Assembly: GCA_000415185.1 (NCBI GenBank)
Contig: KE351647.1
Span: 119,939-180,823 of the forward strand
DNA from: Enterococcus faecalis 13-SD-W-01
GTDB taxonomy: Bacteria; Bacillota; Bacilli; Lactobacillales; Enterococcaceae
Reading direction: 5' to 3'
DNA length: 60,885 bases
Below are positions 1 through 60,885 of this stretch, in pieces. Below the pieces are notes generated by a model. That model worked only from the letters and a program-made list of their open reading frames with translations. It searched no databases and had not been told where the DNA came from. A program made the translations under genes and the position numbers. Within the stretch, counting starts at the first letter, position 1. Each line of letters opens with the position of its first letter.

Positions 1-43
1 TCTTCTTTAATGCTCGGAGCTAAGCGGTTCATTCACAACCTCT
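1..43 (-). repeat. Nested-hairpin repeat, left part (cut by window edge)
   Basis: Read on the minus strand this starts with the box AGAGGTTGTGAA, followed by an outer arm (TGAACC), AGCTCC, GA and GCATTAA. It matches the unit at 40672 in 41 of its 43 bases. The rest of the unit lies outside the window. The bases GAG AGG TTG TGA at its start are also the last three codons and the stop of the oxidoreductase gene, so the repeat overlaps the coding end. Other copies are at 1441, 40672, 40794 and 60827. Confidence 0.85.
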
Positions 44-977
44 CAATCACGATTTTCCCAGCGCTTGGATGCCCTTCTAATTGTTTATGCGCCTCAATCA
101 CACTCTCTAATTTAAAAGGCAAGATTTCTGCAATAGCTATTTTTAATTTTCCAGCCTCATAGGATTTGATCAATCCTTCAAAAGCTTCTTTGTCTTCGTA
201 TTCTTTTTTAGGTGTAAAGGAAGCATAATAACCAGATTTTTCTGCCCGTAATCCTTCATCTGGCAAATCATTTAATGCGATGTATTTTCCGTTTTCTTTC
301 ATGATTTGAATGCCTTCTTTTCCTTTACGGCTGCCCTTCGTTGCATCAATCACGATTGTCGCTTTATCTTCAAAAATCTCACCAGGATCGACTTCATCAT
401 ACGCAGCGAAAGCAGAAACGCCAAGTTCTTTGACTTTTTCCTCGTTTCTCTTTGAAGCGCTGGCTAATACTTTGATATTTTTTTCATTCAATAATTGGAC
501 CAGCATTGACCCAACCCCGCCAGAAGCGCCTTGCACCATTACCACGTCTGAAGGTTTGAGTGTCAGCAAATGGTTCAGAAGATTGTAGGCAGTTATTCCT
601 GTTGTCACCATTCCTGCTGCTTCAGACCAAGACATTTTTTCTGGGATAATCGTTGCTTTTTTTGCTGGAAGAACAACTTCTTCCCCGTAAGTGCCGCCAA
701 CAGCATGGACGACCACTCGATCTCCTACCTTAAAGTCTTTCACATCGGGCGCAATTTCTGTGACAATACCTGCTCCATCATTTCCTGGTACATATGGAAA
801 TTTTAATGTACGCATCTCTTTCATCGCTCCAGAACGAAGTGAAACATCGTATGGATTGACACTAAATGCCTTGATTTCCACACGAATACGACTATCAGTC
901 AATTCTCTTTGTTGGGCATCTATTTCTTCAAAAACTGCTTCTGCGGGACCATAATCTTTGATTGCAAATCGCTTCAT
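33..977 (-). CDS. NADP-dependent quinone-type oxidoreductase (MDR superfamily)
   Basis: A 314-residue medium-chain dehydrogenase/reductase of the zinc-independent quinone oxidoreductase type. The N-terminal GroES-like fold carries the PGNDGAGIV signature near residue 70. The Rossmann dinucleotide site VQGASGGVGSMLVQ lies near residue 150. There is no structural-zinc cysteine cluster, as expected for this subfamily, which reduces quinones or enones with NADPH. I start at the ATG at 977 because AAGGAGTG sits just upstream; a GTG nine bases further out would place the ribosome site inside the gene. The stop codon is part of a nested-hairpin repeat. The substrate cannot be told from sequence. It is monocistronic as far as seen. 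Confidence 0.9.
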   Translation of the reverse strand: MKRFAIKDYGPAEAVFEEIDAQQRELTDSRIRVEIKAFSVNPYDVSLRSGAMKEMRTLKFPYVPGNDGAGIVTEIAPDVKDFKVGDRVVVHAVGGTYGEEVVLPAKKATIIPEKMSWSEAAGMVTTGITAYNLLNHLLTLKPSDVVMVQGASGGVGSMLVQLLNEKNIKVLASASKRNEEKVKELGVSAFAAYDEVDPGEIFEDKATIVIDATKGSRKGKEGIQIMKENGKYIALNDLPDEGLRAEKSGYYASFTPKKEYEDKEAFEGLIKSYEAGKLKIAIAEILPFKLESVIEAHKQLEGHPSAGKIVIERL

Positions 978-1095
978 TTTCTTCACTCCTTTTTGTACAG
1001 TTTACGTTGGAATCATCTTTATCTCAAAAAAAAAGACTTGCAAAAATACTGGAGCCAAAACATTTGTTTTTTTTAGAAAAAGGTGTTAAATTAAG

Positions 1096-1130
1096 TATAA
1101 TGTGTACAAAGCGTAATGATTACGTTTTAT
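1096..1130 (+). promoter_or_regulatory. rpsN promoter with Zur-type operator
   Basis: A perfect -10 element TATAAT (1096-1101) is followed at once by the palindrome CGTAATGATTACG (1112-1124) with A/T-rich flanks. This matches the Firmicute Zur box (about AAATCGTAATNATTACGATTT). A repressor bound here would sit on the transcription start. The -35 is weak (TTAGAA at 1073-1078, 17 bp spacer). Zur control fits a zinc-free ribosomal protein paralogue that is made when zinc is scarce. Confidence 0.85.
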
Positions 1131-1168
1131 AACCCGGCTAAAAAACAATAAAAACAAAAGGAGAACTT

Positions 1169-1438
1169 ATGGCTAAAAAATCAAAAATCGCAAAAGCAAA
1201 AAAACAGCAAGAAATGATTGAACACTACGCATCTCTTCGTCATGAATTAAAAATGGCAAAAGATTACGAAGGATTAAAGCAACTTCCATTAGACGCACGT
1301 CCTGAACGTTTAAAAAACCGTGATATGATCGACGGACGACCTCGAGGCTATATGCGTAAATTTGGCATGTCACGTGTGAAGTTCCGTGAATTGGCACATC
1401 AAGGTAAAATACCAGGAGTAAAGAAGGCAAGCTGGTAA
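1169..1438 (+). CDS. rpsN: 30S ribosomal protein S14, zinc-independent paralogue
   Basis: This 89-residue S14 has no cysteine at all, so it is the C-minus form that replaces the zinc-ribbon S14 (rpsN1/rpsZ) of the main ribosomal operon. The conserved C-terminal half is present, including [13 protein letters not shown] and the [18 protein letters not shown] end. The ribosome site AAAGGAGA (1157-1164) sits 4 nt before the ATG. It is a lone gene, not in a ribosomal operon, directly behind a Zur-like palindrome. The inferred role is keeping 30S assembly going and sparing zinc during zinc starvation, as known for the B. subtilis paralogue. Two nested-hairpin repeats begin 2 nt after the stop. Confidence 0.95.
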
Positions 1439-1440
1439 GA

Positions 1441-1562
1441 AGAGGTTGTGAACAAATCGTTTTGACCTGAGCATTAAGACTCTTATATCAGAAAAAATGG
1501 CTTTTCACATTTTTTTCTGATATAAGCTTAATGCCGAAGGTCAGATTTGTGAACACCGTTTA
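1441..1562 (+). repeat. Nested-hairpin repeat, full unit A
   Basis: The order is box AGAGGTTGTGAA, outer arm ACAAATC (pairs with GATTTGT), GACCT (pairs with AGGTC), internal loop GA/CGA, clamp GCATTAA (pairs with TTAATGC), a 17-bp top stem starting TTATATCAG, an apical loop near GCTTTTCA, then the return arms and box GAACACCGTTTA. It begins 2 nt after the rpsN stop. No T-run follows, so it is not a simple terminator. The variable stems differ in sequence from those of the units at 40672 and 40794 but keep pairing. Confidence 0.9.
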
Positions 1563-1565
1563 TAG

Positions 1566-1645
1566 AGAGGTCATTTTCTCAGTGCCTTGCTCCGAGCGTT
1601 AAGACTCTTTCCAACGGGGAAACAGCTTCTCATGTTTTTCCGTTG
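1566..1645 (+). repeat. Nested-hairpin repeat, terminal half-unit B
   Basis: Starts with AGAGGTCAT, three bases after unit A ends. It has GCTCCGAGCGTTAA in the place of the usual clamp, then a stem CAACGGGGAAACA (1612-1624) pairing with TGTTTTTCCGTTG (1633-1645) around the loop GCTTCTCA. The return arms and the GAACACCGTTTA box are missing. The half-unit at 40916 also begins AGAGGTCAT and also closes an array, so this looks like a distinct end-piece. Confidence 0.75.
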
Positions 1646-1672
1646 AAAAACAGCAAACAATTTTCATTTCCT

Positions 1673-1711
1673 AAAAAACCCTGAAACGATCAAATCGTTT
1701 CAGGGTTTTTT
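1673..1711. terminator. Bidirectional terminator downstream of rpsN
   Basis: A 12-bp perfect stem CCCTGAAACGAT/ATCGTTTCAGGG with loop CAA is flanked by A6 on the left and T6 on the right. It can end the rpsN/repeat transcript on the plus strand or the mazF transcript on the minus strand. Nothing else is evident between 1712 and 1842. Confidence 0.9.
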
Positions 1712-1842
1712 GACTTTATTTTCCGCATAATCAGAGCTTAGTATTATTTCCATTTGCTCTGCTATCGCTTATTTACTCTTTTCCTCATCAACGCTTCTTG
1801 CGGAAACAGCCTCTTTCCTTCATCTTTTCTTCTATGTAAAGA

Positions 1843-2205
1843 TTACTTAGCAGCAGGTGTCAAGGCATCGATTCCCACACTTATTCTTAAAGCATGATCG
1901 ACTTCACACATGATCGCTTTTTCAAGATGGCAGACTTTTTCTTTCAAACGAGATTTATCGATTGTCCGGATTTGTTCCAGCAAGATAACTGAATCTCTTT
2001 CTATTCCCGTTCCATTCGCCTTGATCCCGATATGTGTGGGCAGTTTCGGCTTTGCCATTTTTGCCGTGATTGCCGCAACAATGATCGTTGGACTGAAATG
2101 ATTGCCTAAGTTGTTTTGGATGACCAGTACAGGGCGTGTACCGCCTTGTTCTGAACCAATCACCGGAGACAAATCAGCAAAATAGATATCTCCTCTTTTG
2201 ACCAT
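1843..2205 (-). CDS. mazF: MazF/NdoA-family endoribonuclease toxin
   Basis: A 120-residue MazF/PemK fold protein, an mRNA interferase that cleaves single-stranded RNA at short motifs. It begins with the typical [20 protein letters not shown] and carries [11 protein letters not shown], where Arg24 corresponds to catalytic Arg25 of B. subtilis MazF, and AAITAK, where Thr47 corresponds to Thr48. AAAGGGGGG precedes the ATG. It lies 12 nt after alr and is the last gene of acpS-alr-mazF. In B. subtilis the antitoxin gene ndoAI sits between alr and ndoA, but here there is no room for one and no mazE-like frame next to it. The antitoxin, if any, must be encoded elsewhere. Confidence 0.93.
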
Positions 2206-2217
2206 ATGATCCCCCCT

Positions 2218-3330
2218 TTATTCTTGATATTCTCTTGGTACACGTCCTGTTAAAATACATGCCACTTCATAGTGGATCGTATCTAATTGATTTGCTACAT
2301 CTTGCATGCGGATGGTGTTTCCTTGGTTTTCACCGATCAGCGTTACTTTGGTTCCTGCTGGGAATTCTTTTGGCAATCGAATCATCAGCTGATCCATGCA
2401 GACCCGTCCAATGATTTCACAGTAGTTTCCCTCTACTAAAACAGAAAAACCTTGCATTTTCCGCAACCAGCCATCTGCATAACCGATGGGAACTGTCCCG
2501 ATCCATTCCGCTTCTGGTGTCACATATGTTTCACCATACCCAATACCTTCTCCAGCTGTCAATCTTTTTACTTGGATCAGTTCTGAAACAAGTTCTAGTG
2601 CTGGCTGTAATGGATAGGTTTCTTCTAATACATCACCTGAAGGATTCAATCCGTACATCGCTACACCAAACCGAATCATATTGCCGATGTTTTCGTCGTG
2701 CCAAAGCGCTGTTGCACTGTTGCTTAGATGGATATAACGCGGTTTTTCAGGCAAAACAGCCATAACTTCTAAAAAGCGGGCCTTTTGCATCTCCCAATAA
2801 GTATCATCTTCTTGATCTGCTGTAGAAAAATGAGTGAAGAGCCCTTCCCAGATCAATCGATCGCTTGCGCGTAAAAATTCAGCTGCTTCTTTGATTTCTT
2901 GAGGTGTCAAAAAACCAATACGCCCCATGCCCGTATCTGCCTTTAAATGGATTTTTAACGGTGTTTCTGCTGTCAGCGTCTGTTCCGCTCTATCCAGCCA
3001 TTCTTTCGTTCCAGCCGTCACTGAGAGGTCATAAGAAGCAGCTAAAGAAAGATCTGCTGTATTGATCATGTTCAACACTAAAATCGGTTGTTTGAATCCA
3101 GCTTCCCGCAATTCGATCCCCTCATCCAATACAGCGACGCAGAATCCAGTTGCTCCGCCTTTTACCGCAGCTTTTGCAGTTTCAACTGCGCCATGTCCGT
3201 AACCATTTGCTTTCACTACAGCAAACAGTTCTTTTCCTTCCGGCAGTTTGGCATATTCATTTGCGACATTCGCAGTAATAGCTTCTTTATGTATAATTGC
3301 TTTTGTTGGGCGATGATAAGCGACGACCAT
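2218..3330 (-). CDS. alr: Alanine racemase
   Basis: A PLP-dependent enzyme of 370 residues that interconverts L- and D-alanine, feeding Ddl and MurF (both in this window) and D-alanylation of teichoic acids. The cofactor lysine is Lys40 in VVKANGYGHG. The second catalytic residue, a tyrosine, is in GIGYGETY near residue 265. The TIM-barrel and C-terminal beta domain are complete. The ribosome site GAAGGAAAA precedes the ATG. It lies 16 nt after acpS and 12 nt before mazF in one minus-strand operon, the common Firmicute arrangement. Confidence 0.97.
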   Translation of the reverse strand: MVVAYHRPTKAIIHKEAITANVANEYAKLPEGKELFAVVKANGYGHGAVETAKAAVKGGATGFCVAVLDEGIELREAGFKQPILVLNMINTADLSLAASYDLSVTAGTKEWLDRAEQTLTAETPLKIHLKADTGMGRIGFLTPQEIKEAAEFLRASDRLIWEGLFTHFSTADQEDDTYWEMQKARFLEVMAVLPEKPRYIHLSNSATALWHDENIGNMIRFGVAMYGLNPSGDVLEETYPLQPALELVSELIQVKRLTAGEGIGYGETYVTPEAEWIGTVPIGYADGWLRKMQGFSVLVEGNYCEIIGRVCMDQLMIRLPKEFPAGTKVTLIGENQGNTIRMQDVANQLDTIHYEVACILTGRVPREYQE

Positions 3331-3346
3331 CTTGTTTTCCTTCTTT

Positions 3347-3697
3347 CTATTCTTCTAGGATGATTTGAGCAAATGCTTCTTCATTCGTATGCGTGATGCT
3401 GACCCAGACAGTTCCCGTATGAGGTGATTGGGTAACGACTGGCTGGCCTTTATCGTTTTTCAAAATCTCGATTTCTTGGAAGGTCACTTGACCGATTCCT
3501 GTTCCCCAAGCCTTTGAAAAAGCTTCTTTACATGCAAAGCGGCCGCCTAAAAATTCGATTTTCCGATGACGCGGCAATTTTTCAAACAGCTCGAACTCAT
3601 TTGGTGTCAGTACGCGCGTGATAAATTGTGGTTTTTCATCAATGAGTCTGGCCATTCGAGGCAGCTCAACGACATCTATTCCAATTCCTTTGATCAT
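3347..3697 (-). CDS. acpS: Holo-[acyl-carrier-protein] synthase
   Basis: A 116-residue AcpS-type phosphopantetheinyl transferase that moves 4'-phosphopantetheine from CoA to ACP for fatty-acid synthesis. Both signature blocks are present: GIDVVELPRM near the N-terminus (Mg-binding aspartate) and GRFACKEAFSKAWGTGIG in the middle (metal-binding Glu and catalytic Lys). The length is normal for the trimeric form. It is the first gene of acpS-alr-mazF on the minus strand. The ribosome site is modest (AAGAGAA). Confidence 0.96.
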   Translation of the reverse strand: MIKGIGIDVVELPRMARLIDEKPQFITRVLTPNEFELFEKLPRHRKIEFLGGRFACKEAFSKAWGTGIGQVTFQEIEILKNDKGQPVVTQSPHTGTVWVSITHTNEEAFAQIILEE

Positions 3698-3783
3698 TTC
3701 GATTCTCTTTTCATCAATTTTTGAACACTCTCATTCTACCAAATTATTATGAATTTACCACATTTAAAGTATATGTGTAAAAA

Positions 3784-3840
3784 AAAATAAAAAAACAGCC
3801 GAGAAAGTACAACGTGTTGTACTCTCCCGACTGTTATTTT
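3784..3840 (-). terminator. cshA terminator
   Basis: A long hairpin (arms 3794-3813 and 3816-3835) is followed on the minus strand by a T-rich tail. Three positions pair only as G-U when read from the minus strand and would be mismatched on the plus strand. This shows it serves the minus-strand cshA transcript. Confidence 0.88.
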
Positions 3841-3859
3841 TAAATAAAGAATAATTTAA

Positions 3860-5371
3860 TTAGTCGTTATTTGAACGGATCACGAATCCGCGTTTTTTAT
3901 CGTTTTGGCGTTTGCCTCCGCCTTCGTTGCGGTTATTGCTGTTTTTGTTATAGCCGCCTTTTGATTTTCCGCCACGGTAGTTGCTTCCGTCACGACGATT
4001 GCGGTTGTTATTGCTTCGTTTGTTGTTTTTGTTGAAGCCTTTTTTCTGTGATGGCAACGGGCGTTCTGGTGTTATTTTAACTGGAACAGCATCAGATGGA
4101 TCTTTTGCTGTCGTTTTCAGTAATAATGCCACTAGATCTTGCGCAGAATAATTTTCAAGCAATTGATCTGCTGTTTGCAAGTATTTATCTAAACCATTTT
4201 CATCTAGTTTTGTTTCGATTTGTTCAACAGCAGCACCTAATTGGCCTTTGAACGCTTCTTTTTCGGTTGGCGGACGTAATGTAGTCATACGTTTTTTCGT
4301 TAAGTTTTCGATGACATGCAAGTAGCTCATTTCGTTTGGTGTCACGAATGTTACTGACATACCGCCTTTTCCAGCACGACCTGTTCTTCCGATACGGTGA
4401 ACATAGCTTTCTGGATCTTGAGGAATATCGTAGTTATAAACATGTGTAACACCTGAGATATCTAATCCGCGAGCAGCCACGTCAGTTGCTACTAAAATAT
4501 CTAAATGTCCGTTTTTAAATGAACGAAGAACGCTCATACGTTTTTGTTGAGACAAATCGCCATGGATTCCTTCTGCACGGTATCCGCGTGCTTCAAGTCC
4601 GCGTGCTAATTCGTCAACACGACGTTTTGTACGACCGAAAACAATCGTCAATTCTGGTGTTTGTACGTCAAGCAAACGTGTCATGATATCAAATTTTTCG
4701 TACTCTTTTGCACGAACATAATATTGGTCGATCAAGTCAGCAGTCATTTCTTTCGCTTTGATCTTCACGTGTGTTGGTTCTTTCATGAATTTCACGCCGA
4801 TGTTTTTGATTGCTGGAGGCATTGTTGCTGAGAATAACAATGTTTGTCTTGATGATGGTACTTGAGAGATGATTTTTTCAATATCTTCCAAGAATCCCAT
4901 GTTCAGCATTTCGTCTGCTTCATCCAATACTAATGTTTCAACAGTACCTAATTTCAATGTGTGGCGGTTGATGTGGTCCAACATACGACCTGGTGTTCCA
5001 ACCACGATATGCGGACGATCTTTCAAGCTTCTGATTTGGCGGCCGATATCTGCTCCGCCGTAAACTGCTTGCACGCGAACACGTTTGTCTCTTCCAAGAC
5101 GGTAAAGTTCTTCTTGTGTTTGGATCGCTAGTTCGCGTGTTGGTGCGATGACCAAACCTTGAAGTTCATGTCTTTGCGGATCGATTTTTTCCAACATTGG
5201 CAACCCAAAAGCGGCAGTTTTACCTGTTCCTGTTTGTGCTTGTCCAATCACGTCTTTTCCTGACAAAGCCAAAGGAATAGTTTCTGCTTGAATTGGCGTT
5301 GCTTCCTCGAATCCGGCACGTTCGACCGATTTCAATAAATCTGGTGATAATTCTAGTTCTTTAAATTTCAA
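3860..5371 (-). CDS. cshA: DEAD-box ATP-dependent RNA helicase CshA
   Basis: 503 residues with all DEAD-box motifs in order: [14 protein letters not shown] (motif I, near residue 45), [23 protein letters not shown] (II), SATMP (III), [10 protein letters not shown] and [11 protein letters not shown] (VI). The last 65 or so residues form a basic Arg/Gly/Asn-rich tail that binds RNA. CshA unwinds structured RNA and takes part in the degradosome, ribosome assembly and cold growth. The start codon is TTG (5371): AGGAGG stands 7 nt before it and no in-frame ATG fits. It is preceded by a 5' leader of about 260 nt from the promoter near 5642-5670, and it is monocistronic. Confidence 0.96.
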
Positions 5372-5641
5372 ATGAATCCTCCTAAGTAATTGTTGACTGA
5401 GGATGCAGCTTATTACGTGCTATCCTGTCCGTCGACTCGTTTGTTTAAAGTGAGTTTGTTTTTGACAGTGGCCGATCATGTTGTAGACACATTAGCCGCT
5501 GCGGCACCACCGAAAAATCACTTTACGAAGTCAGGCATTAGAAAAGCCAAACGGATCACGTTCAGCTTCATTATCATATGACATCTATCTTCTAATCAAA
5601 TAGAGATAGTCCAATCTCTCTTCATCTTTCGGCAATAGGTC

Positions 5642-5670
5642 ATTCTAACATATTTCAAAACTTTCTGCAA
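5642..5670 (-). promoter_or_regulatory. cshA promoter and long 5' leader
   Basis: On the minus strand, TTGCAG (5665-5670), a 17-bp spacer and TAGAAT (5642-5647) form a good sigma-A promoter. The transcript start would be near 5635, giving a leader of about 260 nt (5372-5635) with no credible reading frame. Long untranslated leaders are common on cold-inducible genes, so post-transcriptional control is plausible but not shown. Confidence 0.6.
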
Positions 5671-5715
5671 GTTTCCACTTTTCGTTTCATAAAAAATTGC
5701 AAAAAATCTTTCGTC

Positions 5716-5774
5716 AAAAACGGCCTCTTCTTTGTTGCTTGCTAAAGCTTGCAGCTCGCTAACTAGAAGAGGTC
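5716..5774 (-). terminator. murF terminator
   Basis: On the minus strand, GACCTCTTCT (5765-5774) pairs with AGAAGAGGCC (5722-5731, one G-U at the base), followed by T5. The loop contains a second small stem around GCTGCAAGC. It lies 30 nt after the murF stop. Confidence 0.75.
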
Positions 5775-5803
5775 TCTCTAATTGATCAAATTCTGATATT
5801 GGA

Positions 5804-7156
5804 TTATTTCATGTTCACTAAAGCGTCGACTACTTCGATCAATCCCATGCCGTTGCTGCCTTTCAGTACAATACTGTCATCAGGCTGGACATAATTTTTC
5901 AATTCATTGATCAAGGCGTTTTTATTGTCTTCAAAATAATGGACAGCTAACTCTGGATGCTGTTTCTGAATTGCTTTTTCCAATGCAGCCATTTGCGGAC
6001 CATACAAGAAGACTGCTTGATAATGCTCAGCATCTAAATGTTCACTCATTTTCGCGTGCATCTCAGAGGAATCTGGTCCTAATTCCAGCATGTCAGCTAA
6101 AACAGCGATCCGCTTTCCATTTGTTGGTAATTTTTTGAATGTATCTAATACTAGTCCCATAGCTGTTGGATTCGCATTGTACACATCACTAAGAATCGAT
6201 GCGCCATTTCCAGCTGAAAGCCATTGTGTACGGTTTTGTGTAATAGAAACAGAAGCAAGACCGTGACGGATTTCTTCGTCTGATACGCCAAAATGTTTCC
6301 CTAGCGCATACGCAATCAGTGCATTTGTGACATTGTAACTTCCTGGCATCGGAATCGTATACGTTTGGCCTTCAATGTTAAAGCTTGTTTCTTCTTTTTC
6401 TTCAGAAAGGATTTCTCCAGCAATATCTCCTGTTTTGATACCAAACGTTTTGATTTCTTGGTTCAGCGGAGCAATCAGCGGACGCAATAGCGGTTCTTCT
6501 TCAGGAATAAGAAGCAGTCCATCTTCTAACAAACCATCTGCGATCTCCATTTTTGCTTTTGCGATTCCTTCTCTCGAACCAAGGTTTTCAATATGAGCTT
6601 CGCCAATCATTGTGATTGCTGCAGCTTTTGGTTCAGCTAAAGAAGAAAGAACAGTGATTTCTCCGGCATGGTCCATCCCCATTTCCAACACGACTTTTTC
6701 GGTGTCTTCCGGCATATGAAGGATCGTATAAGGCATACCGATATCATTATTGTAGTTTCCTTGTGTTTTATACGTACGGAATTTTTGCGCAAGGACAGAA
6801 GCAGTTAAATCTTTTGTCGTTGTTTTCCCGTTACTTCCCGTTACACCGACTACATCAGCTCCTACATCTTTTAAATAGGCTTTTGCCAATTGCTGCATCG
6901 CTTCTAAAGTATTTTCGACTGGGATGATCTCGATTGATTCTGGTGCTTTTTCAATATCCCAACTCCAAAAAGCAGCAACAGCGCCGTTATCAATCGCTTG
7001 CTGAATAAATTCATGGCCATCTCTTTCACCAGCCAAAGGAATAAATAAGCTTCCCTCTGTGATTTTTCGGCTGTCAAATTCGACTTGGGTAACTAGCTTG
7101 CTGCTTTCATTTTTCTGGCCAACAGCTTCTGCGATTTGCTGGATTGTTCGTTTCAT
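5804..7156 (-). CDS. murF: UDP-N-acetylmuramoyl-tripeptide--D-alanyl-D-alanine ligase
   Basis: A Mur ligase of 450 residues that joins D-Ala-D-Ala (made by the neighbouring Ddl) to UDP-MurNAc-tripeptide in the cytoplasm, the last soluble peptidoglycan precursor step. The ATP site VTGSNGKTTTKD lies near residue 110. The central domain (GNYNNDIGMPYT, EMGMDHAGEI) and the C-terminal Rossmann-like domain (SDVYNANPTAM, VLKGSNGMGL) are all present. I start at ATG 7156 because AAGGAGTGAAGAAA stands directly before it; an upstream start would add 16 residues lacking family similarity. It lies downstream of ddl on the same strand. Confidence 0.96.
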   Translation of the reverse strand: MKRTIQQIAEAVGQKNESSKLVTQVEFDSRKITEGSLFIPLAGERDGHEFIQQAIDNGAVAAFWSWDIEKAPESIEIIPVENTLEAMQQLAKAYLKDVGADVVGVTGSNGKTTTKDLTASVLAQKFRTYKTQGNYNNDIGMPYTILHMPEDTEKVVLEMGMDHAGEITVLSSLAEPKAAAITMIGEAHIENLGSREGIAKAKMEIADGLLEDGLLLIPEEEPLLRPLIAPLNQEIKTFGIKTGDIAGEILSEEKEETSFNIEGQTYTIPMPGSYNVTNALIAYALGKHFGVSDEEIRHGLASVSITQNRTQWLSAGNGASILSDVYNANPTAMGLVLDTFKKLPTNGKRIAVLADMLELGPDSSEMHAKMSEHLDAEHYQAVFLYGPQMAALEKAIQKQHPELAVHYFEDNKNALINELKNYVQPDDSIVLKGSNGMGLIEVVDALVNMK

Positions 7157-7239
7157 TTTCTTCACTCCTTGCTGAAAAGTTTCGGAAAAAAGCACATCTA
7201 TCAAAGAAAGACATTTTTTCCGGTTTCATAAGTGAAGAA

Positions 7240-7278
7240 AAAGCTGCGATAGTCGCAAATTTGCTTTATCACAGCTTT
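7240..7278 (-). terminator. ddl terminator
   Basis: AAAGCTGTGATA/TATCGCAGCTTT on the minus strand with one G-U pair, then TTTCTTC. It lies between ddl and murF, so at least part of the murF message must start downstream of it or read through it. Confidence 0.65.
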
Positions 7279-7310
7279 CTTTTCACTTTTCTATTCGTGC
7301 TGAATCGGTT

Positions 7311-8387
7311 TTATTCATTTGCCTCAAAAAATTCTTGACGCTCTTCAAAACGGTTCATACCTAATTGGATCAATTCTTCGATCAAATCGCCGTATTTCAA
7401 GCCCATATTTTCCCATAGCAATGGATACATGCTGAACTCAGTGAAACCGGGCATCGTGTTCAATTCATTTAAGAATAATTCGTTTTTGTTTGTTAAGAAG
7501 AAATCGCAACGGCTTAATCCGCTGCCGCCAAGCATTGTGTAAGCTAATTTTGCATACTCCTGTGCTTTTTGATGGACTTCTTCCGGCACTTCTGCTGGGA
7601 TCTGCATTTGGATCTTGTTGTCGATATATTTTGCTTCATAGTCATAAAACGCAACATCTTTCACTACTTCTCCTGGCAATGTCGTACGTACATCTTCATT
7701 TCCTAAAACAGCAACTTCGATTTCTCGTGCTTCGATTCCTTGTTCAACGATCGCTCTTGAATCATATTTGTACGCTGTTGCAAGTGCATTTTGCAATTCT
7801 TCGCGATTTTCCGCTTTAGAAATCCCCACACTTGAGCCCATATTCGCTGGTTTAACGAACATTGGATAAAGCAGAGAGCCTTCACATTGGTCAAAAATCT
7901 TTTTAGGATTTTCTTTCCATTGGTTTTTCAATACGGGCACATAAGGAACTTGCGGTACACCTGCTGCTTGCAAGATATATTTTGTCATGATTTTGTCCAT
8001 TGCAGACGCACTTGTCAAAACACCCGCACCTACATAAGGCATATTCAACGTTTCTAAAAACCCTTGGATCGTTCCATCTTCACCATTTGGTCCATGTAAT
8101 ACTGGAAAGACAATGGTTCCTTCTTCTTTGATTTCTCCTGGATTGATCAATTTCCCGGTAAAACCTTCTGTGCTTTGACCGCTTTCATCCCATGTCAAAC
8201 GAAGGACTTCATCACTTTCTGGTGCCTCTGTCAGCAATGGTCCTTTGACCCATTGGCCTTTTCTGCTGATATATACAAGCTGAACTTGGTAATATGTGTA
8301 ATAGATGGCATTCAAAACAGAAAACGTGGACAAGATCGATACATCATGTTCCGCGCTGCGTCCGCCATATAGTAAAGTAATCTTCAA
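7311..8387 (-). CDS. ddl: D-alanine--D-alanine ligase
   Basis: An ATP-grasp ligase of 358 residues that makes the D-Ala-D-Ala dipeptide, the target of vancomycin when incorporated in the wall. The N-terminal LLYGGRSAEHDVSILS, HGPNGEDGTIQGFLE, the ATP-grasp stretch MFVKPANMGSSVGISK and the C-terminal metal-binding FLNELNTMPG are all visible. The omega loop reads YDYEAKY with the tyrosine of D-Ala-D-Ala enzymes, so it is a housekeeping Ddl and not a VanA/VanB-type D-Ala-D-Lac ligase. The message is on the minus strand ahead of murF, with a terminator-like hairpin between. Confidence 0.97.
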   Translation of the reverse strand: MKITLLYGGRSAEHDVSILSTFSVLNAIYYTYYQVQLVYISRKGQWVKGPLLTEAPESDEVLRLTWDESGQSTEGFTGKLINPGEIKEEGTIVFPVLHGPNGEDGTIQGFLETLNMPYVGAGVLTSASAMDKIMTKYILQAAGVPQVPYVPVLKNQWKENPKKIFDQCEGSLLYPMFVKPANMGSSVGISKAENREELQNALATAYKYDSRAIVEQGIEAREIEVAVLGNEDVRTTLPGEVVKDVAFYDYEAKYIDNKIQMQIPAEVPEEVHQKAQEYAKLAYTMLGGSGLSRCDFFLTNKNELFLNELNTMPGFTEFSMYPLLWENMGLKYGDLIEELIQLGMNRFEERQEFFEANE

Positions 8388-8534
8388 AAGATTCTCCTCC
8401 TGTATTCTAAATCATTTCAACGATTTACTTCCATATTTTAGCATAAAATGAAAACCTGCGAACATCTTTCTTTTAAAAAAATTCCTGATCTTGATTTTAT
8501 GTTTAAGAAGCTGCTGATATTTTTTCTCTTGCAG

Positions 8535-8576
8535 AAAAACAGCCGCTAGTACCATCCCAGAAAGTACTGGCAGCTG
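8535..8576 (-). terminator. Terminator of the DUF188 gene
   Basis: CAGCTGCCAGTAC/GTACTAGCGGCTG on the minus strand (arms 8564-8576 and 8540-8552), then T5. The rest of the 8388-8717 gap is AT-rich, with no gene that I can support. Confidence 0.7.
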
Positions 8577-8717
8577 CTTGCCTGTTTATTTATTTGTAGT
8601 GGTGCTTTCTTACTTCCCCTGCTTCCAGTATAGCTTGAGAATGCTCGTCTTGAGGAACTGTTTTTCCAAAATCAAGAATTAAATGTTTTGATTTTGTCTT
8701 GGATTCTGCGAAAACAA

Positions 8718-9173
8718 TCATTGCGAAGCTGTTTCTTGCGAAATGACTCTTTGAAGTGTTTCTTGAAATGCTTCATGTTCCTTATTCGTAAACGGCTTCG
8801 GTCCTTTGCTTCTGATTCCAGCTTTTCTTAGTTTGCCGCTGTGATATCTTTGCTCTAACAATACATCGATATTTTCAGCGTTAAATTCTTTCCCTGTTTG
8901 GTGCAGTACCCGAACCCCTTTTGGAAGCACCAGTGAAGCAAGACCATAATCTTGAGTCACTAATAAATCGCCTGTTCGAATCAGTGCTACGATTTTATAA
9001 TCTGCGCTGTCTGCCCCTTTATCTACATATACAAAAGAAACATTTTCAGGGTATTCTTTTGAAGTATAGTGATCCACACTTGTCACGATCACTACGTCTA
9101 ACTGGTTTTTCTTTGCAATCGAAATTGCATCTTCTTTTACTGGAGAACCATCTCCATCAATGAATATCTTCAT
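8718..9173 (-). CDS. YaiI/YqxD family protein (DUF188)
   Basis: A 151-residue protein of the DUF188 family, related to NYN/PIN-type nuclease folds but without an established reaction. The family signature IDGDGSPVKEDAI opens the protein. Further conserved pieces are the acidic YVDKGADSADYKI, DLLVTQDYGLASL and the basic GPKPFTNKEHEAF near the end. The start is taken at MKIFID (9173), with GGGGAAGA close upstream; an adjacent ATG at 9176 is equally possible. It begins inside the 3' end of the preceding membrane protein gene (stop at 9157-9159), so the two are probably translationally coupled. Confidence 0.85.
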   Translation of the reverse strand: MKIFIDGDGSPVKEDAISIAKKNQLDVVIVTSVDHYTSKEYPENVSFVYVDKGADSADYKIVALIRTGDLLVTQDYGLASLVLPKGVRVLHQTGKEFNAENIDVLLEQRYHSGKLRKAGIRSKGPKPFTNKEHEAFQETLQRVISQETASQ

Positions 9174-10533
9174 CATTCTTCCCCGTTTTTCTCCATAGAT
9201 AATAAATGCCAAGCAATCCTAACAATAACATTCCTATATTGATCCACTTAGTCATCTCAAGTAATTGGATGCCTGCTTCTGTTACGGAATGTCTTCCTGT
9301 GATACGCAGCAGTTCTTGAATCGGTTTGCCCGAAAATAGGGTCACTGCAGTTAAAATCAGCATCAACCCAAACTGATGGGTCAAGCTTCCTTTATTTTGT
9401 GTCGCAAATTTTGCAAGTATTCGCTGGTCAGCAGGTATCGCTTCTTCATCATAATAGACTTGGTTCAACCAACTTGAAGCTGTCCCTCGAATGAAGCTCA
9501 AAATAAAAATACCAATACTGAAACCATATGGCATACCAGAAATCAGTAATCCGCCAGAAAAACTAAGTAATAAAAACGGCAGTAATTGTTTTTCTGAACG
9601 TTCCCCAAGAATAGCGGGGCCAAAGATCATCGCGGCGACCATCCCAGCAATGTAAGGGAAATACAGCAGCCAAGCAAGAGTCTCTTTTCCATGAACGACA
9701 CTTACATATAACGTGCCGAATAAAATCAGAAAATTGCCGAACATCCCATTCATAAAATTGAACAAGTTCATCCACAGCGGAAGATGCCAGCTTTCCTTTA
9801 TCCGTTTCAGCAAACTGAAAACCAATACGAGCAGCACAGCAAAACTCAAAACTGCAAAATCAAAACGTTCCTTATCAAGAAGCAGCTGGCTGCTCCGCAA
9901 TAAAAACAATAGTAAGAAAAAACTGCCAAACCACAGTAATTCTTTCACGGAAATCAGATTTTTTTTAACATCTTTAAAATCTAGTTCGTAATTTGGATAA
10001 TGGCTCACGGTATGATAAGCCATTACATAAAACAAGGTGTATAAAGCAAAGACTGCTGTTGATTGCAGCGGTGCCGGCACGCGGATCGTCCATAGCAAAA
10101 ACAACAGCAAAACAGACGCATAAATATAAGATGTCGGCCGCATGACAGAAAAGTTTTGTTTCTTTTCATGATAAATGACCGTTATATTTGCTGGCGTCAG
10201 CCATGCAGCACTCAATCCCAGCAAAATACTTGAAAGAATGTATAAAGGAAAGTAGACAAATCCGAACACACCAATCAAAGAACCTGCGCCGCCAAGCAGC
10301 AGGGAAATCATCAATAACGTAAAACTATCTAAACCTGCATTCAATCCTCGGATCAAGAAGATCCCTGTCATCCGAAAAGTATAAAATAACACAAAAGGCA
10401 TGATTCGTCCCCATTGAAAACCATCACTGAGCCCTAAAAAAACGATGTAAGGAATCATTATGACCGTATTACTTAAAATAAACGGTGTTGTTTTGGTAAA
10501 GCAGCGACCAAAACTTTTTATTTTTTCTAACAT
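9157..10533 (-). CDS. Polytopic membrane protein, transporter-like
   Basis: 458 residues, almost entirely hydrophobic, with about twelve membrane segments in two halves separated by a cytoplasmic loop (YELDFKDVKKN, KRIKESW). The shape suggests a major facilitator-type carrier, but I see no family signature I can name, and the substrate is unknown. AAGGGG lies about 9 nt before the ATG. A terminated, structured RNA of about 200 nt lies directly upstream on the same strand and could act as an attenuator. The DUF188 gene overlaps its last codons. Confidence 0.7.
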   Translation of the reverse strand: MLEKIKSFGRCFTKTTPFILSNTVIMIPYIVFLGLSDGFQWGRIMPFVLFYTFRMTGIFLIRGLNAGLDSFTLLMISLLLGGAGSLIGVFGFVYFPLYILSSILLGLSAAWLTPANITVIYHEKKQNFSVMRPTSYIYASVLLLFLLWTIRVPAPLQSTAVFALYTLFYVMAYHTVSHYPNYELDFKDVKKNLISVKELLWFGSFFLLLFLLRSSQLLLDKERFDFAVLSFAVLLVLVFSLLKRIKESWHLPLWMNLFNFMNGMFGNFLILFGTLYVSVVHGKETLAWLLYFPYIAGMVAAMIFGPAILGERSEKQLLPFLLLSFSGGLLISGMPYGFSIGIFILSFIRGTASSWLNQVYYDEEAIPADQRILAKFATQNKGSLTHQFGLMLILTAVTLFSGKPIQELLRITGRHSVTEAGIQLLEMTKWINIGMLLLGLLGIYYLWRKTGKNDEDIH

Positions 10534-10637
10534 ATTAAAAAGCCCCTTAGTGAGTCTTTGTTCTTTATTTATTCTTTTAAAACAAGTGTATCATTAAAAG
10601 AAAAAGAAACCAATCTGGAATGTCCTAGGCAAAATAC

Positions 10638-10680
10638 AAAAAAGCGAGCAGAGATTTGAAAAACAAATCCCTGCTCGCTT
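10638..10680 (-). terminator. Strong terminator ahead of the transporter-like gene
   Basis: A 17-bp stem AAGCGAGCAGGGATTTG/CAAATCTCTGCTCGCTT with a T5 loop, followed by TTTT on the minus strand. The single imperfect pair is G-U on the minus strand but A-C on the plus strand, so it works for minus-strand RNA. It lies about 105 nt before the start codon of the transporter-like gene. Confidence 0.9.
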
Positions 10681-10860
10681 CTTCTGTTGGTACTTGATAA
10701 ATCAAGCAGATAAACCCTTCTCCACAAAAGTTTTACCCGACACCCTGCAATCCGGCAGGCGATCAATGATCTTTGTGCCTCCAAAATCAATTAGGCGCTC
10801 TATCAAATAGAGGCCTTCTCGACCCGTCGCATGTCGTTAACTTTAACACATTCGACAAGA
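10681..10860 (-). ncRNA. Structured leader or small RNA of unknown family
   Basis: Minus-strand RNA between the GNAT stop and the terminator at 10638. Visible stems are TGTCG/CGACA (10832-10857), GGCCTCTATTTGATAGAGCGCC (10794-10815, 3+6 bp with loop TTG), GATCATTGATC (10761-10771) and CCTGC/GCAGG (10744-10759). It lacks the T-box bulge and the signatures of the riboswitches I know. It may be an attenuated leader of the downstream transporter-like gene, a separate small RNA, or a long 3' tail of the GNAT message. Confidence 0.45.
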
Positions 10861-11358
10861 TTATGCGAGAGTTTTTTTCATCCAATAGTCATCCATGACA
10901 TATCCTTGACCAATATCAGAGATCAACTCTTTTTCGATCACAAAACCTTTATGCTGGTAAACATCAATAGCTTGCTGGTTTTTTTGATGCACACGAAGAC
11001 AGACAGCAGATTTCCCAGCTTCTTTTGCTAAGTTTTCGTACCAAGAAAAAATTGCAGAAGTATGGCCTTTGCCGCGTGTTTTTTTCAGTAAATACAACTT
11101 GCTCAAATAAACAGCGTCATCCAACAATTCATAAGCTGTGTAACCAACGATCTCCCCATTATCTTCTAGTAAAAAATACTTCACTCCAGATTCCGCTTCT
11201 TCCCGTATCTGCGTTTCGGACTGATATGTCTCCAGCATATATTTGACTTGATCTGCTCCAATAATCGGTGTAAATGCTTCTTCCCAGACTTCTTTGATCA
11301 CAGGCATTAGTTCCTTGAACATCTCTGGGCGATCCACATAGTTTATCTCTAATGACAT
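10861..11358 (-). CDS. GNAT-family N-acetyltransferase
   Basis: A 165-residue GCN5-related acetyltransferase. The acetyl-CoA binding stretch is LYLLKKTRGKGHTSAIF in the middle, followed by the typical VHQKNQQAIDVYQHKGFV near residue 135. It probably acts on a small molecule or peptide amine, but the substrate cannot be inferred. TTCTCCTTT on the plus strand shows AAAGGAGAA before the ATG. It follows the TVP38 gene by 18 nt, so the two are probably co-transcribed. Confidence 0.88.
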   Translation of the reverse strand: MSLEINYVDRPEMFKELMPVIKEVWEEAFTPIIGADQVKYMLETYQSETQIREEAESGVKYFLLEDNGEIVGYTAYELLDDAVYLSKLYLLKKTRGKGHTSAIFSWYENLAKEAGKSAVCLRVHQKNQQAIDVYQHKGFVIEKELISDIGQGYVMDDYWMKKTLA

Positions 11359-11376
11359 ATTTCTTCTCCTTTAAAC

Positions 11377-11976
11377 TCAGAGTCCTTGCACTTTATTGAA
11401 TAAAAACAGCATCAGCAAGCTGTATGCCCCCACTGACCACGGTTTGAGCAAAATAATGACTTGCATGAATTCTTTAAATGATAATTTAGTTAATCCGGCC
11501 ACCAAACAAACAATGTCATCTGGAGCAAAAGGAAGCAGCAATGTCCAGATAAGCAGTTTTTTGATATTTTGCGTACGCTCAGTCAATATCTGATCAAATT
11601 TCTGGAACTTTTTCGGTGAAAGTATCATATGTACGAATCCTACACCATAATAACGGACCAAGCAAAAGCCCAGAGCCGAACCAATAATCAAGCCAATACA
11701 GCTATACAGCAAGCCATAGCCAACGCCGAACATCATCAAACCAACGACCGAAGAAATACCGCCGGGCAAAATAGGAACAATGACCTGAACGATTTGTAAA
11801 AGTATAAAAATAACAACAGCATACTCGCCAAATTGTTTAATAAAAGCTTGCAGAGATTCTGTTGAGCTGAAAATACCTACATGATATGCATAAATAGCTA
11901 ACGTGAAAAACAGCAGCAAACCGATGATCGGCAGAATCTGTATAAGTGTTCGCGCCACAGGCAAATTTTTTCCCAT
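11377..11976 (-). CDS. TVP38/TMEM64 (DedA-like) membrane protein
   Basis: 199 residues with about five membrane segments. The SNARE-associated/VTT domain core shows as PGGISSVVGLMMFGVGYGLL and GSALGFCLVRYYG in the middle third. DedA/TVP38 proteins are linked to lipid flipping and membrane homeostasis, but the exact role of this one is not known. The ribosome site is moderate. It is the first gene of a two-gene unit with the GNAT acetyltransferase. Confidence 0.85.
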   Translation of the reverse strand: MGKNLPVARTLIQILPIIGLLLFFTLAIYAYHVGIFSSTESLQAFIKQFGEYAVVIFILLQIVQVIVPILPGGISSVVGLMMFGVGYGLLYSCIGLIIGSALGFCLVRYYGVGFVHMILSPKKFQKFDQILTERTQNIKKLLIWTLLLPFAPDDIVCLVAGLTKLSFKEFMQVIILLKPWSVGAYSLLMLFLFNKVQGL

Positions 11977-12175
11977 AATCGTTCTCCAATTTCAAAATAA
12001 TTTCTTTTAGTATAACGGTAGTTCCAACTTCCGCAAGCCTTTAGACTCGCATCGCGCTATATCAGCAATCCCTTACAAAAAGAAAAAACAGCAATTTGCC
12101 AGCTTTAACAAAACTAAAGCTTGATAACTAGCAGCTTGCCAAAGATGAATAGAAAAAATCTCCGCTCGGCAATAA

Positions 12176-12221
12176 GCTCGTCCAGCATAAAGCAGCAAAA
12201 GCTGACTTACACTGAACGAGC
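12176..12221 (-). terminator. Hairpin after udk, minus-strand specific
   Basis: Read on the minus strand, two 21-nt arms pair at 20 of 21 positions, five of them as G-U or U-G wobbles; on the plus strand those positions do not pair. The loop is TTTT. A T6 run follows about 20 nt later. This direction bias marks it as an RNA structure at the end of the udk transcript. I see nothing else in 11977-12256. Confidence 0.6.
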
Positions 12222-12256
12222 AAAGACAATGCGTAAACTATTTCATTCAATAACTA

Positions 12257-12886
12257 TTATTTATGATCCAAAAAACTTGCCACTTTTGTTGTGATAAGAT
12301 CGATCGCAACGTGGTTTTCGCCGCCTTCTGGAACAATGATATCTGCGTAACGTTTCGTAGGCTCGATAAATTGATGGTACATTGGTTTGACGACTGTCAA
12401 ATATTGTTCGATCACAGAGTCTAGTGTACGTCCGCGTTCTTCCATGTCACGTTTGATACGGCGGATAATACGAATGTCATCATCTGTATCGACATAGACT
12501 TTGATATCCATCAAATCGCGTAATTTTTGGTCGTCTAAAATCAAGATACCTTCTAAAATAATTACTTCTTTTGGTTCTTGGACGATAGTTGCTTGGCTTC
12601 TTGTATGCGCAACATAGTCATAGACTGGTTTTTCAATGGCTTCATAAGTAAGGAGCTTTTCAACATGCTCAATCAGCAGCTCATTATCAAAAGCAAAGGG
12701 ATGATCGTAATTTGTATGCAAACGTTCTTCAAAGCTTAGGTGGCTTTGATCTTTATAATAAGAATCTTGTTCAAGCATCATGATGGAGTGATCTGGAAAG
12801 TTATTAAAAATCGCACGGCTAACACTTGTTTTCCCGCTTCCTGAACCACCCGTCACACCAATGATAATTGGCTTGCTTTTCGTCAT
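12257..12886 (-). CDS. udk: Uridine kinase
   Basis: A uridine/cytidine kinase of 209 residues that phosphorylates uridine and cytidine to UMP and CMP in pyrimidine salvage. The P-loop [17 protein letters not shown] opens the protein. DQDSYYKD-like (EQDSYYKDQ), YDHPFAFD and the lid arginines in [12 protein letters not shown] are conserved in the family. Length is normal. It stands alone on the minus strand, followed by a G-U-rich hairpin. Confidence 0.96.
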
Positions 12887-13098
12887 TGACTAAAACCTCT
12901 TTCATATCCTTTTTTTCATTCTTATCTATTATAGCGAAAAATAGGTAAAATGCTACGTTTTTCTGAAAATAGTTCTGAGAACATGCTTACATTTTTCAAA
13001 GATGAGGCCTTCCAGAAAGATTTCCCCCTTTTTCAATAAATAACAAAAATAAAAACGAACTTATTTCAACTCCTGACCAAGTCCCGCAAAACAGGGGT

Positions 13099-13782
13099 TT
13101 AATTTAAAAGAGCGGGCAATTCTTCCAAACTGTCGATTCTGTAAGTTGGCTGGATGTCTGCGATGTCAGGAAGTTTATTTCTGTTATACCAAATCGTATC
13201 GATTCCTGATAAGATGCCGCCCTTGATATCTGAAGTCAAGGAATCTCCAATGATCACTGTTTTTTCTTTTTCCAAACCAGGAATCCGCTCAAAAACAAAA
13301 TCAAAGAATTCAGGCATTGGTTTTTGGAAACCTGTGTCTTCGGATACGAAGATATTTTTGAAATAAGGAAGCATTCCCGAATCTGTCAAACGTTGATATT
13401 GTGTTTCAGAAACGCCATTTGTCACGATATACAAATCGGCTTGGTCTGCTAATGATTCAATCAATTCCTTGCTTCCCTCAATCAGATCGTGTCCTTGATT
13501 CAAATAATGACGGTAGCGTTTTTCCATTTCTGGTCCATCAACAGTCTTACCAAATTGCTGGAATAATAGACCAAAACGGCTGCCAGTCACTTCTTCACGG
13601 CTCATTCTTCCTTGTTCGTATTCTTGCCATAAATGGTGGTTCAATGCTTTATAACTTGTTTTTACTTCAGGGGTCAAATTGATTCCTTGTTCAGCAAAAA
13701 GAGCATTTAGTGCTTTGGCTTCAGTCATTTGAAAATCAAGCAATGTATCATCTACGTCGAATAACAATGTTTTGTATCTCAT
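13099..13782 (-). CDS. yjjG: YjjG-family HAD nucleotidase
   Basis: 227 residues of the haloacid dehalogenase superfamily. Motif I is FDVDDTLLDF with both catalytic aspartates, motif III lysine is in FQKPMPEFFDF, and motif IV is IIGDSLTSDIKGG. The closest named group is the YjjG/YfnB pyrimidine 5'-nucleotidases that remove non-canonical nucleotides (house-cleaning). It lies 16 nt after the pseudouridine synthase gene in the same direction, so they are likely one transcript. Confidence 0.88.
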   Translation of the reverse strand: MRYKTLLFDVDDTLLDFQMTEAKALNALFAEQGINLTPEVKTSYKALNHHLWQEYEQGRMSREEVTGSRFGLLFQQFGKTVDGPEMEKRYRHYLNQGHDLIEGSKELIESLADQADLYIVTNGVSETQYQRLTDSGMLPYFKNIFVSEDTGFQKPMPEFFDFVFERIPGLEKEKTVIIGDSLTSDIKGGILSGIDTIWYNRNKLPDIADIQPTYRIDSLEELPALLN

Positions 13783-13798
13783 GTATGTTCCTCTTTTC

Positions 13799-14518
13799 TT
13801 ATTTAAAATATTCTTTGAGTTTTTTTAATTCATCAAGTGTCAGTGAACGATACTGCCCAGGAATCAGTTTCGAGTCTAGTTTCAAAGGCCCCATTGTTTT
13901 TCTTTCTAAAGAAGTGACTTTTGCCCCGCGAGCCAAAAACATCTTTTTCACTTGATGGAATTTCCCTTCCCAAATCGTCACGAATGCGGTACTTTCATTT
14001 GGTTTTGCTTCTAATACCTGTAATTCAGCTGGCTGACAGATCGTGCCATCTAAAAAAGTGATCCCTTTTTTAAATGCCGCGACATCTTCTTGGTTTAAGC
14101 CGCTGTTTACCGTAACTTGGTACGTTTTCGCCACTTTTTTCTCTGGATGTAATAATTCATAGCCTAATTGCCCATTTGAAGTAATCAAAAGCAGACCAGA
14201 AGTATCACGATCCAATCTGCCTACAGGATATAAATCTGGTCGCTTGTCAGCAGAAGCAAAAAGATCAATGACTGTTGCACGATGCTGATCTTTTACTGCA
14301 GTGACTGCGCCTTTCGGTTTATGGAGCAAAAAGTAACTTTCATTTGTTTTTAAATACATTCCATCTACTTCGATCCGATGAATAAGACTATCGACATTTC
14401 GGCTGCCGTTCAGTTCGACTTTTCCATCGATTTTGACTTTTTTGGCTAAAAACAGCCGCTTCATTTCTTTTCTGGTCGTTTGCAACTCGGTCTCAATCAA
14501 TTTATCTATTCGCATCAT
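13799..14518 (-). CDS. rsuA: 16S rRNA pseudouridine synthase (RsuA family)
   Basis: 239 residues. The N-terminal S4 RNA-binding domain (about residues 1-50) is followed by the RsuA/RluB/E/F catalytic domain. The catalytic aspartate lies in VGRLDRDTSGLLLIT, with further family pieces in HKPKGAVTA and EGKFHQVKKMF. It converts a uridine of 16S rRNA to pseudouridine; the RsuA assignment over RluB/E/F rests on length and general fit. GAAAGGATAAG precedes tandem ATG codons. It is the first gene of a unit with yjjG. Confidence 0.85.
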   Translation of the reverse strand: MMRIDKLIETELQTTRKEMKRLFLAKKVKIDGKVELNGSRNVDSLIHRIEVDGMYLKTNESYFLLHKPKGAVTAVKDQHRATVIDLFASADKRPDLYPVGRLDRDTSGLLLITSNGQLGYELLHPEKKVAKTYQVTVNSGLNQEDVAAFKKGITFLDGTICQPAELQVLEAKPNESTAFVTIWEGKFHQVKKMFLARGAKVTSLERKTMGPLKLDSKLIPGQYRSLTLDELKKLKEYFK

Positions 14519-14967
14519 CTTATCCTTTCTCCAAGTATTATAACTGGAAAAAAGCGTTTTGCAAAAAAAGATTTTCTGGATAACCTGACAGATTTCTTTC
14601 TAACATCTCAAAATCTCGCCTCTTTTTTCGCAAAACCAAAAAAACGGTTTCATTTTATAAGGCCTATTACTTGAAATATCTTTTGAAGGAGTCTACCATA
14701 GAATTATGCCCTTCATAATGATGAAGCGGCAAACTAAGTGAATGTTTATTTTGCATAAGCAAGTAAACAAGGTTTCTCATACACAGCGTAATGACCTGGT
14801 GGAGAAAAGTTGAATCATGACTTTCTGGGGATAGATGTGTATGCATCTGTCTTTTTGGCGTTTTTCGTCCCTACCTATAATGTGCAGGAGATTAGCCGGA
14901 AAATTCACTTAAATAAAACTGATCTGTTCCTGGACAGACAGTCAACTTTTAAGGAGGAATTCAGGTT
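14519..14967. promoter_or_regulatory. Intergenic region with rplY promoter
   Basis: This 449-bp divergent gap holds no gene that I can support. A promoter for rplY is visible at TTGGCG (14855-14860) and TATAAT (14876-14881), though the spacer is only 15 bp. Upstream of it a short hairpin AGATG/CATCT sits at 14833-14847. AAGGAGGAA precedes the rplY ATG. The leader of about 80 nt after the promoter shows no clear regulatory fold. Confidence 0.5.
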
Positions 14968-15579
14968 ATGTCAGTATCATTAGAAGTAAGCAAAAGAGAA
15001 GTACGTCCACGTTCATTAAGAAACAAATTGCGTCACGAAGGTAAAGTCCCAGCAATCGTTTACGGTTATGAAATCGAAAGTACACCGATTTCTTTCAGTG
15101 AAAAAGTATTCAGCAAATTGTTGCGAGACAATGGCGCAAACGCTGTTATCACGATGGACATCGATGGAAAAAAAGTCAACACATTGGTTCATAAAATCCA
15201 AACAAACACATTTACAAATCGCTTCGAACACGTTGAACTTCTTTCTGTAAATATGCGTGAAGACGCTGAAGTAGAAACAGAAGTCACACTTGTTGGTGAT
15301 GCAGCAGGCGTTCGTGCAGGTGGTGTTTTGGCACAAAACTTGTACACAGTTATTGTTTCTGCAACACCTGACAAATTACCAGAACGTATTGAAGTCGATG
15401 TCACAGACTTGAATCTTGGTGATTCAATCACTGTTGCTGATTTGCCAAAAAATGACGATTACACATTCGTTACTGATGGCGAAGAACAAATCGCTGCAGT
15501 TGTGGAAGCACAAACTGAACCTGAAACAGACACGCAAGAAGAAAGCGAACCAGAAGTGATCGGCGAAGCAAAAGAATAA
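14968..15579 (+). CDS. rplY: 50S ribosomal protein L25 / general stress protein Ctc
   Basis: 203 residues, the long TL5/Ctc form rather than the short E. coli L25. The N-terminal 5S-rRNA-binding domain (about 1-90, with RNKLRHEGKVPAIVYG) is followed by the C-terminal beta domain (VNMREDAEVETEVTLVG, DLNLGDSITVADLP) and an acidic tail. It binds 5S rRNA in the large subunit and is stress-induced in relatives. It has strong ribosome binding (AAGGAGGAA), its own promoter and a strong terminator, so it is monocistronic. Confidence 0.95.
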   Translation: MSVSLEVSKREVRPRSLRNKLRHEGKVPAIVYGYEIESTPISFSEKVFSKLLRDNGANAVITMDIDGKKVNTLVHKIQTNTFTNRFEHVELLSVNMREDAEVETEVTLVGDAAGVRAGGVLAQNLYTVIVSATPDKLPERIEVDVTDLNLGDSITVADLPKNDDYTFVTDGEEQIAAVVEAQTEPETDTQEESEPEVIGEAKE

Positions 15580-15606
15580 TCGTCTGTTCCAAGAACGCAA
15601 AAAGCA

Positions 15607-15641
15607 AACACCGCCAAATTGTTATTTGGCGGTGTTTTTTT
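15607..15641 (+). terminator. rplY terminator
   Basis: A perfect 13-bp stem AACACCGCCAAAT/ATTTGGCGGTGTT with loop TGTT, followed by a T-run on the plus strand. Confidence 0.95.
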
Positions 15642-15663
15642 CTGTTCTTATTTCCTTTTTTAT

Positions 15664-17025
15664 TTACGTTCTGCTCGCTTCCAAGCGCTGTTCGTCATCC
15701 AGCTCATGCAGATGTTTGATTGCTCGGAAGTAAGAGTAAAGCAATACGGCAACTGAACCAGCCCATGCCAATGGCGAAGCACTTGCTGCACCTGGATAGC
15801 CCCACATGGCAGTCAAAATGATCGCAGCAAAAGAACGCATGATCAATTCCATGATCCCAGCAATCGTTGGGACCTTGCTTTGCCCTAGTCCTTGAAGCGT
15901 ATAGCGTAAAATAAACAAGATTGCTAAGACCCAGTAAAGGGAACCATTGATGTTGAAATAGATCTGTGCTAAATCAAAAACCTCCGTCTCGCCTTTATCA
16001 ACAAACAATTGGATAAGATTTTTCCCAAAGAAAATAACGATTGCTCCTGCTGCCAAACTAAATGCACCACTCATCAGCAGACATTGTTTGACCCCTTTCA
16101 GGATACGGCCATATTCTTTAGCCCCATAATTTTGAGCTGTGAAAGTAGCCATCGTGATACCAAAAGACATCATCGGCTGATTTGCAAACTGATCGATTCT
16201 GCCGGCTGCTGCTTGAGCTGCTACAACGTCTGTTCCTAAACTGTTCAATGCTGATTGTAAAATAATCGCACCGATCGCAATGATCGAAGCTTGGAATGCC
16301 ATAGGAAGCGCAATGTTCAAGTGTTCGCGTACATGTTCTTTGTCCCAGATAAAATCTTTTTTACGAAGCTGGAGCAAAGGAATCTTTTTCTTGATATAGA
16401 TGATACAAAATACACTAGAGGCAACTTGCGCGATAACGGTAGCAATAGCGGCTCCTTCTACACCCATTCCAAATTGAAGGATGAAGACCAAGTCCAGCAC
16501 GACATTGATGACAACTGCGATAATCAAAAAGAACAAAGGTGTTCGGCTGTCACCGAGTGCTCGAATCACATTTGACAACAAGTTGAAGCCCATTGACGCA
16601 AAAATCCCCATCAGAATGATTGAGATGAATGTTTGTGCTTGGTCAAGGATCTCAGCTGGCGTCTGCATCAACATCAGCATCGGACGAATAAAAATCAAAC
16701 TAAGAACGGTCAAAACAACCGTTACGATCAAACTAAGCAAGATACTGAGTGCAAAACTTCTTTTTATCCCGCGAAAATCCTGTGCCCCAAACTTTTGGGC
16801 TGTGATGATCGAAAGACCTGAAGTAAATCCTTGAGCAAAACCAATAATCAAAAAGGTCAGACTCCCAGTTGAGCCGACAGCAGCGAGCGCATTTTTACCT
16901 AACGTTTGTCCAACAATGATCATATCCACCATGTTATAGAACTGCTGAAAAATATTTCCGATCAGCAGAGGGATCGTAAACAGAAAAATCAGTTTAGCTG
17001 GGCTCCCTTTTGTTAAATCGCGCAT
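15664..17025 (-). CDS. MATE-family efflux transporter
   Basis: A 453-residue membrane antiporter of the MATE (multidrug and toxin extrusion) family with about twelve helices in two repeats. Family pieces include FQQFYNMVDMIIVGQTLG near the N-terminus and GAAIATVIAQ in the middle. It would export cationic compounds in exchange for Na+ or H+; the substrate is unknown. I start at MRDLTKGSP (17025), a typical MATE N-terminus, because AGAGGAG lies just before it. An upstream ATG would put that ribosome site inside the gene. It is monocistronic. Confidence 0.92.
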   Translation of the reverse strand: MRDLTKGSPAKLIFLFTIPLLIGNIFQQFYNMVDMIIVGQTLGKNALAAVGSTGSLTFLIIGFAQGFTSGLSIITAQKFGAQDFRGIKRSFALSILLSLIVTVVLTVLSLIFIRPMLMLMQTPAEILDQAQTFISIILMGIFASMGFNLLSNVIRALGDSRTPLFFLIIAVVINVVLDLVFILQFGMGVEGAAIATVIAQVASSVFCIIYIKKKIPLLQLRKKDFIWDKEHVREHLNIALPMAFQASIIAIGAIILQSALNSLGTDVVAAQAAAGRIDQFANQPMMSFGITMATFTAQNYGAKEYGRILKGVKQCLLMSGAFSLAAGAIVIFFGKNLIQLFVDKGETEVFDLAQIYFNINGSLYWVLAILFILRYTLQGLGQSKVPTIAGIMELIMRSFAAIILTAMWGYPGAASASPLAWAGSVAVLLYSYFRAIKHLHELDDEQRLEASRT

Positions 17026-17151
17026 GTTAAAACTCCTCTTTTCTGTATTATTCATTAGTAGTATAGAGGTTTTTATCAAAAATACTAGTTAAAAAATAGA
17101 AAAGATCAAAGAATCTTAAAATTAGACTCTCTGATCAATCAAAGTGCAATC

Positions 17152-17475
17152 CTAACGTTGGCGAATCTCATGAGGTAAGAGAATCGTTTCCCGTTTTCCG
17201 TCATCATACGCATAAACTTGCGCAGGAAATTGACTGGAGTAGCGAAACGGCAAATCGATATCCATCTCGACTTCGCTTCCTGCTTGTGAAAAATGCACTG
17301 TTACGTTTCCGTTATTATTGAACAAATCAAATGCAAGGATATTATCTAAAGGAATCACCCCTTTAAGATTCAGATCAATAATAAACCAGATACTATCGAT
17401 CAATTCTCCTGGCAGACTAGATACGACACCTACGGAAGCATATCGACTGCGGTCGCTATCAAAACTTTCAAACAT
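17152..17475 (-). CDS. DUF960 family protein
   Basis: 107 residues matching my memory of the DUF960 family, which is found in Lactobacillales. It is a small soluble beta-rich protein (for example SIWFIIDLNLKGVIPLDNIL) with no known function, no membrane segment and no cysteines. AAAGGAGGTTGG is a strong ribosome site before the ATG. It is flanked by MATE and CorC-like genes without close coupling, so context gives no clue to its job. Confidence 0.7.
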   Translation of the reverse strand: MFESFDSDRSRYASVGVVSSLPGELIDSIWFIIDLNLKGVIPLDNILAFDLFNNNGNVTVHFSQAGSEVEMDIDLPFRYSSQFPAQVYAYDDGKRETILLPHEIRQR

Positions 17476-17598
17476 TTTTCCAACCTCCTTTTTTCGCCTT
17501 CGTTTCTCACTAAACTAGTATAAGCAGTTTATAAAACTTGCTTTGATGAGGGTTTATTCTAATAGAGAATGAACAAAAATGCAACTAACTAGCAAAAA

Positions 17599-18909
17599 TT
17601 ATTCTGATTTCTTTGCAATTTTTTCAACTTTGAAATAATCGATGTGCGCGTGCTGATATTCCAGGACCGTAAAACGGAAATCATCCAATTCGATTACTGC
17701 GCCGACCTCGATCGGCTTTTTGTAACCAGTCATAAATCCAGCGAGAGTTGCATAAGAAGATTGCTCAAATTCATCGATCGTGACATGGAAATAACGCTGG
17801 AAATCGTCCAAAGTCAATTTTCCTGACAAAATAAAACTGCCGTCATTTTGTTTTGCGATCAACGCTTCATCTAAATCTGTCTCATCGCGGATCTCGCCAA
17901 CGATTTCTTCTAAAATATCCTCAATAGTTACAAGACCGCTTGTACCGCCATATTCATCTTTCAAAATAGCGATATGGTTGCCCTTTTTACGCATGATAGT
18001 CAACAGCTTTTTGATCGGGATATTTTCTGTGGTAAAAATCGGCGGTTCCACCAGTGTTTCCACTGTTACTTGGTCATCTTTAAAAGACTGCTTGATCAAA
18101 TCTGGCAGTGTCACATAACCAAGTATCACATCTTTTGACTCAAAAATCACAGGATATCTTGTGTGTCCCTGCTGCAAAGAAATTTGAATTGCTTCTTTCA
18201 CTGTATCTTCTGCTTCAAATACTTGCATCGATGTCCGGTCGACTTGGATATCTTTTGCTAAGGTATCATCGAACTCGAAGACATTTTCCATATATTGATA
18301 TTCTTCTTTTGTCAATTCGCCTTTTTGATAAGAATTCATTGCGACTAAGGTCAGCTCTTCTTGAGACAATGTTTCTTCTCCCTCCGAAACCAATCTTACA
18401 CCCAAGAGTCTCCCCAATGCTGCGGCAGAATGGTTCAATACCCAAATAAATGGAAACATGATTTTATAAAAATAATGCAGCGGCTTAGAAACAAAAAGCA
18501 CTACTTTTTCTGTATTCACGATACTGAAACTTTTAGGCAGAAGTTCCCCAATCACCACATCGATATACGTGACGACAATAAAACCAAGTGCGACAGAAAT
18601 CGTCGAAATGATTGCTTGGCTAAAAGGTAATTTTCCTATCAACGGCTCCAATAACGCAGCAACCGATCCTTCACCGACCCAACCTATGATCAACCCTGCA
18701 AGTGTGATCCCTAATTGTGTTGCTGACAAATAATTATCTAAGTGATGTGTGACGTGCAGTGCCAGTTCTGCATTTTTATTTCCTTCTTTTTCTAATTGTT
18801 CTAAGCGTGAACGTCTGATTTTTACTAACGCGAATTCACTAGCAACAAAAAAAGAAGTGACCGCGATCATCAAGAACAAAATCAAAAAATTTATTATCAC
18901 TTTACTCAC
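17599..18909 (-). CDS. CNNM/CorC-type membrane protein with CBS pair (HlyC/CorC family)
   Basis: 436 residues. An N-terminal DUF21 (CNNM) transmembrane domain occupies about residues 1-190 (four segments, including GLIIGWVGEGSVAALLEP). A CBS pair follows at about 205-330 (VDRTSMQVFEAEDT, ILKDEYGGTSGLVTIEDILEE). A C-terminal CorC_HlyC domain covers about 345-430. Members transport or regulate Mg2+ or related cations, and the older name hemolysin is misleading. It lies downstream of kup on the same strand with a kup terminator between. Confidence 0.92.
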   Translation of the reverse strand: MSKVIINFLILFLMIAVTSFFVASEFALVKIRRSRLEQLEKEGNKNAELALHVTHHLDNYLSATQLGITLAGLIIGWVGEGSVAALLEPLIGKLPFSQAIISTISVALGFIVVTYIDVVIGELLPKSFSIVNTEKVVLFVSKPLHYFYKIMFPFIWVLNHSAAALGRLLGVRLVSEGEETLSQEELTLVAMNSYQKGELTKEEYQYMENVFEFDDTLAKDIQVDRTSMQVFEAEDTVKEAIQISLQQGHTRYPVIFESKDVILGYVTLPDLIKQSFKDDQVTVETLVEPPIFTTENIPIKKLLTIMRKKGNHIAILKDEYGGTSGLVTIEDILEEIVGEIRDETDLDEALIAKQNDGSFILSGKLTLDDFQRYFHVTIDEFEQSSYATLAGFMTGYKKPIEVGAVIELDDFRFTVLEYQHAHIDYFKVEKIAKKSE

Positions 18910-19009
18910 CCTTTCTCCACCGCTTCTTTACTTAAAAGTATAAAAGAAAATGCACAAGACTTAAATTAATACGGCTCGCTCCTGCTCTTTTAAAAGCGGT
19001 ATGGAGCGG

Positions 19010-19063
19010 AAAAAAATAAGTACTCCGCCAACAAGAAACAGAAGAACTGTTTTGCTGGCGGAG
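19010..19063 (-). terminator. kup terminator
   Basis: CTCCGCCAGCAAAACAG/CTGTTTCTTGTTGGCGGAG stem on the minus strand (arms 19047-19063 and 19023-19041), followed by a T-rich tail. It lies about 50 nt after the kup stop. Confidence 0.88.
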
Positions 19064-19115
19064 CATACTTGTCAAAAATAGTTTTTTCTCTCTTTTTTAT
19101 TTACCTTAAAATCAA

Positions 19116-21110
19116 TCATGCACGTCTTTCTTGAAGAGCTGTTTTTCGTGTCTCCCCAATAATCAGCGGTACAGATTCATGTTTGACTTCACTGTATTCC
19201 AAGCCAAACCATTTTTCAGGTGTGGTGGCATAGTGTTTGATTGCTAAACGTGCTTGGATAATTTGGCGATCCCATTTGCTCAAAGCAGTCAAGTTTGACA
19301 ACACTTCGTCGATCACAATAAATTGGAAGTCGCCCACTTCACGGCCAGGAGTCAAGGAGTATCTTTGCGGCTGTTTCGGCAAACGTCCTTGTTTCATCAA
19401 ATCATGGATGATCTGGCGTACATACACATTGATCTCTTGCTCCATACGGAAACCTAAGAACAGTTTCACTTGCACCACGAAATCCGTATCCATCATATCG
19501 ACTTGGAATTCTTTTGTATAAGGTTCATCCGTTACTTCGACATGAACAAACCAATACACTTTTGCTCGTTTTGGCCGTTTGTCTAAAATCGAATAAATAA
19601 ATTGTTTCCCGACTTCATCATTTTCCAGATTAGGCACTAGAAAAACAACGTTGGTTTGGTAGATTGGCAGCGATGTATCTTCTCGCAAGGCAGCCAATTG
19701 CGGTAAATATTCTTTCAAAGGTACTTCTTCTGCCACAGATTCTTTGATTTTGTTTCCTCTTTCCCAAATCAGCATAATCCCCAAAATGATCAGCGCCATC
19801 AATACTGCGACAAATCCGCCGTGGAAAAATTTCACGACGCTCGAAATGAAGAAAATAATCTCTATCGCACCAAAAAAGAAAGTCACAACATGAGCCAAGA
19901 AATGCGAGCGGCCTTTTTGGATCAAATAGAAGTACAGTAATGCAGTCGTCATCAACATCGTTACCGTAATCGAAAGTCCGTATGCTGCTTCCATATGATG
20001 AGAGGTGCGGAAAGTAATCACGACTAGCGAACAGGCAATCCACAAAATAAAGTTGACTGCAGGAATGTACATTTGCCCAATACTGCTTCCGGGATAAATG
20101 ATATTCAAACGCGGCATCAATTTCAACTTGATTGCTTCAGATACCAAGGTAAAGGAACCTGAAATCAATGCTTGTGAAGCAATAACCGCTGCGACCGTCG
20201 CAAACACAACACCAATGATCATCCAGCCTGCAGGAAGCATTTGGAAAAATGGATTCAAGTTTTCGATTTGCTGCAATTCAGGATTTTGGTAATTATTGAT
20301 TAGCCAAGCAGCTTGTCCAAAGTAGTTAAGTACCAAACAAATTTTCACATACGGCCAACTTGCGCGAATATTCAATTTTCCGACATGTCCCAAATCAGAA
20401 TACAATGCTTCCGCTCCAGTTGTCGCCAAGAAAACATTTCCTAAAATAAACAACCCAAGTTTATTGTCTGGACTCATCAATAACTGAATAGCGTAATAAG
20501 GATTCAACGCACGAATCACGGTCCAGTCTTGCGAAAAGTTGAAAAGCCCCATTAAACCTAAAAAAGTAAACCACAAAAACATGACTGGTCCAAACGCTTT
20601 TCCGACTACATCGGTTCCGAATCGTTGAACCATAAATAACACAAAAATAATACCTAACGTAATCCATACGATAATGGATTGATCATTACCGAAGCGCTCA
20701 AAAAACTGCGGAACGCCTCGCAACCCTTCAATCGCTGTCGTTACTGTCACAGCAGGTGTTAAAATGCCATCTGCTAATAGCGCTGCGCCGCCGATCATTG
20801 CAGGGATGATCAAATATTTGCCGCCTTTTCTCACAAGCGTATAAAGCGAAAAGATCCCGCCTTCACCGTGGTTATCGGCGTTTAGTGCAATTACGACATA
20901 TTTGATGGTCGTCAGTAAAGTCAATGTCCAGAAAATCAAAGAAACAGAGCCGATAATGAATGTCGGATTCAGTCCAGCCAATCCACCATTGTCCTCGGTG
21001 ATGGCCTTCATTACATACAGCGGACTAGTTCCGATATCGCCATAAACGACCCCCATAGCAACCAGAAGTCCGGCTGCCGATATTTTTTTCATGTTTTTCT
21101 TTGTTGTCAC
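19116..21110 (-). CDS. kup: KUP-family potassium uptake protein
   Basis: 664 residues. The N-terminal 430 residues form the K_trans domain with about twelve helices, opening with the signature [16 protein letters not shown]. The cytoplasmic C-terminal portion is about 200 residues. Kup proteins import K+ with protons, and several lactic-acid-bacterial Kups are inhibited by c-di-AMP. The ribosome site GGGAGAGAAG precedes the ATG. A terminated leader with a manganese-type (yybP-ykoY-like) riboswitch candidate lies directly upstream, which is unusual for a K+ transporter. Confidence 0.95.
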
Positions 21111-21163
21111 TTCTCTCCCTCGTCTTTCATAGTATGATAAATACGATTTCAGGTACAGCTTAT

Positions 21164-21207
21164 AAAAAAAGACCTAAGCAACAGCAAAAAAACTGCTACT
21201 TAGGTCT
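21164..21207 (-). terminator. Riboswitch-controlled terminator in the kup leader
   Basis: AGACCTAAGTAGCAG/CTGTTGCTTAGGTCT stem with a T7 loop, followed by T7 on the minus strand. The 5' half of this stem (AGACCTAAGT) is also the closing strand of the aptamer upstream. The two structures are therefore mutually exclusive: ligand-stabilised aptamer means antitermination. Confidence 0.9.
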
Positions 21208-21291
21208 CGCAATAACGTATTAGACCAGTGATTTCGTCACTTGTTGTTGATCTAAAACCATAGAATAAACTATGTGCTACTCCCCTAAATC
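21198..21291 (-). promoter_or_regulatory. yybP-ykoY-like (manganese) riboswitch candidate upstream of kup
   Basis: On the minus strand the closing stem ATTTAGG/CCTAAGT encloses GGGGAGTAGC at the 5' side and GCGAGACCT at the 3' side, the hallmark of the yybP-ykoY class. Inside are a stem CATAG/CTATG and a longer arm TTAGATC/GGTCTAA, with an asymmetric loop (AACAACA) and an AGTGA/TCACT tip. This is the same three-way layout as the L. lactis Mn2+ sensor. The L3 loop (TCAACAACA) departs from the usual sequence, so ligand identity is an inference. Confidence 0.65.
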
Positions 21292-21451
21292 TTGATTTTC
21301 ATTATCCGAGAAATCAATGAGAAAGTCAATTTAGAAGCCGTAAAATCCGTAAAAATTTTTAGATATTTTTCAAATAAGCATCTACTTATCAAATAAAGTA
21401 ATTTCATGTATTTCCAAAATAAGATTTCTTGATAAAAAAAGAGATTTTGAC

Positions 21452-23398
21452 TCAACAATAATGGGATAAAAGCTTCAATACATTCAACTTATCTTTTTCT
21501 TTTATTACCTTCTGGAATACTTCTTGGTTTTCAATCAAATAATGGATCATTGAAAAGAATTTCTTTGTTTCTGGATTTCCTAGTTCTTGCTTTTTCAACC
21601 CCAGCAGGATGACCATTTGAACTTCATCTGTATACCAAAGTACTGGTTTTTCTAAAGTAGCAATCGAGATAAAAGAGTGTCGGATCTCATTCATGTCGCC
21701 ATGAGGAAGAGCGATGGATTTTCCGATTCGTGTACTTCCCTTATTTTCCCGCACTAAAACTGTTTCAAGATAACTGGATGTCACCAATCCCTTATTTTCG
21801 GCATTCCTCACCATTTTTTCCAATACTTCTTTTTGCGTTTCTGCTTTTAGATGAACATGGATCAAAAATGGGTTTGTGTATTGATGGATATCAAATTTTT
21901 TTATTTTTTCTTGTACAGGATTCTTGCGCAAATAATGACTCAATGTAGATTGGTCCTTCATTTCGAATAAAGGAGAAATCAAAATAACAGGAGTTTTTTC
22001 AAATTCGATAGGCGCTGTTGCTAAAATAAAATCGGCTTGCTGTATAAGTGCTGAATCTCTTGCTTCGTCCAAACCTAATAAACCAATAACTTTGATCTGA
22101 GGATAAGCACGAGCTAGTTTTGCCTCGATAAAAGAAGAGACACCAATCCCAAAATTACAGATAATCACTGTTTTCAACTGTTGTTTCGGTTCTTCATTCA
22201 TTCGCTCGATAGCGCCTTGCAAATGTACAGTCAAATAAGCCACTTCTTCTTCAGGAATGTACCATTTTTTATTATCTGCGTATTCCTCGCTGATCGTTTG
22301 GACAATCAGAAACAGCTGCGTATAGTTTTTCATGATTTGTTCTTTTAAAGGATTGATAATATGGAAACCGCTGGCGATTCGCGTAAACGTAGCTTTCAAA
22401 TGCAGCCGCAGATTTTCCCGCAATGTTTGATTTTCCGACAAATCGTAACCCATGATTTGGTGGACATCGGTAATTAGCGCACGAATAATTGCTTCGATAT
22501 GCTGTGTCGTTTCCTGGAGAAATTCTTTTTGAGTTTCGCTGGCGCCATAAAAAGCGGCGATCCGCAACGCCAAATAGCCGACCTCATCTTCTGAAAAACG
22601 CAGACTTAGCTTGGTTGTTAACTTTTCTGCTAGTTCTTTAGCCAATCCATGCGCATGAGAATGACGAATAAAATGCCATTCTTCTGGACTCAGCTGGATA
22701 GATGCGTGCTCTTTTACGCGAATGATCATAAACAATAAATGGATGACGATACTATTGAAAACTTGACCATTATTCGGCAACTGATGCTGCACTTCAAACT
22801 CCTCTACTAATTCTGACAAGAAACGCAGCTGCTGGGCAGGGAAAAAATCACGCAGCAGAGGCTGATTTTTGAGCTCCATCCTTTCTTTGACTGTTTGAGA
22901 AAGCAGTTCCCGTTTTTCACGCTCTTCTCCTTCTACAAAAATCCCGATTTTCGGTTTGATCACCAAAGACAATTTATGATGACTTAATAATTCTGCTATA
23001 AAAGTTAAATCTTCTCGAATCACTTGCTTAGAAGTGTAGACATTTTCTGCTAAATCATCTAATGTGCAGGGTTTTGTATTGATCAAAAGCATGAACAAAA
23101 GTAAGCTGCGCCTCTCTTCTTGTGCATAAATCTCTGTACCTGGCTGAAGAAGGAACGTACGGGAAATCTCTGCTTTTTCTGGACTTTCAAACCAGATGCC
23201 CACACCAGGTTTTTTTACAAACGAAAAAGAAAATCCGCTTTCATTTAATTCCATTTCGATTTTGCCCAAATCATTTCGGATCGTCCTCGGAGAAACATGG
23301 TTTTCTTCTGCCAGCTCCTGGATCGTCGCCTTTCTCCCCTCCAATAAAGAGCGGAATAATGTTTTCTGCCTCGTATTCAATGTACTTCTACCCTTCAT
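21452..23398 (-). CDS. BglG-family PTS-controlled transcriptional regulator
   Basis: A multi-domain activator of 648 residues. N-terminal HTH (about 5-60, with TIQELAEENHVSPRTIRNDLG) is followed by a second winged-helix/Mga-like region and two PRD domains (about 190-410, with conserved histidines). An EIIB-like domain follows (TVIICNFGIGVSSF, Cys near 420), then a C-terminal fructose-type EIIA domain (GKSIALPHGD, with the phospho-accepting histidine). It would sense the phosphorylation state of HPr and the cognate permease. It lies 187 nt downstream of the PTS IIBCA gene on the same strand, which it probably controls. Confidence 0.9.
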   Translation of the reverse strand: MKGRSTLNTRQKTLFRSLLEGRKATIQELAEENHVSPRTIRNDLGKIEMELNESGFSFSFVKKPGVGIWFESPEKAEISRTFLLQPGTEIYAQEERRSLLLFMLLINTKPCTLDDLAENVYTSKQVIREDLTFIAELLSHHKLSLVIKPKIGIFVEGEEREKRELLSQTVKERMELKNQPLLRDFFPAQQLRFLSELVEEFEVQHQLPNNGQVFNSIVIHLLFMIIRVKEHASIQLSPEEWHFIRHSHAHGLAKELAEKLTTKLSLRFSEDEVGYLALRIAAFYGASETQKEFLQETTQHIEAIIRALITDVHQIMGYDLSENQTLRENLRLHLKATFTRIASGFHIINPLKEQIMKNYTQLFLIVQTISEEYADNKKWYIPEEEVAYLTVHLQGAIERMNEEPKQQLKTVIICNFGIGVSSFIEAKLARAYPQIKVIGLLGLDEARDSALIQQADFILATAPIEFEKTPVILISPLFEMKDQSTLSHYLRKNPVQEKIKKFDIHQYTNPFLIHVHLKAETQKEVLEKMVRNAENKGLVTSSYLETVLVRENKGSTRIGKSIALPHGDMNEIRHSFISIATLEKPVLWYTDEVQMVILLGLKKQELGNPETKKFFSMIHYLIENQEVFQKVIKEKDKLNVLKLLSHYC

Positions 23399-23506
23399 AC
23401 TTTTCCCTCATTTCCATTACTACAGTATCATAAAGCTTTTCAAGAAAAAAGCTGTCTTTCAATAACTAAAAATCAATCAAAAATAAGAGGATCAAAAACG
23501 CCAAGA

Positions 23507-23576
23507 ATCTTCACTGATAGAAATTTTTTTCTACCAGTGAAGATCGGTGTCAAAAGTCAGTTTGGACTTTTTTCGT
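23507..23576 (-). terminator. Hairpins after the PTS gene
   Basis: Two inverted repeats lie between the permease and its regulator: ATCTTCACTG/CAGTGAAGAT (23507-23544) and AAGTC/GACTT flanked by A and T runs (23553-23576). The second resembles a terminator in both directions; the first lacks a clean T-run. Confidence 0.55.
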
Positions 23577-23585
23577 TTATTTTTC

Positions 23586-25523
23586 TTATTGTACAGTATC
23601 AAGCAGATGCATAATTTCATCTTTGCCCTGTGATTGAAGTAATTTTTCACGAAAATCATTATTCATAAGTTTGCGAGACAACATTTGTAAAATTTTCAAA
23701 TGGGCATCTCCTTGGCTGTCTTCTGGTACAGCAATCATGAAAATCAATTTTGAATCTTCGCCATCTAAACTATTCCAGTTGATACCAGATTTTTTACGGC
23801 CAAATACGACGCTAGGTTCTTTCACTGTGTTGGATTTTCCATGCGGGATAGCTACCGACATCCCGATGCCTGTTGTACTTTCTTCTTCCCGTTGATAAAT
23901 CGCTTTTTCAAAATCTTTGATTGAATCGATTTTTCCTAAATCATCGAATTTCTCCGCTAACTCATGGATTGCTTCTTCTTTTGTATTTGCATCTAAGTCT
24001 AAAACAAGACTATTTTCGGTTAAGATATCTGTTAATTTTTCAAAAGCTGTTTTTTCTCCTCCGATTGCTTCTTCAGGGGTAGAAATACGAAACTCTTTGG
24101 CTGGACTTGCTGCAACTGGTGCTGCTACGTCTTTTCTTAAAATCGAAAGTAAGAAGACTGTCGTTGCGATCCCGCAAACTGCCGCAACAAAAAACATCAA
24201 TACATGGTCTACTGCGCCTAAGACTGCAACGATAGGGCCGCCATGTGCCACGTGATCTGTTACATGACCTAATGTCGCTACTACACTACCTACCATTGAA
24301 CCAGCTACGATACTTGGGATAACACGTAATGGATCTGCTGAAGCAAATGGAATCGCACCTTCCGTGATCCCAAATAATCCCATTGCAAAGGATGCTTTAC
24401 CGGCTTCTTTTTCTGGAGCAGAGAATTTGTTTTTAAGAATAAATGTTGCCACACCTAGAGATAACGGTGGGATACAAATCGCGACAGCAATTGGTCCCAT
24501 GATACTGAAATTTCCCTGTGCAATCATTCCTGAACCAAACAGAAAGGCTACTTTATTGAAAGGTCCACCCATATCTACCGCAATCATTGCACCTAAAATC
24601 AATGCAAGAACGATTTGGCTTCCACCTTGCATCCCAGCCAAAAAGTTAGATAACATCGTGAACAATGCTGCGACTGGATGACCAATAATATAAATAAAAG
24701 AGAAACCAACGATCAAAGAAGAAATAACTGGGATGACAATGATTGGCATAATGGATTGAATCGCTTTAGGTACAGGAATCCTCTTCATTCCTAATGCAAT
24801 AAAACCAGCCAAGAATCCTGCAATGATCCCGCCAATAAAACCTGCGTTTGCTTCACTTCCATATAACGAACCGTTCGCCGCAATCACCCCGCCGACAAAC
24901 CCTGGGACTAAACCTGGACGATCTGCAATACTTTGAGCAATAAATGCTGACAAAATAGGTACCATCAAGCCCATTGCTAAGCTGCCAATCGTGTTCATCG
25001 TTGCCCAAATACTGCCTTCAGGAATCGTGATGCCGTTTGGACCTGGATGACCGCCTAATGACAAAGCAATAGCAATCAGTAATCCTCCCGTCACCACAAA
25101 AGGAACCATGTAAGAAACACCATTCATCAAACTTTTATAAATTTGTTTTCCTAAAGATGCTTTTTCTGAACCTTCATTGCCGGATTCAGAAATACTGCCT
25201 TTTTGGATATGTCCTTCGTTGTTGACGATTTTTTGAATCAGCGCATCGGCTTGATGAATCCCATCCTGAACACCGACTTGAATCAATTGTTTCCCAGCAA
25301 AACGACTTTTATCGATGGTTGTGTCTGCTGCGATGATGATCCCTTTTGCATTTTTGATTTCTTCAGATGTCAGTTCATTTTCAACGCCAATTGAGCCATG
25401 TGTTTCCACTTTTACTTTGATACCTGCTTTTTGTCCGGCTTTTTCTAAATTTTCTGCGGCCATATAAGTATGGGCGATTCCTACTGGACAAGAAGTGATT
25501 GCTGCAATAAATTGTTCTGCCAT
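23586..25523 (-). CDS. PTS fructose-family permease, fused EIIB-EIIC-EIIA
   Basis: 645 residues. The EIIB domain (about 1-100) has its phosphocysteine in TSCPVGIAHTYMA (Cys12). A membrane EIIC domain (about 130-470) has many glycine-rich helices. A C-terminal EIIA domain (about 500-645) has its histidine in SVAIPHGKSN. It imports and phosphorylates a sugar using PEP via HPr. The order B-C-A with EIIA last differs from the A-B-C order usual for FruA, and no fruK lies beside it, so the sugar may not be fructose. The start at 25523 is set by GAGGAGAATAGAA; upstream residues are not conserved-looking. Confidence 0.92.
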   Translation of the reverse strand: MAEQFIAAITSCPVGIAHTYMAAENLEKAGQKAGIKVKVETHGSIGVENELTSEEIKNAKGIIIAADTTIDKSRFAGKQLIQVGVQDGIHQADALIQKIVNNEGHIQKGSISESGNEGSEKASLGKQIYKSLMNGVSYMVPFVVTGGLLIAIALSLGGHPGPNGITIPEGSIWATMNTIGSLAMGLMVPILSAFIAQSIADRPGLVPGFVGGVIAANGSLYGSEANAGFIGGIIAGFLAGFIALGMKRIPVPKAIQSIMPIIVIPVISSLIVGFSFIYIIGHPVAALFTMLSNFLAGMQGGSQIVLALILGAMIAVDMGGPFNKVAFLFGSGMIAQGNFSIMGPIAVAICIPPLSLGVATFILKNKFSAPEKEAGKASFAMGLFGITEGAIPFASADPLRVIPSIVAGSMVGSVVATLGHVTDHVAHGGPIVAVLGAVDHVLMFFVAAVCGIATTVFLLSILRKDVAAPVAASPAKEFRISTPEEAIGGEKTAFEKLTDILTENSLVLDLDANTKEEAIHELAEKFDDLGKIDSIKDFEKAIYQREEESTTGIGMSVAIPHGKSNTVKEPSVVFGRKKSGINWNSLDGEDSKLIFMIAVPEDSQGDAHLKILQMLSRKLMNNDFREKLLQSQGKDEIMHLLDTVQ

Positions 25524-25700
25524 TTCTATTCTCCTCGCTTCTCTCATCTTTCTACATGACAAAGTATAAAGCGTTTTATTGTCGGATTTAATCAGAACAT
25601 TTTTCCATAGTTGTGGCAAAAAACAAATTAATTGCAAAAAAACAGCCCAAACAGAAAATCTGTTTGAGCTGTTGGTCTGCGTTATCTAAATTTAGTTAGA

Positions 25701-27818
25701 TTATTTTTGGTTTTCTTTGTCGTCTGTCAATAGGACTTTTCTTGAAAGGTTCACACGACCTTGTTTGTCGATCTCTGTGACTTTCACTAATACTTCGTCG
25801 CCTAATTTGACAACATCTTCTACATTATTGACACGTTCATTTGCCAATTGAGAAATGTGGACCAAACCATCTTTTCCTTTGATCAAGTTGACGAATGCAC
25901 CGAATTTTTCGATACGTACGACTTTACCTAGGTAAACTTCGCCGACTTTCACTTCTTTTGTCAAATCTTCAATGATCTTGATAGCTTTTTTGATCATTTC
26001 TTTATCAGAAGAAGCAATACTTACTTTACCATCTTGATCAATGTCGATTTTCACACCAGTTTCTTCGATGATTCCGTTGATTGTGTCGCCACCTTTACCG
26101 ATCACGTCTTTGATCTTAGAAGGTTCGATTTGGATCATTTCGATTTTCGGTGCATATTGACTTAATTCTTCGCGTGGAGCAGCTAAAGTAGATGTCAATT
26201 CTTCTAGGATTTCCATACGTGCTTTTTTCGCTTGTTCCAATGCTTCAGTCAAGATTTGTTCAGTGATACCTTGGATTTTGATATCCATTTGCAACGCAGT
26301 GATACCTTCTTTAGTACCTGCTACTTTGAAGTCCATATCGCCTAGGTGGTCTTCTAAGCCTTGGATATCTGTTAAAATCGTGTAGTTTTCGCCATCAGAA
26401 ACTAAGCCCATCGCGATCCCTGCTACTGGTGCTTTGATTGGCACACCTGCATCCATCAAAGCCAATGTTCCGGCACAGATACTTGCTTGAGAAGAAGAAC
26501 CATTTGATTCTAAAACTTCTGCTACTAAACGAATTGTGTAAGGAAACTCTTCTTCTGAAGGAATTACTTGTGCCAATGCACGTTCACCTAACGCACCATG
26601 TCCGATTTCACGTCGGCCAGGTGATCCCGCACGACCTGTTGAACCAACAGAGAATTGAGGGAAGTTATAGTGATGGATGAATCGTTTGCTTACTTCTACA
26701 CCAAGACCATCAATGATTTGATGTTCTCCTAGTGGCGCTAATGTACATGCAGACAAGGCTTGTGTTTGTCCGCGCGTAAATAGACCTGAACCATGGACAC
26801 GAGGAAGTAAAGATACTTCTGAAGAAAGCGGACGGATCTCATCTAATTTACGTCCATCTGGGCGGATTTTATCGATCGTAATCAATTCACGGACTACGTC
26901 TTTTTCCAAGTCTTCAGCAATTTGTTTTACTTCTTTCATCAATTGCGCTTCGTCTTCATGCTCTGCAAATTTTTCTGCATAAGCTTCTATCACAGATTCT
27001 TTTACTTTCTCGATATTGTCTTCACGAGCAAGTTTTTCTTCTGTCATAACAGCTGTTTTCATTGTGTCGTAAGAAGCAGCGAAAATCTCTTTTTTCAAAT
27101 CTGCATCTACTTGAAGTAATTTTACTTCCATTTTTTCTTTGCCGACTGCTTGAACGATTTCTTCTTGGAAAGCAACAAGTTCTTTGATTGCATCAAAACC
27201 GAAAAGCAAAGCACCAAGCATATCTTCTTCAGATACTTCTTTCGCGCCGCTTTCTACCATGTTGATTGCTTTTTTCGTACCGGCAACTGTCAATTCGATG
27301 TCTGTTTGTTCTGCTTGTTCCACTGTTGGGTTCAAGACATATTCACCATTTACACGGCCAACTTCAACACCTGCGATTGGGCCATCAAATGGAATATCTG
27401 AAATACTTAAAGCAAGAGAAGAACCTAGCATTGCTGCCATTGCTGGTGAACAATCTGTTTCTACACTCATCACGATGTTTGTGATTTGGACTTCGTTACG
27501 GAAACCTTCTGCAAACATTGGACGGATCGGACGGTCGATCAAGCGAGCAGTCAATGTTGCTTCTGTACTTGGACGTCCTTCACGTTTGATAAAACCTCCA
27601 GGGATTTTACCAGCAGCGTACATTTTTTCTTCGTAGTTGATCGTCAATGGGAAAAAGTCTGTATCTTTGGCTTCTTTTGAGGCAACAGCTGCACTTAAAA
27701 CTACAGTATCTCCGTAGCGGACCAAAACTGCTCCATTTGCTTGTTTTGCCAATTGTCCGATTTCAACTTGTAACGGACGGCCGCCCCATGTCGTTTTAAA
27801 AACTTGTTTTTCTGACAT
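25701..27818 (-). CDS. pnp: Polyribonucleotide nucleotidyltransferase (PNPase)
   Basis: A 3'-to-5' phosphorolytic exoribonuclease of 705 residues that acts in mRNA decay. Two RNase PH-like domains (about 1-230 and 310-540, the second with [15 protein letters not shown]) flank an all-helical region. A KH domain ([16 protein letters not shown], near 560) and an S1 domain ([18 protein letters not shown], near 625) follow. AAGGAGAAA precedes the ATG. It lies after rpsO on the same strand with a terminator and a long leader hairpin between, as in other bacteria where PNPase controls its own message. Confidence 0.97.
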
Positions 27819-27852
27819 AATTTCTCCTTTTCTCCTGTGAAAAGCAAGACGC

Positions 27853-27918
27853 TACTAAACAAATGAAAACCTCTAATTATCTCTTCAGCAATTTAGCAGC
27901 TTTCATTTGGTTAGTAGA
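27853..27918 (-). promoter_or_regulatory. pnp leader stem-loop
   Basis: CTACTAACCAAATGAAA pairs with TTTCATTTGTTTAGTAG on the minus strand (17 positions, one mismatch) around a loop of about 32 nt in the pnp 5' leader. In other bacteria a long stem at this place is cut by RNase III and then used by PNPase for autoregulation. The same role is likely here but inferred. Confidence 0.6.
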
Positions 27919-27963
27919 AGTCCACCTAGCTGTTCCACAGGCATTGTTTTTTAGTATTGATAG

Positions 27964-28035
27964 AAAAAAAGGGGCTGTGACCTGAGTCAACTAGCCTCCC
28001 CCAAAGAGGAGCTGGACAGCTCTCTCACAACCCTC
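27964..28035 (-). terminator. rpsO terminator or attenuator
   Basis: GAGGGTTGTGA/TCACAGCCCC base stem with internal stems (GAGCTG, CTCC/GGAG), followed by T7 on the minus strand. It is a large structure separating rpsO from pnp. Confidence 0.75.
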
Positions 28036-28045
28036 TTTTTCAAAA

Positions 28046-28315
28046 TTAACGACGTAATCCTAAACGTTGGATCAATTCGCGGTAACGTTGAACGTCAGTT
28101 TTACGTAGGTAAGCTAACAAGTTACGACGGTGACCAACTTTTTTCATTAGGCCGCGGTATGAATGATGATCTTTTTTATGCATACGAGCATGTTCATTTA
28201 GGTGATTGATTTCTTCAGTCAATACAGCGATTTGTACTTCTGGAGAACCAGTATCTCCTTCATGACGTGCGTATTCTTTGATGATTTCATTCTTGCGTTC
28301 TTTTGAAATTGCCAT
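28046..28315 (-). CDS. rpsO: 30S ribosomal protein S15
   Basis: 89 residues covering the whole S15 family: [20 protein letters not shown], the [12 protein letters not shown]-type motif ([15 protein letters not shown]) and the C-terminal [13 protein letters not shown]. It binds 16S rRNA early in 30S assembly. I start at the ATG at 28315 because GAGGTGG stands 7 nt before it; an upstream ATG would add six unconserved residues containing the ribosome site. It is upstream of pnp, a widely kept gene order. Confidence 0.97.
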
Positions 28316-28562
28316 TATTTCCACCTCTTTCATAGTTTTCCCCTGGGACTGAGTAAAACGTTGGTGACTCGTTTAACCAAGTAACAGGACTGTGTTTACA
28401 CACAGATATACTTTACCTGAATCTCCTTGAAAATGCAAGAACATAATGTCTCTGCTGACAGAAAAAACAAACAAACTTTCTACCATTTTCTTGGATTTGT
28501 GATACACTATAGTAGCTGAAAATTTGAAGATATTTTTCAAAAACGAAAGGGGTACATAGTTC

Positions 28563-29126
28563 ATGATCACAATGGACGATATCATTCGCGAAGGTAATCC
28601 TACATTACGCGAAGTAGCAAAAGAAGTTGAGTTTCCTTTAAGCGACGACGATATCCAGTTAGGGAAAGACATGCTGGAATTTTTGATCAACAGCCAAGAT
28701 CCAATCAAAGCAGAAGAACTTCACTTACGCGGCGGCGTTGGTTTGGCAGCACCTCAGTTGGACATTTCAAAACGAATCATTGCTGTGCACGTACCAAATG
28801 CTGATCCCGAAAAGGAAGAACCATCTTTGAGTGCCGTTATGTATAATCCAAAGATCCTTAGCCACTCTGTCCAAGAATCTTGTCTAGGCGAAGGCGAAGG
28901 TTGTCTATCTGTCGACCGCGATGTGCCTGGTTATGTTGTACGTCATGCAAAAGTAACAGTTTCTTACTATGATATGAATGGTGAAAAACACAAGATTCGG
29001 TTGAAAAATTACGAATCGATCGTTGTTCAACACGAAATCGACCATATCAATGGTGTTATGTTCTACGACCATATCAACAAAGAAAATCCATTTGCTTTGA
29101 AAAATGGTGTGTTAGTAATCGAATAA
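28563..29126 (+). CDS. def: Peptide deformylase
   Basis: 187 residues, the larger Gram-positive type 2 form. The three metal-site motifs are [10 protein letters not shown] (near 60), [14 protein letters not shown] (near 110) and [12 protein letters not shown] (near 155). The cysteine and two histidines bind Fe2+ or similar, and the glutamate is catalytic. It removes the formyl group from nascent proteins at the ribosome. AAAGGGG precedes the ATG. It is transcribed away from rpsO-pnp and monocistronic. Confidence 0.97.
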
Positions 29127-29145
29127 TCGCCGCTATTCAATGAAT

Positions 29146-29190
29146 AAAGCAGGAAAGCTGGAAGAATATTCCGCAGCTTTCCTGCTTTTT
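29146..29190. terminator. Convergent terminator between def and the 266-residue gene
   Basis: AAAGCAGGAAAGCTG/CAGCTTTCCTGCTTT stem followed by T5 on the plus strand, with A-rich sequence on the other side. It reaches into the stop codon of the minus-strand gene at 29189, so it may serve both. Confidence 0.85.
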
Positions 29191-29989
29191 ATCTGGAATG
29201 GGATATCTCAGTTGATTTTTCTTTTTTAGGAACTTGTTTTTTAATGTTGATATTTTGAGAAGCAGCGTTCTTTTTCAAACCCTCCAAAGTCTTTAGAGAG
29301 GAAGTTTGACAATTCAAACTGTCTTTTTGGGTTTCTAGTGTCCTTTTAGGCTGTTTCCAAAGTTCTGGATTTTTGTCCCAGGGTGCCTGTACTAGTTGAT
29401 TTTTTTCAAAAAATTGGACTTTACCCTTCAAACTTCCCCAATCTTTACATATGTGGTACAAGGCAGAATAATAAGTTGCATTGCTATCATCTACTCTGTT
29501 TGCTTCTTTATCCATATCTAAACCATCTAGAACAACCAATAATTCCGCATCTTTTTTATTCTTTATTATTTCGATTCCCATTTGTTGAAAAGAATCTATT
29601 AGAGGATTTTCAGAAGACTTAGACGTGAGAAGAGCTACATCACTCAATTTTTCTCTCGGGATATCTTTTAAAGCCTTTTTTAATGGACTGTTTACCTGAT
29701 TAATTACCTTATAATAATCATACATTAGAGGAAAATGGAACCCAAGTATCCTGTTGTAGGTATCTAAGTCTCTTAGGTTTTCGAAACCATCCACGCTTGT
29801 AAACTTATCGATTTTGCTTGCTATCGTATCACCTATGACCGCAGCATAATCTCTTACATAATCAAATGCGTTATACATAGAACCAACAGAAAAAGTTGTT
29901 TTACCGTCACTTCGAACAAATTCCTGCTCAGTTTTCAATAGACTTTTTACACTTTCTGGCTGACCAAAAATTAAAGTTTCCATTTTCAT
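29189..29989 (-). CDS. Hypothetical protein, family not recognised
   Basis: 266 residues, soluble, with no signal peptide or membrane segment. The first 190 residues look globular and helix-rich (MYNAFDYVRDYAAVIGDTI, GFHFPLMYDYYKVINQV), with a short hydrophobic strand AELLVVLDGLDMD near 160 that could be a Rossmann-like core strand. The last 60 residues are basic, low in hydrophobics and probably disordered. GGAGGCGGAAA gives a strong ribosome site. It is a single gene between def and the niaR operon. I can name no function; base use resembles the neighbours. Confidence 0.7.
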   Translation of the reverse strand: MKMETLIFGQPESVKSLLKTEQEFVRSDGKTTFSVGSMYNAFDYVRDYAAVIGDTIASKIDKFTSVDGFENLRDLDTYNRILGFHFPLMYDYYKVINQVNSPLKKALKDIPREKLSDVALLTSKSSENPLIDSFQQMGIEIIKNKKDAELLVVLDGLDMDKEANRVDDSNATYYSALYHICKDWGSLKGKVQFFEKNQLVQAPWDKNPELWKQPKRTLETQKDSLNCQTSSLKTLEGLKKNAASQNINIKKQVPKKEKSTEISHSR

Positions 29990-30106
29990 TTTCCGCCTCC
30001 TTTTTATTACTAATTCTAACGAAGAAATTAAACAGATTAGCAGATTTTCCTTTCAATATTTTCCAAATGTTGAAAAAACTGCTCGTTTTCTAGTTGAAAA
30101 ACAAAC

Positions 30107-30149
30107 ACACGCAAGAAAACAGATAAAAAAAACCTGTTTTCTTGCGTGT
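30107..30149 (-). terminator. Perfect 16-bp hairpin after niaR
   Basis: ACACGCAAGAAAACAG/CTGTTTTCTTGCGTGT, perfect over 16 bp, with an A-rich loop on the plus strand (U-rich on the minus strand). On the minus strand it is followed by GTTTGTTTTT. It is probably the end of the sirtuin-niaR operon, though the U-tract is broken. Confidence 0.6.
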
Positions 30150-30238
30150 AAATTGAATTGTCAGGACTCATAACAAATGGCTCATGTTTCTTTTTTCAAA
30201 GGAACTGATTTTTCAAGTTTTTCTATTTACAAACCAAA

Positions 30239-30760
30239 TCAACCTTCGTACAAAATACCTGCTTCTGCTAATACTTGCTTGATTTTTTTCAGTACATGTT
30301 CTTCTTGGTAGCGGATCGTATGCAAGTGGATGCCGCATGTCAATTCAGATAATGGCAACGCATTGCTTTCTTGGTATTTCTTCATAAAATTCGCAACGTC
30401 CTGCTCGTTTTCTATATGAAGCATGCCGACGATTTGACCATAAAGCGGATGTTCGATGATGACATCGACAACTTCGCCGCCGTGTTGGACGATTAGTTTT
30501 AGTTCTTCCTCGATTCGATCGTTTGAATGCTGAACAGCGATCTTACTCAAAAATCCTTTAGTCGTTTCGCTTGATTCTAAAAGGTACCCTCTCGCTGTTG
30601 CAATGATTTCTTCGCCAGCAGCACGCAAAAGCGCGATATCTCCTACGACGATTTGCCGGCTGACGCCAAATCGTTCCGCAAATTTACTTGCGCTGACTGC
30701 TTTATTGGCTCCCGCTAAAGTTTTCAGGATCTCCTGTCTCCGTTGTTCTCCCTCAGTCAT
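30239..30760 (-). CDS. niaR: NiaR-type nicotinate-responsive repressor (HTH plus 3H domain)
   Basis: 173 residues. The N-terminal HTH_11 domain (about 5-60, SASKFAERFGVSRQIVVGDI) is followed by a 3H domain (about 75-170). The three conserved histidine spots are in VIIEHPLYGQIVG, GMLHIEN and CGIHLHTIRY, and they bind metal and nicotinate in B. subtilis YrxA. It represses NAD biosynthesis or niacin uptake genes when niacin is present. The ATG lies 1 nt after the stop of the acetyltransferase-chorismate mutase gene, and a sirtuin heads the operon, giving an NAD-centred context. Confidence 0.9.
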   Translation of the reverse strand: MTEGEQRRQEILKTLAGANKAVSASKFAERFGVSRQIVVGDIALLRAAGEEIIATARGYLLESSETTKGFLSKIAVQHSNDRIEEELKLIVQHGGEVVDVIIEHPLYGQIVGMLHIENEQDVANFMKKYQESNALPLSELTCGIHLHTIRYQEEHVLKKIKQVLAEAGILYEG

Positions 30761-30761
30761 T

Positions 30762-31604
30762 TTAATGTTTCTCCTTTCGCAAATCGCTTTGGTAGTTTCG
30801 TGAATGTTTCATGATATCATGATAAGTCTCTAAAATCGGCTGTTTAAGCGCTGCGTTTTGAACGGCATCACTGACATTATCTAAGACCGCTTTCTCTCGA
30901 TCTGTATCTAAGATTGCTTTGTCTGTTTGTTTTTTTAATCGATTGACTTCTGTCACAGCATTCATTCTTTCTTCCAAAAGAACCGCAATTTGCTGATCGA
31001 TTGAATCGATTTTTTTTCGTACATCTTTTAATTCTGAAGTTGGCTGTTCTTCCTCTATTTTCTTGATGATTTTTGCGGGATTCCCTGCAACGACAACATT
31101 ATCAGGAAAAGACTTCGTGACCACTGCTCCGGCCCCTACTACCACATTATTTCCTAAAGTAACGCCCGGCATGATAATTGCTCCGCCGCCGATCCAAACA
31201 TTGTCCCCGATGGTTATCGGTTGTGCATATTCCTGTCCGCTGTTTCGTTGGACTGGATTCAACGGATGTGTAGCTGTGTAAAGTTGGACATTCGGCGCAA
31301 ACATACAGTTATCACCAATCGTTATCGTGCTGACATCTAAAAAGATACTGTTGAAGTTTGCATAAAAATTCTCGCCCACTGAAATGTTATAACCGTAATC
31401 AAAATAAATGGACGGTTCCATATATAAGTGTTTTCCCGTTTTGCCAAATGTTTCCTTAAGAAGCTGCGTGCGCAATTCTGAGGATTCTGCTTGGTTGATC
31501 AAACGGATTTGCCCTCTTGCCAACGCGCGATCAGCTGTTAACTCAGGGTCATTTGCAAAATACAGTTCACCAGCGATCATCTTTTCTTTTTCAGTTTTTG
31601 TCAT
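30762..31604 (-). CDS. Fusion: maltose/galactoside-type O-acetyltransferase plus chorismate mutase
   Basis: 280 residues in two parts. Residues 1-190 are a left-handed beta-helix sugar O-acetyltransferase with the Mac N-terminus ([16 protein letters not shown]), hexapeptide repeats ([20 protein letters not shown]) and the active-site histidine in TATHPLNP. Residues 192-280 are an AroQ-type chorismate mutase ([30 protein letters not shown]) with the expected Arg, Arg, Lys, Asp and Arg-Glu positions kept, so it may be active (chorismate to prephenate). It overlaps the sirtuin gene by 14 nt and is followed 1 nt later by niaR. Why these activities are joined is unknown. Confidence 0.88.
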
Positions 31605-32319
31605 TTTCGGCTCCTTTGTTTAATTGCTCAAACACTTCTATTCCATCGTATTGAGCAAAAAAGTATTCTTGATCCAGGTCGATCTCGGTTTGATTGATGA
31701 CTAGTATCTCTGCTTCTTTTTGTTTATATTCAATGAGACTGCGAAACGGGTAAACTTGAAAACTTGTTCCTATAATAACGATCAGTTCTGCCTGTGACAC
31801 CGCTTCGACAGCCTGTTCGATCACTTTTGGTTGAAATCCTTCACCATACAATACGATCATTGGACGAATCTGTCCCCCGCAACTATTGTGTCGGTCGCTT
31901 TGCAGATATTCTTGCCAATCTACTGATTTTCCGCAGTTCATGCAAGTACAATTATACAGATTACCATGAAATTCAATCAACTGACTTGTTCCTGCCGCCC
32001 GATGAAGTCCGTCGATATTTTGGGAAATCGTCCAAACTATTTTTTCTTTTTCCAGCTGCGCAATCGTTTGATGGATGAGATTTGGCTCAGCATCTGGATG
32101 ATAAAGATGTTTGATAAACGTATAGAATTTCTGAGGTTCCTCTAGCAATGCTTGACGGCTCAACAAATATTCCGGACGCTCCATACCGCGATAAACACCA
32201 TCCAACGAACGATAATCAGGTATTCCTGACGGTGTAGAAACACCAGCTCCCGTCAAAAAAGTGATACGATCAGCAGAAAGGATCTTCGCTGCTGCTTCTG
32301 ATGGATTGATTCTTTTCAT
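31591..32319 (-). CDS. Sir2-family NAD-dependent protein deacylase
   Basis: A sirtuin of 242 residues. The NAD site [15 protein letters not shown] lies near residue 20 and [12 protein letters not shown] near 100, with the catalytic His in EFHGNL. A four-cysteine zinc cluster (NCTCMNCGK ... SCGG) follows, then GTSFQVYP and INQTEIDLD. It removes acyl groups from lysines, consuming NAD and releasing nicotinamide. It is the first gene of an operon with the acetyltransferase-chorismate mutase fusion and NiaR, which links NAD consumption with niacin sensing. Confidence 0.94.
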
Positions 32320-32475
32320 TGCTTCTCCCTCCTCTTGTCTACTATAGTGATTCTAATAGAAAATACGCACTTTGCGAATAGAATTTTGCAGAAAATATTT
32401 TTCATTTCGTTTTTGTTCTTTACTATTTTATAAGAAAACGATTGTATTTATTTGTATAATTTATCACAAACACGA

Positions 32476-32504
32476 CTGACAAATTTATGAAAACGTGTTA
32501 CAAT
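32476..32504 (+). promoter_or_regulatory. Promoter of the 98-residue membrane protein gene
   Basis: CTGACA (32476-32481), a 17-bp spacer and TACAAT (32499-32504) form a strong sigma-A promoter 30 nt before the start codon. Confidence 0.75.
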
Positions 32505-32534
32505 ACTTGCTGTACAAAAGCGAGGTGAATCACT

Positions 32535-32831
32535 ATGGTACCATTTATTATTTATTGGGGCGTTATTTTAGCATGTATTGCCTGGTTAGCACTTAGTCTT
32601 TACTTTTCTATCTTTTACTTTGTCCGTAAAGAAAACGGGAATCTTTGGGCTTTTGCCTTCTTCAATGTCTTGGCGGCGGTCGTTTTAGCTATCACATTAG
32701 CTGTTTACCGTACGTGGGGTTGGGGAATCACGCAATATTCAAGCTTGATCTATCTTGTGTTAGCGATTTACGGCGTAACAATCATCTTACAAGCGATTTT
32801 AGGTCGTGAACCGAAAGCAAAAGCAGCTTAA
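32535..32831 (+). CDS. Small membrane protein, function unknown
   Basis: 98 residues with three predicted membrane segments (about 5-28, 38-58 and 68-88) and a short basic cytoplasmic tail (GREPKAKAA). It has its own promoter, a GAGGTGAA ribosome site 4 nt before the ATG and a terminator, so it stands alone. No motif I recognise; I cannot suggest a role from context. Confidence 0.75.
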   Translation: MVPFIIYWGVILACIAWLALSLYFSIFYFVRKENGNLWAFAFFNVLAAVVLAITLAVYRTWGWGITQYSSLIYLVLAIYGVTIILQAILGREPKAKAA

Positions 32832-32875
32832 GCAAAACGATTTTTTCTATCAATAAAAAAAGTAATATATTTCAG

Positions 32876-32906
32876 AAAGAGGCTGGCATCCGCCAGTCTT
32901 TTTTTA
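32876..32906 (+). terminator. Terminator of the 98-residue gene
   Basis: AGGCTGG/CCAGTCTT stem with loop CATCCG, then T7 on the plus strand. Confidence 0.75.
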
Positions 32907-33107
32907 TTGAACACTTTATTCACAAATAACAAAATATCCAAAAAATCGTATATTTATTCTTTTAAATCACAAACGTTCTATTCCTTTTTTGCAAGGGTTT
33001 TCTTGCCTTTTTTCTAAATATATCAAGTTTTTCCAGAAAACAGCAGTAAACAATTGACAAACGTTTTAGAATATCGTAAGCTATTCACATGTATAAATAA
33101 CTGAATA

Positions 33108-33290
33108 CGAGATACCTCAATCAATGAGGTAGAGGTCGCGAGAATCATTAAACTTGTGGAGTGAAGCAAACACGTCGAAGCAAGGCTAGGGAGGATCGCC
33201 GAAATGTAAACTTTTTTGCTTGGAGTTTATGTTGGGACGTAAGTTAACAGCTTACGGACTGTCTTAGCAGTGATGCTAAGTTGCGCTATG
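33108..33290 (+). promoter_or_regulatory. Lysine riboswitch (L box)
   Basis: The core shows the class-specific stretches TAGAGGTCGCGA (33130-33141, cf. AGAGGUGCGA), GGGAGGATCGCCGAAATG (33189-33206, cf. GCCGAAGCAAAU) and TTGGGACGTAAG...CTTACGGACTGTC (33233-33263), then GCTAAG and GCGCTATG. A TTGACA (33054-33059) lies 50 nt upstream. The region from 33291 to the start codon at 33439 is the expression platform; I cannot resolve its terminator with certainty. It predicts that the downstream ABC system is switched off by lysine. Confidence 0.93.
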
Positions 33291-33438
33291 TTTTGTGAGA
33301 GGTTTATCGACCTACGAAAATCCCAGCGGCCTTTTTAGTTACATAAAATGGTCGTTTTTTGTTTTAAAGATAAGCAGCTGCAATTCATGTCAATCAGACC
33401 ACTCGTGCATTATGCAGAAAAAGAAGAGGAGAAAGACT

Positions 33439-35034
33439 ATGAAAAAAAATTTTGTTTCAGTTACAGTACTATTTGCATTTATTTTTTCACTTATCGGACT
33501 AAGCGGAAATGCGGCTGCCGACGAACAAACCCCTGATAATCAATTCCGCGTAGGTATGGAGGCTGGTTATGCACCATTCAACTGGTCACAACAAACAGAC
33601 GCGAATAATGCTTGGCCTATCCAAGGTCAAAATAGTTATGCTGGCGGTTATGATGTTCAAATCGCCAAAAAAGTAGCAGAAGGACTTGGTAAAGAATTGG
33701 TCATCGTCCAAACAAAATGGGACGGCCTTCCCCCTGCCCTTCAATCCGGTAAAATCGATGCGATCATCGCTGGCATGAGCCCCACAGCTGAGCGTCGAAA
33801 AGAAATCGACTTTACAGAACCTTATTATGAATCTCATTTGGTTGTGGTGGTAAAAAAAGACAGCGAATTTGCTGATGCAAAAAGCTTAGAAGATTTGGCT
33901 AATGCAAAAATCACTGCTCAGTTGAATACTTTCCATTATACAGTGATCGATCAAATCCCAAATGTCCAAAAACAACAAGCAATGGATAACTTTTCTGCTA
34001 TGCGGACAGCCCTTGCATCTGGAATGATCGACGGCTATGTCAGTGAACGTCCTGAAGGGGTTACTGCTACTAGCGTCAATCCTGATTTGAAAATGTTGGA
34101 ATTCAGCGATGAAGCAGGCTTCCAAACAAATCCTGAAGATGTACAAATCGCTGTTGGTATGAGAAAAGGCGATCCAGATGTCCAAAAAGTCAACGAGATC
34201 CTTGCTGGTATTTCTGAAGATGAACGTACACAGATCATGGACCAAGCAATCAAAGATCAACCTGCATCTACAGAAGACAGTGAAGAAGAGTCTGGTATTT
34301 TGACAGATTTCAAAAATATTTGGGATCAATACGGCAACATGTTTTTACGCGGAGCTGGTTTAACCCTATTTATCGCTCTTATTGGTACAGTAGTCGGAAC
34401 AACTTTAGGTTTATTGATTGGTGTCTTCCGTTCGATTCCTAACTCTGAAAATCCAATTGCCCGTTTCTTCCAAAAAGTCGTCAACATCCTTCTATCGATC
34501 TATGTAGAAATTTTCCGTGGTACACCGATGATGGTACAAGCAATGGTTATTTTCTACGGATTAGCGTTAGCATTTGGTATTTCCTTAAACCGAACGATTG
34601 CAGCTTTGTTTATCGTTTCAGTGAACACAGGTGCTTACATGACAGAAATCGTCCGAGGCGGGATTTTCGCAGTGGATGAAGGACAATTTGAAGCAGCACA
34701 AGCAATCGGTATGACACATAGTCAAACCATGCGTAAAGTCGTGATTCCGCAAGTCTTGCGAAATATCTTACCTGCGACAGGAAACGAGTTCGTTATCAAT
34801 ATCAAAGATACAGCTGTCTTGAGTGTTATTGGTGTAGCCGATCTATTCTTCCAAGGGAATTCAGCTTCTGGCGCGAACTTCCAATTCTTCCAAACATTTG
34901 CGATCGTTGGTGTGATCTACTTGGTTATGACATTTACGATTACGCAAATTTTACGTTATGTTGAGAAGAAAATCGACGGCCCTTCTTCCTATAGTAAAAT
35001 CGAAGAAGTCGACAACTCAAACTTGCAAGAATAA
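33439..35034 (+). CDS. Amino-acid ABC transporter, fused substrate-binding protein and permease (lysine predicted)
   Basis: 531 residues. The N-terminal signal sequence ends near NAAADEQ. A periplasmic-binding-protein-3 domain (about 35-275; RVGMEAGYAPFNW, GKIDAIIAGMSPTAERRKEI) is followed by a polar amino-acid permease domain (about 290-520) with the ATPase-contact loop EAAQAIGMTHSQTMRK. The start is ATG 33439, with AGAGGAGAAAG just before it; a longer frame would run back into the riboswitch and is not real. The lysine riboswitch upstream predicts uptake of lysine or another basic amino acid. The ATPase gene follows 12 nt later. Confidence 0.93.
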   Translation: MKKNFVSVTVLFAFIFSLIGLSGNAAADEQTPDNQFRVGMEAGYAPFNWSQQTDANNAWPIQGQNSYAGGYDVQIAKKVAEGLGKELVIVQTKWDGLPPALQSGKIDAIIAGMSPTAERRKEIDFTEPYYESHLVVVVKKDSEFADAKSLEDLANAKITAQLNTFHYTVIDQIPNVQKQQAMDNFSAMRTALASGMIDGYVSERPEGVTATSVNPDLKMLEFSDEAGFQTNPEDVQIAVGMRKGDPDVQKVNEILAGISEDERTQIMDQAIKDQPASTEDSEEESGILTDFKNIWDQYGNMFLRGAGLTLFIALIGTVVGTTLGLLIGVFRSIPNSENPIARFFQKVVNILLSIYVEIFRGTPMMVQAMVIFYGLALAFGISLNRTIAALFIVSVNTGAYMTEIVRGGIFAVDEGQFEAAQAIGMTHSQTMRKVVIPQVLRNILPATGNEFVINIKDTAVLSVIGVADLFFQGNSASGANFQFFQTFAIVGVIYLVMTFTITQILRYVEKKIDGPSSYSKIEEVDNSNLQE

Positions 35035-35046
35035 GGAGGCAGACAA

Positions 35047-35784
35047 ATGAGCGCAATTATTGAAATCAACCACTTAAGAAAAAGCTTCGGAGACAACGAA
35101 GTATTAAAAGATATCAACGTAACAGTGAACAAAGGCGAAGTTGTAACGATCATTGGTTCCTCTGGTTCCGGGAAATCAACCTTCCTTCGCTGCATCAACT
35201 TGTTGGAAAAACCAACAGGCGGCGAAATCATTTACAATGGCGAGAATGTACTCGCACCAAAATACAATTTGCCAAAATACCGCACAAATCTTGGTATGGT
35301 ATTCCAATCATTCAACTTGTTCAATAATATGAATGTCTTAGAAAATTGTATGTCTGGACAAACGACTGTTTTGAAAAGAGACAAAGCAGCAGCGAAAAAA
35401 GTTGCTATGGAAAACTTGGAAAAAGTCGGCATGGAAAGTTTCATCCATGCAAAACCTTCTCAACTTTCCGGCGGACAAAAACAACGTGTCGCAATCGCTC
35501 GTGCCTTATCTATGGACCCAGATGTTTTGCTGTTTGACGAACCAACATCTGCACTCGATCCAGAAATGGTCGGCGAAGTATTGAACACGATGAAAGATCT
35601 TGCGCATACTGGTTTGACGATGTTGATCGTTACCCATGAGATGGAATTTGCAAAAGACGTTTCAGACCGTGTCATCTTCATGGACAAAGGCGTTATCGCA
35701 GAAGAAGGAACACCAGAAGATATCTTTGTTCATCCAAAAGAAGAACGGACAAAAGAGTTTTTATCACGTATTTTAAATCCATAA
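35047..35784 (+). CDS. Amino-acid ABC transporter ATP-binding protein
   Basis: 245 residues with Walker [13 protein letters not shown] (near 35), Q-loop MVFQSFNLF, signature [15 protein letters not shown] (near 140), Walker [12 protein letters not shown] and the switch histidine in THEM. It belongs to the polar amino-acid (HisP/GlnQ) subfamily and powers the fused binding protein/permease encoded 12 nt upstream. AAGGAGG lies before the ATG. The pair is one operon under the lysine riboswitch. Confidence 0.96.
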
Positions 35785-35790
35785 ACCAAA

Positions 35791-35824
35791 AACCACTAAA
35801 ACGATTTGTTTTAGTGGTTTTTTT
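35791..35824 (+). terminator. Terminator of the amino-acid ABC operon
   Basis: AACCACTAAAAC/GTTTTAGTGGTT, a perfect 12-bp stem with loop GATTT, then a T-run. Confidence 0.95.
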
Positions 35825-36050
35825 GTAAATTTTACAGCAAACTAAAATCAGATTTTCCGCAAGCTGCTTCGAAACATTTGTCGTTCTTAATAAAGGCTAG
35901 GACGCACTTTTCTGCTTTTTTTGTATGCCTTTTCTCTTTTATTACTTAGTATCATGTTTTTTAATCAAAAACAGAAAAAAAGATACTTGGATTTTCCCCA
36001 GTGTTAGCGCCTTTTGCTTCCCCTCCTTCTCCTGTATAGAAGGAAAGGGC

Positions 36051-36079
36051 TTGTAATTTTCTGAAAATTCTCTTAAAAT
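36051..36079 (+). promoter_or_regulatory. CodY-boxed promoter of the amino-acid permease gene
   Basis: TTGTAA (36051-36056), a 17-bp spacer and TAAAAT (36074-36079) make a promoter. The spacer region contains AATTTTCTGAAAATT (36055-36069), identical over 15 of 15 bases to the CodY consensus AATTTTCWGAAAATT. CodY bound to branched-chain amino acids or GTP would block polymerase here. The rest of 35825-36050 shows only a small CCTTCT/AGAAGG hairpin near 36023-36043. Confidence 0.85.
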
Positions 36080-36117
36080 TAACGCAACTCAAATATTTAA
36101 GTTAGGATGATTAAACT

Positions 36118-37506
36118 ATGGAAGAAAATCAGCAAGAGCTGCAGCGCGGGCTGAAAAACCGGCATGTCCAATTGATTTCGATTGGCGGCGCGATTGGGAC
36201 CGGGCTTTTCCTAGGTTCCGGAAAATCGATCCAATTAGCTGGTCCTTCGATACTGCTCGCTTACTTAATAACAGGCGGGATCTGTTTCTTGATCATGCGT
36301 GCCTTAGGAGAGCTTCTGCTGTCAAATACCGATAACCATTCGTTCTTAGACTTTGTTGCAGAATATCTTGGAAAAAAAGCGGCGTTTATCACTGGATGGA
36401 CGTACTGGTTTTGTTGGATCGCTATCGCTATGGCCGATTTGACAGCCATTGGTATGTATGTTCGTTTCTGGGCACCAAATGTTCCGCAATGGCTGCCGGA
36501 ATTGATCGCTTTAGTGCTGCTTTTAGGTTTTAATCTGATTGCCGTCTCTTTATTCGGTGAATTAGAATTTTGGTTTGCCTTGATTAAAGTGGTTGCTATC
36601 ATCGCCTTGATCTTAGTGGGTGTCTATATGCTTGTAACGGGTTATCAAACAGGATTTGGACCAGTTTCATTGAGTAATCTCTGGTCACATGGCGGCTTTT
36701 TCCCTAAAGGCGGCAATGGCTTCCTGCTCTCGTTTCAAATGGTGACCTTTGCCTTTGTAGGGATTGAATTGGTCGGCTTGATTGCTGGCGAAACAGAAAA
36801 TCCAAAAAAAGTATTGCCAGAAGCAATCAACAATATCCCGATTCGAATCATTCTTTTTTATCTAGGTGCTTTGATCGTCATCATGTCTATCTACCCATGG
36901 AACAGTTTGCAAGCTGACAAGAGTCCTTTTGTCGAAGTGTTCGCTGAAATCGGTGTAGTTACAGCTGCTACGATCATTAATCTAGTTGTTCTAAGTGCAG
37001 CAGCTTCTGCCTGCAACAGCGCAATTTATAGTACCGGACGTATGCTCCGCTCTCTTTCACAAGAAGGAAGCGCGCCAAAATCGTTTAAAAAGCTGACTCG
37101 TCATCATGTTCCAGGAAATGCATTATTCTTTTCTACAATCGTTATCTTGATGGCGGTTATCTTGAATTATGTTATGCCTGAAGAAGTCTTTACGTTGATC
37201 AGCAGTATCGCAACGACTTGTTTCTTATTTGTTTGGAGCATTCTAGTCTATACACATATGAAATACCGCAGAAGCATGATCGGTAAAAAAGCGCACAGTT
37301 TCAAAATGCCGTTTTACCCAGTAAGTAATATTTTAGTATTCTTATTTATGATCTTTATTTGTGTCGTGTTATTCCTAGGAAAAGATACTCGTTTATCCTT
37401 AATATTGACACCTATCTGGTTTATTCTTTTGTTCGCTATCTACCATTTTAAATATGAACGAACAAATAAAACACAACAAACATCGCCTTCTAAAACAGGT
37501 GAATGA
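36118..37506 (+). CDS. Amino-acid permease (APC superfamily, AAT family)
   Basis: 462 residues with about twelve membrane helices. The N-terminus has the family signature RHVQLISIGGAIGTGLFLGSG, and EFWFALIKVVAIIA and SACNSAIYSTGRMLRSLSQEG follow. The closest named relatives in my judgement are CycA/AapA-type carriers for small neutral amino acids such as D-alanine, D-serine and glycine, but specificity is not proven. A perfect CodY box in its promoter predicts repression in amino-acid-rich conditions. GTTAGGATG is a modest ribosome site. Confidence 0.9.
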   Translation: MEENQQELQRGLKNRHVQLISIGGAIGTGLFLGSGKSIQLAGPSILLAYLITGGICFLIMRALGELLLSNTDNHSFLDFVAEYLGKKAAFITGWTYWFCWIAIAMADLTAIGMYVRFWAPNVPQWLPELIALVLLLGFNLIAVSLFGELEFWFALIKVVAIIALILVGVYMLVTGYQTGFGPVSLSNLWSHGGFFPKGGNGFLLSFQMVTFAFVGIELVGLIAGETENPKKVLPEAINNIPIRIILFYLGALIVIMSIYPWNSLQADKSPFVEVFAEIGVVTAATIINLVVLSAAASACNSAIYSTGRMLRSLSQEGSAPKSFKKLTRHHVPGNALFFSTIVILMAVILNYVMPEEVFTLISSIATTCFLFVWSILVYTHMKYRRSMIGKKAHSFKMPFYPVSNILVFLFMIFICVVLFLGKDTRLSLILTPIWFILLFAIYHFKYERTNKTQQTSPSKTGE

Positions 37507-37527
37507 CAATTGATTTTTGTTTAAAGT

Positions 37528-37566
37528 TCCGCCTTGTCTGAGAATATGAAGACAGGGCGGAGTTTC
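37528..37566 (+). terminator. Hairpin after the permease gene
   Basis: TCCGCCTTGTCT/AGACAGGGCGGA (37528-37561) with a 10-nt loop, followed by GTTTCC. The stem is strong but the U-tract is poor. Confidence 0.55.
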
Positions 37567-37650
37567 CTTGATAAAACGCCAGTAAATTCTTGCGTGAGAT
37601 AAATAATTCTGTTACTTTAAAAAATATATCTTACTAAAGGAGACTTGCTT

Positions 37651-39006
37651 ATGACAAAAAAATTGTCTTTTAAAGACCACCTTTTTATAGGTTCTATGCT
37701 TTTTGGTTTATTCTTTGGCGCAGGCAACTTGATCTTCCCAGTACATATGGGTCAAGAAGCTGGTATGAATGTTTTTTGGGCGAATCTGGGCTTTTTAGTC
37801 ACTGGGATCGGCTTACCATTTTTAGGTGTCATCGCGATTGGCGTTTCTAGAAGTGCTGGTGTTTATGAACTAGCCAAACGTATCAATCAAAAATATGCTA
37901 TTATTTTTACTATTTTGCTTTACTTAGTTATTGGACCGTTTTTCGCATTACCACGTTTAGCCACTACTTCATTTGAAGTCGGTTTTGCACCATTTATCGA
38001 ATCGAGTCAGCAATCACTTTTTCTGGCGATTTTCAGTATCCTGTTTTTCTTTGCTGCTTGGTGGTTTTCAAGAAAGCCTACGAAAATCTTGGATTACGTT
38101 GGAAAATTCCTTAACCCTGCATTTTTAGTTTTGCTTGGCGCATTACTTCTTTTAGGTTTTTTGAATCCGCTTGGCGGTATCAGTGACGCTCCTGTTCAGC
38201 CAGCCTATCAGGAAAATGCATTTTTTACTGGGTTTACACAAGGATATAACACGCTGGATGCACTAGCTGCTTTGGCATTTGGGATCATTATTGTAACGAC
38301 TATCCGCAATATGGGTGTCACAAAGCCTTCTGAGATTGCAAAAGATACGATCAAGTCTGGTTCCATCAGTATTGTCTTGATGGGTGTGATCTATACCCTT
38401 CTTGCTTATGTAGGAACAATGAGCTTAGGCAAGTTTCCAGTTAGTGAAAATGGCGGTATCGCTTTAGCTTTTATTGCGAATCATTATCTTGGTACTTACG
38501 GCAGTATCTTGCTTGCTTTGATCGTGATTCTTGCATGTTTAAAAACAGCTATTGGATTGATCACAGCTTTCTCTGAGACTTTCGCAGAACTTTTCCCACA
38601 AAGAAGTTATTTGTTCTTTGTACTGATTGCTAGTATCTTGCCATGTCTTGTCGCAAATGTCGGATTGACGAATATCATCCAGATTTCTTTACCTGTATTG
38701 ATGTTTATTTATCCCCTAGCTATGACTTTGATTCTTTTGGTGCTGATCGGCCCATTATTTAGAAATCGGACAAGTGTTTATCGTATGACTACTTATTTCA
38801 CATTGATTGCTTCAGTCATTGACGGGTTGAATGCTTGTCCAGATTCAATCAAAGAGACAGCATTCGTACGATCGATCTTAGACTTTGCCAGTGCTCATCT
38901 GCCATTCTTCACATTAGGGATGGGTTGGATCGTTCCAGCACTTGTCGGGTTTATTATTGGCATTCTATGGAGCTTGTTCAAAAAAGAGCCGGCTCCTGAA
39001 ATGTAA
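37651..39006 (+). CDS. brnQ: Branched-chain amino-acid carrier (LIVCS family)
   Basis: A membrane carrier of 451 residues for leucine, isoleucine and valine driven by Na+ or H+. The family start is [17 protein letters not shown]-like ([14 protein letters not shown]), and [20 protein letters not shown] in the middle is highly typical. The C-terminus has [23 protein letters not shown] start at ATG 37651, with AAAGGAGA 7 nt before it; a TTG two codons earlier fits the spacing less well. It is monocistronic with its own terminator. Confidence 0.94.
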
Positions 39007-39031
39007 AACTGAACGTCAGAAAAACGAATCG

Positions 39032-39075
39032 CAAACCAGAAAAGAGCAGTTCCGCTTTTCTGGTTTGTATTTTTA
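39032..39075 (+). terminator. brnQ terminator
   Basis: CAAACCAGAAAAG/CTTTTCTGGTTTG, a 13-bp perfect stem, followed by TATTTTTATT. Confidence 0.88.
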
Positions 39076-39156
39076 TTGATAAAGAACACCGGTATTCTCT
39101 GACTGACAAAAAAACGAAAACAAGTTAAAATGTCACAGATACAAGGAGGAAAAAAC

Positions 39157-40668
39157 ATGCTTTATGAAGAGCTATTGATGGATACATCTACACTTTCAAA
39201 GTTCCACTTATTCAAATATTTAAAAAAAGCAGAACATGCCGCATTGTCTGCCGCTCAAATCGCAGAAACGATGCAACTGAACTATCAGCAGACCATCGTC
39301 ATTCTGACAAGCATCGAGCAGGACTTGGAACAACTCTCACCTGACACTAAAAAAATATTGACAGGTGCAGGGAAAATCGACCTGACAGCTATCACCACGA
39401 CAATTGATGGTTACCGCTACTTCCTTTTGAAGAATTCGACTGCTTTTCAATTCATCTTGTATTTATTGAATGACGCCGAACCAACGATTGAAAAATTTTG
39501 TGAACTTTACTATATAAGCCGTTCAACTGTCTCAAGAAAACTGGCTAATCTAAAACAATATCTAAAAGGTTACGGTCTTCGATTTACGTACAACGAAGTG
39601 GACTTGGTAGGTGATGAACGACTGGTTCGTTTGGCTCTTTTTGACTTTTTGTGGTTAAGTTCTCGTGGACTAGAGTGGCCATTGGAGATACCAGAAAAAC
39701 AAGCGGAAGAACTAGCTGAACATTTCCGCCCTTATTTCTCTTCTTCAGAAACTTATCTGGGGCATCTGGAATTAAAATTGCTGATGGGGATCATGATCGC
39801 GCGCCAGCAAAACAGACATTTTGCTGCGTATGACAAAGCGTATGATTTTCTAATGGCTGAAAACAGCTACTATCCTTTTGAAAATCTGCTGCCTGTTTTC
39901 CAGCAAAATAGTCGTTCCGACATCATCATTTCGGATGAACAAAGTCGTGCAGAAAGCAGTTTTGTTTTTTTCATTGCACATATCGTTCCTTCTTTTACAT
40001 CAAGAGAAAACAGAGTTCTTGAACATACGCTTCGGGATTTTACATCAAAACCGAATCCTGTTTACCAACTTGTCGATAACTTTTTATCTTTTGCTAAAAC
40101 AACTTTTTTAGAAGAATCCTTTGAAATCTTTGATAATCCATTACTTATCGGAAATATGCTGCATGTCACGTTTGCTTTTCATGTCTTAAAGCAGCCGTTT
40201 CCTAATGTGCAGAGCCTAGTTATCCAGCCGCATCAAAATAAGTCGATGATCGATTATCTGGAAAACCGGATAACAGATTTTTTGAAAACTCAAAGTACGC
40301 AGGAATATCCTTTTTTAACAGAAAAAACAATTCCTCTGCTAAGCAAAACATACAAAAATCTGTTAGCACCTTATTATAAACATATGAAGATTTCGCAATC
40401 CTTGAAAGTCGGCATCGCTATTGAACCGAACTACTTGCTTGTTTACAATCTGGAACAATTTTTATCTGATTTGCAGTTTGCAGAAGCAGAACCATTTCTC
40501 CAATACAAAGCAGATACTTATGATTTGATTATCAGCTCTTCACCAATGATTGAAAAGCTTTATCCGACACAACACGTCTATTTATGGGACCATACATATG
40601 AACATGTTGAACTTGCAAAATTGTATAAGAAATTAAGACAGCTTTATGTGGAGAAGAATCGGTTTTGA
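39157..40668 (+). CDS. Mga-type transcriptional regulator
   Basis: 503 residues. An N-terminal winged-helix region (about 15-60, SAAQIAETMQLNYQQTIVIL) is followed by the Mga HTH domain (about 100-160, KFCELYYISRSTVSRKLANLKQYL). A PRD-like middle and an EIIB-like C-terminal part (VGIAIEPNYLL near 435) follow. It is the general architecture of streptococcal Mga and enterococcal homologues such as MafR. AAGGAGGAAAAAA lies before the ATG at 39157. No target operon is adjacent on the same strand. Its stop is followed 3 nt later by an array of nested-hairpin repeats. Confidence 0.85.
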   Translation: MLYEELLMDTSTLSKFHLFKYLKKAEHAALSAAQIAETMQLNYQQTIVILTSIEQDLEQLSPDTKKILTGAGKIDLTAITTTIDGYRYFLLKNSTAFQFILYLLNDAEPTIEKFCELYYISRSTVSRKLANLKQYLKGYGLRFTYNEVDLVGDERLVRLALFDFLWLSSRGLEWPLEIPEKQAEELAEHFRPYFSSSETYLGHLELKLLMGIMIARQQNRHFAAYDKAYDFLMAENSYYPFENLLPVFQQNSRSDIIISDEQSRAESSFVFFIAHIVPSFTSRENRVLEHTLRDFTSKPNPVYQLVDNFLSFAKTTFLEESFEIFDNPLLIGNMLHVTFAFHVLKQPFPNVQSLVIQPHQNKSMIDYLENRITDFLKTQSTQEYPFLTEKTIPLLSKTYKNLLAPYYKHMKISQSLKVGIAIEPNYLLVYNLEQFLSDLQFAEAEPFLQYKADTYDLIISSSPMIEKLYPTQHVYLWDHTYEHVELAKLYKKLRQLYVEKNRF

Positions 40669-40671
40669 TAA

Positions 40672-40790
40672 AGAGGTTGTGAATGAACCGTTCAGCTCCG
40701 AGCATTAAAGAAGAATTTTGTAAAACAGCTTCTCATGTTTTGCAAAATTTTGAGTTAATGCCGAAGGAGCTGGTTCATGAACACCGTTTA
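40672..40790 (+). repeat. Nested-hairpin repeat, full unit C
   Basis: Box AGAGGTTGTGAA, outer arm TGAACC (pairs with GGTTCA), AGCTCC (with GGAGCT), internal loop GA/CGAA, clamp GCATTAA (with TTAATGC), top stem AATTTTGTAAAACA (with TGTTTTGCAAAATT, one G-U), apical loop GCTTCTCA, box GAACACCGTTTA. It starts 3 nt after the Mga-type gene stop. It is the best-formed copy in the window. Confidence 0.92.
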
Positions 40791-40793
40791 GAA

Positions 40794-40912
40794 AGAGGTT
40801 GTGAAAGTGATGTTCTGCTTCAAGAATTAAGAATGAGAAATTAGAAATAGCTCTTCCTATTTTTAATTTCTCAGACTTAATTCCGTAGAAGCAATCACTT
40901 GAACACCGTTTA
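40794..40912 (+). repeat. Nested-hairpin repeat, full unit D
   Basis: Three bases after unit C and the same length, 119 bp. Outer arm AAGTGAT (with ATCACTT), TGCTTC (with GAAGCA), internal loop AA/CGTA, clamp changed to GAATTAAG with matching CTTAATTC, top stem TGAGAAATTAGAAATAG (with CTATTTTTAATTTCTCA), box GAACACCGTTTA. The clamp change is compensated on both arms relative to units A and C. Confidence 0.92.
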
Positions 40913-40915
40913 TTT

Positions 40916-40997
40916 AGAGGTCATGACTAAAACGCTTCGTCTTGAGCATTTAAGAGAAAAAACCGAAAAACAGCTTTTTGTGTTTTTCGGTTTTTTT
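40916..40997 (+). repeat. Nested-hairpin repeat, terminal half-unit E, ending as terminator
   Basis: Starts AGAGGTCAT like half-unit B, three bases after unit D. It contains CTTGAGCATTTAA, then AACCGAAAAACA (40961-40972) paired with TGTTTTTCGGTT (40981-40992) and T7. The return arms and 3' box are missing. Here the end-piece is clearly a rho-independent terminator for the array or for the Mga-type message. Confidence 0.8.
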
Positions 40998-41118
40998 ATT
41001 TATCATCTAAACTTAACAACTTTCGAAAACTTTCGTCACAAAATATTCACAACTCTCTTTTATTATATAAATATACCAACAAACAACCCTAACAACACTT
41101 TTTCATTTTTAACTCCTT

Positions 41119-41152
41119 CCCTGCCGGCCGCTCAGCCGGCAGGGCTTTTTTT
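41119..41152 (+). terminator. GC-rich terminator with no gene in front
   Basis: CCCTGCCGGC/GCCGGCAGGG, a 10-bp perfect GC-rich stem with loop CGCTCA, then C and T7 on the plus strand. It lies 120 bp beyond the previous terminator, and no reading frame that I can support ends here. The stretch 40998-41118 is AT-rich and may hold a short untranslated transcript. Confidence 0.85.
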
Positions 41153-41170
41153 GTCTATTTTTCTGAATCA

Positions 41171-41205
41171 AAAAACAAAAAGATCCCAGAGAAGCTCTGG
41201 GATCT
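41171..41205 (-). terminator. Terminator of the 123-residue gene
   Basis: AGATCCCAGAG/CTCTGGGATCT, an 11-bp perfect stem with a 3-nt loop, followed by TTTTGTTTTT on the minus strand. It lies 25 nt after the stop. Confidence 0.92.
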
Positions 41206-41230
41206 TGATTCTTTATTTTATTAAAATCAC

Positions 41231-41602
41231 TCAGCGAGACAAACGTTCTTGTTCTCCTTCTGGCGATAAGCTGGTGATTTTTTCGATTTGATCAATCAAT
41301 ACCATACGCAGCTGATCATTATCATTACGCAAGCGAATCATCACACGATCTTTTTCGACTGTTTTTGATGCAATCCAGCCAGAGATCATTTCGTGTTTTC
41401 CGCTCATTTTGTTTTCGCGAACTTGCAAGACAACTAAACTGTTTTGTGCTGCAGCTTTTTGTAATTTAAGAGCAAATTCTTTTCGCAACCGTACCTTCTC
41501 AGCCTTCATTTCCGTGTCATTCACAAAAGAGTCAAAAAGATAGGACGTATGAGTAACTAACTTTGTAAGTTTTTTCATTGGCGACTTTTTATTTTCATCC
41601 AT
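41231..41602 (-). CDS. Conserved-looking small cytoplasmic protein, function unknown
   Basis: 123 residues, highly charged, with no membrane segment. The N-terminal half is helical and basic (EMKAEKVRLRKEFALKLQKAA). The C-terminal half looks like a small beta barrel (LVVLQVRENKMSGKHEMISG, DRVMIRLRNDNDQLRMVLID), reminiscent of Sm-like folds, but this is only an impression. AAAGGAGGAA supports the ATG at 41602; an upstream GTG is too close to it. It follows the phosphatase gene after 115 nt with its own terminator. Confidence 0.72.
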   Translation of the reverse strand: MDENKKSPMKKLTKLVTHTSYLFDSFVNDTEMKAEKVRLRKEFALKLQKAAAQNSLVVLQVRENKMSGKHEMISGWIASKTVEKDRVMIRLRNDNDQLRMVLIDQIEKITSLSPEGEQERLSR

Positions 41603-41717
41603 CGAATGCACTTCCTCCTTTAGCTAAGAAACTAGTGTAATTAAGTTCATTTTACCCAAATAAATAGGAAAAAACAAGAAAATGAATTCCCTTAACATGA
41701 ATATCAGACAATCAACT

Positions 41718-42185
41718 TTATTGGTTATTTTCTGTCCATATTGGCCACCAATAGTCCAACCCTTCATTCAACAAGCGGTGTGTCTCATCGAAATCATGCG
41801 TGTAATAAGGATCTGGCACGCCTTTGCCCTGTTTCTCTGGAACGACATCCAAGAATAAACGGACTTTATGCTCTGCGTCTTTTGGTGCCAATTCTTTCAA
41901 CTCATCCACGTTCGATTGATCCATTCCAATGATCCAATCATACTTCTTAAAATCATCTTGTCGGATTTGACGAGCACGCATATTCTCAAAAGAAATATTT
42001 TCTTGGCGGAAGATTTGCTGCGTTCCTGGATGTGGTCGATTGCCCACTTCATAAGAACTTGTGGCTGCAGAGTCGACAAAAAAACGATCTTCCTGATTTG
42101 CCTGCTGGATCTTCTTTTGCAACAGCCCTTCAGCCATTGGTGAGCGGCAGATATTCCCTAAACAAACAAATAAGATTTTTGTCAT
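41718..42185 (-). CDS. Low-molecular-weight protein-tyrosine phosphatase
   Basis: 155 residues of the LMW-PTP family. The catalytic P-loop CLGNICRSP is at residues 8-16 (nucleophile Cys8, Arg14), and the general-acid aspartate lies in GVPDPYY near 125. It removes phosphate from tyrosines of bacterial proteins, often in capsule or stress control. AAGGAGGAAGACGAA precedes the ATG at 42185; longer forms are not supported. It lies 13 nt after the TetR gene and is the last gene of ruvA-ruvB-tetR-phosphatase. Confidence 0.93.
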   Translation of the reverse strand: MTKILFVCLGNICRSPMAEGLLQKKIQQANQEDRFFVDSAATSSYEVGNRPHPGTQQIFRQENISFENMRARQIRQDDFKKYDWIIGMDQSNVDELKELAPKDAEHKVRLFLDVVPEKQGKGVPDPYYTHDFDETHRLLNEGLDYWWPIWTENNQ

Positions 42186-42198
42186 TTCGTCTTCCTCC

Positions 42199-42765
42199 TT
42201 ATTCTTCTTTTTCATATAAACGATACGAGTACAATTCTGTATCCTTTGCTAAGCGAAACAGCTGCATCGCGATTTCCATCGGCGTTTCTTTGTATCCTTC
42301 AGAAATCCAATGAATCAGTACCCCGCTGCATCCATAAGAGAAAAAACGGGCATAAAACAATTTATCTGTTTTGGATAATTGCTTTTCTTCATCCATTTGC
42401 TCAAAAAGTTTGATAAATGATAACTGGATCACTTTTGTAAATTCATTTTGCAGGATTTCTTGATCCGCTTCTACCGTATTTTGATAAAATTCTTTATTGG
42501 CTGCGATGGATTTCAGCATTTTCAGTGCCTGTTCCTCCCAGTTATCTAAAGAAATCAGCTGACTGTCAAGAAAACGCAAGGCATCCTCTTGGTAAATCCA
42601 GCGCAACAGGTCATATTTATCCGAAAAATGGTAATAAAATGTCTGACGATTGACTTCTGCTTTTTGCGCAATCTGCTGAACGCTGATTTTATGAAAAGAC
42701 TGCTGTCTGCATAAGTCGATCAAAGACTCTTTTAGAAGGTACTTTGTTCGATTTCCCTCACTCAT
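42199..42765 (-). CDS. TetR/AcrR-family transcriptional regulator
   Basis: 188 residues. The N-terminal HTH (about 10-60) reads KISVQQIAQKAEVNRQTFYYHF, the TetR signature. The C-terminal helical ligand or dimer domain resembles the DhaS-like subgroup. The effector is unknown. It lies 16 nt after ruvB and 13 nt before the phosphatase gene, so it is carried in the ruvAB operon; whether it controls that operon cannot be told. Confidence 0.88.
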   Translation of the reverse strand: MSEGNRTKYLLKESLIDLCRQQSFHKISVQQIAQKAEVNRQTFYYHFSDKYDLLRWIYQEDALRFLDSQLISLDNWEEQALKMLKSIAANKEFYQNTVEADQEILQNEFTKVIQLSFIKLFEQMDEEKQLSKTDKLFYARFFSYGCSGVLIHWISEGYKETPMEIAMQLFRLAKDTELYSYRLYEKEE

Positions 42766-42781
42766 TTTCTTCCCTCACTTA

Positions 42782-43786
42782 TTACATCGTTTGATATTCA
42801 TAGCCAAAGTGTTCATAAGCATAGGCGGTCGCGATTCTTCCACGCGGTGTCCGCTTCAAAAAGCCTTTTTGGATAAGGAATGGTTCATACATGTCTTCGA
42901 CGGTCTCTCTTTCTTCACCGATATTGACTGACAATGTACTTAAACCTACTGGACCGCCTCCGTAAAGTTCGATCATCGTCTTCAATAGTTTCTGATCGAC
43001 ATAATCCAGACCTGCATGATCAACTTGCAAAAGCGTCAGTGCTTGATCGGCAATTGCTTCGTCAATCACCCCATTTGCTTGGACTTGCGCAAAATCACGG
43101 ACACGTTTCAATAAGCGGTTAGCAATCCTTGGCGTACCTCTGGATCGGCGTGCAATCTCTATCGCCCCCGACTCAATGATCTCCGTCTGAAAAATATCTG
43201 CTGAACGGATCACGATTTCTTCCAAATCTGTCTCGCTGTAATATTCCATATGAGAAATAATACCAAAACGATCTCTCAACGGTGCAGAAAGCATACCAGC
43301 TCTGGTCGTCGCTCCAATCAGTGTAAAAGGCGGTAATGGGAAATGAACAGGGTGTGCTGCAGGGCCTTGGCCTACCATGATATCGACATAAAAGTCTTCC
43401 ATTGCAGAATAAAGCATCTCTTCTGCTACTCGAGGGAGTCGGTGGATCTCATCGATAAACAAGACATCCCCTGCTTCAAGTTCATTCAAAATCGCCACAA
43501 GATCGCCAGGCCGTTCGATTGCCGGTCCGCTAGTCGTACGTATATTTACGTTCATCTCATTTGAAATAACCATCGCCATTGTGGTTTTACCTAATCCAGG
43601 CGGTCCATAAAGCAAGACGTGATCAAGTGGTTCTTCGCGGCTTTTTGCTGCTTCGATATAAATCTGCAGTTCTTTTTTGACTTTGTCTTGTCCGATATAT
43701 TGCGTCAAAAATTGCGGACGGAGGGACTTTTCCAAACTACGTTCATTATCACCGGATTCCGGAGATAAAAGATATTCATCTGTCAT
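42782..43786 (-). CDS. ruvB: Holliday junction branch migration ATPase RuvB
   Basis: A AAA+ motor of 334 residues. Walker A is [13 protein letters not shown] near 60, Walker B is [10 protein letters not shown] near 110, with sensor 1 GATTRAG, arginine finger APLRDRFG and a C-terminal winged helix ([19 protein letters not shown]). With RuvA it drives Holliday junction migration during recombinational repair. GGAGGTACGGC precedes the ATG. It lies 10 nt after ruvA. Confidence 0.97.
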
Positions 43787-43796
43787 GCCGTACCTC

Positions 43797-44399
43797 CTAT
43801 TTTTTCATCATTAATTTCAATGCTTGACGCAGATATTCATCTGTTGTCAAATTGTCCAATTCTTTCAACTGTTTCTCAGCTCGTTTGATTTCTTTGTCGC
43901 TGTAGCCTAATGCTTTCAAGGCTTCCATTGCTTCTGAAAGTGCTACAGTATCTTCGGCCTCCGCATGATCAAACAAGTTCACTGGCAGAGCTCCCCCTAG
44001 TTCGCCAAGCTTGCCTTTCAAATCTAAAATCATCTGCTGCGCTGTTTTCTTTCCGACTCCAGGGAATTTCGTCAAATAAGTGACGTCTCCTGTTTCCATC
44101 GCTTGGATCAATCCAGCATGGTCATCGCTCGCCATGATTGCCAGCGCGCTTTTAGGTCCGATACCGGAAACACTGACTAGTTTCAAGAAAAGCTGTTTCT
44201 CTTCAAGAGTGCCAAATCCATAGAGCGAATGGGCATCTTCTCGAATCACTTGATGCAGATAAATCATGATTTCTTGGTTTAATTTACTGCTGTAACGGTA
44301 CGGATTTCCTAAAGCAATCTGATAGCCGATTCCTTGATTTTCAACGACAATATAATAAGGATTGATAAAAGTAACGATCCCTTTAAGATACTCATACAT
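43797..44399 (-). CDS. ruvA: Holliday junction DNA helicase subunit RuvA
   Basis: A Holliday-junction-binding tetramer subunit of 200 residues. N-terminal OB fold ([19 protein letters not shown]), two helix-hairpin-helix motifs ([13 protein letters not shown] near 75 and [14 protein letters not shown] near 110) and a C-terminal RuvB-binding helical domain ([17 protein letters not shown]). The start is ATG 44399, with AAAGAGGAAAAAG before it. A degenerate LexA-like site lies just upstream, consistent with SOS control of ruvAB in Firmicutes. Confidence 0.97.
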
Positions 44400-44420
44400 T
44401 TCTTTTTCCTCTTTCTTTTC

Positions 44421-44434
44421 CACACATACGTTCC
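44421..44434 (-). promoter_or_regulatory. Possible LexA site upstream of ruvA
   Basis: GGAACGTATGTGTG on the minus strand resembles CGAAC-N4-GTTCG, with three mismatches. It overlaps a promoter-like pair TTGTGA/TATGTG. This is weak compared with the site at 52604. Confidence 0.4.
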
Positions 44435-44452
44435 CTTTATTTTATCACAAGT

Positions 44453-44500
44453 GAGAGGGTTGTGAAAGAGCAGTTTCTTTTCTGGGCTCGTACTTCTCGT
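44453..44500 (+). repeat. Degenerate nested-hairpin repeat fragment
   Basis: GAGAGGGTTGTGAAAG resembles the 5' box AGAGGTTGTGAA with one inserted G. Similarity fades after about 16 bases and no return arm is visible. It may be a decayed copy or chance. Confidence 0.35.
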
Positions 44501-44528
44501 ATTGAATCAATCAGCAAAATTTAATTAA

Positions 44529-44556
44529 GCCATCACAAAAAAATTGTGATGGCTTC
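44529..44556 (-). terminator. Terminator of the WxL operon
   Basis: GCCATCACAA/TTGTGATGGC perfect 10-bp stem with a T-rich loop on the minus strand, followed by TTAATT. It lies 13 nt after the last gene of the operon. Confidence 0.75.
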
Positions 44557-44568
44557 TCTGCTTCTAGA

Positions 44569-46662
44569 TTAATCTGGTGCATCTTCAAATGTCCAAATAA
44601 GCGAACTACTGTAATTACCTAGTCGATCAGTCGGATGCAAAAAGAGTCGAAGTTTGTTTTCTTTCCCTAAGGCAGAGGGACCACTTCCACTCCAAATAGC
44701 CTGATCTTCAGACGAAACTACAGTATCATTTTCTGAACTAGAAAAAATCAATGCATCTTTTAACTGGTCCTGATTCTCATTTTCCAAAGGTTGAGCAAGT
44801 CTTATTTTGATGGTCCAATGACTTCTTTCTAATTTGCTGTCATCTTCTACTCTGACTGCTTGTTCATTTTCAGCAGCAACCAATTGATCCGAAGCGGGAA
44901 TTTCTTTTGTACCAAACTCCAATTGTTCAGGCAAATATAATCTAGGACCAGCTTCTGGAATAAAAATCCTTGCTTCTTTCGTTGAACATTGTCCCTCTTC
45001 ATTTTGGATGAAAAATGCCACTTTTTTATTAAGCCAGTCTTCTGGCACTTGAAAATCAATAGTATCTTCTGCTTGTGCTGTTCCTTTATTATATTTTTTT
45101 AATACTTGCTGATGTTCTCCGCATTGCGCAATCAATTGGACAGATTGATGTATATCGTGTGAAAAGCGAAATGACAACTTTTTAATTCTCGAAAAACGAG
45201 GAATAACAATCGAATCCTCTGTGTTTTTCAGGGTAAATAATAGCGGTGCGCCTTTTTTATAGTGATGCGTAATTATTTGTGATTCAGGAGTAACGATAAT
45301 CTGGTCTTTTTCTTCAGGCTCTCGAATAGGATAATAGCCCTCAATCGCCGGATAAAATTCTGTTAGATCGACATTTTTCGTAATAAGCTGATTGATTGTT
45401 CCAGATTCTAATAACAACGTATTTTCTTCGTCCACATATTGAATCGTTATTTCCCCCATATAATCAATGTTGCTTTCAAGCTCTCCAACCAAGCTTTCTC
45501 CTTCACCAATATTCTCGTAAAGTTGTGCTTTTAAGTGGAAACAATCGTTTTCAATATTAGCAGTGTCGACCGGATTCTCTTTTCCGCCGATAAATAGATA
45601 GTGAACATTGAACTGATAACTGTTATCATAAAAATCTTTATTTTTTAAAATATCAGTTTTAGCATTGATCAACAAATTCCCCTCTGGATCGATTTGCTGG
45701 TCAAACCAATTTGTCCGATCGTTTCCGTAAAAGTCCTTCACTGTGATTCCTTTGATTTGAAATTGATTTTGGTCAGCAATTACCGCTTTATAAGACAAGG
45801 CATCTAGATAATGATCTGGCTCAATATAAGGTATCGTTTGCTGGAAAGAACTTATTACTTCATTGTTGACGATTTTTTGTCTATTGAGCTGCTGCGGATA
45901 GGCGTAGGGAAATTCAATATTTGGGAAAAATTGCGACAAATATTTTAATTCAGAGATTCCCGTTGGTGCAGACCGAGAATCGTTATTTTTGATAATGAAT
46001 TGAACTTTAGAGATAGGCTTTGTTGTGATTGCTACTTTGCACGTATCGTCCGCCCACTCATCACCAAGTCCTTTTCCTTTCAAATTCAAGACATCGTTAT
46101 TCTGCGTGTAGCTGATGGTAGAATCTGGTCTGGCAAATAAATTTTCAACTGTTGTACTTGCATTTGCAATACTAAGGTCTTTCCATTTATTAAGCCCCAT
46201 CTCATTGAAGGTTGTCTTAATGGTAAAAGGCTGCAGCTCTTTATCTAAAAATTCATAAGTGATTTTAGAGATACCTTCCGGCCAAATTTTTAATCTTAAA
46301 AATTCTGATCGAAATAATTGGAGGTCTGCTCCATTGGGTTGCATCATTTCTACAGAAACTTTGACGTTTACTGGCTGACCTTTGTAAAATCCAACATTTC
46401 GAATAAGAACAGCACTCTCTTTTACCGAATTGATTCCCGTTATGATTTTATCCCTAGTGACTTTTCCCGCTAATTTTTCAAATGTCGTCGCTTCCCCATT
46501 CCTCATAATAAACGTGTTGTCAGCTGGGATTTTTTCGGTTTCGACATTACGATAATAGGGCGATGCTGTGATAGGAATCAGCATTTCTGCATCTGTTTTT
46601 TTTATAGGGAAAAGAAAAACGCAGCCAAGTATCAATATGCACACTATAAAACATTTTTTCAT
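44569..46662 (-). CDS. Large secreted WxL-like surface protein
   Basis: 697 residues with an N-terminal signal peptide (FIVCILILGCVFLFPIKKTDA). The body is beta-rich, and a MucBP-like stretch (ITIQYVDEENTLL ... ITHHYKK) lies around 400-470. Near the end there is a WxL-like WTIKIRL and the distal motif SLIWTFEDAP, the pair used by WxL domains for non-covalent binding to peptidoglycan. It is the last gene of wxl-DUF916-LPXTG-large protein. In enterococci such proteins form surface complexes that bind host matrix or bile-stressed walls; for this one the ligand is unknown. Confidence 0.82.
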   Translation of the reverse strand: MKKCFIVCILILGCVFLFPIKKTDAEMLIPITASPYYRNVETEKIPADNTFIMRNGEATTFEKLAGKVTRDKIITGINSVKESAVLIRNVGFYKGQPVNVKVSVEMMQPNGADLQLFRSEFLRLKIWPEGISKITYEFLDKELQPFTIKTTFNEMGLNKWKDLSIANASTTVENLFARPDSTISYTQNNDVLNLKGKGLGDEWADDTCKVAITTKPISKVQFIIKNNDSRSAPTGISELKYLSQFFPNIEFPYAYPQQLNRQKIVNNEVISSFQQTIPYIEPDHYLDALSYKAVIADQNQFQIKGITVKDFYGNDRTNWFDQQIDPEGNLLINAKTDILKNKDFYDNSYQFNVHYLFIGGKENPVDTANIENDCFHLKAQLYENIGEGESLVGELESNIDYMGEITIQYVDEENTLLLESGTINQLITKNVDLTEFYPAIEGYYPIREPEEKDQIIVTPESQIITHHYKKGAPLLFTLKNTEDSIVIPRFSRIKKLSFRFSHDIHQSVQLIAQCGEHQQVLKKYNKGTAQAEDTIDFQVPEDWLNKKVAFFIQNEEGQCSTKEARIFIPEAGPRLYLPEQLEFGTKEIPASDQLVAAENEQAVRVEDDSKLERSHWTIKIRLAQPLENENQDQLKDALIFSSSENDTVVSSEDQAIWSGSGPSALGKENKLRLFLHPTDRLGNYSSSLIWTFEDAPD

Positions 46663-46713
46663 TTGTTCACCTCTTTTCAGCCAAAATCAGTACCGTTTTT
46701 ATAGAAGATTTTT

Positions 46714-47064
46714 CTAAGAAGGCTTCTTTTTATTTGATGTTTTGCTATGTTCAATTCTTCTATATATTACAAAGAAAAGTACCATTCCTAAAAAGCCAAT
46801 ACCCATTATTTCACTAAAAAATATTCTTTCTTCATTTGTTTTAGGCAGAAAACCAGCTATATTCTCTTCTGACATTTTTTCTGTCGTTTCTATTTCCACT
46901 TGATTTCGCTCTTCAGGTATCCTCACCTGCTTCATCGGAATAACTTTGTTTACAGGTGGATAAAATGTAATACTGGCTGCACTTCTAGTATTTTCTGATG
47001 CAGAGACTGGTACTGCTGCCCCAATCAGCAGTACCAGAAAAAATAAACGTGCTAATTTTTTCAT
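46714..47064 (-). CDS. Small LPXTG-type sortase-anchored protein
   Basis: 116 residues. The signal peptide (LARLFFLVLLIGAAVPVSA) is followed by a short exposed part, the sortase motif LPKTN near 73, a hydrophobic segment (IMGIGFLGMVLFFVIY) and a basic tail (RRIEHSKTSNKKKPS). Sortase would link it to the wall. Small LPXTG proteins are regular partners in WxL loci. It lies 14 nt after the DUF916 gene and 51 nt before the large surface protein. Confidence 0.88.
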   Translation of the reverse strand: MKKLARLFFLVLLIGAAVPVSASENTRSAASITFYPPVNKVIPMKQVRIPEERNQVEIETTEKMSEENIAGFLPKTNEERIFFSEIMGIGFLGMVLFFVIYRRIEHSKTSNKKKPS

Positions 47065-47078
47065 TTTCAGCCTCGATT

Positions 47079-48119
47079 CTATGGTTTTTTCTTTTTTAAT
47101 CTATAAATATACCAAATCAAGCCAAGTATGATCACTACGCAGAAAGCAAGAAGGCTATAAAATAAAAGATGATCTTCATTTTCTTCTTTTACCTCTACAG
47201 ATTTATGATTCAGCTGTTCATCTTCCCCTTTGATCTCAAAATCCTTTTTAAGTGTCCACTTTTTATTTTCATTGTTTCTCAACTGCATGTTCAATTCGTA
47301 TTTTCCTTTTTTCAAAGGCTCATTATCCCAGCTCAGCGGTAACTTGAATTTTGTTCTTGGTGCAAAGGATATTTTTTTATCAAACACACGTAAAGCTTTC
47401 TTTTCCCCATTTTTTTTAATAACAGCATGCATATCCATTTTGCTCATAAGAACCGGCTCTGGATTTTCTAAATCAGCAAAAATCGTCAAATAACCATTTT
47501 CTAAGCCAGGTGCTACATTTGTTAACTTAAACTTTGGCTGAATCTCTTTATCAGAACAATTCAATTTAGCACCAATCGTGTAGGCAAATTTATTCTTTAG
47601 ACTAAAACCATCATCCTTTACCTCTTTTTCTTGTGCTTTTTCATAACAATAGAACCCGCCTAAAACAGTACCATCAAACCCTTGTTCCGGAATCTTCAAC
47701 TGAAAAATTATCTCTCGTTCTTCTTCAGGTTTTAATGTCACTGTCTGCGGATCAGAAATCATCTCTTCGAAAGATGGTCCGCCGATTGTTTTTTGCCCGT
47801 GCATTGAATAATCGATCACACCGTTCAGATTTGTGTGCGCATTATTCGCTTCGATTATGATAGTTGTTGGTTTTGACTGATTATTTCGCAGTTTTATTAC
47901 TAGATTTTGGGTTTTCCCCGGTTGGACTTTCAAGTCATAATAACTTGCATCTGATTGTTGATTTTCGGGAAGAACTGCTTGTGCATCAAAAGATACTTTA
48001 TTTGATTCGGCAAAAGTTCGAGCAGGAAAACCGACCAAAAACAAACAGAACATACTCATAAAAAAGAAAAGTGCTTTTTCTCTTCTTCTTTTGCTTACGT
48101 TATTATGCTGGGGCATCAA
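47079..48119 (-). CDS. DUF916/DUF3324 membrane-anchored surface protein
   Basis: 346 residues. The N-terminal signal (ALFFFMSMFCLFLVGFPARTFA) is followed by DUF916 (about 40-165; YDLKVQPGKTQNLVIKLRN, DPQTVTLKPEEEREI), DUF3324 (about 170-300; FKLTNVAPGLENGYLTIFA) and a C-terminal membrane anchor with the tail RLKKKKP. The family is now viewed as a WxL-interacting, peptidoglycan-binding partner. It overlaps the wxl gene by 17 nt, indicating translational coupling. Confidence 0.9.
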   Translation of the reverse strand: MMPQHNNVSKRRREKALFFFMSMFCLFLVGFPARTFAESNKVSFDAQAVLPENQQSDASYYDLKVQPGKTQNLVIKLRNNQSKPTTIIIEANNAHTNLNGVIDYSMHGQKTIGGPSFEEMISDPQTVTLKPEEEREIIFQLKIPEQGFDGTVLGGFYCYEKAQEKEVKDDGFSLKNKFAYTIGAKLNCSDKEIQPKFKLTNVAPGLENGYLTIFADLENPEPVLMSKMDMHAVIKKNGEKKALRVFDKKISFAPRTKFKLPLSWDNEPLKKGKYELNMQLRNNENKKWTLKKDFEIKGEDEQLNHKSVEVKEENEDHLLFYSLLAFCVVIILGLIWYIYRLKKKKP

Positions 48120-48777
48120 TCAAAAACCACTTCAGTTCAGCTGTATAGCTTTGTGCTTCAACGCCTGCTCGTGGTACATGAAGCTTAACATTTTCATTCT
48201 GTCCATCGGTTCCTTCAAAAGCAGCCGCAAATGCTCCTGCACCCTGTCCTTCTTTCGCAGTCATGACTTCTTGATATTCTTGATTTAATTCAAAAACATT
48301 CCCAGATAATTCTGGCGCAGCAGATTGGTTGTTTTTTGTCATTACCTTTCCATTAGACAAGGACATTTTTGCACCAGTCAATTCTTTTCCATTTTCTCCA
48401 ATAAATGGCGACACAGCCACACTTAATGTCCAGCCTTTTGCTCCACCACGTGTATCATTCACTTGAACATACGGCTTTTTATTCAATGCATAGTAATCTG
48501 TATCTCCTTGTTGGATTTCTTGTTGACCAAATGTGATATTAGAGGCAAATGGAATTGACAAAGCCCCCGAATCTCCTGTGCTTGGATCATCATCATTCGT
48601 ATCATCCGAGATGATGGGATCAACTTTCTCACCTGATCCTGGCATTAAAGTGATGTGTGTTTTATTTGTCGATTCTAGTAGCTGACTCGCTGTTTTTTCA
48701 GTTGCAAAGACCGTGGTTCCTGCCGCATTCAAGGCCAATAGACCTAATGCAGCTGTGGCAATCATTGTTTTTTTCAT
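48103..48777 (-). CDS. WxL-domain surface protein
   Basis: 224 residues with a signal peptide cleaved near VFATEKTA. The proximal motif GWTLSVAVSPF (near residue 120) and the C-terminal distal motif YTAELKWFLIDAPA define the WxL domain, which binds peptidoglycan non-covalently. The size fits the small WxL proteins of enterococcal loci. It is the first gene of the four-gene operon. An AATTTTC/GAAAAT inverted repeat lies about 85 bp upstream, and an Mga-like regulator gene precedes it on the same strand. Confidence 0.93.
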   Translation of the reverse strand: MKKTMIATAALGLLALNAAGTTVFATEKTASQLLESTNKTHITLMPGSGEKVDPIISDDTNDDDPSTGDSGALSIPFASNITFGQQEIQQGDTDYYALNKKPYVQVNDTRGGAKGWTLSVAVSPFIGENGKELTGAKMSLSNGKVMTKNNQSAAPELSGNVFELNQEYQEVMTAKEGQGAGAFAAAFEGTDGQNENVKLHVPRAGVEAQSYTAELKWFLIDAPA

Positions 48778-48920
48778 TTTGAAACTCCTCCTAAATAATA
48801 ATTGATCTAATTTGATCTAAAGAGATTCTCCCATGCCCGATATGCATTTTCTAGTTTAAAAATTTTCTCGAAAATAGAAGAAAATTAAAAGTAAGTTTTC
48901 GAACTCTCAAAATACGCATA

Positions 48921-48959
48921 AAAAAACCCGTTTGCTTTTTTAATGCAAACGAGTTTTTT
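48921..48959. terminator. Terminator overlapping the end of the Mga-like gene
   Basis: AAAAAACCCGTTTGC/GCAAACGAGTTTTTT stem. The gene's stop codon at 48940-48942 lies in the loop. It separates the regulator from the WxL operon, which therefore needs its own promoter between 48778 and 48920. Confidence 0.85.
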
Positions 48960-50415
48960 GCTTAGTTAATTCATACAGTTTTTCCTCTAATTGACGCCAA
49001 TTTCGTTCTGTAGGAATATTTTTCATCAAAACCAGCGGCGTTTCCCCGGTATCTAAATAATAATTTGAAATAACTAAATCAACATTCGAAACCTTTGTTT
49101 TGTAATCATAAAAAGCGAAAACATACGAATGGCCAAAATAGCTGTGGATTTTATTCATTAGCCAAAGTCGGTGGGTGTGATGAAGATCATCTTTCACTAA
49201 AATTTTAAGTGGATCAAAGCGTTTCAAAAATAAATGATAGTAATCCAGTACATAATAATAATCTAAAAATAACTGTTCCCAGTTTTCTAACACTTTACTG
49301 AGTTCTTTATCTGCTGTCTTATTCAATTTTTTTCGCAAATCTTCCATCACCTGATAAGCTTCAGGATCTTCTTCTTTGATTTCAGTGACATATGAACGAT
49401 TAAAAAAAAGGTCAGTATTTCCATAAAACAGAAGACTTCTTTCGTGAAAAGCTGCAAAATTAAAGACCAGTTCTGGATCGGCTATATCCAGTTCAAACCC
49501 AAATGTACTCTTTAATGTTTTTGCCATATTCTGAATCGCTCGATAGGAACAGGTACTGTTCTTTTTGTGAGACAATGCGTGACTGTTTTCATATTTTTTG
49601 TTCCCATCAATAACACCAAATGCATAAATGACTCGATAAAGAAAATACAGTTCATCTTCCTCAAAAATAAAACCGGCTTTTTCTGCCCAATCTCTTAATA
49701 AACCAAAGTATTGGTCCATATCTGCAACTTTTTTGTACTTTCTGTCTATGCAGATTTTTTTGACTTGGCTCCGTTCTAAATTAATTGTCAGCCAATAAGA
49801 AAAAACACGTTTTTGGAATGGGTCGAATGAAATTTGGTACACTTCTTCAAAAGAATCAGCGGCGCTTTCTATTTTGCTGAGTTCTGTTTTAAAAGGCCAG
49901 TAGCCGTTGCTTTCACGCGTTGAATGCCAATAAAAATAATAATAAAAACTCCGAACGCTGATTTCGTCTGCATTCAAATCCAATTTGAAGGACTGGAAGT
50001 CAAGGCGATACCGTTCGAAATACGGACGGAGAAGTTTAGCATAACGGAAAACAGTAGAAACACTGGTAAATTGTTCTTCTGCATAATCCTTTATTGTTTT
50101 TTCAGGATAATTGTACATAAAGTTGATTAAATTGTAGTTATAAGAGGATCGATAAAAGTAAAGATAGATATTATAGATGGGAAAATCTTCTTCTTTTTGT
50201 ACGCGGAATTGTTTGTTGTTGTCATTTTTCAAAATGATTTTACTGTTGTATTGCTGGAATAAATGTGTCAATTCTTCTATATAAGATAATATGGTTTTAT
50301 CTGTAACACGCAAGATTTTTTTCAGTTCTGACATGGTACACCAATTGTTTTTTTCTAACAGATATTCTAGTAAAAGGACTTTTTTCAGCGATGTCTTTGT
50401 TAAAAACGTTTGCAT
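48940..50415 (-). CDS. Mga-like helix-turn-helix regulator next to the WxL operon
   Basis: 491 residues. N-terminal winged helix (about 10-55, TMSELKKILRVTDKTILSYI), Mga HTH (about 85-150, KDYAEEQFTSVSTVFRYAKLL), a long helical middle rich in Tyr/Phe and a C-terminal EIIB-like part (SNVDLVISNYYLDT). GAGGTGTG supports the ATG at 50415. It lies directly upstream of the WxL operon in the same direction, the arrangement described for regulators of enterococcal WxL loci, so it is the probable activator. Confidence 0.8.
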   Translation of the reverse strand: MQTFLTKTSLKKVLLLEYLLEKNNWCTMSELKKILRVTDKTILSYIEELTHLFQQYNSKIILKNDNNKQFRVQKEEDFPIYNIYLYFYRSSYNYNLINFMYNYPEKTIKDYAEEQFTSVSTVFRYAKLLRPYFERYRLDFQSFKLDLNADEISVRSFYYYFYWHSTRESNGYWPFKTELSKIESAADSFEEVYQISFDPFQKRVFSYWLTINLERSQVKKICIDRKYKKVADMDQYFGLLRDWAEKAGFIFEEDELYFLYRVIYAFGVIDGNKKYENSHALSHKKNSTCSYRAIQNMAKTLKSTFGFELDIADPELVFNFAAFHERSLLFYGNTDLFFNRSYVTEIKEEDPEAYQVMEDLRKKLNKTADKELSKVLENWEQLFLDYYYVLDYYHLFLKRFDPLKILVKDDLHHTHRLWLMNKIHSYFGHSYVFAFYDYKTKVSNVDLVISNYYLDTGETPLVLMKNIPTERNWRQLEEKLYELTKQKTRLH

Positions 50416-50520
50416 ATTTTCACACCTCATTTACTCTCTATTTACTGAAAGAATGGACTCCCTTCATTCGTATTTCTTTAGTCGAATGAAAGAAGCCCAA
50501 TTTTCTCATGTTTTTTCTAG

Positions 50521-51369
50521 CTATAAATCGTCTATTCCATAACGCTGGATTTTCTTTGTTTTATATAAGTAGAATAAAATACCCATAGTCAAGAGAGCTA
50601 GAATTAACGTAGCTGATAAAGAGGCTTCAGCGCCAAAATTGTCACCTGTCCATAATGTATGTCCTTCTTTTACTAAAGTAGAAAAATAACCTGGTTCATT
50701 TGTACCACTGACAGGTATTCCCAGCAACGAACCTTGTGTCCAATTCCACGTGATATGTGCTCCTATTGCGGTGAATAAACTTCCGCTCAAATACATAATC
50801 GCCCCGAAAAAGCAGCCTGCAAGAAAAACATTCATTAATCCGACCATAGACACATTAGGATTCAATCCATGTACAAGAGCAAACAAAAACGCTGATATAA
50901 GTAAAGCAACCATTGGACCAAATCTTAATAAACGATGTTGAATAAATCCACGAAAAAGCAGCTCTTCGGTCATTCCCACTGCGATGAAAACAATGAAATG
51001 AACAGCTAATTCGTAAAAATCTTGATTTCCTGATTTTAGCGTGTATAAACCTGACAAATAAAGTGGCAGCGTGATAATTAGAAAAATTGCTACCCCAATA
51101 ACTAAACCGCCGATTCCATGCAAATAATCTTTTTTGCGCCAATAAATACCGTATTCTTTCAATGATCTTCTCTCGATTTTTCCCGCCAAATAAATGCCAA
51201 ACAAACTAATAAGGATGTTTGCTATTGTTCCTAACGCTGTACCTAAAAGTGACAAGTTTTTAGGAAACAAATCGGCAACGATATTATTTCCTAATATCCC
51301 AACTACAAAACCTAGCACTGCAACTACTACTGCTAATGTTGAAAGTACATAATTTCTTTTCATCATCAT
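50521..51369 (-). CDS. CPBP-family intramembrane glutamic protease
   Basis: 282 residues with eight or so membrane helices. The ABI/CPBP motifs are in order: EELLFRGFIQHRL (motif 1, Glu-Glu and Arg, near 135), FALVHGLNPN (motif 2 with His, near 165) and HITWN (motif 3, near 205). The family includes CAAX-prenyl endopeptidases and bacteriocin-immunity or membrane-stress proteins. GGAGGTATGATG precedes tandem ATG codons. No bacteriocin gene lies nearby, so an immunity role is not supported here. Confidence 0.9.
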   Translation of the reverse strand: MMMKRNYVLSTLAVVVAVLGFVVGILGNNIVADLFPKNLSLLGTALGTIANILISLFGIYLAGKIERRSLKEYGIYWRKKDYLHGIGGLVIGVAIFLIITLPLYLSGLYTLKSGNQDFYELAVHFIVFIAVGMTEELLFRGFIQHRLLRFGPMVALLISAFLFALVHGLNPNVSMVGLMNVFLAGCFFGAIMYLSGSLFTAIGAHITWNWTQGSLLGIPVSGTNEPGYFSTLVKEGHTLWTGDNFGAEASLSATLILALLTMGILFYLYKTKKIQRYGIDDL

Positions 51370-51596
51370 ACCTCCTTTATATCTAGTATAACAAGATTGG
51401 TTATTTTTTTCCGTTTCGAACCAACGGCTTTTTGAATGTTAGTTATTGTTCAAGAAATTATGGGTTTATTTCAGAATGTAAAATACATAAAGCAACCTGA
51501 CTCTAGAAAATACGAAAAATAATTTGATACGATTCTGAACTAATAAAAATAGCGTTCTCTTAATGAACTTTCATCTTTTCTTCCACGTATTTTTGG

Positions 51597-51602
51597 TATA
51601 AT
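51597..51602 (+). promoter_or_regulatory. Extended -10 promoter of the 288-residue gene
   Basis: TGGTATAAT (TG-N-TATAAT) ends at 51602, 48 nt before the start codon; the -35 is poor, as usual for extended -10 promoters. The remainder of 51370-51590 shows no clear feature. Confidence 0.65.
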
Positions 51603-51650
51603 CAGAAAAACTTATTTCAAGATATGTTATCTATAAAGAAGGAGAAGAAA

Positions 51651-52517
51651 ATGCGTCATACGAAAGGAATCATTTTAGGAGCGGCAGCGCTATTCCTGGC
51701 TGGAGCAGCTTATACTGTTCTAACAATACACAAAGAAAAAGAAGAAGCATCACGTCCATCTACATATACATACACGAAAAAAAGTGAAACTGAAGAAAAG
51801 AAAAGAGAGATAACTGTTACACCTGTATCTGTCGATAACGAAATCACGACAAAACAAGAAGCTGTTTACCGCATGATCAACGCCATCGACTACTATCACA
51901 GTATCGATGTTCAATTTACTTATGTAGTAAAAACAGGCGAATCAGCTAAGTCCATTCATCTTTCTGCGGTAAACATGCCAGATAACCACTTAACGCAAAT
52001 CGAGACAAATACCGATGAATCAGGTCAAGATATCGTACTTTACGAAAACGGATCGATCTATTCAGAAAAGTACAGTCAAATAAACCATAACCCTAGTCAA
52101 ACGCATCAATCTAAATCAGCGAGTGACCCGGAAAACAGTCAGGCTATGACTTTAGCGGAAAGTGTCACTGTTGAAGCAGATGGCACAAAATCCTATAACG
52201 CACGGCAAGATTTAAATCATTTCACCACTGCAAAAATCGTAGCTTTGCCTTCTGAACTTGCACTTAGAATTTTAGAAGATCCCTCACTTTATGAACTGAC
52301 CGGCACTGAACTGATTTGCGGACGTAACACCATTGTTATAGAAGGTACTTTTTCTGGTGACAATCAGACAATCTATCAAGGCGATTATTTCAAATTGAAT
52401 GTGGATGCTAAAACAGGTGTGTTATTAGGTATGAGCGTGACTCAAAATGAACAAGAAAAAGAGTATGTCAAAGTGGAATCTGTGGCATTTGATCAAGTAC
52501 CGGCTGCATTCCAATAA
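51651..52517 (+). CDS. Membrane-anchored extracellular protein, function unknown
   Basis: 288 residues. A short basic N-terminus and one hydrophobic segment (GIILGAAALFLAGAAYTVL) anchor or export it; there is no lipobox cysteine. The linker is charged and low-complexity (EEKKREITVT). The C-terminal 200 residues look like a beta-rich domain, faintly recalling MucB/LolA-like folds (IVIEGTFSGDNQTIYQGDYF, NVDAKTGVLLGM), but I would not name a family. GAAGGAGAAGAAA supports ATG 51651. It is monocistronic with a strong terminator. Confidence 0.72.
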   Translation: MRHTKGIILGAAALFLAGAAYTVLTIHKEKEEASRPSTYTYTKKSETEEKKREITVTPVSVDNEITTKQEAVYRMINAIDYYHSIDVQFTYVVKTGESAKSIHLSAVNMPDNHLTQIETNTDESGQDIVLYENGSIYSEKYSQINHNPSQTHQSKSASDPENSQAMTLAESVTVEADGTKSYNARQDLNHFTTAKIVALPSELALRILEDPSLYELTGTELICGRNTIVIEGTFSGDNQTIYQGDYFKLNVDAKTGVLLGMSVTQNEQEKEYVKVESVAFDQVPAAFQ

Positions 52518-52522
52518 AAAAA

Positions 52523-52567
52523 CCAGCCAGCTATTCAAGGTATAAGAAATAGCTGGCTGGTTTTTTT
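52523..52567 (+). terminator. Terminator of the 288-residue gene
   Basis: CCAGCCAGCTATT/AATAGCTGGCTGG, a perfect 13-bp stem, then T7. Confidence 0.95.
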
Positions 52568-52590
52568 CTTTGGACTTCCTTTTGTTTTTA

Positions 52591-52620
52591 TTGACACGAA
52601 ACGCGAACATATGTTCTAAT
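52591..52620 (+). promoter_or_regulatory. LexA-controlled SOS promoter
   Basis: TTGACA (52591-52596), an 18-bp spacer and TCTAAT (52615-52620). The spacer carries CGAACATATGTTCT (52604-52617), which matches the Gram-positive LexA box CGAACRNRYGTTCG at all but the last base. The operon downstream should be induced by DNA damage. Confidence 0.93.
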
Positions 52621-52641
52621 TGATATGTCGAGGTGAATGTT

Positions 52642-54023
52642 ATGTTAGAAAATCAAAATCCTATCTTTGATTATCATAAAGAACCTAGCAGGGACATCCT
52701 ATGCATTGACTGCAAGTCTTTTTATGCTTCAGTAGAATGTGTGGAACGCGGCTTGAACCCTTTGAAAACTAAATTAGTCTTATGTCCTATCCATCAGATA
52801 ATTCAAACGAACGCGGCAGCGGCCTGATTTTAGCTTCAAGCCCTGCAGCAAAAAAAGCGTACGGTATCTCCAATATCAGCCGTGCACGTGATCTTCCTTT
52901 CCCCTACCCGCCTGATCTTGTGATTGCACCGCCAAGAATGGCTTATTATATGCAAAAAAACATGGAGATCAATAACATCTATAGAAAATACGCAGATGAA
53001 GCAAATCACCATGTGTATTCTGTAGATGAGAGTTTTCTTGATGTAACAGAGGGCTTGAACCTTTTTAATGTAAAAACAGCTTATGAATTGGCTAAATTAG
53101 TGCAAACGGACGTTTATAGACAAACAGGAATCTATACAACGATCGGCATCGGCGATAACCCTTTACTTGCGAAGCTGGCCTTAGATAATGCTGCAAAACA
53201 TTCACCCGATATGAAAGCAGAATGGCGCTACGAAAATGTCCCAGAAACCGTTTGGAAGATCCCGACAATCACAGATTTTTGGGGAATCGGAAGACGAACA
53301 GCCAAACACCTGCAGCATTTGGGTATTTTTTCTGTCTATGATCTAGCACATTCAGATTACTATAAGCTAAAAGAAGAAATGGGCATTCTAGGAACTCAAT
53401 TATATGCACATTCTTGGGGCATCGACCGCTCTTTCTTAGGTCAAAAATACAAACCGAAATCAAAGAGTATCGGCAACAGCCAAATATTGAATCGTGATTA
53501 CTATAAAAAAGAGGAAATTGAAGTCGTTATTAAGGAAATGGCTGATCAAGTCGCTACTCGTTTGCGGCGGTCTGGTGCAAAGACTTCTATCATCAGCCTT
53601 TGGATTGGTTTCTCGATTGGATACGTTGATCAAGAAGGCAAATCGAACTTCCATCAGCAAATGAAAGTCGATCCGACAAACCAGAGTAAAGAAATCGCTC
53701 ATCATCTTTTGCGCATTTTCCAAGAAAAATACACAGATCAAGTAGTCCGAAATATTGCCGTCAATTGTTCTGATTTAGTTTATGGACATTCACTGCAGCT
53801 GAATCTTTTTGATGATCCTGAACAACAAGTTTCCGAAGCAAAAGTTGACTATATCGTTGATACGATCCGAGAAAAGTATGGTTTCAAGTCGATCATCCAC
53901 GCACATAGTTTATTGAAAGGCGGCCGAGCAATCGCACGATCGGAGCTTGTCGGCGGACACGCTGGCGGCATGAGTGGAATCGAAGGTGGACAAGATGAGA
54001 AGAACAAAAAAAATCTTCACTGA
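52642..54023 (+). pseudogene. Y-family DNA polymerase (UmuC/ImpB type), frameshifted
   Basis: Reading from ATG 52642 (AGGTGA upstream) gives the palm start DILCIDCKSFYASVECVERG and then runs out of frame at about 52777-52782. The following 400 or so residues continue in the next frame: MSYPSDNSNERGSG, SVDESFLDVTEGL (catalytic Asp-Glu), the HhH region TDFWGIGRRTAKHL and the little-finger domain. One missing base near GTCTTATG explains it; restoring it joins the frames as expected. The downstream piece lacks the first catalytic aspartate, so the polymerase is probably inactive unless this is a sequencing error. It heads a LexA-boxed operon. Confidence 0.85.
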
Positions 54024-54507
54024 CTATAACGAATATCATGACCGTCCTTTTGGTTTGAAATGGGGAACTGCTTTTGCAATGGCTGAACTTGTCCAAGGAA
54101 TCGAAAAAAATGAAACTTCTGCATTAAGAGAACCTATACTTAAACCACAAATGGACTTAGAGGAAATCGATCAGCTATTAGTTCAAGCTTTCTTGCATCA
54201 ACAGAAAGTCATGATCCAGCTGAATTTACAAGATGCGTTTGGCCGAATCCAACCAGAAATCGAAGGAACATTTACAGGTGAAGCTTATGAGGATTATTTT
54301 CTTATTGATGGACAGTTTATCTTTTGGGAAGATGTCCGGCATATCGAATTAATAAAAACAAAAAAATGGTATGAACTAGATTTTGAACGAATAAAAAAAC
54401 AGCAACAGAAGAAAGACAACGAATTGACACCGGTCAAAAATGAATTTTATCAAGAATTTATCGACGAAAGTAGTGAAATAAATGAAAACTATCGACAAAC
54501 ACTTTGA
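53995..54507 (+). CDS. YolD-like protein of the SOS operon
   Basis: 170 residues, soluble. YolD-like proteins commonly follow umuC-type polymerases in Firmicutes; their job is not established. Visible features are a basic N-terminus (RRTKKIFTDYNEYHDRPFGLKWGTAFAMAEL) and a later beta-rich part (IEGTFTGEAYEDYFLIDGQFIFWEDVRHIEL). The ATG at 53995 follows GAAGGTGG and overlaps the polymerase end by 29 nt, so translation is coupled. The family label is my best match, not certain. Confidence 0.75.
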   Translation: MRRTKKIFTDYNEYHDRPFGLKWGTAFAMAELVQGIEKNETSALREPILKPQMDLEEIDQLLVQAFLHQQKVMIQLNLQDAFGRIQPEIEGTFTGEAYEDYFLIDGQFIFWEDVRHIELIKTKKWYELDFERIKKQQQKKDNELTPVKNEFYQEFIDESSEINENYRQTL

Positions 54508-54739
54508 GACGGTAATCGTTACTTCCATGATTGCTAAACAAGAAGTAATCATCCAATGCCTAGATGGTAAAATCGTGAAAGGATTTGTACAACCTTCTAT
54601 CGATTTGGATGGTTTTTTCATTGACGATCACTATGTAAACTGGGAAACAATCAGTAGTATCGAATTGACAGACCGCTACTTTGAATTTTGGAAAGAAATC
54701 TTGCCAGATGATACAGCACTATATTCGAATACTAATTAA
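54482..54739 (+). CDS. Small YolD/Sm-like protein of the SOS operon
   Basis: 85 residues forming what looks like a single small beta barrel (VIIQCLDGKIVKGFVQPSID, FFIDDHYVNWETISSIELTD), closely resembling the C-terminal part of the preceding protein (IDGQFIFWEDVRHIEL). It overlaps that gene by 26 nt. It probably arose as a separate copy of the same domain. It is the last gene of the LexA-boxed operon; function unknown. Confidence 0.75.
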   Translation: MKTIDKHFETVIVTSMIAKQEVIIQCLDGKIVKGFVQPSIDLDGFFIDDHYVNWETISSIELTDRYFEFWKEILPDDTALYSNTN

Positions 54740-54914
54740 TTGATCATTCACTCCACTGATTTCTGCCAGTTTTATATAATTATTGATATAGCCATCTATT
54801 ATGTATACAATGAAAACACAGAAATGACAGTTATGCGCTTTCATTGCATGCTGCTATTTACTATAAAAAAAGAAAAAATCTTATCAATAACAGGCAGCTC
54901 AGGAGGAACAACAT

Positions 54915-55166
54915 TTGTCAAAAACAACAAAAAACATAATCATACTAACATCAGGAATTGCCGTCTATTTATTTACTATTTTCGTTTATGGACATGTAAG
55001 TTTATTTGCGGCACCTTTATTTAAGCTTTATGCTTCCGATTCTTCATTCATTAGAGGACTTGCTGATATCATGACACTGCTATTATTTACTCCAGCTTTG
55101 AGAATACTTACTGTTATTCTATGTTTGATTTTTTTGTTCATCGTCAACAAAAAGAAAAGAAAGTAA
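54915..55166 (+). CDS. Small membrane protein with TTG start
   Basis: 83 residues with two hydrophobic helices (IIILTSGIAVYLFTIFVYG and LRILTVILCLIFLFIV) and a basic tail (NKKKRK). AGGAGG (54901-54906) stands 8 nt before TTG 54915, with no ATG in frame nearby, so TTG is the start. No family recognised. A terminator shared with the convergent P-type ATPase gene follows. Confidence 0.7.
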   Translation: MSKTTKNIIILTSGIAVYLFTIFVYGHVSLFAAPLFKLYASDSSFIRGLADIMTLLLFTPALRILTVILCLIFLFIVNKKKRK

Positions 55167-55190
55167 CACGTTATCATAATCTTCAAATGA

Positions 55191-55221
55191 AAAAGTCCTC
55201 CAAACATAGGAGGACTTTTCC
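55191..55221. terminator. Convergent terminator
   Basis: AAAAGTCCTCC/GGAGGACTTTT, 11-bp perfect stem with loop AAACATA, A-run before and T-run after. It serves the small membrane protein gene and the P-type ATPase gene. Confidence 0.92.
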
Positions 55222-55244
55222 TTTGATAAAAATCTAACCCAGAA

Positions 55245-57899
55245 CTACTTCAGTTGGAAAAGTTTTTTTAGTCCTGTTACAAGAATCGTAGTAACAGCAG
55301 CAGCCAAAAGAATGATTCCCCATGTTCCAGCTTGCAATGGTACTGTGTTCAACAGATTATTCATAAACGGAAGATAGACAGCAGCAAACTGTAATGTTAA
55401 GGAAATAGCAAATGCACCAAGAAGCATTTTATTTTTCAATAATGATTTGTCAAAGCCAAATCCTTTATTTTTTCGCACATTGAAAATATGCATCAGCTGC
55501 GCAACGGCCATGAACGTAAATGTTGCTGTTTGTGCATAAACAAGTTCATGATTCGTGTATGTTAAAAAGGTAAAGAAACTAAAAGATGCTAAACCGATAA
55601 TAACACCGCTCAAGATGATTCGGCCTAAAAATCGTTTATTGACTAAACTGTCTTCATCCGAACGAGGCGGCCGCTTCATCAAGTCGCTTTCTGCTGATTC
55701 AAATGCCAATGCCATAGCTGGAGCAATATCAATCACTAGATTCAGATATAAGATATACAATGGTTGGATTGGCATTGGAAGCAAGAAAACCACACTTAAG
55801 AAAATAGTCACGATCTCGACCATGTTACATGAGAAGAGGAAAGTTACATATTTTTTGATGTTATCAAAAATAATACGTCCTTCTTTTATTGCATCCACAA
55901 TCGTTTGGAAACGGTCATCCGTCAAGATCATATCTGAGGACTCTTTGGCTACTTCCGTTCCTCGAATCCCCATAGCGATACCGATGTTTGAGCCGTTTAG
56001 TGCCGGTGCATCGTTCACCCCATCACCTGTCATTGAAACAATAGCGTCAGATTTTCGTAATGCTTCAACTAACTGTAATTTATTTTCGGGAGAAACACGG
56101 GCAAAAACACCGATTTTTTTGATTTTTTCTTCAAAGTCTTCACTTTTGACTGCTTCATCGATTTCTTTTCCAGTCATTGTGTTGTCATAGTCCGCTAAGC
56201 CGATTTCTTTTGCAATCATCGACGCTGTTTTCGGATGATCACCAGTAATCATTTTGACACTTATCCCCGCTTCTTGCGCAACACGTACAGCTTCTTTGAC
56301 ATCTGCACGAGGCGGATCAATAATACCGACAAATCCTTGGATCTCCAAGCCGTCAAGATTTTCAGCGAGTTCCGATTCGGAAAGTCCGCCTTGATAGTTT
56401 TCGATACGGGCAACTGCTATAACACGTCGGCCTTCTGAAGCAAGTTGCTGGTTGTATTCTTCTAATTGTTTTTTTGTCTGGTCATCTGCACTCGCGAGTT
56501 CCAATAAGACATCTGGCGCACCTTTTACAAGCAGCAGTCTTGTTTCATTTTCATAAACGGTGATCATGAACTTGTTATCAGAGTCAAAAGGCAGCTCACC
56601 GATTTTTTCCCAACCTTTTTCAACAAGAGAATCCCGAGAAACAGCCATTTTTTCCCCTAAAACAACAAATGCTCCATCTGTCGGATCGCCGAGAATCTCA
56701 TATTGATCCTCTGTTTTCTTTAAAACAGCAGACGTACATAACGCTCCATTTCGAATCATTTCATACAACCGTTTGTTCTCGTTAGGATTTATTTCTTTTT
56801 TATTTTGAAAAAATTCTCCTTTTGGTTCATAGCCTTTTCCGCTGACAGTAAAAGATTCGCCGTCTGCTAAAAGAATATCTGCAACAGCCATTTGGTTTTC
56901 GGTCAAGGTTCCTGTTTTATCACTAGCAATCACAGTGGTTGCGCCTAATGTCTCTACAGCAGACAACGTTTTAACTAAAGCCTTATGCTCTGCCATGATG
57001 CGCATGCCGCGGGAAAGCGTGATAGTAGAAACAGCAGGCATTGCTTCTGGAATAGCCGCAACAGCTAGAATAATCGAAATGTGAAGCATCTCTGTTAATG
57101 GTTCTTGTGTCAACAGACCAGCAATCAAAACAGCGACAGCAGCAAATAATGCAGCAAAAATAACAGCTTTACCTAATTTGTCCAGCTCGATATCCAAAGG
57201 TGTTTTTTTCTTTTTGTCATCTGTCAGCATGGCACTGATTTTCCCTACTTCAGTCTTCATTCCTGTTTGCGTAACGATAGCAGTCGCACTTCCGCGAGTC
57301 ACTGCTGTTCCAGCAAAAACGACATTCCTTCGATCGCCTAAAGGTACTTCTTCCTGATAAGAAGCATCCGCCTGTTTTTCTACAGCTTCAGATTCACCAG
57401 TCAATGCAGATTCAATACAAGCAAAATTACGACTTTCCAATAATCTGGCATCAGCTGCGATCGAATCGCCTTCCTCCAACAATAAAATATCCCCAGGCAC
57501 TACAGAACCCGAATCTATTTGAGACACTTCTCCGTCACGTAAGACTTTGGCAGTGGTATAAATCATTTCTTGTAATGAATCAATTGACTTTTGGGCGCGC
57601 AATTCGGTGAAAAAGCCAGTAAAAACGGCTAAAAATACTGCAATCAGTACCGCTATACCTTCTACAACCTCGCCTGTGAAAAATGAAAGCAGCGCAGCAG
57701 CTAACAAAAGGTACACAATAAGATTGTTGATGTTATGCCAAAGAAGCTCCCAAACTGAACGTGATTCTTGCTGCTGGATCGTATTTTCGCCATATTTTTT
57801 CAAACGTTCTTCTGCACTTTGGTTACTTAAACCGTGATTCTGATCAATATCAAAATGTTGTAATGTTTCCTTGATCGTTTTCTGGTAAAATTTTTCCAT
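55245..57899 (-). CDS. Cation-transporting P-type ATPase (type II, Ca2+-like)
   Basis: 884 residues with about ten membrane helices. N-terminal cation-ATPase domain, actuator loop SALTGESEAVEK, helix 4 motif AIPEAMPAVSTITL (the PEGLP-type ion site), phosphorylation motif ASDKTGTLTENQ (Asp near 330), nucleotide domain, hinge MTGDGVNDAPALNGS and a C-terminal four-helix domain. It resembles SERCA/PMCA-like bacterial pumps that export Ca2+ (possibly Mn2+ or Na+). AAGGAGGAGAATGT supports ATG 57899; a longer form is not needed. It stands alone. Confidence 0.93.
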   Translation of the reverse strand: MEKFYQKTIKETLQHFDIDQNHGLSNQSAEERLKKYGENTIQQQESRSVWELLWHNINNLIVYLLLAAALLSFFTGEVVEGIAVLIAVFLAVFTGFFTELRAQKSIDSLQEMIYTTAKVLRDGEVSQIDSGSVVPGDILLLEEGDSIAADARLLESRNFACIESALTGESEAVEKQADASYQEEVPLGDRRNVVFAGTAVTRGSATAIVTQTGMKTEVGKISAMLTDDKKKKTPLDIELDKLGKAVIFAALFAAVAVLIAGLLTQEPLTEMLHISIILAVAAIPEAMPAVSTITLSRGMRIMAEHKALVKTLSAVETLGATTVIASDKTGTLTENQMAVADILLADGESFTVSGKGYEPKGEFFQNKKEINPNENKRLYEMIRNGALCTSAVLKKTEDQYEILGDPTDGAFVVLGEKMAVSRDSLVEKGWEKIGELPFDSDNKFMITVYENETRLLLVKGAPDVLLELASADDQTKKQLEEYNQQLASEGRRVIAVARIENYQGGLSESELAENLDGLEIQGFVGIIDPPRADVKEAVRVAQEAGISVKMITGDHPKTASMIAKEIGLADYDNTMTGKEIDEAVKSEDFEEKIKKIGVFARVSPENKLQLVEALRKSDAIVSMTGDGVNDAPALNGSNIGIAMGIRGTEVAKESSDMILTDDRFQTIVDAIKEGRIIFDNIKKYVTFLFSCNMVEIVTIFLSVVFLLPMPIQPLYILYLNLVIDIAPAMALAFESAESDLMKRPPRSDEDSLVNKRFLGRIILSGVIIGLASFSFFTFLTYTNHELVYAQTATFTFMAVAQLMHIFNVRKNKGFGFDKSLLKNKMLLGAFAISLTLQFAAVYLPFMNNLLNTVPLQAGTWGIILLAAAVTTILVTGLKKLFQLK

Positions 57900-58283
57900 A
57901 CATTCTCCTCCTTGATGATTGTGGTTCGGCAGCATGTTTTTTTAAGTTCAGGGAAAACGAAGATAAGGGAAAAAATCGAACGGAAGAAGCCTATTTTGAG
58001 GTCGTTTTTTAGCCATTTATCCAGTTCTAAGATAAATTTTTCAAACAACACATGTTACTTTTAACTTAACATTGATCAAAAGTCAGGTAAATTTATATGC
58101 CTGTTTTTCTTGGTTCTGCTTTTTAAAAATAAGTTTTTATGTATTTAAAAATAACATTTTTTATTTTAAAAATCCTATTATTAATGAGAATAATAGTCTA
58201 TTTTTTACTGAATTTTCAGCATTCTCTCCCTATTTGACTGTTATAATCAACAAAAATAATTTCAATAGTAGGAGAATACTGCC
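57900..58283. other. AT-rich divergent intergenic region
   Basis: 384 bp between the P-type ATPase gene and a plus-strand membrane protein gene. I see no hairpin with a U-tract, no known operator and no credible small gene; it must hold promoters for both genes. Confidence 0.5.
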
Positions 58284-58880
58284 ATGCTCATGACCATTGC
58301 CAAATTTGGAATCAAAACCATTGATACGTTCGCTTATTATGGTTTGTTTCTTTTCTTGTTTTATTTTGCTTTCAAATATTTCAAAGAATTTGCGGATATA
58401 TTTACTAAAATCAACGAACGACTCCAGATTGCATTTCCTGGATTAACTAAACAAGAGAAAAAGCAGCGAAAAAAAGCGGCGAACCACTTTTTAACACAAG
58501 AAGCCCCCATTCTTGCTCGAAAGAAAAAATATTCGCTTTTATTGATCATCCTTTTTCTACCCGTCTTTGGCATAGGTGTCTTTTATTATTTTCCTATAAG
58601 TGATACTTCATTGAATGCATTTCCTTACTTTGGATTTGCGTTTATTCTTCTAGGAATTGCTCTCGTTCTTCAAGAAAAAAACAGAATAGAGGAGTCAATA
58701 ATATGGCAGCGATACTTGCTTAACCATCCTCAAAATCAATTAAAAGTACTTTTTCTTCCAAAAGAACTCTCCGCTGCCTTTCTTCAAAATATACGCAAAC
58801 GAATGATTCTTACATTTATAACTGGCATATTTTTTTTAATCCACCCTCTTTTGTTAAAATTAGGCTTATTGTTTGTATAA
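58284..58880 (+). CDS. Membrane protein, function unknown
   Basis: 198 residues. One N-terminal helix (YYGLFLFLFYFAFKYF), a basic amphipathic linker (LTKQEKKQRKKAANHF), two central helices (LLLIILFLPVFGIGVFYYF and FPYFGFAFILLGIALVL) and a C-terminal helix (LTFITGIFFLIHPLLLKLGL). GTAGGAGAATACTGCC precedes the ATG. I recognise no family. A remnant of another gene lies just beyond its stop. Confidence 0.68.
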   Translation: MLMTIAKFGIKTIDTFAYYGLFLFLFYFAFKYFKEFADIFTKINERLQIAFPGLTKQEKKQRKKAANHFLTQEAPILARKKKYSLLLIILFLPVFGIGVFYYFPISDTSLNAFPYFGFAFILLGIALVLQEKNRIEESIIWQRYLLNHPQNQLKVLFLPKELSAAFLQNIRKRMILTFITGIFFLIHPLLLKLGLLFV

Positions 58881-58884
58881 CTAA

Positions 58885-59013
58885 CAATCTGTTCAAACAC
58901 CTTTTGCTGCTGCAAATGGCGAAGCGAGCCGATTGGAAATGGAAAATGCTGAAAATCCTGAAGCTGTTGAAGCAATAAAGACGGCTTTGGAAAAAGTATT
59001 AAATGATCAATAG
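58885..59013 (+). pseudogene. C-terminal remnant of a lost gene
   Basis: An open frame of 42 codons with no plausible start, reading FAAANGEASRLEMENAENPE and then AVEAIKTALEKVLNDQ before TAG. The codon pattern and the helical, Ala/Glu-rich sequence look like a real protein end. An in-frame TAA lies immediately before it (58882-58884). A terminator follows 8 nt after the stop, as after an intact gene. The parent family is not recognised. Confidence 0.5.
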
Positions 59014-59015
59014 AC

Positions 59016-59052
59016 AAAAAAGAGAGCATCCAATCCAATTGGATGCTCTCTT
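59016..59052. terminator. Terminator, bidirectional
   Basis: AGAGAGCATCCAAT/ATTGGATGCTCTCT, 14-bp perfect stem with loop CCA, and A6 before it (T6 for the minus strand). It probably ends the methyltransferase transcript and once the remnant gene. Confidence 0.85.
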
Positions 59053-59112
59053 CTGCTATTCTCTAAACATGTCTTTCCTTACTCTTAGATAAAAGTGTAC
59101 GAAAATGTAGAA

Positions 59113-60096
59113 CTATTTTTCAATAAACATCACGATATGACTATGCTTTTCAGTGTTAGAAACCTGATAACCGGCAAATAGATCATTGATCATTTCAGTC
59201 ATCTCTTGTTTATCTTTTGCTCGGAATTGGAAGCCGATTTTTTTCCCGACTGCTTCTTGTTTTTCATTTTTATTTGCAAATGGCAAGATGACTGTAGCAT
59301 TACCTTCAAATGAATCCGTCAGCTCACGAATGCCAAGGTATAGTTTCTGCAACTCTGCATCAGATAAAAATTCTGCAAAACCATTGCAAGAAATAATCAA
59401 GTTATCGTATTTTTTCAAAGTAAATCGATAGCTTTTATCAGAAAGAAAGTCAAAAGCAGAGATATTTTCCCTTACAATGTTATGGTTCTCTCCAAACATT
59501 TCTTCTGCCAGCTTTTGGTTATTTTCAAGCCATTTCGTGTCGATATCGACATTTATACTTGCATAAGAATTTGACCATTGCGTATTTTGAGTCAATTCGC
59601 TCATTCTATGCATCAAGCGCTCGATTTCAAGACTGTCAAACCCTCCACCGCTGCCGATATCAAGAAACAAAAAGGATTCGTTTGCTTTTATATAAGCTTC
59701 TACTTTTTCTCTGATTGCTCTTTTGATTTGTTCTCGCCGCCATACTAAAGGAGGCACACCGATGTTAAGCATTTTTTCATCAATTTTCCGTCCTAAAAGT
59801 CCACTTTGCGGTTCATTCAATAACGCATAGAATGTCACTTCTTCTGTACCGGGACGGCGTGACATGATATTGGCAAAATGGCTCATTTTTGTTAGTACTT
59901 TCCCTAAAGGAGTTAGTTGATAAGGCGGTTCTGGTAAATCTTTTGTTTGGAAACTGCTTAAAAATAAAGATTGATTGCCGTAAACATAATAAAAAGATTG
60001 ATCCTTGATTGCTAGATAATCCCAAATTGTTGGTTCTTGTTGGGTTTGGTTCCATGCTTCGTCTAAAGATGTATATGTTTTATCCATTTGATTCAT
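59113..60096 (-). CDS. Class I SAM-dependent methyltransferase, substrate unknown
   Basis: 327 residues. The SAM motif I is FLFLDIGSGGGFDSLEIERL near residue 145; INVDIDTKWL (motif II acidic residue) and ENISAFDF follow, then NLIISCNGFAEFL. The N-terminal 110 residues are helical, possibly a winged-helix-like cap (YQLTPLGKVLTKMSHF), as in small-molecule or O-methyltransferases. No biosynthetic neighbours are present, so no substrate can be inferred. GGAGCATG is a tight ribosome site. It is monocistronic. Confidence 0.82.
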   Translation of the reverse strand: MNQMDKTYTSLDEAWNQTQQEPTIWDYLAIKDQSFYYVYGNQSLFLSSFQTKDLPEPPYQLTPLGKVLTKMSHFANIMSRRPGTEEVTFYALLNEPQSGLLGRKIDEKMLNIGVPPLVWRREQIKRAIREKVEAYIKANESFLFLDIGSGGGFDSLEIERLMHRMSELTQNTQWSNSYASINVDIDTKWLENNQKLAEEMFGENHNIVRENISAFDFLSDKSYRFTLKKYDNLIISCNGFAEFLSDAELQKLYLGIRELTDSFEGNATVILPFANKNEKQEAVGKKIGFQFRAKDKQEMTEMINDLFAGYQVSNTEKHSHIVMFIEK

Positions 60097-60276
60097 GCTC
60101 CTCTGCTGTAAATCTTTTACTATGTAATGTTGTGTATTTAGAAGAAAAGTTATTCGTTTTTTTATTTTATCAATAACTCCTACATAAATAATTTTACACT
60201 TGTATTATTTGTTTTACTACTGTTATTTTTAAAATCGATATTCTTATAGCAACATTATATAAAAGAGCATACAAAT

Positions 60277-60317
60277 AAAACAGAGAACGAAGACTTTTTT
60301 CTTCGATCTCTGTTTTT
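60277..60317. terminator. msrB terminator
   Basis: AAAACAGAGAACGAAG/CTTCGATCTCTGTTTT stem (arms 60277-60292 and 60301-60316) with a T-rich loop on the plus strand. On the minus strand it is followed by ATTTG, on the plus strand by TAC. It is placed right after the msrB stop. The remaining 60097-60276 is AT-rich without further features. Confidence 0.7.
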
Positions 60318-60322
60318 ACAAA

Positions 60323-60760
60323 CTATTCTACATATTTCTTGAACTCTTCATACCCGGCTTTGTCCATTTCTTCATAAGGAATAAATTTCAAAGCAGCTGA
60401 ATTGATACAGTAACGCAAGCCGCCTTTGTCTGCCGGACCGTCCGAAAATACATGTCCTAGATGCGAATCTGCTTCTGTGCTGCGTACTTCTACGCGGTGC
60501 ATTCCGTAAGAAAAATCCGCTTTTTCTTTGATGTCTTTTCGCTCGATTGGTTTGCTGAAAGAAGGCCAGCCGCAACCAGCGTCGTATTTTTCTGTGGAAC
60601 TGAATAATGGTTCGCCGCTGACTACGTCTACATAGATTCCTTTTTCGTAAAAATCATCATATTTACCAGTGAAAGCAGGTTCTGTCGCGTTTTCTTGAGT
60701 CACCGCATATTCCATATCTGAAAGTTTTTGTTTCAATTCTTCTTTATTTGGTTGATTCAT
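60323..60760 (-). CDS. msrB: Peptide-methionine (R)-S-oxide reductase
   Basis: 145 residues covering the MsrB domain. The catalytic cysteine is in [13 protein letters not shown] near 115 and the resolving cysteine in GCGWPSF near 65; [18 protein letters not shown] supplies the substrate-site histidines. There are only these two cysteines, so it is the zinc-free form lacking the two CxxC pairs. It repairs oxidised methionine using thioredoxin. GGGGTGTGATCAAG before ATG 60760 sets the start. An adjacent GTG three codons upstream is less likely. Confidence 0.95.
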
Positions 60761-60826
60761 CTTGATCACACCCCTTTTCCTTTATACTAAGCAAATGAAG
60801 GACAGAGGAGAAGTAATCTGCTCAAA

Positions 60827-60885
60827 AGAGGTTGTGAATGAACCGTTCAGCTCCAAGCAGTAACGAAAAAAACAGTAAAATAGCT
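60827..60885 (+). repeat. Nested-hairpin repeat, left part (cut by window end)
   Basis: AGAGGTTGTGAATGAACCGT and AGCTCC match unit C, then the clamp is changed (AAGCAGTAA instead of GAGCATTAA). A top-stem arm AAAAAACAGTAAAATAGCT runs to the window end at the start of the apical loop. It lies upstream of msrB on the opposite strand, so unlike the other clear copies it does not directly follow a visible stop codon. Confidence 0.85.

Follow-up and report, generated by a model that had tools for sequence, protein, structure and literature searches.

The window analyzed here, that is, the whole 60,885-nt stretch of DNA, carries nested-hairpin units, which are listed below with their scores against a covariance model derived from units A, C, and D and 53 other units.

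1..43, minus strand: partial unit, cut at the window start (model match)
1441..1563, plus strand: unit A, full nested-hairpin left module (119.3 bits)
1566..1650 (end approximate), plus strand: unit B, truncated (partial model match at 1608-1651)
40672..40791, plus strand: unit C, full left module (128.1 bits)
40794..40913, plus strand: unit D, full left module with both clamp arms altered (126.2 bits)
40916..40997, plus strand: unit E, truncated terminal half unit (35.8 bits)
60827..60885, plus strand: partial unit, cut at the window end and running on into an N stretch (locus L030)

Unit A begins 2 nt past the TAA of an 89-aa ORF (1169-1438), the C-terminal part of which presumably resembles ribosomal protein S14. 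Unit B combines the 5′ box, with its TTTTCTCAGTG arm, and an inner stem of the GTTGGAAA type, and a terminator follows at about 1672-1712. Unit C begins 3 nt past the TGA of a 512-aa ORF (39130-40668), a gene for which no match is listed in any of the 14 further genomes of the genus. The array at 40672-40997 is closed by unit E, whose inner stem and T run constitute a terminator-like hairpin. At the window start, a minus-strand ORF (33-986, 317 aa) enters the partial unit at 1-43 and terminates at the element's TGA (...ERL*).

A previous sequence-only reading had described units A, C, and D as sharing boxes, clamp, and loops around stems that vary. Both the sequence and the model bear this out at the positions given, the three units being full-length covariance-model matches of 119 to 128 bits, and the clamp of unit D is indeed changed on both arms (GAATTAA/TTAATTC). 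A search of the whole window against Rfam 15 returned three matches at or above the gathering score, none of them at the units, where relaxed thresholds produced only matches below that score. Elsewhere in the window, Rfam models match a lysine riboswitch (RF00168, 84 bits) at 33122-33296, immediately 5′ of the ORF at 33295-35034; rliD at 27668-27849 on the plus strand, facing the start of a minus-strand ORF (25701-27818); and the Enterococcus sRNA Ref68 at 10717-10831 on the minus strand.

Family size and covarying fold

The left-end pattern AGAGGTYRTGA has 133 matches in the genome to which the window belongs (hereafter the host genome) versus 5 for the reversed pattern; the family has about 130 left ends in this genome and is not a product of chance. 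Across 15 genomes of the genus, the host included, the count per genome ranges from 2 to 216. Runs of N interrupt several arrays in the host assembly (L015, L020, L026, L042, L045, and others), and unit counts there are lower bounds. Further copies occur in related genomes: the covariance model matches 80 of 105 Enterococcaceae genomes, representing 13 of 17 genera, when the best 34 candidates per genome are scored, and 76 of 395 genomes sampled across the order, other families included, when the best 9 are scored. Among 15 named genomes, for each of which the best 150 candidates were scored, 12 match. Matches number at least 150 in E. durans, 148 in E. lactis, 136 in E. mundtii, 127 in E. villorum, 60 in E. 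italicus, 42 in E. caccae, 34 in Vagococcus fluvialis, 28 in E. moraviensis, 12 in E. gallinarum, 5 in E. pallens, 3 in Lacticaseibacillus saniviri, and 1 in Desemzia incerta; none occur among the best 150 candidates of Tetragenococcus solitarius, Trichococcus ilyis, or Granulicatella balaenopterae. The host QueA is 90-92% identical to QueA of E. mundtii, E. durans, E. villorum, and E. lactis. The earlier suggestion of an intergenic enterococcal repeat is supported, and the family is larger than the three units first noticed.

Fifty-six full units of the host genome, 46 to 98% identical to one another (median 63%), were folded jointly with RNAalifold into a single long hairpin of 41 pairs, 32 of which show changes on both sides. 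Pairing was formed in 97.7% of the paired cells versus 71.5% (sd 0.7) when the 3′ letters were shuffled, with 0 of 500 shuffles reaching 97.7%, and it fell to 40-48% when the partners were slid by 1-3 columns; the stems that were said to vary freely while remaining complementary do so. AGAGGT and the bulged G19 are invariant across the 56 units, and the internal and apical loops are nearly constant. In other genomes, 69 matches at 52 loci have 96.5% of cells paired and both-side changes in 36 of the 41 pairs, values biased toward the model structure given that this alignment was fitted to the model. Covariation in the host and in other genomes supports the proposal that the folded shape is what is kept, and this very strong signal lies outside every Rfam family. 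G-U pairs account for 4.8% of formed pairs, which is low for an RNA and weakly favors folded DNA as the relevant form.

Terminal repeats and relationship to known elements

On two E. faecium plasmids, tandem left modules are followed by a terminal stretch that closes with the 5′ box in reverse complement (TTCACAACCTCT in L303; AGAGGTTGTGACTTG...AGTCACGACCTCT in L304). Likewise, a hairpin of the kind AAGGGACTGTGACA...TGTCACAGTCCCTT comes after at least 5 of 25 arrays in genome G003. A complete copy is accordingly L(n)-R, where L is the unit of the sequence-only reading. In the host genome, a right end lies behind 4 of 44 countable arrays (17 others were dropped for N or edge), about chance level in three of them at an expected 3% or so per search interval, and L019 is the sole convincing host array with a right end. 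The minimal element at L019 1539 (minus strand) consists of AGAGGTTGTGACA joined directly to a near reverse complement of itself, the two making a single short terminator.

The ends of complete copies resemble those of IS1182-family insertion sequences of about 1.8 kb. The element has AGAGGTTGTGACAGAAGT at its left end and, read inward, AGGGACTGTGACAAA (G003) or GAGCGTGGGACAAAA (G015) at its right end; the IS ends are AGGGACTGTGACATAAG / AGGAGGCGTGACATAAG (G005, E. lactis), AGGGACTGTGACAT / AGGAGGCGTGACAT (G041), AGGGGCTGTGACATAA (G069), AGAGGCTGGGACAAA (G096), AGAGAGTGGGACAATA (G004, G073), and GAGCTTGGGACATAAGTC (G070), with similar ends in G012 and G083. The likeness extends to AGGGACTGTGACA on both. 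In E. lactis, G003, G015, and the two E. faecium plasmids, both ends of complete copies are IS1182-like, and the host genome has the left end of this type, with a right end in the 4 of 44 arrays noted above. A second IS1182 type, of 1.5 kb, has unrelated ends (CAGACTGTAGACAAAG); two transposases, one per IS type, fit the NCBIfam IS1182 model at 1e-123 and 4e-138. A script reading of 33 IS loci assigned element-like ends to 8 (7 distinct places) and ends of the other type to 11. Hand reading added L244 and L245 to the element-like set; L268 has other ends, and the rest are without convincing ends.

At E<=0.001, the IS1182 model finds matches in 70 of 105 genomes, along with 6 of 14 control genomes; in 30 of the 105 its own cut-off is exceeded. 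Model searches found no IS1182-family match in the host genome or in G015, and PF13751 likewise found none in the host; mobilization would therefore have come from elsewhere or belong to the past. Among the ISs examined, none has an end that contains a left module. At L204, next to a G003 array, the remnant of an IS1182 element was considered as such a case and rejected, as it belongs to the other IS type. The 1.5-kb type adjoins terminators, with a terminator stem-loop on both sides of the IS (L237, L240, L241; G011, G009, G014).

IS1272, a member of the IS1182 family, replaces stem-loops on transposition and, in the four cases close to a gene, lies directly 3′ of it; its 25-bp left end is sometimes duplicated in tandem (PMC5678879). 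The units resemble this family in their terminal repeats (those of the 1.8-kb enterococcal members), in stem-loop replacement (seen at one orthologous site), and in a site just behind genes, and tandem duplication of the left end is possible in both. They differ in lacking a transposase gene and in having a highly structured left module of 120 bp, compared with the 25-bp left end duplicated in IS1272. A little-studied enterococcal repeat is thereby linked to ISs that transpose in an unusual way, by replacing stem-loops.

Members of an E. faecalis type were delimited in G015, a genome of another genus with 28 covariance-model matches at E<=0.1. E. faecalis plasmid NZ_CP143580.1 matches one of these elements at 14 places with 97.2% identity, and a record whose host is E. 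faecalis is identical to it over 221 bases; because of this near-identity we take G015 to be E. faecalis. The layout is GAGGTCGGGAC...CCGCCGTTTAT followed by a second hairpin ending GTCCCACGCTC. Fifteen of 20 delimited elements are 170 bp long with two adjacent hairpins, and the other five, at 223-335 bp, have extra modules. The bases flanking one end pair with those flanking the other (mean 4.15 versus 2.26 for mismatched partners), by at least 5 bp in 6 of the 20 elements versus 9% of controls, and the observed sum was reached in 0 of 10,000 permutations. The E. faecalis-type element is also matched by 53 records labelled Listeria phage; the three examined are about 80% identical and carry no annotation.

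These features recall EFAR, which Venditti et al. reportedly described in 2007 as mostly 170 bp with two stem-loops and 16 modules, and whose targets are said to be stem-loops with remnants of the stem retained. By that reported definition, with G015 standing in for E. faecalis, the E. faecalis-type members fit EFAR / Efa-1. In PMC2267715, Efa-1 of E. faecalis is given as 163 bp with 65 copies and an adjacent pair of stem-loops, and PMC3733652 counts "EFAR elements in Enterococci" among MITEs; EFAR is absent from the text of a MITE review (PMC10969869). A search weak on subscription literature turned up no published statement linking EFAR to IS1182, and we make no claim that the link is unpublished.

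The family as a whole is EFAR-like, and the units in the window are a variant of it. Judged by G015, common to both are the sequence and fold family of the left module, an intergenic location, and a modular build: arrays of 1-4 units and half units occur, and an inserted module of roughly 50 bp is shared by G000 and G015. Stem-loop targets with stem remnants at the ends are seen in G015 and at one E. lactis site. The window units are filed as a variant because they are not paired stem-loops of 163-170 bp and mostly lack the right end; they are instead tandem single nested hairpins of about 120 bp, mostly without the second hairpin, which abut stop codons. The statement that no named family could be recognized is not upheld, given that the E. 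faecalis-type members fit EFAR / Efa-1; a match to a described element, which the earlier reading had named as refuting it, holds at the level of the superfamily, although the window units themselves differ.

Insertion sites, stop codons, and the preferred reading

Genome G003 is 94% identical to E. lactis (G005) across a 1.4-kb gene and shares about 150 kb of gene order with it, in which a script lists 6 arrays in each; 10 rows were comparable and represent, in our reading, seven distinct sites. Six of these differ in span, and one is equal. The differences are 122, 123, 125, and 245 bases at four sites (one or two units), 378 bases at another, and about 1.5 kb at the last. This comparison also provides an orthologous filled/empty pair for the repeat family. 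A plain terminator in G003 (z -8.0 as DNA) corresponds in E. lactis to an array of three left modules plus a right hairpin, which occupies the position of the inner stem-loop while the outer stem arms are retained; this is stem-loop replacement, as in IS1272 transposition. The array begins within the terminator stem and not at the stop codon. It is the one clean empty site read, G003 versus E. lactis, a comparison that lies outside the window's own copies; for these, the 3′ flanks of queA relatives are too distant to give a close empty site.

In the host genome, a same-strand gene lies upstream of 51 of 63 array starts, and one start lies between divergent genes. Of the 63 starts, 44 lie between -11 and +6 nt of a stop codon on their own strand, or 43 of 61 when two places counted twice are left out; the 63 also include a few probable chance matches (L017, L056). 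The junction is T|AG in 16 starts and TA|A in 7, letters of native stop and element being indistinguishable at such TAG and TAA junctions. At 6 starts (5 distinct), the frame enters the element and ends at its TGA, yielding a C-terminus of ...RL or ...RS. Host copies sit at stop codons and seem often to supply part of them. In G003, 12 of 25 arrays start at -11 to +6, 10 of these at 0 to +4. The idea that the abutment merely follows the position of native terminators is not supported: in a small and strict control (32 terminators among 273 stops), 8 of 32 host terminators start within 6 nt of the stop. Under a strict rule, 23 of 44 countable arrays have a terminator-like hairpin near their end, which in some is the inner stem of the closing half unit. 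Among the queA relatives listed, all 31 have an intact stop and 2 have an element within 300 nt: Enterococcus sp. ZJ1622 with units 13 nt 3′ of the queA stop, and Enterococcus sp. 5H with an element in reverse.

We consider it likely that each unit represents the left-end module of a terminator-replacing MITE of EFAR type, with the terminal repeats of IS1182-family insertion sequences of about 1.8 kb; a non-autonomous mobile element, one of the roles proposed earlier, is the best reading. A transposase acting in trans would move complete copies, consisting of one or several left modules and a right-end hairpin, into palindromes. The main target would be the terminator behind a gene, whose inner stem-loop would be swapped out and its outer stem retained, and left modules would multiply in tandem by whole-unit steps. 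The stems would vary and still pair since the module acts in the folded state, which the transposase probably sees as a cruciform or as single-stranded DNA; its transcript would also fold, as 3′-UTR RNA. Most arrays of the host genome lack a right end and run from stop codon to terminator, the latter often made by the last half unit. This reading draws on the family itself, its covariation, the likeness of ends, one replaced terminator, and unit-number differences among relatives, and we infer the enzyme, DNA as the selected form, and the origin of the stop-codon abutment. Several observations count against it: the host genome and G015 show no IS1182-family match, right ends are rare in host arrays, the left end duplicated in IS1272 is 25 bp and not 120, no IS with a left module in its end came to light, and the clean empty site is a single one. 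Palindromic targets predict neither the sense orientation (51 of 63) nor the abutment, which also count against it; our guess is that repeated replacement at one palindrome consumes the spacer up to the stop.

Both of these features would sit well with a function in RNA, in which a stable 3′-UTR hairpin at the stop blocks 3′-5′ decay or alters ribosome release and mobility is secondary. E. coli REPs close to stop codons have been described in such decay-blocking or ribosome-release roles, and the 51 of 63 sense placements, the 44 of 63 starts at stop codons, the conserved GA/CGAA and apical loops, and the terminator-like hairpins of 23 of 44 arrays all point this way. The 4.8% G-U share, however, speaks against it, as does the presence of an element within 300 nt of queA in just 2 of 31 listed relatives. 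Unit number differs at six of seven orthologous sites, and therefore a fixed number of units seems not to be required by any gene. We regard this account as unlikely; the mRNA 3′-end protection proposed earlier is unneeded for the dispersal, the unit-number differences, or the terminal repeats, and is compatible with them.

Less probable still is covariation without selection on the fold, in which palindrome arms copy each other via template switching in replication and repair. Long perfect stems are substrates of template-switch correction, and the arms here are near-perfectly Watson-Crick with few G-U pairs; yet the GTT bulge and the GA/CGAA internal loop have stayed uncorrected and fixed in 56 units, and pairing persists across genera. 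Template switching may nevertheless contribute to the covariation. The resemblance to REP/BIME repeats, for which mobilization would depend on a RAYT, a tyrosine transposase of the IS200-IS605 kind, is limited to high-copy, often clustered palindromes at gene 3′ ends that are thought to be mobile. The unit ends read (AGAGGT...CCGTTTA) bear neither a GTAG nor a CGTC tag and fit IS1182 repeats, and units of about 120 nt are much longer than the 20-40 bp given for REPs in PMC3733652. We hold a RAYT origin to be highly improbable.

An extension of the terminator-replacing MITE is more tentative, and we doubt it more than we credit it: the whole 120-bp module, beyond the 13-bp terminal repeat, might be read as a DNA cruciform by an IS1182-type transposase and serve in the host genome as a portable gene ending that brings a stop (TAG or TGA) and often a terminator. 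If so, dozens of genes would owe their present 3′ ends to mobile DNA. Two testable questions follow, namely, whether a transposase selects for folded DNA across a long hairpin and how a mobile hairpin that takes over stop codon and terminator affects expression. The arrays could also pass for sRNAs in enterococcal transcriptomes.

On many plasmids of E. faecium and E. lactis (H5, H8-H10, and others), the match overlaps a gene annotated as polysaccharide deacetylase, the frame of which the repeat may extend or end. Solitary terminators lacking the element box were also observed (L009-L060); in several of them the apical motif AAAACAGCTTTTCATGTTTT of the units' inner stem recurs, either directly or in reverse complement, as though this hairpin circulated alone.
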